From contig JAPDIY010000003.1 of the NCBI GenBank assembly GCA_029259335.1, positions 64,725-100,589 on the forward strand: a DNA stretch of 35,865 nucleotides. Reading direction: 5' to 3'. Of this stretch, positions 1 through 35,865 are shown one piece after another; positions within the stretch are counted from its first letter, which is position 1, and every line of letters starts with the position of its first letter. Origin of the DNA: Archaeoglobi archaeon (GTDB lineage: Archaea; Halobacteriota; Archaeoglobi; Archaeoglobales; Archaeoglobaceae). A model generated the notes under the pieces. It was not told the DNA's origin, did not search any database, and worked only from the letters and a program-made list of their open reading frames with translations. Both the position numbers and the translations under genes were made by a program.

Positions 1-169
1 TTACGTCAGCAGCTTCAAGAGATCCCTGAACTGTGTCGTGATCTGTTATGGATACGACATCAATCTTTTTTGAAATTGCAGCATTTAGAAGAGTCTTAAC
101 GCTATCCCTGCCATCACTGATGGAAGAGTGGGCATGCAGTTCAGCTCTAAGCACATTTCGACTTGACAT
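1..169 (-). CDS. PHP-domain metal-dependent phosphoesterase, N-terminal part (runs off the window's left edge)
   Basis: Minus-strand reading from ATG at 169: [56 protein letters not shown]. HAHSSxSDG and SITDHDT are PHP motifs. No stop before the window edge. Confidence 0.85.
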
Positions 170-202
170 CAAGTTTTTTATTATTTCCGTCAAACTTTAG
201 AT

Positions 203-1069
203 ATGGAAGTGAAGCCGATAGCCTTCGACTCAATGGGTGTCAGGAGTATGGCCACCTTTGTCAAAACCTCTGATGTGGCAATTTTCATTGATCCCGGTGT
301 CAGTCTTGCTCCAAAGAGGTACAGGCTGCCCCCACATGAAATTGAGATCGCAAGGATGAACGAAAAATGGTCAGAGATCAAAAAATACGTGTCCGAGAGC
401 GATGTTGCGATAGTAACACATTACCACTACGATCACCACGATCCAAACGAAGTGGAGATTTTTGAGAGTAAAAAACTTCTTTTGAAACACCCGAAGGATA
501 GAATAAACAGGAGTCAGATGGGGAGAGCAGCATATTTTCTGGAGCAGCTTGAAAAGGTGAATGTCGAGATAGACTACTGCGACGGAAAAAGCTACTCCTT
601 TGGCAATACTGCTGTTGAGGTATCAAATCCCGTTTTTCATGGCGCTGACAGCAGACTCGGTTATGTTGTCGAAGTTTATATTGACGATGGAAAGGGGAGT
701 TTGCTGTTCTCATCAGATGTTGAGGGGCCGAACCATAAGGAACAGCTTGAGTTTATGCTCGAAAAAAACGCTGAAACTGTTATCATTGACGGTCCAATGA
801 CCTACATGCTTGGATACAGATTCTCTCAGAAATCATTTCAGAGCAGCATAGAAAATCTCAAGAAATTGATTGAAAAAACGGATGTGAAGAATCTAATTCT
901 CGACCACCACCTCACGAGGGACTTGAAGTGGAGAGACAAGATGTCTGAGGTGTTCGAGTTCGGGAAGCAGATGGGTGTAAAGGTTCAGTCTGCAGCAGAG
1001 TTTGCAGGGGTCGAAGAGGAATTGCTCGAAGCGAGAAGAGCTGAGCTATACAAGAAATATAAAAATTAG
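203..1069 (+). CDS. UPF0282-type metallo-beta-lactamase-fold hydrolase
   Basis: Full-length ORF with [10 protein letters not shown] metal-binding motif and later [17 protein letters not shown] and LDHHLTRD motifs typical of archaeal UPF0282/MBL proteins. Confidence 0.85.
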
Positions 1070-1503
1070 GAGAAATACTTGCTCAGACCGTCAATTCCTT
1101 CGTAGTGTGGCTTCTCTATATCAGGTGTGTAGTGACAGTCCCAGCACTCAGGATGGATTCCAATGTAGTCGTGGCACTGGTCACAAAACTCTTTCTTGTC
1201 CGTATGGCAGCTCCAGCAATCGTTAATTGTAATGTAAAACTCTTTACCGGTTGTGAAACTGTGGTAGATTTTACCGCCTTCGGCGGCACTCCTTATACCC
1301 TGCGTCCTCCACTGCTGAAGCAGGAGCATGTGATTAGATGCCATCCATTTTGCATCCTCAACGCACTCTCCTGCAGGTTTCTTCAGCTCAGGCTCGTATC
1401 CAAAGCTGCCTGCCATTGCATTGTACCAGTAGGGGGTGAAAAAGCCGATAAGAAAGACCAAGATGAGGGGAATCACGTACCGCTTGTGATACATCTTACT
1501 CAC
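1066..1503 (-). CDS. dsrJ: DsrJ/HmeE-like multiheme cytochrome c
   Basis: N-terminal TM segment and three CxxCH motifs (CWSCH, CDQCH, CWDCH). Last gene of a dsrOPMK-J gene order. Confidence 0.85.
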
Positions 1504-3169
1504 CTCCGCTTCCTTCCCTTATAGGATCGCCTCTTAGATCGTACTGCCTGTCCTCTGGCTTCTCTCCGAAAGCTGTAAGTACCAACGCATTTCCGACCAT
1601 CTCCATTGGCCCTCCTACTTCAATCGGTATCTTCCAGTACTCAAGAGCTGTCGGGAACTGTGCTTTGTCAATGGCACATGGTGTCAGCAGAATGTTAACA
1701 CCGTACTTCTTGAATACGTGCCTTGCAGCCATCATTCTCGGCATAACTCCGCGCATTCTCAGATCCATAATCTCATCTGCAAGCATACCTCCACCAGCAC
1801 CGCAACAGTAGGTTTTCTCTCTGATCGTGTGCTCAGGCATCTCGTAGAACTTATTCATGACATTCCGCAAGACGTATCTCGGCTCCTCGATCAGACCCAT
1901 TCCTCTCGCTACATTGCATGGGTCATGGTAGGTTGCAACCCAGTGATCATTTCTGCTTTTGTCAATCTCAATCTTCTTGTGCTCGATCAGAGCAGCAACG
2001 AACTCGAGGATGTGAATCCACCCATGCTCTCCTGAAGCATAGCTGTCGAACCTTATACCCCTAAGTCCCTCGGCAATCTCTCCGAGATCTGGGTCCTCCC
2101 AGAACCTCTTCCACTCTTCGTGCTTGGGCGGTAAGTTCATCGTGTTGATGAACTGATGCTTGTCTCTCCACATGTGCCCGCACTCTCCACCAATGATGAA
2201 GCTAACTCCCAATCTCTCAGCCTCCTTGTAGATCTTCGAGTTCAGAAGCTGCGCAGCCTCGTAGCTGTGGAATGTGCCGAAGTTGCCACCTTCACTTGCA
2301 TATGTTGACCATGTAATTGTTATACCGTACTTCTCCTCAAGCTCGTTGAAGAGCAGGAGGTAGCCGAGCATCACAAACCAGTGTGGTGTGGCAAAGTAAT
2401 CTGCCGAAGGAGCAACGAAAAGCACATCCGCGCCTTTCTTGTTAATGTAGGTATGCAGATCAAAGCCTGTGATGTCCTTCAGCTCCTCAAGACCCTGTTG
2501 TATGGCACCAGCCATACCCCCAGGGAGCAGACCAAGGTGATTACCCGTTCTCGCTGATGCTTCTATTGATATTGTCGAAAATCTCTGGTTCAGTCCGATT
2601 CTGCTCAGCATCCTTCTCAGCCACCAGACTATCTCAGCAGTGTCTATACCGTAGGGGCAGAAGAGGCTGCATCTTCTGCAGAGGGAACACTGATATGCGT
2701 AGTAGTAAAGTTCCCTGATAACGTCTTCTGTAAGTTCTCTTGCTCCTGCAAGCTCTCCGAAGATTTTTCCAGCCGGTGTGAAGTAACGGCGGTAGATTGA
2801 TCTTATGAGTTCAGCTCTGGCAACAGGCATGTTTTTCGGATCGCCAGTCCCTATGTAGTAATGGCATTTATCCGCACAGGCTCCGCATCTAACGCAGATG
2901 TCCATGAACAGCTTGAATGCCCTGTTCTTCTCCAGCGTTTCCTTCATCGCGTCGAGAAATATTTCTTTCCAGTTATCGGGAAGCTTTAAGTCATCGAGGC
3001 TTCTTTCAACATCTCCAAACGGCATTTTGAAGAACTCAGAGTCAACTTGCTTTGGAAGTGAAAGGTAACTGACCCTCCCTTCTTCAAATTTTTTCACGGG
3101 CTTCAGCATCTCTTTCCAGCTTGGGAACCTCTGTCTGATTTCTATTTTTTCAGGGGCTTCTTCCATCAT
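1496..3169 (-). CDS. dsrK: DsrK/HmeD iron-sulfur protein (HdrD-like, CCG domain)
   Basis: Two 4Fe-4S motifs (CVRCGACADKCHYY, CSLCRRCSLFCPYG) and C-terminal CCG domain (DPCNVARG...CCGAGGGM). Between dsrM and dsrJ. Confidence 0.9.
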   Translation of the reverse strand: MMEEAPEKIEIRQRFPSWKEMLKPVKKFEEGRVSYLSLPKQVDSEFFKMPFGDVERSLDDLKLPDNWKEIFLDAMKETLEKNRAFKLFMDICVRCGACADKCHYYIGTGDPKNMPVARAELIRSIYRRYFTPAGKIFGELAGARELTEDVIRELYYYAYQCSLCRRCSLFCPYGIDTAEIVWWLRRMLSRIGLNQRFSTISIEASARTGNHLGLLPGGMAGAIQQGLEELKDITGFDLHTYINKKGADVLFVAPSADYFATPHWFVMLGYLLLFNELEEKYGITITWSTYASEGGNFGTFHSYEAAQLLNSKIYKEAERLGVSFIIGGECGHMWRDKHQFINTMNLPPKHEEWKRFWEDPDLGEIAEGLRGIRFDSYASGEHGWIHILEFVAALIEHKKIEIDKSRNDHWVATYHDPCNVARGMGLIEEPRYVLRNVMNKFYEMPEHTIREKTYCCGAGGGMLADEIMDLRMRGVMPRMMAARHVFKKYGVNILLTPCAIDKAQFPTALEYWKIPIEVGGPMEMVGNALVLTAFGEKPEDRQYDLRGDPIREGSGGE

Positions 3170-3175
3170 ATCACC

Positions 3176-4177
3176 TCACAATTCCTCAGGAACTATCATA
3201 TAATCGCCCTCAGCAATCTCATCAAGCTGATCTCTGTACATTTCATAGTATGTGTCCCAGTCGAGCTTCTTTGACTTGAATGTTCTGCCCGCGACCGTAA
3301 TACCCTTGGTGAAAATCGGAGCAGTTGGCTCTGGATCCCATGGATTCACATGCCTCCTCGCTCTGTTGTCATTGGGCATGTTCCTTGTCGGTGTGAAGAA
3401 AACACCGCCTGCATGCATTAGCTTGCTGAATGGGAAGTAGGCAAGCAGGAAGCATGCAAGAAGAAAATGCACGTAGAAGATCGGTTCTATTTGATCTGCG
3501 ATGGCTGCAGCCTTGCTAATATTGAAGATCATCAGGTTTGCAAGCAACTCTTTAACGAGCTCTAAGTTAGCCTTAAAGAAGTATCTTATCAAGTTTCCGC
3601 TTATCGTTATTGCGAGAAGTAGTATGAGGGCAAAGTGATCGCTCGGCAGACTGAGCGTTCTTTCCCTCGAAAGAAATATTCTCCTGAACCACAGCAGGAA
3701 GAGAGCAGCAACTATCGCCAAGCCCGAAATGTAGACCTGTGGTATGAAGACGCCTTTGAATGCCTCTATGTCGCTTAGCATCTCTACAAAGCTCGGAACT
3801 GGCTGAAGGAAGAATCTTGAGTGTCTTATAAGTACAAGGAGGAGCGAGTAGTGGAAGAGTATTCCGAAAAGCCAAAGCCAGCGAGCATCCTTCTGTGAAA
3901 CCCTGTCAAGGTAGTAGCGCGTATTTTTCAGCAGGCTGCGGAAGAAAAATATTTCAAGCAGCATTCTTCCGGCAGTCTCCCACCATGTATAGGGAGAGTC
4001 GAACCTGTCATATATTGTTCTCTTGATGAAGGGGAGGGACTTTTGCTGTCCACCGGTAGTGGGTATTTTTAAAGGAACGGCACTGTTTGCCCAGTTGACG
4101 ATTCTGTAGATTACTCCAAGTACAAATATTGCAACTGCTATGTACGGAACTATGACGCCAAATAAAATGCCAATCAT
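3176..4177 (-). CDS. dsrM: DsrM/HmeC cytochrome b-type membrane subunit (NarI-like)
   Basis: Multi-TM protein with conserved His in hydrophobic helices (LFHYSLLLVLIRHSRFF). Operon context. Confidence 0.88.
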   Translation of the reverse strand: MIGILFGVIVPYIAVAIFVLGVIYRIVNWANSAVPLKIPTTGGQQKSLPFIKRTIYDRFDSPYTWWETAGRMLLEIFFFRSLLKNTRYYLDRVSQKDARWLWLFGILFHYSLLLVLIRHSRFFLQPVPSFVEMLSDIEAFKGVFIPQVYISGLAIVAALFLLWFRRIFLSRERTLSLPSDHFALILLLAITISGNLIRYFFKANLELVKELLANLMIFNISKAAAIADQIEPIFYVHFLLACFLLAYFPFSKLMHAGGVFFTPTRNMPNDNRARRHVNPWDPEPTAPIFTKGITVAGRTFKSKKLDWDTYYEMYRDQLDEIAEGDYMIVPEEL

Positions 4178-5394
4178 TCCTTGACCACCTCCACATCTAC
4201 ATCCTCCTCGACTGCCCTTTCGGGAATCAGTGCGAATATCCTAACTCCCACTACGTATATCAGGTAAACCATTGCAATCAAGCCTATGATTTGGGCCCAC
4301 TCGATGATGGTTGGGGTGTAAGAGACTATGTAGCCTTCCAACGTGTGCAGAGATTCAAGCTCGTAGCCCGGCAGATATTCCTCTGGAAATACCTGTCCCG
4401 GAACGATTAGGTAAAATCTCTCAGCGAAGACCAAGGCTGCATGCATAATTCCTGCAAGACTTATCCATTTCAGATTGTAGCCAGTTTTCGGATTCAGAAC
4501 GATAATAATCGGGATCGCTATACCGAACACTATAAGCAACCAGAAGCTCCAGAAGATTGAGGCACCTGGATTCAGGAAGACAAACTGAACAGCCTCATGC
4601 AACGCCGGGATATACCCTTTCTCAAGCCCTTCTACTGCAAGGAAGTAGCCAAGAATCATCATGAGACCAGCAAAGATTAGGGCAAGACCTCTGATCAGAG
4701 ACGGATCAAGCTCCCTTTTCGTGAACCTGAATGTGAAGTATAGATTTGCGAGCAACAGTCCAAGACCTGATGTTATTGCACATACGATGAACATCGGAGG
4801 AGTTAATGCAGAATGATAAAGCTCTTTGGAATAAACAAAGCTGTAGATTGCTCCAGTACCGCTGTGGACCAAGACGGCCCAAAAGACGGCAAGACCAGCC
4901 ATGAATCTCGTCGCTCTGTCCATCTCCTCAAACTGAACGAGCAGGTAAATTGAACAGATTACGAAGTAGCTTGAATACAAGAAGGCGTTCCACGAGAAGA
5001 TTGACGTGAGATTGAAGTATCTCACAGCGTTCATGAAGTGGTAGAGTTTACCAATATCAAGAGCGATACTGAGAATCGCAGCTATAATCCAAGCAGCAGC
5101 CATGTATGCAGCTATTCTGCTGAAGACCTTGTACTTCTTTATGTTGAAGACGCCTGCGAGTGCAGAAACGATAAGTGAACCTGCACTGAGACCTATGAAG
5201 TATGGGATTCCTGCGTTTACTATACCCCATGGAACGCGGTTGCTAAGTCCATTAAGCCCAGCAATCTGGTGATCAAGAACGTAAGCGTAAAAACCCGCTG
5301 CGGTAACTATCGCCAAAATTACGACGAGAGCGAAGTACGGTAAGGAGTCGCCATTAATTTTCTTGAACTCAACCGCCACGCTACTCACCTCCAA
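4174..5394 (-). CDS. dsrP: DsrP/HmeB NrfD-type integral membrane subunit
   Basis: About 10 hydrophobic segments. Position between the DsrO-like and DsrM-like genes. NrfD/PsrC-like features. Confidence 0.88.
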   Translation of the reverse strand: MEVSSVAVEFKKINGDSLPYFALVVILAIVTAAGFYAYVLDHQIAGLNGLSNRVPWGIVNAGIPYFIGLSAGSLIVSALAGVFNIKKYKVFSRIAAYMAAAWIIAAILSIALDIGKLYHFMNAVRYFNLTSIFSWNAFLYSSYFVICSIYLLVQFEEMDRATRFMAGLAVFWAVLVHSGTGAIYSFVYSKELYHSALTPPMFIVCAITSGLGLLLANLYFTFRFTKRELDPSLIRGLALIFAGLMMILGYFLAVEGLEKGYIPALHEAVQFVFLNPGASIFWSFWLLIVFGIAIPIIIVLNPKTGYNLKWISLAGIMHAALVFAERFYLIVPGQVFPEEYLPGYELESLHTLEGYIVSYTPTIIEWAQIIGLIAMVYLIYVVGVRIFALIPERAVEEDVDVEVVKE

Positions 5395-6190
5395 GTTTCA
5401 GATAAAATACATGCGGATCCGTTCCGAGATTTGCCCTCAACTGCACTGCGAGATTATCTCTGAGTATCTGCGATACTTTGCTATTCGGATCTTTTATGTT
5501 ACCAAAAGTCAAGGCTCCTTTTCCGTACAGATGACAGGCTTCAACACAAGCAGGTACCGGTTCCTTCCCTTCAGCCACAGCCTTATCAACTCTGTGGGCG
5601 CAGAACGTACATTTCTCAACAACTCCTTCTGCCCTCATTGGGACTTCTGGATTTACCTCTTTCAGTCCTTCCATCGGATCGCGGAAGTTGAAACTCCTTG
5701 CACCATACGGACAGGCAATCATGCAGTATCTGCAACCGATGCAGCGATGTATATCAACCACCACGATTCCGTCGGGTCTCTGGAAGCTCGCTTGCGTAAG
5801 ACACACCTGTACGCATGGTGGATGTTCGCAGTGATTGCAGAGCAGAGGAATGTAGAACTCTTCTGGATTTACGCTGGGTTTATTCAGCTTCAACTTTGCA
5901 ATTCTCATCCACTGTGGATCAATCCTCTTATCTTCGAATTCGGGAACGTTGTTCTCCCTGTCACAAGCAACAACGCACGGTGGTTTTACCTCAGGATTTC
6001 CAGTCTTGGCTACTAGCTCCTTCACGCACTCAGTGCACTTTGAAACATCTACCGCCATTGCCCATCTCCTTTTTGCTCTGACCTCTTCGGCAGTTTCTAC
6101 GAATTGTGTTTTTGCGGATATTTGAGCTGGTAAAATGGCTCCCGCTGCAACTGCTCCAGTTAGTATCAGAAATTTACGTCTCGACATCAT
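5381..6190 (-). CDS. dsrO: DsrO/HmeA periplasmic-type 4Fe-4S ferredoxin-like subunit with Tat-like leader
   Basis: N-terminal MMSRRKFLILTGAVAAGA resembles a Tat signal (SRRKFL). Multiple 4Fe-4S Cys clusters (CNHCEHPPCVQVC, CIGCRYCMIACPYGARSF, CTFCAHRVD). Confidence 0.9.
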   Translation of the reverse strand: MMSRRKFLILTGAVAAGAILPAQISAKTQFVETAEEVRAKRRWAMAVDVSKCTECVKELVAKTGNPEVKPPCVVACDRENNVPEFEDKRIDPQWMRIAKLKLNKPSVNPEEFYIPLLCNHCEHPPCVQVCLTQASFQRPDGIVVVDIHRCIGCRYCMIACPYGARSFNFRDPMEGLKEVNPEVPMRAEGVVEKCTFCAHRVDKAVAEGKEPVPACVEACHLYGKGALTFGNIKDPNSKVSQILRDNLAVQLRANLGTDPHVFYLKLGGE

Positions 6191-6258
6191 GTTTATTCCT
6201 CCAGATTGAGTGTTTCATTTTGGTAGATATCTCTCTAATTTCCCGATGAGGAGTATAT

Positions 6259-6275
6259 TGGGCTTATATTAACCT
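6259..6275 (-). promoter_or_regulatory. Putative BRE/TATA for the dsrOPMKJ operon
   Basis: Minus strand AAAAGGTTAATATAAGCCC: purine-rich BRE-like then a TATA-like core, about 70-80 nt upstream of the dsrO start. Confidence 0.4.
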
Positions 6276-6360
6276 TTTGTTTTTTAACTGGCATCTTCAA
6301 ACTTCTTTACAGAGAGAATTCCATCATTATGATAATTATAAGATTTTCATTTATTTATAG

Positions 6361-6376
6361 GAAAAAAGTTTAAATA
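6361..6376 (+). promoter_or_regulatory. Putative BRE/TATA for the 31-aa micro-ORF
   Basis: GAAAAAAGTTTAAATA: A-rich BRE followed by TTTAAATA core, about 34 nt upstream of the ATG at 6410. Confidence 0.5.
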
Positions 6377-6409
6377 CAATGCGAACATGGTAATGGTAGG
6401 TGAAAGATT

Positions 6410-6505
6410 ATGCCAGAGGCTAAACCAGTGATTGAAATAATAGATGTTATAATCCTATCAGTTGGAGTTTTGGCTCTCTTACTTCTTCAGTTACAATTCT
6501 CCTAA
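6410..6505 (+). CDS. 31-aa single-pass membrane micro-protein
   Basis: ATG...TAA encodes MPEAKPVIEIIDVIILSVGVLALLLLQLQFS. SD-like GGTAGGTGA and an archaeal TATA box lie upstream. Not in the supplied ORF track (below its length limit). Confidence 0.55.
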   Translation: MPEAKPVIEIIDVIILSVGVLALLLLQLQFS

Positions 6506-6553
6506 AGAGCTTTATAATATAAAGAATAATATAAAGAAAAATTAAGAAAAAAT

Positions 6554-7510
6554 TTAAGCTCCTTTTAGCTCCTTCAACTTCTCAATCAGTTCTGGAACGA
6601 CATCAAAGAGATCTGCAACAACTCCGTAGTGTGCTACTCCGAATATCGGAGCTTCTGGATCCTTGTTTACAGCAATGATGAGTTCGCTATCCTTCATACC
6701 CATGACATGTTGGAATGCTCCGCTGATACCCAAAGCCAAGTATAGCTTGGGTTTTACGACCTTTCCTGAAATACCGACCTGCCTGTCCTTTGGCAACCAT
6801 CCGTTGTCAATTACAGGCCTGCTCCCAGCCACCACTCCTCCAAGGAGGTCTGCAAGTTCCTGAGCGAGCTCAATGTTGGATTCGTCCTCGATACCTCTAC
6901 CGACAGACACTATTATGTCAGCCTGAGCGATATCAACCTCTCCAACTTCAGGCTCTATGTAGCTGATGAACTTCCTCCTTGACTCTTTGGACGGTTTAAT
7001 CCCAGCATCAACGATCTCTCCACCAATCTCAGCCCCCTCCTTGAACACACCCTGTCTGATTGTCAGCACACACGGGGTTGATTTGAGCTTCATATCAACC
7101 ATGAGCTTGCCCTGCATGAGGTATCTGGATACCTTCACTCCACCGCTGACATCCACACCAACAACATCCGTTGCGATTGGGGCATTCAATTTTGCGGCGA
7201 GATATGGCGCAAATTCTCCACCCTGAGCGGTATTTCCTATGAGAATCATGTCTGGTTTCTCTCTTTCGATCAGCTGCATCAAAACGTCAACGTAGAGGTC
7301 GGGAGTGTAATTCTCAAGGCTGTCGTCCTCTATTTTCCATACCTTGTCGGCATACTTTGCAAGCTCTTCGGCATACTTACCGACATCTTTTCCAATCACA
7401 ACAGCCTCACTGCTACCATCCCCTTTAACCTGATTTGCAAGGTTGAGAAGCTCGATGCTCAGCGGATTAAGCTCGTCAAACCTGTATTCAGCAACGCAGA
7501 ACACCTTCAT
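6554..7510 (-). CDS. etfA: Electron transfer flavoprotein alpha subunit
   Basis: C-terminal FAD domain AGSRPVIDNGWLPKDRQVGISGKVVKPKLYLALGISGAFQHVMGMKDSELIIAVNKDPEAPIF is diagnostic of EtfA. Confidence 0.95.
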   Translation of the reverse strand: MKVFCVAEYRFDELNPLSIELLNLANQVKGDGSSEAVVIGKDVGKYAEELAKYADKVWKIEDDSLENYTPDLYVDVLMQLIEREKPDMILIGNTAQGGEFAPYLAAKLNAPIATDVVGVDVSGGVKVSRYLMQGKLMVDMKLKSTPCVLTIRQGVFKEGAEIGGEIVDAGIKPSKESRRKFISYIEPEVGEVDIAQADIIVSVGRGIEDESNIELAQELADLLGGVVAGSRPVIDNGWLPKDRQVGISGKVVKPKLYLALGISGAFQHVMGMKDSELIIAVNKDPEAPIFGVAHYGVVADLFDVVPELIEKLKELKGA

Positions 7511-8253
7511 TATATCAACCCCCTCTCCTTTAGGATCTCAATAAGCTTCTCAGCTATCTGCGATGGATCGCCCTCAATCATCTCAGCCTTCTTGACTGGT
7601 GGCAGATACATCTTTTCGATCTCAAGCGTTGATATGCTCGGAGAGATGCTGACTTCCTTCATTTCCTTTGACTTTGCTCTCTTGATACCCATGATTGACA
7701 CGTATCTCGGCTCGTTGATACCGCTCTGGACAGTAATGACGCATGGAGTTGGAAGTTCAACCTCTTCGAGATATCCGCCTTCCAGTTCTCTCTTTGCAAT
7801 CACCTTTCCGTCCTCAACATTCAGTTCAGCTACTGCAGTTGCGATCGGAAGATCAAGCATTGCAGCGAGCAGAACGCCAACCTGAGCGTTGTTCAAGTCC
7901 TGACTCATCAAACCTGCCAATATCATGTCAAACTCTTCATCCTTAATTGCTTCCTTTATAACCTCTGCAGTCTGGTAGGCATCAAAAGAAGTATCTACAG
8001 GTATCTTTATTGCTCTATCTGCTCCCATTGCAAGGCATTTCCTCAGAGTGTCGTCACAGTTAGTTCCAACACCAACTACAACAACTTCTCCACCCTTGTC
8101 CTCCTTTATTCTTATCGCCTCCTCTACCGCATATCTGTCCCAGTCGTTTATATCGTAAACAAGACCACTCGTGTTGACACTTTTACCATCGCTTGCAACA
8201 CTAATCTCCGATTCTGGGTCGGGGGCATGTTTCGCAAGCACTATTACTTTCAT
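7510..8253 (-). CDS. etfB: Electron transfer flavoprotein beta subunit
   Basis: MKVIVLAKHAPDPE..., DRYAVEEAIRIKE and LPTPCVITVQSGINEPRY motifs. Abuts etfA. Confidence 0.95.
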   Translation of the reverse strand: MKVIVLAKHAPDPESEISVASDGKSVNTSGLVYDINDWDRYAVEEAIRIKEDKGGEVVVVGVGTNCDDTLRKCLAMGADRAIKIPVDTSFDAYQTAEVIKEAIKDEEFDMILAGLMSQDLNNAQVGVLLAAMLDLPIATAVAELNVEDGKVIAKRELEGGYLEEVELPTPCVITVQSGINEPRYVSIMGIKRAKSKEMKEVSISPSISTLEIEKMYLPPVKKAEMIEGDPSQIAEKLIEILKERGLI

Positions 8254-8327
8254 TCGACCACCTCCAGCCCATCATGACAATACCTGAATAAAAAATTTCC
8301 CATTTTTAAAAATTTGAAGGGGAAATT

Positions 8328-10301
8328 TTACTTTCCTTTGAACTCAGGCTTCCTTCTTTGGAAGAAGGCCGAAACCCCTTCCATCACATCCTGTGTTGAG
8401 GTTACAATTCCGAAGTACGACGCCTCAATTACCTGTCCGATCTCCGCTGGCAGTTCATATCCGAAGTTGATGGCATACTTCGCTACCCTCAGGCTTATTG
8501 GCGGCCCCTCAGCGAGTTGCTTCGCCAGAGCCATAACTTCCTCCTCAAACTTCTCAGGTTCAACAGCCTTATTGACGAGCCCAATTCTCTCTGCCTCATC
8601 TGCATCGATCCTCTTCGCCAGCATTATCATCTCCTTCGCCTTTGCAATTCCAACGAGCTTTGGAAGCCTCTGGGTTCCACCCCATCCCGGTATCAAGGCA
8701 AGGCTGAGCTCTGTAAGCCCAATCTTTGCTCCCTTCTTCATGATTCTGAAGTCGCACGCCATTGCAAGCTCACATCCACCGCCAAATGCATAACCATTGA
8801 TTGCCGCAATGACAGGCTTTGGAAATCTCTCTATCTGGGTGAAAACCCACTGCCCCTTAGCAGCAATCATCATTGAGTTTGCTGGAGCCAATGTAGACGG
8901 ATCCTGCATCGCTGTCTGCAGATCGAATCCTGCTGAGAAAGCCTTATCGCCCGCTCCTGTTATCACAACTACTCTGACTTCATCGTCCTTTTCAAGCTGC
9001 TTGAAAACCTCAAATAGCTCATCCAGAGTTTCTGGAGAGAGAGCATTCAGTCTCTGAGGTCTGTTTATGATAACCTTTGCAATCCTGTTCTCTGTATCCT
9101 TTTCTATAGTGAGGTTCTTGAAGACGAATTCACCACTGTACTTGTATAATCCCTCTCCGCTCTTCTCCCCCAGCTTACCCTCAGATACCAGCTTCTTCAG
9201 ATACTCCGACGGTTTCAGAATTTCGAAACCCTTCTCCTTATAAAGTTCTTCAACTTTTGCGAGAATCACATCCAAGCCAATTTCATCTCCAAGCTCGCAT
9301 GGCCCTTTGGGCATGTTTGTTCCGAGCTTCATGGCCGTGTCAATATCCTTGGGATCAGCAACATCCATTGCAACGATGTCGGCGGCAATGTTGACCATCG
9401 GAGCTATCAGTCTTAAAGCATCGTATTTTCCAGCCAGTTCCTGCGGAATCTTTGGTCTTCCGGCACTCCAGTCGTAGAAGCCTTTACCAGTCTTCATCCC
9501 AAGCTCCTTTGCCTCGTATTTCTCAGCAAGGAGCTTCGATGGAGGGACAATATCCCACTGCTGTCCGGCATGGTAGAGGATGTCGAGTCCAACGAAGTCT
9601 GAGAGTTCAATTGGACCCATCGGGAAGCTATACTTGTACATCATTGTGGCATCAATCTCCTCTTTAGTAGCAACACCCTTCTCTACATCGTCAATAGCCA
9701 AAACAAGATACGGGACGAGAATTCTGTTAACAATGAACCCTGCAATATCTTTCTTGACCACAACAGGTGTTTTTCCAATGCTCTTAACGAACTCAACGCC
9801 GAATTTTATCGTCTCGTCGCTCGTCTTTTCACCCTTTATGACTTCTACGAGCTGCATTACCGGTGGGGGGTTAAAGAAGTGAAGTCCAAGGAACTTCTCA
9901 GGTCTATCTGTTGAATTGCCAAGCTCGGTTATGCTCAAACCTGAGGTGTTGCTGGCAAATATGCACTCAGGCTTGGCATACTGCTGAACTTCTGCAAATA
10001 CTTGCTTCTTCAAGTCCATAATTTCCGGCACAGCCTCAATTACCAGTTCAGCATCCTTAACAGCTTCTTCCATGTCGAGGGTAAAGTGGACTCTACTTAG
10101 TATCTCCTTTGCCTTCTCTTCCGTGAGCTTGCCCTTTGAAACAGCTCTTTGCAAGTTCTTTTCGATTCCAGCCCTTCCTCTATCCAGAAACTCTTGCTTT
10201 ACATCCTTAACCCAAACTTCATAACCGGCGGTCGCACAGACCTGAGCAATCCCGTGCCCCATCGCTCCCGCTCCAAGAATACAAACCTTCTTTACGTTCA
10301 T
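8328..10301 (-). CDS. Fused 3-hydroxyacyl-CoA dehydrogenase (two C-terminal HCDH domains) / enoyl-CoA hydratase
   Basis: N-terminal GAGAMGHGIAQVCATAGYEVWVKD Rossmann fold; EAVPEIMDLKKQ and GLHFFNPPPVMQLVEVI; C-terminal crotonase motifs AFSAGFDLQTA and AINGYAFGGGCELAMACDFRI. Confidence 0.95.
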   Translation of the reverse strand: MNVKKVCILGAGAMGHGIAQVCATAGYEVWVKDVKQEFLDRGRAGIEKNLQRAVSKGKLTEEKAKEILSRVHFTLDMEEAVKDAELVIEAVPEIMDLKKQVFAEVQQYAKPECIFASNTSGLSITELGNSTDRPEKFLGLHFFNPPPVMQLVEVIKGEKTSDETIKFGVEFVKSIGKTPVVVKKDIAGFIVNRILVPYLVLAIDDVEKGVATKEEIDATMMYKYSFPMGPIELSDFVGLDILYHAGQQWDIVPPSKLLAEKYEAKELGMKTGKGFYDWSAGRPKIPQELAGKYDALRLIAPMVNIAADIVAMDVADPKDIDTAMKLGTNMPKGPCELGDEIGLDVILAKVEELYKEKGFEILKPSEYLKKLVSEGKLGEKSGEGLYKYSGEFVFKNLTIEKDTENRIAKVIINRPQRLNALSPETLDELFEVFKQLEKDDEVRVVVITGAGDKAFSAGFDLQTAMQDPSTLAPANSMMIAAKGQWVFTQIERFPKPVIAAINGYAFGGGCELAMACDFRIMKKGAKIGLTELSLALIPGWGGTQRLPKLVGIAKAKEMIMLAKRIDADEAERIGLVNKAVEPEKFEEEVMALAKQLAEGPPISLRVAKYAINFGYELPAEIGQVIEASYFGIVTSTQDVMEGVSAFFQRRKPEFKGK

Positions 10302-10310
10302 ACTACCACC

Positions 10311-10808
10311 TCACAATGGAGCAAGTTCGTACATAAGATAACCTTCCCTCCTCCTACTAACCTGAACCTTAACCCTCTGACCAGGCTTAACCTGCTGAGG
10401 ATCGCCGTTATACCACGCAAGAATTCTTGGCCCATCATCTAGCTTGGCTATAGCGACTGGATAAGGGTCGTACTGACCAAAGGATGGTGGTCTTACGAAA
10501 ACGACGGTCATTGTTTCAAGAGTCCCCTCCTTCTTTAGCTCAACCCAGTCCATGTCTGAATCGAGGCAGCTTGGACAATCCTTCTGTGGTGGGAAGAACA
10601 CTCTGCCACACTTCTTGCACTTCGTTCCCATAAGCTTTCCTTCCTTTAAACCCTCGTAGAAGGGCTTTATGTTCTCAATTGAAATGATGTATCTCAGCCT
10701 GAGCTCTCTCATGTCCACCCACTGCATCGCCCCACTCTTCTCATCAACGATTACTGGAAAACCGAGCTCCTCCATATTCTTCATAACCTGCTCCTTCATC
10801 TTGTCCAT
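10311..10808 (-). CDS. DUF35 / OB-fold acyl-CoA-associated protein with zinc ribbon
   Basis: CKKCGRVFFPPQKDCPSC rubredoxin-like zinc ribbon followed by an OB-fold. Adjacent to thiolase, as is typical for archaeal DUF35 proteins. Confidence 0.9.
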   Translation of the reverse strand: MDKMKEQVMKNMEELGFPVIVDEKSGAMQWVDMRELRLRYIISIENIKPFYEGLKEGKLMGTKCKKCGRVFFPPQKDCPSCLDSDMDWVELKKEGTLETMTVVFVRPPSFGQYDPYPVAIAKLDDGPRILAWYNGDPQQVKPGQRVKVQVSRRREGYLMYELAPL

Positions 10809-10812
10809 TATC

Positions 10813-12009
10813 TCACCCCTTTACCTCCTTCTCAAGGCCGTAGATCGTGACATACGTGTAGTGCCCTGTTCCTCCGACATTGTGGGCCAGCCAGACACCC
10901 TTGTTTATGTCAGCCTGCCTTCCGGGTTCAGCTTTCCGCAGAAGCTGCTTGTAGGCTTCAACAGCCTGACTCACACCTGTAGCTCCAATCGGATGACCCT
11001 TGGACTTCAGACCTCCGTCAATGTTAACGGGTATCTTACCACCAATGTACGTCTGCTCCTCTCTGATCAGCTTGTAACCCTCACCCCTCTTGCAGAATCT
11101 CAGGTCTTCGTATGCAATAATTTCAGGTGCGGTAAAGCAGTCATGAACGTTTGCCCCATCAAGGTATTTTATCGGATCGTCCATGTCAATACCAGCCATC
11201 TTGTAAGCCTGCTCCGCAGCATATCTGGCAGAGGCGAGAGACGTGAACTCCTCTCTTCTGCTCAGATTCGCTGTTCCAGTACCAACGCCCTGTCCGAGAA
11301 TCCATATCTTCTCGTCAATTCCAAGTTCTTTGACCTTCTCCTCGCTTGCGAGAATTACACACGCAGAGCCGTCTGTTATCGGAGAGCAGTCGAAGAGCTT
11401 GAAGGGCCACGCAATGTACGGGCTTTTCATTACTGTCTCAATATCAATCTCTTTCTGGAACTGTGCATACGGGTTCTTGGCACCATAATAATGATTTTTA
11501 ACAGCGACTCTCGCAAAATCTTCTTCTGTCGCACCATATTTCATCATGTAGGCTGTCCCGTGCAGTGCGTAGTATGCTGGAAACGTAAGGCCAAAGTTTT
11601 CAAACTCCCAGAAGTAGCTTCCGAATCTGCCGATAAGCTCGATGACGTTGGGATTCGGCGATTCCTGCATTTTCTCTATACCAATAACTAGAGCAATATC
11701 CGCCATTCCAGATTTTATTGCCGTATATCCCACTCTTATCGCCGCGCTACCACTCGCACATGCAGCCTCAACCCTCATGGAGCCCTTAGGTGCGAGGTCT
11801 GCATACTCTGCCATGAGCGCTGGAACAGCAGCCTCACTGCTCCACATTCCTGCGTTACTCACAACGAAGAATTCGATGTCTTTTGGCTCAAGATTCGCAG
11901 TTTCGAATGCTGGTTTCATGGATTCCCAGCAGAGTTCAGCGATGTTTACGTCCCTCCTCGTTCCAAACCTGGAATGTCCTGTTCCTATAATAGCTACATT
12001 CTCCGACAT
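10813..12009 (-). CDS. Acetyl-CoA acetyltransferase / thiolase-like (SCP2 thiolase type)
   Basis: VEAACASGSAAIRVG active-site region; GGLKSKGHPIGATGVSQAVEAY motif; NVGGTGHYTYVTI C terminus. Confidence 0.93.
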   Translation of the reverse strand: MSENVAIIGTGHSRFGTRRDVNIAELCWESMKPAFETANLEPKDIEFFVVSNAGMWSSEAAVPALMAEYADLAPKGSMRVEAACASGSAAIRVGYTAIKSGMADIALVIGIEKMQESPNPNVIELIGRFGSYFWEFENFGLTFPAYYALHGTAYMMKYGATEEDFARVAVKNHYYGAKNPYAQFQKEIDIETVMKSPYIAWPFKLFDCSPITDGSACVILASEEKVKELGIDEKIWILGQGVGTGTANLSRREEFTSLASARYAAEQAYKMAGIDMDDPIKYLDGANVHDCFTAPEIIAYEDLRFCKRGEGYKLIREEQTYIGGKIPVNIDGGLKSKGHPIGATGVSQAVEAYKQLLRKAEPGRQADINKGVWLAHNVGGTGHYTYVTIYGLEKEVKG

Positions 12010-12173
12010 CGAAAAGGTCTCAACTGCTCACCATATAAGTCTTTCTTGATTTTATATCTGCTTTAAGCTTATATAAGTGAAAAAAATTTAAATTTTTAAA
12101 GTGTGAATTATTAATTATATCACTTAATTTTGGCAGGCGACAGTTTATATATCCACGAGCCAAGGGGTTTTGA

Positions 12174-12515
12174 ATGCCGGACTACCTCGTAATTCTTCAG
12201 GCTGCGTGGATAGTGAAAAAGGCAAAGAGTGTTGAGGATGCGATGAACATAGCTGTTGCTGAAGCTGGCAAAAAACTCAATCCTGACCTCGATTTCGTCA
12301 AAATAGATGTTGGTGATACAGTCTGTCCCAAATGCGAAAGCCCTCTGAAATCTGTCTTCATGGTCGCTGGGACAGCTCTTGTTGGTTTGATATTTGAAAT
12401 GAAGGTTTTCAACGCCAAGAGTGAGGAACATGCAGCCAAAATTGCGAAATACGAGATTGGCAAGAGAATGCCAAGAATACCGCTTGAGGTTATTGAAGTT
12501 ATGATTCTTGAGTGA
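12174..12515 (+). CDS. UPF0212 / DUF555 family protein
   Basis: MPDYLVILQAAWIVKKAKSVEDAMNIAVAEAGKKLNPDLDFVKIDVG...CPKCE, characteristic of archaeal UPF0212. TATA-like tttatatat about 25-30 nt upstream suggests leaderless transcription. Confidence 0.88.
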   Translation: MPDYLVILQAAWIVKKAKSVEDAMNIAVAEAGKKLNPDLDFVKIDVGDTVCPKCESPLKSVFMVAGTALVGLIFEMKVFNAKSEEHAAKIAKYEIGKRMPRIPLEVIEVMILE

Positions 12516-12581
12516 GTGTGTGTGGTTTAGGTTAAGGTCTTGCTAACATAATTTTTATAAACGTTGGTAACAACAATCATT

Positions 12582-12881
12582 ATGGTGTTCAAAAAGTTGA
12601 AAGCTGAAGCGGAAATTGTGCTAAGACATCTGCAGGTGCTGAAAACGGTAATGGAAAAACAGCCTGTCGGGATTTTTAAATTGTCAGACATTTTGAATAT
12701 GCCAAAGCACAGGGTGAGGTATTCACTTCGCGTGCTTGAGCAGTCTGGCATTATAGTCCCGACACAGTACGGAGCCATGGTCAAGGATGAAGGGTACGAC
12801 AAGATCGAAGAGATGAAAAGCGAAATTCAGGAGATAAAAAATTTGGTGGACAGTATTGAAGACCTCCTAAACAAGCTTTAA
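12582..12881 (+). CDS. Winged-helix transcriptional regulator with C-terminal coiled coil
   Basis: KLSDILNMPKHRVRYSLRVLEQSGIIVPTQYGAMV HTH/wing; EIQEIKNLVDSIEDLLNKL helix. I prefer the internal ATG (MVFKKLKAEAE) to the ORF-track start at 12564. Confidence 0.7.
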   Translation: MVFKKLKAEAEIVLRHLQVLKTVMEKQPVGIFKLSDILNMPKHRVRYSLRVLEQSGIIVPTQYGAMVKDEGYDKIEEMKSEIQEIKNLVDSIEDLLNKL

Positions 12882-12898
12882 ATCTTTTTTAAATTTTT

Positions 12899-13123
12899 TT
12901 ACTCAACGACTTCCGCAAAACCGTATTTGCGAAGAACCTTTGTGATTCTCACCGTCACGACGTCGTCAACCTTTACTCCCGGCACGAAGATGACGAAACC
13001 ATCAACCTTTGCTATCCCATCACCTTCTGACCCAACGGCTTCAATTCTCACTTCTCTTATATCTCCAACCTCTACAGGCGGCTCGCGGCCAAATTCACGT
13101 CCAAATTCACTCAATTCAAACAC
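12899..13123 (-). CDS. Small TRAM-domain protein
   Basis: PVEVGDIREVRIEAVGSEGDGIAKVDGFVIFVPGVKVDDVVTVRITKVLRKYGFAEVV is a stand-alone TRAM domain typical of euryarchaea. Confidence 0.9.
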   Translation of the reverse strand: MFELSEFGREFGREPPVEVGDIREVRIEAVGSEGDGIAKVDGFVIFVPGVKVDDVVTVRITKVLRKYGFAEVVE

Positions 13124-13156
13124 CTCATTTCAAATTTCGTAATTGCTGACTGCAAG

Positions 13157-15079
13157 CTACTTAAGCTTTTCCCCTCTGAGAATGAAATACGTCAGAGTTT
13201 CCTGCAATCTCAAATCGTCGAGAATTCTTTTTATTCTATCAACTTGCTTTTCAATTTCTCTGAGCGCCCTCTCGCAACCTATGTCATTCTTTATCTCGAT
13301 GAAACCTGAAATTATCGCAACAGGATTCCTCAGCCTGTCTGCAAGGTCTTCAAACTGTTCAAGATTGTCAAGAAGTAAATTGAGAGCTATTTTTCTGTCT
13401 CTCTCAGCTCTGTAGGATGTGATAGCAAAACCGAGATTTTCACCAAGCTCCTCGAATATTCTGATCTCGTCCTCACTTAATTCTCCAACTGAGCAGAGCA
13501 CAAGCACCCCGAACACGTGGCTGTTATGCCTGATAGGTATTGCAAGACTTTTTCCGCTGCCTACGGGACATGAACATTCCTCGTATTTCAGAACACCATC
13601 CCTTGCCTTTTCAGCGAGAGCGCATTCAGGTGCAAGTGGTGTAGCTTTTAACATCTTCTCCTTCTCGACAACCCATGCCCACGAACTTGCGTTTCTCAAC
13701 TTTAGGATAACTCTGCAAACCTTTGAGAGTAGAGCATACTCATCCTTTTCTCTGAAAATCAGTTCATTTATTTCACTTATAGTCCTCAGTAGCTCATTGG
13801 TCTTTTTGAGTTCTCTTTCCGTCTTCAGCCTATCAGTTATATCTCTCAGAACCCCCTCAGCACCAACGACCTTCCCGTCTCTGAACACAGGCCATTCCAC
13901 AACCTCAAAAACTCTTTCATCGCCGTTTTTACATCTTGCTCTGAATGTGAACCTTACATTTTCCCCATTCAAAACCTTTCTGAAGTTCTCTCTCAAAATA
14001 TCCAGATCCTCCTCGAAGGCCACCTTCCTTGAAGTGTGGCCGATCAACTCAGAGTAATCGTAGCCGAGAATCTCAGCATATCTCGGATTTACATCAACAA
14101 ATCTCCCCTTCCTGTCTATTATAAAAAACATATCCTTCGCTTCTCTGAAAAATCTCTCGTACATTCTGAGCTTTTCTTGTGCTTTCATTTCGTCAGTCCT
14201 GTCTATCAGCATGCCCATAACTGCTGGTTTACCTTTGTATATCACTCTGACAGCGATGGTATCAACATATTTGACTTCCCCGTACTTCGTGATCACCCTG
14301 AACCTGTGCGGCACCTCGACATCTTCTCCTCTAAGCCTGCGAACGTAGTTGCTTATTATCCGCTCCCTGTCCTCTGGGTGTACAAGATCGAATGGATTCA
14401 TTTCGAACAATTCCTCCATGCTGTACCCGCTTAAAGCACTTGTATCATTGAGAAAAACGAATTTACCGTCCTGAATGATGTAAACCGTCGTGAACGTCTG
14501 ATTTGCCAGTGCAAGGAATAAATTCTCGAACTCTTTTCTTTTTGCTATGTCGGTAATGCCGCAGATAATTGTGGGCTTTCCTTTGTAGTAACTTTTTGTT
14601 GCAAGTACCTCGACAAATAGCTCTTCTCCGTTTTTGTTCCGGACTTTTAGTTCTTCTTTTATTATGCCTTCTTCTTTCAGCGACCTGTCGTAGACTCTGC
14701 GTATTTTGTCCTTGTAACCTTCTGCAGCCAGTTCTACAAGGTTCATGGAGTACAGATCGCTCTTCGAGTATCCCGAAAATTTCTCAACTATCTTGTTTGC
14801 ATATATTATTCTTCCATCCTGTATTACAACAACACCAACTGGAAAGTCTTCAATCAGATGATGCAGGGATTCTGGAAGCAGAACAATGATGTGTCCGTCA
14901 TCCACTCTGATTTTTGAGCCAGTAAAAATTTCACCGTTCAACTTAGCTTTAAATTCCTTCCCTGAGCCTTCAACTTCAAAGACTTCCTCAAACCGTTTGC
15001 CTTTTATACCAGAAGGTAGCCCCTGTATTGAAACAATCTTGCCATTGGGGTTAATTTTGATTATTATAACGTGTGACAT
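13157..15079 (-). CDS. Multi-PAS/GAF sensor protein with degenerate HisKA-like C-terminus and no HATPase domain
   Basis: Three PAS repeats (DGRIIYANKIVEKFSGYS; DGKFVFLNDTSALSGYS; KGRFVDVNPRYAEILGYD) with PAC motifs, a GAF-like region, and a terminal helical region LADRLRNPVAIISGFIEI. Confidence 0.85.
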   Translation of the reverse strand: MSHVIIIKINPNGKIVSIQGLPSGIKGKRFEEVFEVEGSGKEFKAKLNGEIFTGSKIRVDDGHIIVLLPESLHHLIEDFPVGVVVIQDGRIIYANKIVEKFSGYSKSDLYSMNLVELAAEGYKDKIRRVYDRSLKEEGIIKEELKVRNKNGEELFVEVLATKSYYKGKPTIICGITDIAKRKEFENLFLALANQTFTTVYIIQDGKFVFLNDTSALSGYSMEELFEMNPFDLVHPEDRERIISNYVRRLRGEDVEVPHRFRVITKYGEVKYVDTIAVRVIYKGKPAVMGMLIDRTDEMKAQEKLRMYERFFREAKDMFFIIDRKGRFVDVNPRYAEILGYDYSELIGHTSRKVAFEEDLDILRENFRKVLNGENVRFTFRARCKNGDERVFEVVEWPVFRDGKVVGAEGVLRDITDRLKTERELKKTNELLRTISEINELIFREKDEYALLSKVCRVILKLRNASSWAWVVEKEKMLKATPLAPECALAEKARDGVLKYEECSCPVGSGKSLAIPIRHNSHVFGVLVLCSVGELSEDEIRIFEELGENLGFAITSYRAERDRKIALNLLLDNLEQFEDLADRLRNPVAIISGFIEIKNDIGCERALREIEKQVDRIKRILDDLRLQETLTYFILRGEKLK

Positions 15080-15154
15080 TATTGAAAATTTGAAAATGAA
15101 CCATACTTATATTTTTTGGTATATTGATCGCGTTAGGTGTGTAGATTGAGAAAA

Positions 15155-16168
15155 TCATGAAACTATGTTTGCGTAGTCTTTTTCTATTTCTTCAAGAAAC
15201 TTTTCAGGTTCTAAACCTCTCACATAAGCCATCAGTGTTAAACCTCCAGCACCTACGCCTTCTTTTACAAATCCCTCCTCATAGGCTCTCAGACCCTTGT
15301 ATTTCGACTTTCCCAGCATTGGGTCTGCAGCAACAACTGGGAACGGAGACAGGGAAAGATCTGCATTGGGATCGGAAGCAACGTACTTTGTAGTTGCAAT
15401 TACAGCATCAACTTCACCCATTCTCGCAACCAGATTTGCGATAGCTACCATCTGAGTGCCACCTGCAAACACCACGGGTTTCTCAGAGCCAAGTGCAAGG
15501 CCAATAACCCCCAGCATTACAGGATCTCCGACTGCAGCAAGGACTTCAATCGGATCATTGCTTTCAACCCTTCTCACCGCCATCTCCACAACCTGTTTTT
15601 TGAGATCAAGGGGGTTTTCGGGCATGCTCGATGAAACGGCCGGTTCAAAGCCAAGTGCCTTCAAAACTGCTGCAGCGGTCGTCGTGCCTGCTGGTATGCT
15701 CTCTCCTACAATCAGTACATCGGCAAGTTTGGACATTTTTCTGCCAAGAATCTTTGCTCTCTCAATTACTTCTCTCACCTTCTCAGCATCCATTGCCCTT
15801 CTTTCGGCTATATTCTCCCCAACAGGAGCGTTTAGTTCAACAAACGGAATTTTCGGCTCAACCATAAGCCCCGAATTAACGATGAAGAACGGAATAGCTG
15901 TAAGCCTCAAAGCTGTGTACGATATCAGGGCTGGAGTTGGTTTTCCATCCGGTGTTGCAGGTACTGTATCAATTGACAGGCATCTGCCGTGATACAAAAG
16001 CTCTGCATCCGCAGGCGGGGTGTATTTGATGAGTTCAGGGTTTGCTCCAGCAACGGTTATTCCGGGCACTTCTGCAGTTCTCGTATTCCCAATTACGAGC
16101 AGATAAACGGGTTTACCCTTGCAAAGCTCTGTAATTTCACTTTCTCCTTTAACAAATTCGTAACTCAT
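15155..16168 (-). CDS. cobT: UPF0284 / CobT-like nicotinate-nucleotide phosphoribosyltransferase
   Basis: FVNSGLMVEPKIPFVELNAPVGENI, LIVGESIPAGTTTAAAVLKALG and VFAGGTQMVAIANLV are CobT-family signatures. The start is more likely MSYEFVKGESEIT than the longer ORF-track start at 16228. Confidence 0.85.
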   Translation of the reverse strand: MSYEFVKGESEITELCKGKPVYLLVIGNTRTAEVPGITVAGANPELIKYTPPADAELLYHGRCLSIDTVPATPDGKPTPALISYTALRLTAIPFFIVNSGLMVEPKIPFVELNAPVGENIAERRAMDAEKVREVIERAKILGRKMSKLADVLIVGESIPAGTTTAAAVLKALGFEPAVSSSMPENPLDLKKQVVEMAVRRVESNDPIEVLAAVGDPVMLGVIGLALGSEKPVVFAGGTQMVAIANLVARMGEVDAVIATTKYVASDPNADLSLSPFPVVAADPMLGKSKYKGLRAYEEGFVKEGVGAGGLTLMAYVRGLEPEKFLEEIEKDYANIVS

Positions 16169-16322
16169 AGGTGGGATGAAAACTTGCGGAAAGATAAGAT
16201 TTTGTTTTGTTTTACACTTGTAATACACAAAAATGCTGAGTGTGAAAAAATGTATAATCCTGACAAAGATAAAACCAAAACCATTTCAATTAATTTTATA
16301 AACTCCAAAATGACCACCTTAC

Positions 16323-17210
16323 ATGCCAGAAGAGCGTCCAAAGACCATATTGGTTGATTATAACAAATGCATAAGCTGTGGTATCTGTGTCTCCCTTTGT
16401 CCTCAAGATGCTTTAGAATTGCGGGATGGAGTACCAGAGGTCGTTGGGAAATGTAAAGTCTGTGGTCTCTGTGCTGCAAGTTGCATAACAAGAGCAATCG
16501 AAATGTCAGCGGCAAAGTTCAAGGAAGAAAGCATACTTGCCGAAATAGTGCCTGAAAAGAAGATCGTCGTCTTCTCATGTCGGCGTAACATTGAGAAGGA
16601 TAAGGATTACGATGCGAGTGTTGTTTCTCTGCTCTGCTCATCAAGACTTGATGCTTACTTCATTGCTGAGGCTTTTGCGAAAGGTGCTGAAGGTGTTGTG
16701 GTAGCGACATGCGGAGAGAGCTGCAGAAACTATCCCGGAAGTGCTGAGGTTAGAAGCAAGGTTAGGTTGATAGAGAAAACTCTCGAAAAGCTTGGCGAGT
16801 CGAAGGACAGGATTTTGCTTGTTGAGGGTGATTTCAGCGATGCGATTGTTAAGATGAAAAGTAAAGTAAGTGGAAAGGTTGAGGGAGCTGAGATAATCAG
16901 AGATGTGACCTTGAACAGAGACGTGAGGGCTTTGGTTGCCAAGATGCGCACCGTAACAGAGGTTGGTAATGTTTACGGTGAAAAAATGGACTACGAAAAG
17001 TACGACGGTCTTCTGGACGAGATTGTGGATAAGGCGGTCAAATCTGCAATGATTCTGCACTATCTTAACGGTGGGGCAAAAATTTCCGAAATAGTCACCA
17101 AGACTGGTTTGACTTACAGAGATGTTCTCGATACTGTGCTTGAGATGAAAAGGAAGGATTTGGTGGAGCTGGAAGTTGAAGAAGAGGTTTTTGTAAAGGC
17201 AAAGGGGTGA
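16323..17210 (+). CDS. Ferredoxin (2x[4Fe-4S]) - MvhD-like domain - winged-helix-like C-terminus fusion
   Basis: CISCGICVSLCPQDA and CKVCGLCAASC clusters, then an MvhD-like segment VVFSCRRN...CSSRLDAYFIAEAFAKGAEGVVVATCGESCRNYPGS, then a C-terminal HTH-like segment (LNGGAKISEIVTKTGLTYRDVLDTVLEMKRKDLVEL). Confidence 0.8.
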   Translation: MPEERPKTILVDYNKCISCGICVSLCPQDALELRDGVPEVVGKCKVCGLCAASCITRAIEMSAAKFKEESILAEIVPEKKIVVFSCRRNIEKDKDYDASVVSLLCSSRLDAYFIAEAFAKGAEGVVVATCGESCRNYPGSAEVRSKVRLIEKTLEKLGESKDRILLVEGDFSDAIVKMKSKVSGKVEGAEIIRDVTLNRDVRALVAKMRTVTEVGNVYGEKMDYEKYDGLLDEIVDKAVKSAMILHYLNGGAKISEIVTKTGLTYRDVLDTVLEMKRKDLVELEVEEEVFVKAKG

Positions 17211-17214
17211 ATGT

Positions 17215-20200
17215 ATGCCAGTCGGTGCTGTGCTTGTAATTGGCGGAGGTATAGCCGGGATTCAGTCAGCCTTAGATCTCGCTGAGTCGGGATTCAAGGT
17301 TTATCTACTTGAGAAGCTACCTGCAATCGGAGGAAGAATGTCTCAGCTTGACAAGACTTTTCCTACAAACGATTGCTCAATGTGTATTCTGTCGCCAAAG
17401 CTGAACGAGGTTGGAAGGCACGAGAACATTGAGATAATCAACAATGCTGAGCTTGTAGGTATTGAAGGCGAGGCAGGAGATTTCAAGGTCAAGATTAAAA
17501 AGAAGCCTCTCTACGTTGATCCAGCAAGGTGTACAGGATGTGGAGCGTGCAGTGAAGCATGTCCGGTGAGTGCGATTGATGAATACAACGAGGGCTTATC
17601 CTACCGCTCGGCCATATTCCTGCGCTACCCGCAGGCCGTTCCAAAGGTTTACTCGATTGACAGGGACAAGTGTATTGGCTGTGGGATCTGCCAGAATGTT
17701 TGCGTTGCGAAGGCGATAGACTACAACCAGAAGGAGGAAGAGATTACAGTAAACGTCGGATCAATTATCCTCACGCCCGGCGGTCAGCTTGCAGATGCTG
17801 TCAAGAGGGGGGAGTACGGATACGGTCTATACCCAAATGTGATAACCAGTATCCAGTTTGAAAGGCTGCTCTCAGCAACTGGACCTTTCGAGGGACATGT
17901 TGCAAGGCCGTCCGATGGAAAGGAACCGAAGAAAATAGGGATAATACAGTGCGTTTGCAGCAGAGATGAAAAAACCAATCCCTACTGCTCTTCAGTCTGC
18001 TGCACCTATGCAACAAAGCACGCAATCATAGCGAAGGAGCACATTCCGGATGCTGAAATTCACATATTCGTAATGGATCTCAGAACGTTTGGCAAGGGCT
18101 TTGAAGAGTATGCAAAGAGGGCTGAAGAGGAATATGGGGTGAAGTACCACAGAGGAAGAGTTTCGGTTGTGATGCAGAAGAAGGATGGAAATCTGCTGCT
18201 GAAGTACGAGAAGAATGGAAGAAGCTATGAGGAAGAGTTTGACCTCATTGTTCTCTCCGTCGGATTCGAACCACCAGAGGATATGAAGAGGTACGCCGAG
18301 ATTCTGGGAATAGATCTGAACGAGTATGGTTTTGTCGAAACCGACACCTTCAACCCCATATCAACCTCAAAACCCGGAATTTACGTTGCTGGAGTTGTGT
18401 CGGAGCCCAAGGACATTCCTGAGAGCGTTGCTCAGGCGAGCAGTGCTGCTGCAAAGGCTTCGAGCATAATAGCTTCTGAGAGAGGGAAGCTGATAACGAA
18501 GAAGGAATATCCACCTGAGAGAGATGTTACAGGTGAACCTCCGCGTGTCGGCGTTTTCGTCTGCCATTGTGGTATAAACATTGCTTCGATGGTTGATGTC
18601 GAAAGGGTTGCCGAATTCGCTAAAACTCTTGACGACGTTGTATTTGCCGATCATTTACTCTTCACATGTTCTGCAGACTCGCAGGAGAGAATCAAGCAGG
18701 CTATAAAGGATCACAACCTGAACAGAGTCGTTGTTGCAGCCTGCACCCCCAGAACTCACGAGCAGCTCTTCAGAAACACGCTGCGCGAAGCTGGGCTGAA
18801 TCCCTATCTGTTTGAATTTGTGAACATAAGAGAGCAGTGCTCTTGGGTGCACACGGACAGGGAGGAGGCCACAAGGAAAGCGATGGAGCTCGTTGCCGCT
18901 GGTGTCGCGAAGGCGAGGTTGCTTGAGCCGCTGCAGTACATAGAGGTTGATGTGACAAAGAGGGCGCTTGTAATCGGTGGTGGACTGGCTGGAATGGTTG
19001 CTGCCTTAGAACTTGCAAATCAGGGCATTGAAACGTACCTGATTGAGAAAGAACCTGAACTCGGAGGAAATCTAAGGCACATATACTACACGATCGACGG
19101 AAGGGATCCCCAGGAGCTACTTGAAAGCCTGATCTCAGAGGTTGAAAACCACCCGCTGATAAAGGTTTACAGGAGTGCAAGGCTTGAAAGTATTGAAGGA
19201 TTCGTTGGCAACTACACCAGCAAAATAGTGACAGAAAGCGGTGTTGAAGATGTTCAGCATGGCGTGATAATTGTCGCGACGGGTGCGAAGGAGTACAAGC
19301 CGAAAGAGTATATGTACGGAGAGCATCCGAAGGTTGTTACTCAGGTTGAGCTTGAGCATATGCTCTACAACGGCCATGTTCCCAGTGACGTTATAATGAT
19401 CCAGTGTGTTGGAAGCAGGAATAACGAGAGGCCGTACTGCAGCAGAATCTGCTGCCAGACAGCGATAAAGAACGCTCTCAAGATAAAAGAGTTGAATCCT
19501 GATGCCAATGTGATGATTCTGTTTAGAGACATCAGGACCTATGGCTTCCTTGAGAAGTACTACAAGGAGGCTTCGGAGAAGGGAGTTGTATTCGTCCACT
19601 ACGATCCGAACAATCCGCCTGCTGTCAGAGTTGAAGAAGGGAAATTAGTTGTGGAGTTCTACGATGAGATACTTGATGATACGATAATCGCAGAACCAGA
19701 ATACGTCGTTCTGAGCGCGGCAACTGTTCCGAACGAGGAAAATGAAGAGATTTCAAAGCTCCTCAAGGTTCCACTTGATGCAAACGGATTCTTCCTTGAG
19801 GCGCATCCAAAGCTTCGCCCTGTTGATTTCGCCACCGAAGGAATTTTCCTTGCCGGTATCGCCCACAGCCCGCGCCTGATTCCTGAAACAATCTCCCTTG
19901 CCTACGCAGCCGTCTCAAGGGCCCTTACAGTTCTTACGAAGGATAAAATAATCATGGAAGCGAGCAAAGCCGAGGTCATCAGGGAGAGGTGTGATGCTTG
20001 TGAGATGTGCGTCAAAGCTTGTCCTGTTAATGCAATTGAAATTGTTGAGTACGAAACGAGAGCGGGTGTGGAGCTTAAAGCTTCTGTGAACAAGGCGGTC
20101 TGCCTTGGATGTGGGGTTTGCAGCGCCACATGTCCGAAGGCAGCAATAGTCGTTAAGGGATTCACTTTCAACCAGATTAAGGAGATGGTTGATGCGGTTA

Positions 20201-20229
20201 ATGAGGTAGATGTAATCCTCGCGAGGTGA
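17215..20229 (+). CDS. hdrA: Double-length HdrA-like flavoprotein (two fused HdrA modules, multiple 4Fe-4S)
   Basis: Two GxGxxG FAD motifs (VLVIGGGIAGIQSALDLAESG; ALVIGGGLAGMVAALELANQG), HdrA signature PTNDCSMCILSPKL, repeated QCVCSRDEKTNPYCSSVCC / QCVGSRNNERPYCSRICC, and four ferredoxin-type Cys clusters. Confidence 0.93.
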   Translation: MPVGAVLVIGGGIAGIQSALDLAESGFKVYLLEKLPAIGGRMSQLDKTFPTNDCSMCILSPKLNEVGRHENIEIINNAELVGIEGEAGDFKVKIKKKPLYVDPARCTGCGACSEACPVSAIDEYNEGLSYRSAIFLRYPQAVPKVYSIDRDKCIGCGICQNVCVAKAIDYNQKEEEITVNVGSIILTPGGQLADAVKRGEYGYGLYPNVITSIQFERLLSATGPFEGHVARPSDGKEPKKIGIIQCVCSRDEKTNPYCSSVCCTYATKHAIIAKEHIPDAEIHIFVMDLRTFGKGFEEYAKRAEEEYGVKYHRGRVSVVMQKKDGNLLLKYEKNGRSYEEEFDLIVLSVGFEPPEDMKRYAEILGIDLNEYGFVETDTFNPISTSKPGIYVAGVVSEPKDIPESVAQASSAAAKASSIIASERGKLITKKEYPPERDVTGEPPRVGVFVCHCGINIASMVDVERVAEFAKTLDDVVFADHLLFTCSADSQERIKQAIKDHNLNRVVVAACTPRTHEQLFRNTLREAGLNPYLFEFVNIREQCSWVHTDREEATRKAMELVAAGVAKARLLEPLQYIEVDVTKRALVIGGGLAGMVAALELANQGIETYLIEKEPELGGNLRHIYYTIDGRDPQELLESLISEVENHPLIKVYRSARLESIEGFVGNYTSKIVTESGVEDVQHGVIIVATGAKEYKPKEYMYGEHPKVVTQVELEHMLYNGHVPSDVIMIQCVGSRNNERPYCSRICCQTAIKNALKIKELNPDANVMILFRDIRTYGFLEKYYKEASEKGVVFVHYDPNNPPAVRVEEGKLVVEFYDEILDDTIIAEPEYVVLSAATVPNEENEEISKLLKVPLDANGFFLEAHPKLRPVDFATEGIFLAGIAHSPRLIPETISLAYAAVSRALTVLTKDKIIMEASKAEVIRERCDACEMCVKACPVNAIEIVEYETRAGVELKASVNKAVCLGCGVCSATCPKAAIVVKGFTFNQIKEMVDAVNEVDVILAR

Positions 20230-20233
20230 TAGT

Positions 20234-20656
20234 GTGGAGGATTTTGAGCCCAAAATAATAACATTCGCATGCAACTGGTGCAGTTACGCTGGAGCTGACC
20301 TTGCGGGAACGAGCAGACTAAAATATCCGCCAAATGTGAAAATAATCAGGGTGATGTGCTCCGGAATGGTCAACCCCGCATGGGTTTTAAGGGCTTTCAG
20401 GCAGGGGGCTGATGGTGTTGTCATCGCAGGCTGTCATCCGGGTGACTGCCATTACACGGTCGGAAACTACTACGCCAAGAAGAGATACATCCTGCTGAAA
20501 GAGCTTCTGAAGTTCGTTGGATTTGATGACGAGAGGTTCAAGCTGCTCTGGGCTTCAGCTTCGGAGGGCAAGCTGTTTGCTGAGGAGATGACAGCCTTCA
20601 CCGAGAAGATAAGAGAGATGGGAAGACAGGAGAAGCTGAGGAGGAAGATAGAATGA
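20234..20656 (+). CDS. MvhD/FlxD-like [2Fe-2S] electron-transfer subunit
   Basis: ITFACNWCSYAGADLAG...VMCSGMVNPAWVLRAFRQGADGVVIAGCHPGDCHYTVGNYYAKKR is the canonical MvhD sequence. GTG start, adjacent to hdrA. Confidence 0.93.
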   Translation: MEDFEPKIITFACNWCSYAGADLAGTSRLKYPPNVKIIRVMCSGMVNPAWVLRAFRQGADGVVIAGCHPGDCHYTVGNYYAKKRYILLKELLKFVGFDDERFKLLWASASEGKLFAEEMTAFTEKIREMGRQEKLRRKIE

Positions 20657-21624
20657 ATGCCGAAACGCTTGAAAGGATAAAGGAGGAGTGCAGGAAACTT
20701 CCTGCTGAGATCAGCTACATCGTTGGCTTTGTGAGAAAGCAGAGCGAGCCAAGAGAGGTTGTGGCAGTTCTGAAACCTGATGAAGTAGATAAGCTTTCAT
20801 TCTCACCCCTTTCCTTCAACAATCCTGCAAGAACTGTTATGGAGCTTGCAAAAGATAACAAGGTGGCCGTTATAGCCAAGGGATGTGATGCGAGGGCTTT
20901 GAAGCAGCTTGAGAAGGAGGAGAAAATTGAGAGAGAGAATTTATACATCATAGGCATCTCATGTCCCGGCGTTATTGACTACAGAAAGTTCAGAAACACC
21001 GTCAAGTTCAGACTTGCTGAAATTGACAGCGTTGAGCTCATCGGTGATGAGGTTGTTGTGAAGGCAGGCGGAGAGGAGCAGAGAATACCGTTCAGCGAAG
21101 TTATTTTTGAGAACTGCCTTTACTGTGAACAGCCAACACCCAAGGACTACGACGTTCTCATAGGAGAACCGAGGGAGGGGAAGGTTGATTTCTCAGACAT
21201 CGAGGAGTTTGAAAAGCTTAGTGCTGAGGAGAGGTGGAGCTACTGGATGGATGTGTTCAGCAAGTGCATTCGCTGTCATGCATGCAGGCAGGTCTGTCCG
21301 ATGTGCTATTGTAATGAGTGTCTGGTTGATCCTTCCAACCTTGCAGTCTCCCCGATGACTCCTGCTGAGGAGAAGGCTGCCTATCCGAGAGTCCTCGGAA
21401 GGACTGTTAATGCCGCTGATAATCTCATTTATCACATCGTGAGAGTCATGCACCATGCCGGGAGGTGTGCTGGTTGTGGAGAATGCGAGAGAGCTTGTCC
21501 GATGGAGTTACCGTTGAGAAAGCTGGAGAGAAAGCTGGAGAAAGTTGTGTACGAGGTCTTCAACTATAGTCCTGATGAGGAGATCCCATTCCTCTCAAAG
21601 CTTGACATTCTCCCAGAGGGGTGA
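20653..21624 (+). CDS. FlxC-like / FrhB-related 4Fe-4S subunit
   Basis: CIRCHACRQVCPMCYCNECLVDPSN and CAGCGECERACPMELPLRKL clusters, N-terminal FrhB-like AKGCDARALKQL. Confidence 0.8.
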   Translation: MNAETLERIKEECRKLPAEISYIVGFVRKQSEPREVVAVLKPDEVDKLSFSPLSFNNPARTVMELAKDNKVAVIAKGCDARALKQLEKEEKIERENLYIIGISCPGVIDYRKFRNTVKFRLAEIDSVELIGDEVVVKAGGEEQRIPFSEVIFENCLYCEQPTPKDYDVLIGEPREGKVDFSDIEEFEKLSAEERWSYWMDVFSKCIRCHACRQVCPMCYCNECLVDPSNLAVSPMTPAEEKAAYPRVLGRTVNAADNLIYHIVRVMHHAGRCAGCGECERACPMELPLRKLERKLEKVVYEVFNYSPDEEIPFLSKLDILPEG

Positions 21625-22640
21625 TGACGGTGTCAGAAATGAAGGTATATTCAGGAAATTTCCTCAAGGATGTTATTACCAGGCTTCTTGAGGAAGGATA
21701 CAGGGTTTACGCGCCTGTAAAGGAGGGTAACTATCACGTCTTTAGGGTTGTGAAGAGTGCAGATGAGACTGATTTTGACTACATAAACACCAAAAAATCC
21801 CCCAAGGAAGTCACGTTTCCTGAGAACGAGGTTCTGATAAAATATGGGGAGTGGGTTGAGGAGCTGCCAGAGCAGCCTGACAGGCTCGCTATTGTTGGAA
21901 TCAGACCATGCGACGTTAAGGGTATTCGACTCATGGACAGGGTTTTTCTTGAGGACATAACAGATCCCTACTACGAGGCGAAAAGGAAAAATCTCCTTAT
22001 TATTGGCTATGCCTGCAATCAGGCTGGCGATTACTGCTTCTGTTCGAGTGTCGGGATAAAGCCCTACAGCAGTGAGGGTGTTGATATCCTCGTGACTAAT
22101 CTCAACGGAAGGCAGATTGTTGAAGTCGTGAGTGATGCAGGAAAGGAGCTTGCTGCTAATTTTGAGCTCACAGACGCGAGCGCTGAAGATATTGAAGCGA
22201 AAAAGGAGCTTGAAAAGAAGGTTATGGAATCCTTCACCAGAAAGGTTGATACTGAAAACCTTGAGGAGAGAATGAAGAGAGCTTTTGATAGCGATTACTG
22301 GAGGGAGGTTGCAACAAACTGCATTAGCTGTGGAACATGCACGTATCTCTGCCCCACATGCTTCTGCTTCGACATATTCGATGATGGAGAGTTGAAGGGT
22401 GTGAGGATCAGGGCATGGGATAGCTGCCAGTTCCCTCTGCACACCCTTGAGAGCTCAAGCCACAACCCGCGACCTGAAAAGTGGCAGAGGCTGAGAAACA
22501 GGTTTTACGATAAGTTCTACTACATGCTTGTCAGAAAGGGAGAGCTTTACTGCGTTGGTTGTGGGAGGTGCAGCGCTGCATGTCCTGTTGGTATAGATAT
22601 TGCCGAAGTGATTGATAATGTTCCTTCGGAGGTGGAGTAA
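21621..22640 (+). CDS. FlxB-like 4Fe-4S subunit (sulfhydrogenase beta / anaerobic sulfite reductase A type)
   Basis: CISCGTCTYLCPTCFCFDIFDDG and CVGCGRCSAACPVGIDIAEV; GIRPCDVKGIRLMDRVF; NLLIIGYACNQAGDYCFCSSVG. Confidence 0.85.
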   Translation: MMTVSEMKVYSGNFLKDVITRLLEEGYRVYAPVKEGNYHVFRVVKSADETDFDYINTKKSPKEVTFPENEVLIKYGEWVEELPEQPDRLAIVGIRPCDVKGIRLMDRVFLEDITDPYYEAKRKNLLIIGYACNQAGDYCFCSSVGIKPYSSEGVDILVTNLNGRQIVEVVSDAGKELAANFELTDASAEDIEAKKELEKKVMESFTRKVDTENLEERMKRAFDSDYWREVATNCISCGTCTYLCPTCFCFDIFDDGELKGVRIRAWDSCQFPLHTLESSSHNPRPEKWQRLRNRFYDKFYYMLVRKGELYCVGCGRCSAACPVGIDIAEVIDNVPSEVE

Positions 22641-23485
22641 TGAGTGAAGTGATAAACGAACCCATGAAAAATCCGTATCTGCCGTACAAGGCTGAGATTG
22701 TAGAGATAAGAGACGAAGTTAAGGGTATAAGACCTATAAAGACCTTCAAAATCAAGCTCATCGGTAGAGAGAGATTTGACTATCAGTCTGGTCAGGGATG
22801 CCTCATTTCCGTTTTTGGTAGAGGGGAAAGCTGGTTTACAATTGCCAACTCCCCCACCCGTCCTGACCTCGAATTCAGCATTCTGAAAACGGGAAAGGTT
22901 ACAACAAAGCTTCACGAGATGGAGGTTGGAGACGTTGTTGGAATTAGAGGACCTCTGGGCAGAGGATTCCCGCTCGACGAGTGGAAGGGGATGAACATCG
23001 TCACTATCGGAGGTGGAATCGGTCAAACTCCACTGAGATCAATTTACCAGTACGTTATTGACAACGAGAAAGACTACGGTGATCTGACGATAATCTACGG
23101 AGCAAGGACTTCGAGAGATTTGTGCTACAAAGATGAGCTTATGGAACTCATAGAGCAGGGCTACAACGTCGAACTCTCGATAGATAATCCAGAGCCAGAC
23201 TGGCCGTATTTCGTTGGATTCGTGCCAGACAATCTGAAGAGGATAAAGCCCGACCCGAAAGATACAATCGCCATCACATGCGGCCCGCCGATAATGATAA
23301 AGATCACTCTCGGTGTTCTGAAAGACCTTGGATTCAAGGAAGACCAGATATACACAACACTTGAGAGGAGGATGAAGTGTGGAATTGGAAAGTGCGGAAA
23401 GTGTAAGCTCGAGAGCGTTTACGTTTGCAGAGACGGGCCGGTGTTCAGGTACGACGAGCTTTCCGCTCTCCTTGAGAAGGCGTGA
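22640..23485 (+). CDS. FlxA-like FAD/NAD(P)-binding oxidoreductase (sulfhydrogenase gamma-like)
   Basis: GQGCLISVFGRGESWFTIANSP, GIRGPLGRGFPLDEWKGMNIVTIGGGIGQTPLRSI and C-terminal CGIGKCGKCKLESVYVCRDGPVF [2Fe-2S] motif. Confidence 0.92.
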   Translation: MSEVINEPMKNPYLPYKAEIVEIRDEVKGIRPIKTFKIKLIGRERFDYQSGQGCLISVFGRGESWFTIANSPTRPDLEFSILKTGKVTTKLHEMEVGDVVGIRGPLGRGFPLDEWKGMNIVTIGGGIGQTPLRSIYQYVIDNEKDYGDLTIIYGARTSRDLCYKDELMELIEQGYNVELSIDNPEPDWPYFVGFVPDNLKRIKPDPKDTIAITCGPPIMIKITLGVLKDLGFKEDQIYTTLERRMKCGIGKCGKCKLESVYVCRDGPVFRYDELSALLEKA

Positions 23486-23495
23486 GGTGGTTGTG

Positions 23496-24014
23496 ATGCC
23501 GGTAAGACTTAGCGAGGAGAGAGATCCAGAACTCATTAAGCAGATTGTCGAGGTTGGTGGAGAGGATTTGCTGAAATGCTATCAGTGCGGAACGTGCATT
23601 GCAGATTGCCCAACAGGAATAGCCGATGAACCTCTCAGTGTTAAGAGGTTGATTCACATAGCCAAGCTTGGGTTGAGCGAGGTACTGATCGAAGATGAGA
23701 GCCCGTGGATGTGTGTAACCTGCACTGGCTGTGAGGAGCGCTGTCCGAGAGATGCAAGGCCTTTTGAAATCGTCCTTGCAATAAGGAGATGGCAGTGCAT
23801 GGAAGATGAAACCTACATTCCGCAGGTTCTGACTGAGCTTTACGAGAGAGGGCATACCCAGAACGTAATAAATCCAATGAGAGAGGAACTTGAGCTTCCC
23901 GAAATCAGATCAGTTGCTGCTAACGAAGAGATGCTGGAGAAGTTCAGAAAGCTGCTCAGGGAGACCAGAGTTGTTAGGGAGCACGCTTACATGTTCGGGA
24001 TTCAGGAGGAGTGA
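23496..24014 (+). CDS. hdrC: HdrC-like 4Fe-4S subunit
   Basis: CYQCGTCIADCPTG and CVTCTGCEERCPRDARPFEI motifs. The true start is likely ATG 23496 (MPVRLSEERDPEL), preceded by SD-like GAGGTGGT; the ORF-track start at 23379 overlaps flxA. Confidence 0.9.
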   Translation: MPVRLSEERDPELIKQIVEVGGEDLLKCYQCGTCIADCPTGIADEPLSVKRLIHIAKLGLSEVLIEDESPWMCVTCTGCEERCPRDARPFEIVLAIRRWQCMEDETYIPQVLTELYERGHTQNVINPMREELELPEIRSVAANEEMLEKFRKLLRETRVVREHAYMFGIQEE

Positions 24015-24035
24015 GAATTGGAGATTAGAGGTGGT

Positions 24036-24929
24036 ATGATGAAGGTTGGCTTATTCCTCGGATGCAACATGCCTGCTTTGAGGCCTGACACTGAAAAAGC
24101 AATCAGGATATCACTTTCGTCGCTTGGAGTTGAGGTTGTTGATTTAGAAGGGGCCGCCTGCTGTCCGGCTTACGGAACCTTTTGGTCTGCTGATGAGGAG
24201 GCTGCTTTGGCTGTCTCCGCATGGAATTACTCTATTGCTGAAAAAGCTGGAGTTGACATGATCGTGCAGTGCGGAAGCTGCTACTCAACGCTTAAGGTTG
24301 GAAGGTACAAGCTTGTGAACGGAAAGCTTCAGGAGATCAACGAGAAGTTCCTGTCCAAGGTTGGGATGAAGTACGAGGGAAAAAGCGATACCAAACACAT
24401 AACAGATTTCATGTACAACGATATAGGGATTGATAAGATAAGGGAGAGTCTAAAATATTCAATGGAGGGGCTCAAGGCAGTCGTGCAGGTTCCATGCCAC
24501 ACGATCAGGCCGAGTAACATTCTCGGCTTCGACGATCCTGAAAACCCTGTAGTGCTGAAAAATCTCACAAGAGCGCTTGGAGCTGAAGTGCCAACATTCA
24601 CGAGGGACAAACAGTGCTGTGGTGGTGCAGGAGGATACGCGAGGAGCAACAGGAAAGCTGCAATGGAGTTTCTAAAGCTCAAGCTCGATTCAATGAAGGA
24701 AGAGGTTGATCCAGACTGCATAGTTGTTTCCTGCATAACCTGCCTGATGTGGATGGATGAGGCTCAGGATGAAATGAGAAAGCTTGGGATGATAGATTAC
24801 AGCATTCCTGTTTTCGACTACAACCAGCTTCTTGCCATCTGCCAAGGGCATGATCCGAAAAAGGTCGCGAGGATAGCTGCAACGCCGAGAGATGAAGTTA
24901 TTCAGAGAATACTTGAGAACAAAATTTGA
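24036..24929 (+). CDS. hdrB: HdrB-like CCG-domain subunit
   Basis: Two CCG-type modules: ACCPAYG...QCGSCYS and VPCHTIRP...QCCGGAGGYARSN...SCITCL. Start near MMKVGLFLGCNMP. Confidence 0.92.
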   Translation: MMKVGLFLGCNMPALRPDTEKAIRISLSSLGVEVVDLEGAACCPAYGTFWSADEEAALAVSAWNYSIAEKAGVDMIVQCGSCYSTLKVGRYKLVNGKLQEINEKFLSKVGMKYEGKSDTKHITDFMYNDIGIDKIRESLKYSMEGLKAVVQVPCHTIRPSNILGFDDPENPVVLKNLTRALGAEVPTFTRDKQCCGGAGGYARSNRKAAMEFLKLKLDSMKEEVDPDCIVVSCITCLMWMDEAQDEMRKLGMIDYSIPVFDYNQLLAICQGHDPKKVARIAATPRDEVIQRILENKI

Positions 24930-25010
24930 TTTTTTCTCTTTTGTCTATCGCTACTGAATCATCAAATACTCGTTCAACTGATCGGGTAAACTAAGCTAAA
25001 TGCACAAACA

Positions 25011-25085
25011 TGGGCCCGGAGGGATTCGAACCCTCGACCGCCCGGTTATGAGCCGGGCGCTCTGACCTGGCTAAGCTACGGGCCC
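25011..25085 (-). tRNA. tRNA with CAT anticodon, probably tRNA-Ile2 (agmatidine-modified) rather than Met
   Basis: GGGCCCG-TA-GCTTAGCCAGGTCAGAGC-G-CCCGG-CTCATAA-CCGGG-CGGTC-GAGGG-TTCGAAT-CCCTC-CGGGCCC-A: 75 nt, all stems paired. GGGCCC acceptor and A73 are Ile-like. No encoded CCA and no intron. Confidence 0.93.
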
Positions 25086-25203
25086 CGTATTTATCCACTC
25101 ACCTCCTGAGTTTATTTGCTTTTTGGTCTTTCCTACCCTGCGGGCATCGCATTACCATGACTCCTATGTCAGGACCATGTCCTTTCCCCTACCCCAAACA
25201 AAA

Positions 25204-25914
25204 CTACACTACTTTTGCCTTTGAAGATGCAGAAGATAGTGCCTCTATCAAAGCACTCTGAACCTCTTCCACTCTGATTATGCCCTCAATCGTTGTTCCT
25301 CCCGGAGTTGCAATTTTTCTCACCATCCCTTCCAGCCCGTACCTGCCATAAAGTTCTGCAGTGGATTTAAAAGAAGATACTGCAATCCTCACTGCTTTTT
25401 CATAATCCACACCGTCTCTTATTGCGGAGAGTATGAAAGCATGTAGAAGATAAGCCAAAATCCCTGGAGAGCTGCCGATGTAAGCTGTCATCACGTCAAG
25501 CTCCTTCTCACTATTGCATTCGACAAACTCAGCATCCAGAAATGAGATTTGCTGCAGAGTTTCAGCAGGGTAGTAAGCGATTAGTGATCTGTGTTCGATA
25601 GCAAGATTCGTCATCGCCCTGTAAGGCTTTTTGATGCATTTTTCCATTTCTTCAAGCTTCACACCGGCGGCAAAGCTTACCACTGGCTTGTTTCCAGCAA
25701 TCCCACCAATTTTTTCAAGTTCCTTTCTGAACACATCGGGTTTCAGGGCTACAAAGATGATGTCACAATCTCTGACTTCCTCCATCCTATCCACGACTTT
25801 TACGCCTTCCACATCTACAACATTTCTTTTAACGGCAGTAACCTCAGCATTCCTCGAAGCATTTTTCGCAAGAGCCATACCGAGATTGCCTGCACCAATA
25901 ATCCCGACTTTCAT
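25204..25914 (-). CDS. proC: Pyrroline-5-carboxylate reductase-like protein
   Basis: MKVGIIGAGNLGMALAKN, FVALKPDVFRKEL and TPGGTTIEGI motifs. Confidence 0.88.
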   Translation of the reverse strand: MKVGIIGAGNLGMALAKNASRNAEVTAVKRNVVDVEGVKVVDRMEEVRDCDIIFVALKPDVFRKELEKIGGIAGNKPVVSFAAGVKLEEMEKCIKKPYRAMTNLAIEHRSLIAYYPAETLQQISFLDAEFVECNSEKELDVMTAYIGSSPGILAYLLHAFILSAIRDGVDYEKAVRIAVSSFKSTAELYGRYGLEGMVRKIATPGGTTIEGIIRVEEVQSALIEALSSASSKAKVV

Positions 25915-25944
25915 AAAATCAATCCGCTTTATCAGGATAAAATT

Positions 25945-27207
25945 TTACCTGAAAATGTGCCTCTTATCGGCATCCATCCTTATCAGAGGCTTTGAAAGAT
26001 GTCTTCTCGCGGAAGGAGGGACTTCGTAGAATCCGGGTTCAATCTGCCTTATCACCCGCTCCCTGACTTTCTCCCTTGCAGTGGTCTTGCACCTCCTGCA
26101 TCTGAATCCCTGCCCTTTCCCAGCGGACTCCATTCTCCTCCCACACTTCTCGCACACAGGATTTCTCTCAACGTAAAGCTCGGCTACCTCAACGACTCTC
26201 AGTTTCTCCAGATTTATCGTATCTTTCTTCATCGAGCCATAAACCTCAACAACATCACCGGGCTTTAGCAGCCTCACAATGTTGCGAAACTGCTTTGTTG
26301 GTTCAAAAGCTGCACACATTATTTCCCCAAACTTCGTTTCAATTTCAAAAAACACATGCCCGCCCTCAATGTCGTAAGGCTCCCTCGCAACCCTTCCAGT
26401 TATGCGGTATGAGTGGTAGTTCTCAACTCTCTCCACACCATTCGCATCAATGATGTGCATATCAGTCGCGTGATTCGTTACAAATATCATTTTCCTGTCG
26501 TATGGCTCCGATTTAACCATGTTCAGGGCTTTATATAGAACTTCAACGCTTTCCCCTCTCAGGCCGTAAAGAACGGGACATGGAGTGTTCGGAACACAGA
26601 CAACACTTTCGTTGCACCAGTCAACGTTGTCAAAGGTCTCAGGATAAAGCTCGAAGTCCATGTCAAAAAAGCTCTCCTCATCGTACTCCCTCTCAGTCCC
26701 GAACCTTTCGGGAAATCTGTAGGCTATCAGCTCAAGCGTGAAATCATTAAGCTCTGCTCCCACAGCAGCCAGAGCTCCGATCAAACCTCTACCTTTCTTG
26801 TACTTCAGGTGGGGGATGAAATGCTTTCCTATAATGAACAGGGCCTCATCGAGCGTAACAACGTCCTTTATCGCCTTCTCGGCAAAGTCCTTGAGCTTAA
26901 CCGCAATGTCTTCATCAACAAAAACAGCTCCCGGATTTGTGTTCTCATCCTCAAGCATGGCATACTCAAGAATTATGTCATTTACCACATCAACGAGTTC
27001 ATCCCTGTCCTCAACATCCGCTAAAAAGCTCACCGCTCCGTTGCCTCTTGTTTTGTAGGGGATCGTTGGATTCAGCCTTATCAGTCTTGGAAAACCCTCA
27101 ACTCTGCCCAGATCCTTCTCAATCCTCTCAATGATGAGCGTTGCAAGATACGTCGTGCACATTCCTTTGCTGCTATCCGTGTCGTCAATTCCCACCCAGA
27201 CTTTCAT
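25945..27207 (-). CDS. tiaS: tRNA(Ile2) 2-agmatinylcytidine synthetase TiaS
   Basis: MKVWVGIDDTDSSKGMCTTYLATLI, LIRLNPTIPYKTRGNGAVSF, OB-fold and C-terminal zinc ribbon CEKCGRRMESAGKGQGFRCRRCKTTA. Confidence 0.95.
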   Translation of the reverse strand: MKVWVGIDDTDSSKGMCTTYLATLIIERIEKDLGRVEGFPRLIRLNPTIPYKTRGNGAVSFLADVEDRDELVDVVNDIILEYAMLEDENTNPGAVFVDEDIAVKLKDFAEKAIKDVVTLDEALFIIGKHFIPHLKYKKGRGLIGALAAVGAELNDFTLELIAYRFPERFGTEREYDEESFFDMDFELYPETFDNVDWCNESVVCVPNTPCPVLYGLRGESVEVLYKALNMVKSEPYDRKMIFVTNHATDMHIIDANGVERVENYHSYRITGRVAREPYDIEGGHVFFEIETKFGEIMCAAFEPTKQFRNIVRLLKPGDVVEVYGSMKKDTINLEKLRVVEVAELYVERNPVCEKCGRRMESAGKGQGFRCRRCKTTAREKVRERVIRQIEPGFYEVPPSARRHLSKPLIRMDADKRHIFR

Positions 27208-27820
27208 TCAACCTCGCTACCTTTGCCGCGATATAATCGGATTTCGTTCTCTCAATTCCGGCCCTCGCAACGTCCAGCTTTCTTCTCAATCCCGGAAGAA
27301 GCTTATCGGGAAACGATGTGAAGGATATAAGCTCGTTGTATATCTCCTCCATCAGCTTCATTATTCTCTCCGCCTCTTCAAAGCCATTTTCAACCAGCCT
27401 GCTCAGAGCATACCTCCTAAGCTCTCCAACCAGATCTGCAAGACCGGTGACGAAAGCTGGAGGCTCAACGTCCAGATCCAGCGAAAAGCTGAACTCTCCT
27501 TTGATCGCTTTGTGAAACGCAAACGCTTCAACTAATTCCTGCATCGCATCGTGGGTAAGAGAGTAGTAGATCTCAGGATACTTTTTAAACTCCCTGACCT
27601 TCCCCAGAACTTTCAGAGCTTCGTCCAAATACTTCTCCGCATCCTCCATCTTCCCCGCATGAATCAACGCCACCGCCTTGGTGGCATCTATTCTCATATC
27701 TCTCAAAAGCTTTAGAAGCTCCTCTCTTCCTTTCTCCAGCTCCTCAAGCCTCTTTCTGCACTCCTCGATGTCCACTCTCTCACCCTCTGAGCAAAACCAC
27801 TCTACTCGGCTCAGATTCAT
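27185..27820 (-). CDS. Translin/Trax-family protein
   Basis: Helical protein with translin-type core: MQELVEAFAFHKAIKGE...LADLVGELRRYALSRLVENGFEEAERIMKLMEEIYNELISF...LRRKLDVARAGIERTKSDY. Confidence 0.85.
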   Translation of the reverse strand: MNLSRVEWFCSEGERVDIEECRKRLEELEKGREELLKLLRDMRIDATKAVALIHAGKMEDAEKYLDEALKVLGKVREFKKYPEIYYSLTHDAMQELVEAFAFHKAIKGEFSFSLDLDVEPPAFVTGLADLVGELRRYALSRLVENGFEEAERIMKLMEEIYNELISFTSFPDKLLPGLRRKLDVARAGIERTKSDYIAAKVARLNESLGGN

Positions 27821-28667
27821 TCACAACATCATATCCTGTCTCCCTGGAAAGCTTGGAAGCGAACTCGACAATATCTGCATGCTCTGGCATGTTCTCATAC
27901 CTGAGCCTCAACCTTGAATAGCCCAGATACATGTAAGCTTTGGCCTCTATGAAATCCGGTTCAGCTCTCTCAATCAGTTTTGCATAACTCCTTACTGCTT
28001 TTTCATCCATATTATATCCTCTAATCAGCGTTAGCCTTATCACTGTCCTGCTATCACTGTTCCTCATCACATCGAGACTCCTGAGTATTCTCTCCCAGTT
28101 GCTTCTCGGCGGACGGTTTAACATTATGTGGCTTTCCTCGTCAAAGGCTGTGAGGCTGATGTAAAGCTGCGTCGGACTGACCTTCTCCAGCATATCCGGA
28201 TTCGTGCCGTTTGTTACCAGAAACGTTGTAAAACCTCTACGCTTATACTCTTCAATCAGTTCTGGAAGTTGAGGATACAGAGTGGGCTCACCGATCAGGC
28301 TTATGGCAACCTGATTCGGCTTATATGCCTCTTCAAGCTTCTTCCTGTTCACCCCAGCGGTTCCATGAAAGCCGCTCAGAAGGCGGTGCTGAGCCTTTAT
28401 GCTCTCTTCAACTATGAACTCCGGTTCATTCCATCCACTAAAACCTTTCAGCAGTTCAAGTGGACGCCAGCAGTAAATGCAGCTCTGGTTGCACATCAGT
28501 GCTGGGGTCATCTGAAGACAGCGATGACTGCTTATGCCGTAAAACTTCTGCTTGTAGCAAACCCCTTCATCCTTCAGCGACTTCTTAAGCCAGAGGCAGG
28601 TCTTCACAGCTGAATGCCCGCCTACAATCTGGTATCCCTTGAGCTCGCTGAGCAGCTTTTCATTCAT
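27780..28667 (-). CDS. taw1: TYW1/Taw1 radical-SAM tRNA-Phe wybutosine synthesis enzyme
   Basis: SSHRCLQMTPALMCNQSCIYCWRPLE (CxxxCxxC radical SAM), QVAISLIGEPTLYPQLPELI, EAKAYMYLGYSRLRL. Confidence 0.93.
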   Translation of the reverse strand: MNEKLLSELKGYQIVGGHSAVKTCLWLKKSLKDEGVCYKQKFYGISSHRCLQMTPALMCNQSCIYCWRPLELLKGFSGWNEPEFIVEESIKAQHRLLSGFHGTAGVNRKKLEEAYKPNQVAISLIGEPTLYPQLPELIEEYKRRGFTTFLVTNGTNPDMLEKVSPTQLYISLTAFDEESHIMLNRPPRSNWERILRSLDVMRNSDSRTVIRLTLIRGYNMDEKAVRSYAKLIERAEPDFIEAKAYMYLGYSRLRLRYENMPEHADIVEFASKLSRETGYDVVNESEPSRVVLLRG

Positions 28668-28703
28668 CGAAGTAAATAGGGTATATCGTTATTTAAATTT
28701 GGC

Positions 28704-29579
28704 TCACTCAGGCAAGTGGCCGTAGAATCTGGAGGTGAAGGGGAAGAAGAGTTCAGAAATTTTTAAATCGTAAATTGAAGATCCTGCAGGGTTTCTATGC
28801 TTTAACTCAGCCAAAGTCCTGAAAATTTCCACTTTAAAGTCCTCTTTGTAGTCATAGAAGCCCTCTTGGAGTAGAACCGCCTCATCAGCAGCCATAACTG
28901 CAGTGCATGCAGCCTTCCAGAGTGCCATTTCTGAGAGAATTATACTCGTCCTATCCGAATCAGCCGAGGTTGAGGCTCTGTACAGCATGAGTTTTGAAGC
29001 CTCAATTTCTGCCGAGATTTCTCCAAGCTTCTCAAAGCAGTGGCAGTAGTCGAATCTCTCATACCCTGCTTTTTCTCTTTCCTTCAGATAGCTTAATACA
29101 ACTTTGAGGGCGTACTTAGCAGTGCCAACGCATCTCGCAGCAAGAAGGATATTCAAAAGCTGAATGTATTCCTTATCAACATCTTTGCCCTCAACAACCC
29201 TAACAACCCTAAGCTCTGCCAGTTCGGGAGTATAGTATCTCCCATCGGCAACAAAGAGCGAAGCTTCCGAATCGACTATCTTAACGTAGCTCCTGTAGGT
29301 AAAATCTGTTACGAGTCTATTCTGCTGGAATGCAAAAGAAGCGTATTCGCCGAAAATATGCTGAGAGATGGTGAAGTAGAGCATCGGTACACCAAAAGTG
29401 GGTTTTGCTGAAAAAATACCCTCAAATACGGCTGAAGCTTCAGAAACTGACAGTTCCGATAGATTGAAGTATCCCAGATCAAAGCCTTTCCTCCAAGCTT
29501 TTAGCAGATCTTCTTCACATTCTTTTTGAGCAAACTCGCTACAGGCCTTTACTATATCTCCGATCTCGTCAGAGTACAT
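28704..29579 (-). CDS. Divergent acyl-CoA dehydrogenase-like protein
   Basis: NILLAARCVGTAKYALKVVLSYLKEREKAGYERFDYCHCFEKLGEISAEIEASKLMLYRA matches the ACAD C-terminal helical-bundle pattern. The N-terminal region is divergent and the protein is short (291 aa). Confidence 0.6.
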   Translation of the reverse strand: MYSDEIGDIVKACSEFAQKECEEDLLKAWRKGFDLGYFNLSELSVSEASAVFEGIFSAKPTFGVPMLYFTISQHIFGEYASFAFQQNRLVTDFTYRSYVKIVDSEASLFVADGRYYTPELAELRVVRVVEGKDVDKEYIQLLNILLAARCVGTAKYALKVVLSYLKEREKAGYERFDYCHCFEKLGEISAEIEASKLMLYRASTSADSDRTSIILSEMALWKAACTAVMAADEAVLLQEGFYDYKEDFKVEIFRTLAELKHRNPAGSSIYDLKISELFFPFTSRFYGHLPE

Positions 29580-31548
29580 TTTCCACCTCCGCTATGTGCT
29601 CCGCTGTCCTCGTCGCAAACGCCATTATCGAGATCATCGGATTAACCCTAACACAGTCGGGGAATATGCTCGCGTCGGCTATGTAAAGGTTCTCGAAGTC
29701 GTGAGAGCGACAGTAGGAATTAACAACACCATTGTAAGGCTCAGTACTCATCCTGCACGTCCCCTGCGGGTGGTAGGCAGACCAGATGATCCTGTTCGGG
29801 TGCACGTATCTGATCCTCTCCAGCGTCTCCAAATCCTCTTTCCTAACAATCGGAAAGTCAAGAAAGGGCGTAACGACTTCTTCAGCACCTGCAGCGAAGT
29901 ATATCCTGCAGGTCTCAACCAATCCCTTCATCGCCTTTTGAACGTCCTTGGTTCCAACTTTGTACTGCACCAGCGGCGTTTTTCCCAGCAGGGGAACGAA
30001 ATCGGGCATAGCCAGAACTCTCCCCCTCGAATCATCCTCCCCAATCATCACACCGACCATGGATGCTTTCCTGTAATTCAAAAAGAGTTCTGAAAGCTCC
30101 TTTCCGGCAAGCCAGTTTCCCGCAAAAGCAAGGGAAGGAGGTGCAAAGGTCGTTTCGAGGATTATTCCTTCATCTGCGAATTCCTTAACGGCCAGACTCT
30201 GCGACATCCCTTCCCAGCCGTTCAGCACCTCATCAAAAATTCCCATAACAGCGATAGCAGGGTGAATTCTGAGATTTCTGCCAACCATGCCGCTCGAATT
30301 CGCTATTCCGTTTTTCAGCAGCAAATAAGGTGTGTGAATAGCTCCGGCTGCAAGAACCAGAATTCTGAATTCAGCCACAAATCTTCCGACAACCTGCCTC
30401 TCCCTGTTTAATACCTCTCCTCCAACTTTCGTTATTCTCCTGCCTCTGAACTCCATCCACCTCGCTCTGAAGCCTGTATAAAACCTCGCCCCGTTCTGAG
30501 TGGCTAAGGGAATATAACTCAGATGCATGGCTTTTTTGGCATCAATCGGGCAGCAGAACTCACACAGCCCTAAACCTTCACATCCCGATGTGTTTTTGTA
30601 GAGAGGAAAATAGCTGTAACCGAGTCTTTCCGCTCCGAGAGCAACCTTCATCGCCGCTTCACCGATAAGATTGGCTGAAACCGGATGGACATTGAGAATC
30701 TTCTCAACCCTCCTGAAGTACTTGCTCATGGTTTTCGGATCAACTCCTTCCAAACCGAAATCACTGCTCCATCTCTCAAGCACCTCATCCGGCGTTCTGA
30801 AGCAGGTTCCTTCGTTCACCACAGTTGTTCCTCCAAGAGCGACCCCGGTGGGAAGAAGAATGGAGGGCTGGAAGGCTAATCCGACGGGAGAAATTGTGAA
30901 GGTCATCCCCGCATCCCTGTATAGCTCAGGAGTGACTTTCAGCATCTCTCCTCCGAGCTTATCGCATTCAGGCATAAATCCCTCCTCAATCACAGCCACG
31001 TCAAAGCCCCTCTCCGCCAATTCTTTCGCAACCGTCGCCCCACCTGCTCCTGATCCGATAACGAGCACGTCACACCGTATTCTGACGTCTTTGCCCTCTT
31101 TATAACCTTCAATGACGTTCTCCCTCACGATCTCAGGAGAAAGAACTTTTTTACCCCCAGTACTTATGGAATACTCCATCGCCTTCTCAACATCCTTCCT
31201 TGCTGCATACAAGGCAATTGCGAATAACTTTACAATAACAAAGACCATGCGAAAAATGAAGAATCTGCTCTTTCTCAGCCTCTCAAGCAATCTGAGCCTC
31301 TCGTCAACATCGAGGGATGTGAAGAGAGCTGGCTTTTTCAGCATAAAAATCCTTAACAGCGGAAGGAATTGAAGGAAAATCAGGCTGAGATTGATAGTCA
31401 TACGAATATGCGGTGGGGATCTGCTCAGAAACCTCTCAACCCTTTCATCCACTTCTACGTCGTACCTGGGTAAATTACCCTCTGGTGGAATCAAAGCCTC
31501 ACCTGCTTTCTTCAGAACCTCCAGTCTTTTCTCGCCTATCATCCTCAC
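29569..31548 (-). CDS. GMC-type FAD oxidoreductase (fatty alcohol / sterol oxidase-like)
   Basis: DVLVIGSGAGGATVAKELAERGFDVAVIEEG; GGTTVVNEGTCFRTP; CEGLGLCEFCCPIDAKKAM; C-terminal HPQGTCRMSTEPYNGVVNSYCRSHDFENLYIADASIFPDCVRVNPMISIMAFATRTAEHI. Confidence 0.92.
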   Translation of the reverse strand: MRMIGEKRLEVLKKAGEALIPPEGNLPRYDVEVDERVERFLSRSPPHIRMTINLSLIFLQFLPLLRIFMLKKPALFTSLDVDERLRLLERLRKSRFFIFRMVFVIVKLFAIALYAARKDVEKAMEYSISTGGKKVLSPEIVRENVIEGYKEGKDVRIRCDVLVIGSGAGGATVAKELAERGFDVAVIEEGFMPECDKLGGEMLKVTPELYRDAGMTFTISPVGLAFQPSILLPTGVALGGTTVVNEGTCFRTPDEVLERWSSDFGLEGVDPKTMSKYFRRVEKILNVHPVSANLIGEAAMKVALGAERLGYSYFPLYKNTSGCEGLGLCEFCCPIDAKKAMHLSYIPLATQNGARFYTGFRARWMEFRGRRITKVGGEVLNRERQVVGRFVAEFRILVLAAGAIHTPYLLLKNGIANSSGMVGRNLRIHPAIAVMGIFDEVLNGWEGMSQSLAVKEFADEGIILETTFAPPSLAFAGNWLAGKELSELFLNYRKASMVGVMIGEDDSRGRVLAMPDFVPLLGKTPLVQYKVGTKDVQKAMKGLVETCRIYFAAGAEEVVTPFLDFPIVRKEDLETLERIRYVHPNRIIWSAYHPQGTCRMSTEPYNGVVNSYCRSHDFENLYIADASIFPDCVRVNPMISIMAFATRTAEHIAEVENVL

Positions 31549-31553
31549 ATCTC

Positions 31554-31961
31554 CTACGCCCTGTTCTTCCGTACCCAGATATACAGCCCAATAAAGATCA
31601 AAGCAAGTGGAAGATCTGTGAATGCTATCACTAGGCTGTAAAAACCACCACCGCTCAGGAAGAACATCAACGCTGTGGCTGAAGAGGATATTTTTGCAAC
31701 AAAAAGAACAAACAGAAATCGCCAGTAGATGGTTATATTTGTCGCTATTAGTGCTGCCAGAAAGGCTATTGTCATCATGTACGCAAAGGTCAGGCTTTTC
31801 CAGAAATTAAGCTCCTCTCCACTCTCGATTCTCAGCATTTTTCCCGTTTCAGAAATGATATTTCCGAGGTTTTCGGGGAAGAGAAGGAAGTAAAACCCGG
31901 CAAGAAAGAAGATAACGAATGATAGCCAGCAAACAGCTTTTGCAACCCTGAACTCAATCAT
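31554..31961 (-). CDS. Four-TM small membrane protein, function unknown
   Basis: 135 aa, about four hydrophobic helices, positively charged C terminus (WVRKNRA). Co-oriented and nearly abutting the GMC gene. Confidence 0.7.
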   Translation of the reverse strand: MIEFRVAKAVCWLSFVIFFLAGFYFLLFPENLGNIISETGKMLRIESGEELNFWKSLTFAYMMTIAFLAALIATNITIYWRFLFVLFVAKISSSATALMFFLSGGGFYSLVIAFTDLPLALIFIGLYIWVRKNRA

Positions 31962-31979
31962 GAGCTATGCCACATTTAA

Positions 31980-33275
31980 TCAATACTTAAATTTTTCCAA
32001 ATATCTGTCGATTCTCTCCGCACACTCCATTGCCGACCTGAACGCTATATCCCCTCCATTACCTTCAGCCCTTGTTGTATCACCCGCGAAAAACAGATTT
32101 TCGATTGTTGGACAAACGTAATCCGGCCTTTCGCAGAATGTCTGGCCGGGTTTTGGAATCGCACCATCAACGACTTTGAGATACAGCACCCTTTCCCACT
32201 CTGTTTTGTCTATAATCCCCGGAAACATCTCCTCCAGCCTTTCCTTCATCTCCTCAAGCTTTCTGCTGACATATCCCCTATCGTCCATTTTCTCGTATGG
32301 AAGAGGATAGTAGAAGGTGGCAAGCTGCTTTCCTTCTGGGGCCGTTCTGCTGTAAATGTTTGACGTAAACTGACCCATTATAACCGGCTGGAGGGTAAGA
32401 ATCAGGGAGTCGATGTCCGAAACCCTCTCCTTCAGCGCCAGATCGATGGAGATGCCTGAAGTTGGCTCAAGATTCTCCACCTTCTCGACAAAAGATTTTG
32501 GCAGTAATGATCTGTCCACAATACTACATATATTTTGAAGGGGGAAGGCAGCAACAACGGCCTTTGCTTTAACGAAGTCGTCCCCAACAACTAAACCCTC
32601 TGCAATATTTCCGCTAACCTCGACTCTGCTAACCTCTGCATTCAGCTTTATTTCACCGCCATTCTCGATAATTTTCTTCCTGAGATTATCTATCACATAC
32701 CTCCACCCACCTATGGGGTATCCGCCAGTATATCTGCTTTTCACAGCCTTCTGGGCGAAAGCGGCAGCTTCGCAGAGTGAGGCTTTTCTCATATCAGGAC
32801 ATACTATCCCCGAACCAATCAGAGCTGAAACGAGTCTGTAGATATCATCTCTGTCCGTAACGTCCTTTATAAAATCATGAACTGTAATTTCCACAACATC
32901 TCTCGGATTTACCTTAAGCAGTCTTCTCATCAGCTTCAGCAACGTCAGTCTCGCTCCGAAAGGGACGAGCTTGGTTGTGAGAAAGCCCATAACTCCTTTG
33001 GGAACTTTGTAAAATCTTTCGGAGTAAACAATGGCATTTGAGGAGTGAAACTTAATCTCCAATCCCAATTTTTTGAAAAGTTCCGCCAAAACGCCCTGAT
33101 CGGAAAATCTACATGTGTGTATTCCATAATCCAGAAGAAAACCTTCTCTATCCAAAACTCTCGCCCTCCCACCAAGAATTCTTGATTTTTCAAATACTGC
33201 AACACTGTATTTTTCCGACAGCAGAGCAGCGAGGGAGAGCCCTGCAATTCCACCACCCACAATAGCTACATCCAA
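31980..33275 (-). CDS. FAD-dependent amine oxidase / phytoene-desaturase-like oxidoreductase
   Basis: DVAIVGGGIAGLSLAALLSEKYSVAVFEKSRILGGRARV and C-terminal ENLFFAGDTTRAEGNGGDIAFRSAMECAERI. Confidence 0.88.
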   Translation of the reverse strand: MDVAIVGGGIAGLSLAALLSEKYSVAVFEKSRILGGRARVLDREGFLLDYGIHTCRFSDQGVLAELFKKLGLEIKFHSSNAIVYSERFYKVPKGVMGFLTTKLVPFGARLTLLKLMRRLLKVNPRDVVEITVHDFIKDVTDRDDIYRLVSALIGSGIVCPDMRKASLCEAAAFAQKAVKSRYTGGYPIGGWRYVIDNLRKKIIENGGEIKLNAEVSRVEVSGNIAEGLVVGDDFVKAKAVVAAFPLQNICSIVDRSLLPKSFVEKVENLEPTSGISIDLALKERVSDIDSLILTLQPVIMGQFTSNIYSRTAPEGKQLATFYYPLPYEKMDDRGYVSRKLEEMKERLEEMFPGIIDKTEWERVLYLKVVDGAIPKPGQTFCERPDYVCPTIENLFFAGDTTRAEGNGGDIAFRSAMECAERIDRYLEKFKY

Positions 33276-33293
33276 AATGTTACCACCTCCTCA

Positions 33294-33476
33294 TCAGCCG
33301 CGCATGAAGTAGTAGTACGTAGCAACAACACCAACAAGCGCAACTGCCACATCCCCCGAATTCTGAGAGACTACGCTGGTCATGAGGTATAAGGGGGCGA
33401 AGAGCAAGACAGGTATGAAGGAAATGACTTCCAGAAGAATTATAGGTAGCAGTAAGGGTATCAAGATTCCGATCAT
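33294..33476 (-). CDS. 60-aa hydrophobic small protein
   Basis: MIGILIPLLLPIILLEVISFIPVLLFAPLYLMTSVVSQNSGDVAVALVGVVATYYYFMRG: two hydrophobic segments, just upstream of and co-oriented with the amine-oxidase-like gene. Confidence 0.5.
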   Translation of the reverse strand: MIGILIPLLLPIILLEVISFIPVLLFAPLYLMTSVVSQNSGDVAVALVGVVATYYYFMRG

Positions 33477-33525
33477 TGTTTAAACATCGTATCACAATTA
33501 TTTAACATTTACTGGTCTGGTAATA

Positions 33526-34278
33526 GGTGTGTCCGAATAAGCATCAAACAACATAAATAATTGAACAACTATCCACTCTCTTTTATGGTGATGGCGGATA
33601 TAGCAGAAAATAACTTGTTTGAGTTACTGAAAGAGTTTGACATCTTTGAGAGGAACAAAGTATCTATAGAAATAAAACTTGCAGCAATAGCGATGTACTT
33701 ACTCTCCTCAAGTTTTAGAAGAATCGCTTTACTCTTAAACGTTGGTAAGTCAACTGTCCATTACTGGATTGACAGATTCAAGGATGTACTTGACTCCGAA
33801 AGAAAGGAGGAAGTGAAGAAGCTTGCAATATCAAGAATTGCTGTAGATGAAACAATTCTGAAATATAATGGGAAGAAATGCTACCTCTTTGCTGCTTTAG
33901 ACGTTGAGAGGAACAAGGTCATCCATCTGAAGGTTTATCCCACAAGGAATGCTTTGACAGCCTATTCTTTCCTCAGAGAAGTCTTGAGGATGTGCGAAGT
34001 GGAAGAGCTGATTCTCGACAAAGGACCATGGTATAAAGATGCTCTGCAACGCTTGGGTGTTAAATTCAGGCACGAAAGCTTTGGAGAAAGGAGCTTAGTT
34101 GAATCCGTATTTAGCTCTTTCAAGCAAAGGGCTAAGATTTTCTTCTGCTCGATAACTGTTAACTTCAGAAGGAGGGAGAAGAGTGCAAGGTGGAGAAGAG
34201 CTTTAGAGTGTTGGAACAGGTTTTGCAGGATGTTCATGTTCTACTTCAACGTGGTGAGAGGATGTTATTAGGACAGGT
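33526..34278 (+). mobile_element. IS6-like insertion sequence, about 750 bp
   Basis: One transposase ORF flanked by imperfect inverted repeats: left TGTCCGAATAAGCATC (33530-33545) versus right-end reverse complement TGTCCTAATAACATCC (ending near 34275). Exact ends uncertain. Confidence 0.8.
33561..34271 (+). CDS. DDE transposase, IS6/IS240-like
   Basis: HTH (RRIALLLNVGKSTVHYWIDRF); DDE-type core AVDETILKYNGKKCYLFAALDVERNKVIHLKVYPTRNALTAYSFLREVL...LILDKGPWYKDALQRLGVKFRHESFGERSLVESVFSSFKQR. Confidence 0.9.
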   Translation: MNNYPLSFMVMADIAENNLFELLKEFDIFERNKVSIEIKLAAIAMYLLSSSFRRIALLLNVGKSTVHYWIDRFKDVLDSERKEEVKKLAISRIAVDETILKYNGKKCYLFAALDVERNKVIHLKVYPTRNALTAYSFLREVLRMCEVEELILDKGPWYKDALQRLGVKFRHESFGERSLVESVFSSFKQRAKIFFCSITVNFRRREKSARWRRALECWNRFCRMFMFYFNVVRGCY

Positions 34279-35120
34279 CGGCTTATTTCATCGAAAATTA
34301 CTGCATCTTTAACCCCTATTTCTCCAAGTGTTTTTCTCGCAATGTTGTAAAACAAGACCGCTGGGCTAATGTTACCTCCAGCAAAAATTCTCGTGTAATA
34401 TGTGGAGTTCCTGTATAGGTAAGTTTTGCCTGTTGCTCTTGGGCCGAATTCAATTAAATTGGAGTTTCTTTCGACAAGTGGTATTAAACGGGTGAGTAAA
34501 ACCAGCTTCTGCCTTGTGTCGTAAACCTTCGGATTCAATCCAAGGGTGTTAATTAAGACATCAAGCCACTCATCGAAAGTGAATTCGTCTCTTGCCTCTT
34601 TAAACAGGCCTATATCTGTGAAGGAGCACTGGAAAGGCTGGAAGTCCGCAATTAAAACGGGAGTCATCAGGGGATTTCCATCCCTATCCTTGGGAACGAT
34701 ATCGATAGCATATTTCAGCGTAACCAACCCCCACATTCCCGTGATGAGAAGATTCTCATGCTCTTCAACGAGTTCAAGATCTATCATGCAATCTCTGAGG
34801 GTGAGATTTTCAAGATGAGCTCTGTATGTTTGCCTGTGGATGTCTGTTTCAACTCTCACCTCGTCTATTATCATTATTTTGTCGAATTTCATCAGGTCTG
34901 AGAGTATTTTCTCCCTTTCTTTTGCCTCGTGGTAATATGTAGATATGAACTTCTGCAGTTTTTCAGCGTAGTTATCGCCAAATTTCTCGACGAATCTCGA
35001 TGCGAGGTTCTCTATTACATAACGGGGAAGCATTGTAAACTCCTGCTTGCTGGCTATCCTTTTATCAACGGCAAGATCACCGAAGACTGCTTTGATTTTG
35101 CTTGAGAGCATGTCAGTCAC
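34279..35120 (-). pseudogene. brxL: brxL (BREX Lon-like AAA+ protein), 5' portion only, truncated at the IS right end
   Basis: FTFDEWLDVLINTLGLNPKVYDTRQKLVLLTRLIPLVERNSNLIEFGPRATGKTYLY (Walker A) and VIFDEIS (Walker B region) match BrxL order and spacing. The frame then enters the IS terminal repeat and ends about 25 codons later. ATG 35111, preceded by GAGGTGA, is a likely start. Confidence 0.85.
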
Positions 35121-35865
35121 CTCTTAATCCTATTTCTGAGAAGAACAAGTCAAAAAACAACTCTGCCTTTTTAAAGACTTTCAAAGCATCTTTGTGAGTA
35201 ATTTTTATTGGTTTTGGATGTACAACAATGTTCCTCTTTTCACGTATAAATTCCAAATCTTTGAACACATCTTCTCCAAACGTGTTTTCAATTTCGGACC
35301 TCAATTCGTTTAGAATTTGACCAAAACTTCTTTCTCCCACTAAGGTCCCCTTTGAAACATGGAACATTAGACCTAAAATGGTCTCCAAAGCTTTTGATGA
35401 TTTTAAAATTATGTCTTTATAGCTATCTTGTGTTAATTTTGGTTTTGAAATAATAGATTTTGCCCTCTCTAACTCTTTTCTTGCCTCTTTTATCCTCCAG
35501 ATCTCATCAGAATATGCCAGAAAAGGGAACTCTTTTTTGAGAGCTTTTTCTGCGTTTTTTCTTATATTTTCCCACTCTTCGTTAAACTCGTCTCTATCTA
35601 TCCCGACTACATCTAAGAACTCTTGAACACTCAATACAATATCTTCGCCAGATTCATCTAAGATTTCCTTTATTAATTTCCATATTTCATCTTTTCTGAG
35701 GCGATACATCAATGGATCGACCACAATGAACTTTGAGAGCCTTTTAATGTTTGAATCCGCGTTTAACTTTTCTAAAATTGATTTTGCATTAATTTTTAGA
35801 ACCCAAATGTCTTCTCCTGAAAAAACAGTTGGGGTAAAAACTAATTCGAAAATTCTCCAACCCTC
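35113..35865 (-). CDS. Uncharacterised protein with C-terminal HEPN-like RNxxxH motif (runs off the window's right edge)
   Basis: The frame stays open to the window edge: EGWRIFELVFTPTVFSGEDIWVLKINAKSILEKLNADSNIKRLSKFIVVDPLMYR... The track start at 35724 is an internal GTG. C-terminal DLEFIREKRNIVVHPKPI contains R-N-x3-H in a helical context. Confidence 0.7.
   Translation of the reverse strand, partial: EGWRIFELVFTPTVFSGEDIWVLKINAKSILEKLNADSNIKRLSKFIVVDPLMYRLRKDEIWKLIKEILDESGEDIVLSVQEFLDVVGIDRDEFNEEWENIRKNAEKALKKEFPFLAYSDEIWRIKEARKELERAKSIISKPKLTQDSYKDIILKSSKALETILGLMFHVSKGTLVGERSFGQILNELRSEIENTFGEDVFKDLEFIREKRNIVVHPKPIKITHKDALKVFKKAELFFDLFFSEIGLRGD

Follow-up and report, generated by a model that had tools for sequence, protein, structure and literature searches.

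Two neighbouring genes at the right edge of an archaeal contig raise the question of what kind of system would place a HEPN-type protein directly before BrxL, an AAA+ component of BREX. The window, by which we mean the whole 35,865-nucleotide stretch that was analysed, comes from an Archaeoglobi archaeon, and its last position (35865) is also the end of the contig (C1) in a draft assembly (G000) of 101 contigs that is 89% complete. An initial annotation of this DNA proposed either a BREX variant or a minimal HEPN-BrxL module.

The gene pair and its interrupted brxL

Both genes lie on the minus strand, and brxL is cut short by an insertion sequence (IS); the initial annotation gave neither of these facts. 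The HEPN-domain protein gene is represented by its last 250 codons (35113..35865, minus), an open reading frame still open at the contig end, whose product is 88% identical to HEPN2 of an intact relative, L014, over residues 138-387 of the latter. Based on this relative, the 5' part beyond the contig end is estimated at about 137 codons. The HEPN domain proper (35131..35508, minus) corresponds to residues 257-382 of L014 HEPN2, and the catalytic-type motif RNIVVH (R-x4-H), with P as the next residue, is present near the C-terminus at 35218..35235 (minus), as initially reported. At the junction with brxL, which in sense orientation reads GGATTAAGAGGTGACTGACATGCTC, the HEPN stop codon TGA ends at 35113 and, after a one-base gap, brxL starts with ATG at 35111 or, less likely, with GTG at 35120. 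An SD-like GAGGTGA lies five bases 5' of this ATG, and all of these details of a BrxL-type AAA+ gene directly following the HEPN gene agree with the initial description. Compared with the L014 copies, dN/dS is about 0.12 for the HEPN gene (HEPN2) and about 0.03 for brxL; the former value indicates that HEPN2 is under purifying selection. Judged by these ratios and by the invariance of the motif residues in homologues, the pair is not a chance arrangement. Elsewhere in the window, a TiaS gene (25945-27207) gives an end-to-end match of high identity to the solved TiaS structures 4rvz/3amt, which are from A. fulgidus, and marks the host as an Archaeoglobus-like archaeon.

The 5' fragment of brxL (34280..35120, minus) is truncated after codon 277-280. 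Its product matches BrxL_N (4.9e-26), BrxL_ATPase (1.5e-47) and TIGR02688 (280 bits), the last only over positions 1-271 of 449, and it keeps BrxL_N together with the first part of the ATPase domain; the L014 protein has both domains complete. Walker A (GPRATGKT) is found at 34422..34445 and Walker B (VIFDE) at 34287..34301, both on the minus strand. The BrxL frame is lost about 2 codons further on, and 34281 is the last position homologous to the intact relative; everything after Walker B is gone, and the AAA+ domain is incomplete. The interrupting element is of the DDE_Tnp_IS240/IS6-like kind (33526..34279, plus), with the ends GGTGTGTCC...GGACAGGTC and a transposase reading frame at 33561-34271 (plus) with a likely in-frame ATG at 33585. 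Both ends are defined by the two other copies in the assembly (C42:13475-14226 and C24:19831-20584), which are about 88% identical to that of the window. An assembly chimera at the IS was considered, but a repeat-driven misjoin is unlikely with the other copies only 88% identical. The absence of a visible target-site duplication is uninformative because none is seen at the two other copies either. No brxL sequence was seen to the left of the IS, and thus part of the gene was deleted. Neither the 3' half of brxL nor any other BrxL sequence was found in the 89% complete assembly.

In Acinetobacter BREX, the BrxL Walker B mutant E280Q abolishes restriction, as does deletion of brxL (PMC10164562). 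Since the window copy has lost its 3' half and a single Walker B change is sufficient in that system, this brxL is probably non-functional. For the same reasons, it is fairly probable that the locus in this genome is a decaying relic without function, although the dN/dS values show that the genes stayed under constraint after diverging from L014, and the readable part of the HEPN gene is undamaged. A relic in this genome would be compatible with the explanation that we prefer for the family as a whole.

An intact relative and the HEPN protein

L014 (WGAO01000045.1) is the one locus in the genome collection that holds a close relative of the window pair. Its gene order is an EVE-domain gene on the opposite strand, a gene for a 110 aa protein, a 274 aa NucS-like/DUF5655 nuclease, a 1221 aa type IIG enzyme, HEPN1 (390 aa), HEPN2 (387 aa, the counterpart of the window gene) and BrxL (478 aa). 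The operon genes are in tandem, with an 8 bp overlap or 0-6 bp spacing, and HEPN1 and HEPN2 are 38% identical. PADLOC assigns the large protein to REase_MTase_IIG (PDLC03630) with 1195 bits, versus 55 bits for PglX. It carries the nuclease motif DALYGHVIIEYK and the methyltransferase motifs DPACGSGTF and NPPW, and it unites an N-terminal PD-(D/E)xK nuclease and an N6-adenine methyltransferase in one chain, as is characteristic of type IIG, in the domain order of Eco57I-like enzymes.

The contig that bears L014 is labelled as a Thermotogaceae MAG, and its genes are closest to Archaeoglobus-like archaea. That the contig is archaeal and was mis-binned or transferred recently is suggested by its GC content (38.6%, against 38.0% for the window edge and 45.8% for the whole window), by the 88%-identical HEPN protein and by IIG and EVE genes whose relatives are archaeal. 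In two distant loci (L014, 331-786; L065, 7151-7624), genes of this type IIG family have an EVE-domain gene as neighbour, and its product is possibly a sensor of modified bases.

The window's own assembly (89% complete) yielded neither the IIG gene nor HEPN1, so the form of the operon is carried over from L014. The missing 5' genes would then be the same as in L014, and we give somewhat better than an even chance to the reading in which a defence operon ordered [nuclease] - type IIG - HEPN1 - HEPN2 - BrxL is represented at the window edge by its 3' end, decapitated by the contig end and with its brxL broken by the IS.

The initial assignment of the upstream gene to HEPN is borne out both by the predicted fold and by the position of the RNxxxH motif at the canonical site. 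Full-length L014 HEPN2, which is 88% identical to the window protein where the two overlap, was used for structure prediction. The model shows a helical bundle with good confidence at residues 257-382 (pLDDT averages of about 76-92 over blocks of 10 residues) and pLDDT < 50 in the N-terminal ~250 residues (1-256). The top PDB matches of the helical domain in Foldseek are all HEPN proteins, namely AF_0298 (2hsb, TM 0.79 on target), HepT toxins and the sacsin HEPN domain, with E-values of 0.007 and up and a probability of 1.00; searching PDB sequences with the HEPN profile (A2) gave no match. The Pfam HEPN model PF05168 scores one homologue (L028) at 32.7 bits against a cut-off of 22, with another (L027) just below the cut-off and the window copy also below it. 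In an alignment with members 36-72% identical to L014 HEPN2, the residues R348, N349, H353 and P354 (L014 HEPN2 numbering) are invariant in four full-length homologues. When aligned via a homologue, the motif Arg coincides with that of AF_0298 (ReesdY), which has Tyr at the position of the His that is kept in the window/L014 family. The predicted four-helix fold and an Rx4-6H motif at the active-site position therefore place the family in the HEPN superfamily, and its members are putative RNases of the Rx4-6H kind.

In the MntA-HepT system, an RX4HXY HEPN protein is encoded next to an MNT nucleotidyltransferase, and the HxY tyrosine of HepT is the residue AMPylated by MntA. This tyrosine is missing in the present family, which has HPT or HPK instead, and L014 has no MNT gene. 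Compared with known HEPN RNases (PF05168, MntA-HepT, AF_0298), with which they share the fold and the R-x4-H at the canonical site, the window and L014 proteins are also distinguished by a length of about 385 residues, with an unrecognised N-terminal part of 250 residues, and by their place between IIG and BrxL. No HEPN homologues were found in viral contigs and plasmids.

The distribution of the family marks the HEPN protein as an accessory of IIG-brxL loci. The initial annotation had asked whether the pair recurs in archaea lacking canonical BREX genes; it does so in L014, but adjacency to brxL was found nowhere else beyond the window, and these two are close relatives. The HEPN gene is an orphan in G025 and G127, with no brxL beside it, and L070, L076 and L111 have brxL of this lineage but no HEPN. 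The full-length homologue in G025 (L015, 6534-7691; 72% identical) lies amid nitrogenase-like/cobalamin and other unrelated genes, with no adjoining brxL or IIG. In G090, about 5 kb separate the IIG gene from a HEPN gene upstream of it; we rejected this proximity as independent support, and it is probably coincidental because the related G127 keeps the same HEPN surroundings without an IIG. In G090 (below the Pfam cut-off) and in G212, brxL has a PIN-domain gene beside it or nearby, so that a gene of an RNase fold recurs in the neighbourhood of brxL although its kind is not constant. Genes of DUF6978/DUF1828 lie near brxL in G207.

These PIN and DUF6978/DUF1828 neighbours, together with the orphan HEPN genes, would fit a working unit of type IIG and BrxL, beside which HEPN and PIN genes are interchangeable RNase-fold passengers captured next to brxL. 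We consider this unlikely for HEPN in view of the two paralogues kept in tandem in the L014 operon, the last of them under purifying selection. More doubtful still is the initially proposed minimal module of HEPN and BrxL alone, for which one might think of BrxL controlling a HEPN RNase in the manner of a toxin-antitoxin pair. The one-base gap, the conservation of the pair in two relatives and the HepT toxins among the Foldseek matches are in its favour, but the L014 pair sits inside a larger tandem operon led by a type IIG gene and with a duplicated HEPN, each of the two genes is found without the other next to it, and both the HxY tyrosine and an MNT gene are lacking, making such a module improbable.

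A BrxL lineage linked to type IIG enzymes

The preferred reading, a type IIG-led operon, was examined in a census of 295 genomes of one phylum plus plasmid records. The counts among the 295 genomes were 5 for the HEPN family, 24 for the IIG family and 51 for BrxL, and IIG and brxL occur together in five archaeal loci: L014, L027/L033 (G090), L070 (G165), L076 (G207) and L111 (G212). In a maximum-likelihood tree, the window BrxL and those of the five IIG loci form one clade (100/99), apart from the long type-1-like and the short type-4-like BrxL proteins, and this was unchanged when bacterial BrxLs were added. Among representatives of the other clades, PglZ adjoins the short type-4-like and two long BrxLs, and BrxA/BrxB adjoin another long one. 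Because of this separate clade and these different neighbours, the window brxL is read from its phylogeny and surroundings as belonging to a third, IIG-linked BrxL lineage. No IIG-type BrxL was found in viral contigs, and IIG homologues on plasmids are at most 29% identical among the matches listed, with alignments that end before the C-terminal tail described below.

The IIG-linked proteins belong to the same family as BrxL of BREX types 1 and 4 (TIGR02688, BrxL_N and BrxL_ATPase), with the Walker motifs kept, and L014 BrxL is 33-36% identical to plasmid-borne BrxL. They differ in their clade, in having no Lon-like C-terminal domain (the L014 protein is 478 aa long), and in their partners, which are type IIG and HEPN/PIN genes rather than PglZ, BrxC and PglX. 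The initial suggestion of a BREX variant, here taken as one of type 1 or of type 4 with its other genes beyond the contig end, is largely refuted and highly improbable: BrxL is a BREX component, and a short BrxL without the Lon-like domain resembles type-4 BrxL (PMC12839542), but PglZ is absent from the window's genome (89% complete) and from L014, the L014 operon contains no BrxC or BrxB ATPase, its methyltransferase is of type IIG and not of the PglX type, and the window BrxL falls outside both the type-4-like and the long type-1-like clades.

Several further arrangements were observed. The G090 locus (L033, 227-5885) is a larger version of the IIG-BrxL locus, in which IIG is followed by another DNA methyltransferase gene, a gene of unknown type, a gene for a BrxC/D-like ATPase that matches BrxC_BrxD weakly, a PIN-like gene and a brxL interrupted by a single TAG. 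In two genomes, IIG and brxL on the opposite strand are separated by three conserved genes, whose products are 288, 278 and 174 aa long, the 174 aa one being a PIN protein (L111, 2890-10191, G212; L116, 5896-9267, G273). On plasmids of Thermus oshimai (pTHEOS01, L127) and Allomeiothermus silvanus (pMESIL01, L128), BrxL is found in a cluster of vWA - tubulin-like - unknown - BrxL - helicase (or exonuclease), which is a second non-BREX setting for BrxL, with no annotated PglZ. As in the IIG loci, no PglZ or BrxC is annotated near BrxL in the part of these clusters that was read, but their partners are different and their BrxL belongs to another clade.

The IIG enzymes themselves provide a possible link to BrxL. 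L014 IIG shares its domain order and its nuclease and methyltransferase motifs with known type IIG enzymes, but the IIGs of L014, G090, G165 and G207 have about 120 extra C-terminal residues. This extension is predicted to form a seven-stranded FnIII-like sandwich (single-sequence model, moderate confidence) and ends in an acidic, conserved stretch, e.g. KKVRKKDSLDDMLDELLG. It is present in all four IIGs with a same-strand downstream brxL and in none of the seven IIGs without brxL for which several kb of downstream sequence are available (Fisher p 0.01 when G212 is entered as an exception, in a statistic that ignores kinship). G018, of the same family, encodes an IIG 76% identical to that of L014 and has neither tail nor brxL. 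The exception, G212, has brxL and no tail, and represents the deepest branch of the BrxL clade; its IIG also lacks a recognisable nuclease motif, and brxL is not directly downstream. This co-occurrence suggests that the FnIII-like domain and acidic tail of the IIG enzyme probably dock BrxL.

Proposed mode of action and implications

In the mechanism that we propose, the IIG enzyme would methylate self DNA and sense unmethylated foreign sites, as expected from its family. Its C-terminal FnIII-like domain and acidic tail may then dock or load BrxL, an MCM-like AAA+ ring that, going by the DNA loading known for its family, would be placed on foreign DNA and stall replication. BrxL has been proposed to block DNA replication in BREX (PMC10164562). 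The HEPN proteins might cut RNA as a second, abortive backup layer when the DNA-level response fails, giving IIG, BrxL and HEPN as the presumed order of action. Taken further, the loci could represent a separate archaeal defence system whose single-chain IIG replaces PglX, PglZ, BrxC and BrxB and recruits its own BrxL lineage through the FnIII-like domain and acidic tail, with HEPN/PIN RNases as an interchangeable abortive layer; we put this forward tentatively, at rather less than an even chance.

The individual parts are known, and it is their combination that we could not find described. The 2026 BREX survey, in the parts considered here, describes BrxL as specific to types 1 and 4 and HEPN proteins as standalone auxiliaries, and those parts contain no description of an IIG-BrxL system (PMC12839542). 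A survey of archaeal restriction-modification systems makes no mention of BrxL, nor does the main text of a survey of archaeal immunity mention BREX, and no description of an IIG-HEPN-BrxL combination was found in open-licence papers. Another likeness is to the DUF499-centred BREX-related systems with HEPN fusions, which follow a similar logic of N6-methyltransferase, ATPase and optional HEPN (PMC12839542). They differ from the IIG loci, where the ATPase is BrxL and not DUF499 and the restriction enzyme is a single-chain IIG.

The IIG-BrxL loci contradict the restriction of BrxL to BREX types 1 and 4 that the BREX survey states (PMC12839542). In BREX, it is an open question what licenses BrxL to act on foreign DNA. 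The candidate tail tracks the presence or absence of brxL even between IIG enzymes that are 76% identical, and, if the proposal is true, a two-protein IIG-BrxL pair with a candidate docking tail would make the licensing of BrxL testable with far fewer parts than in BREX.
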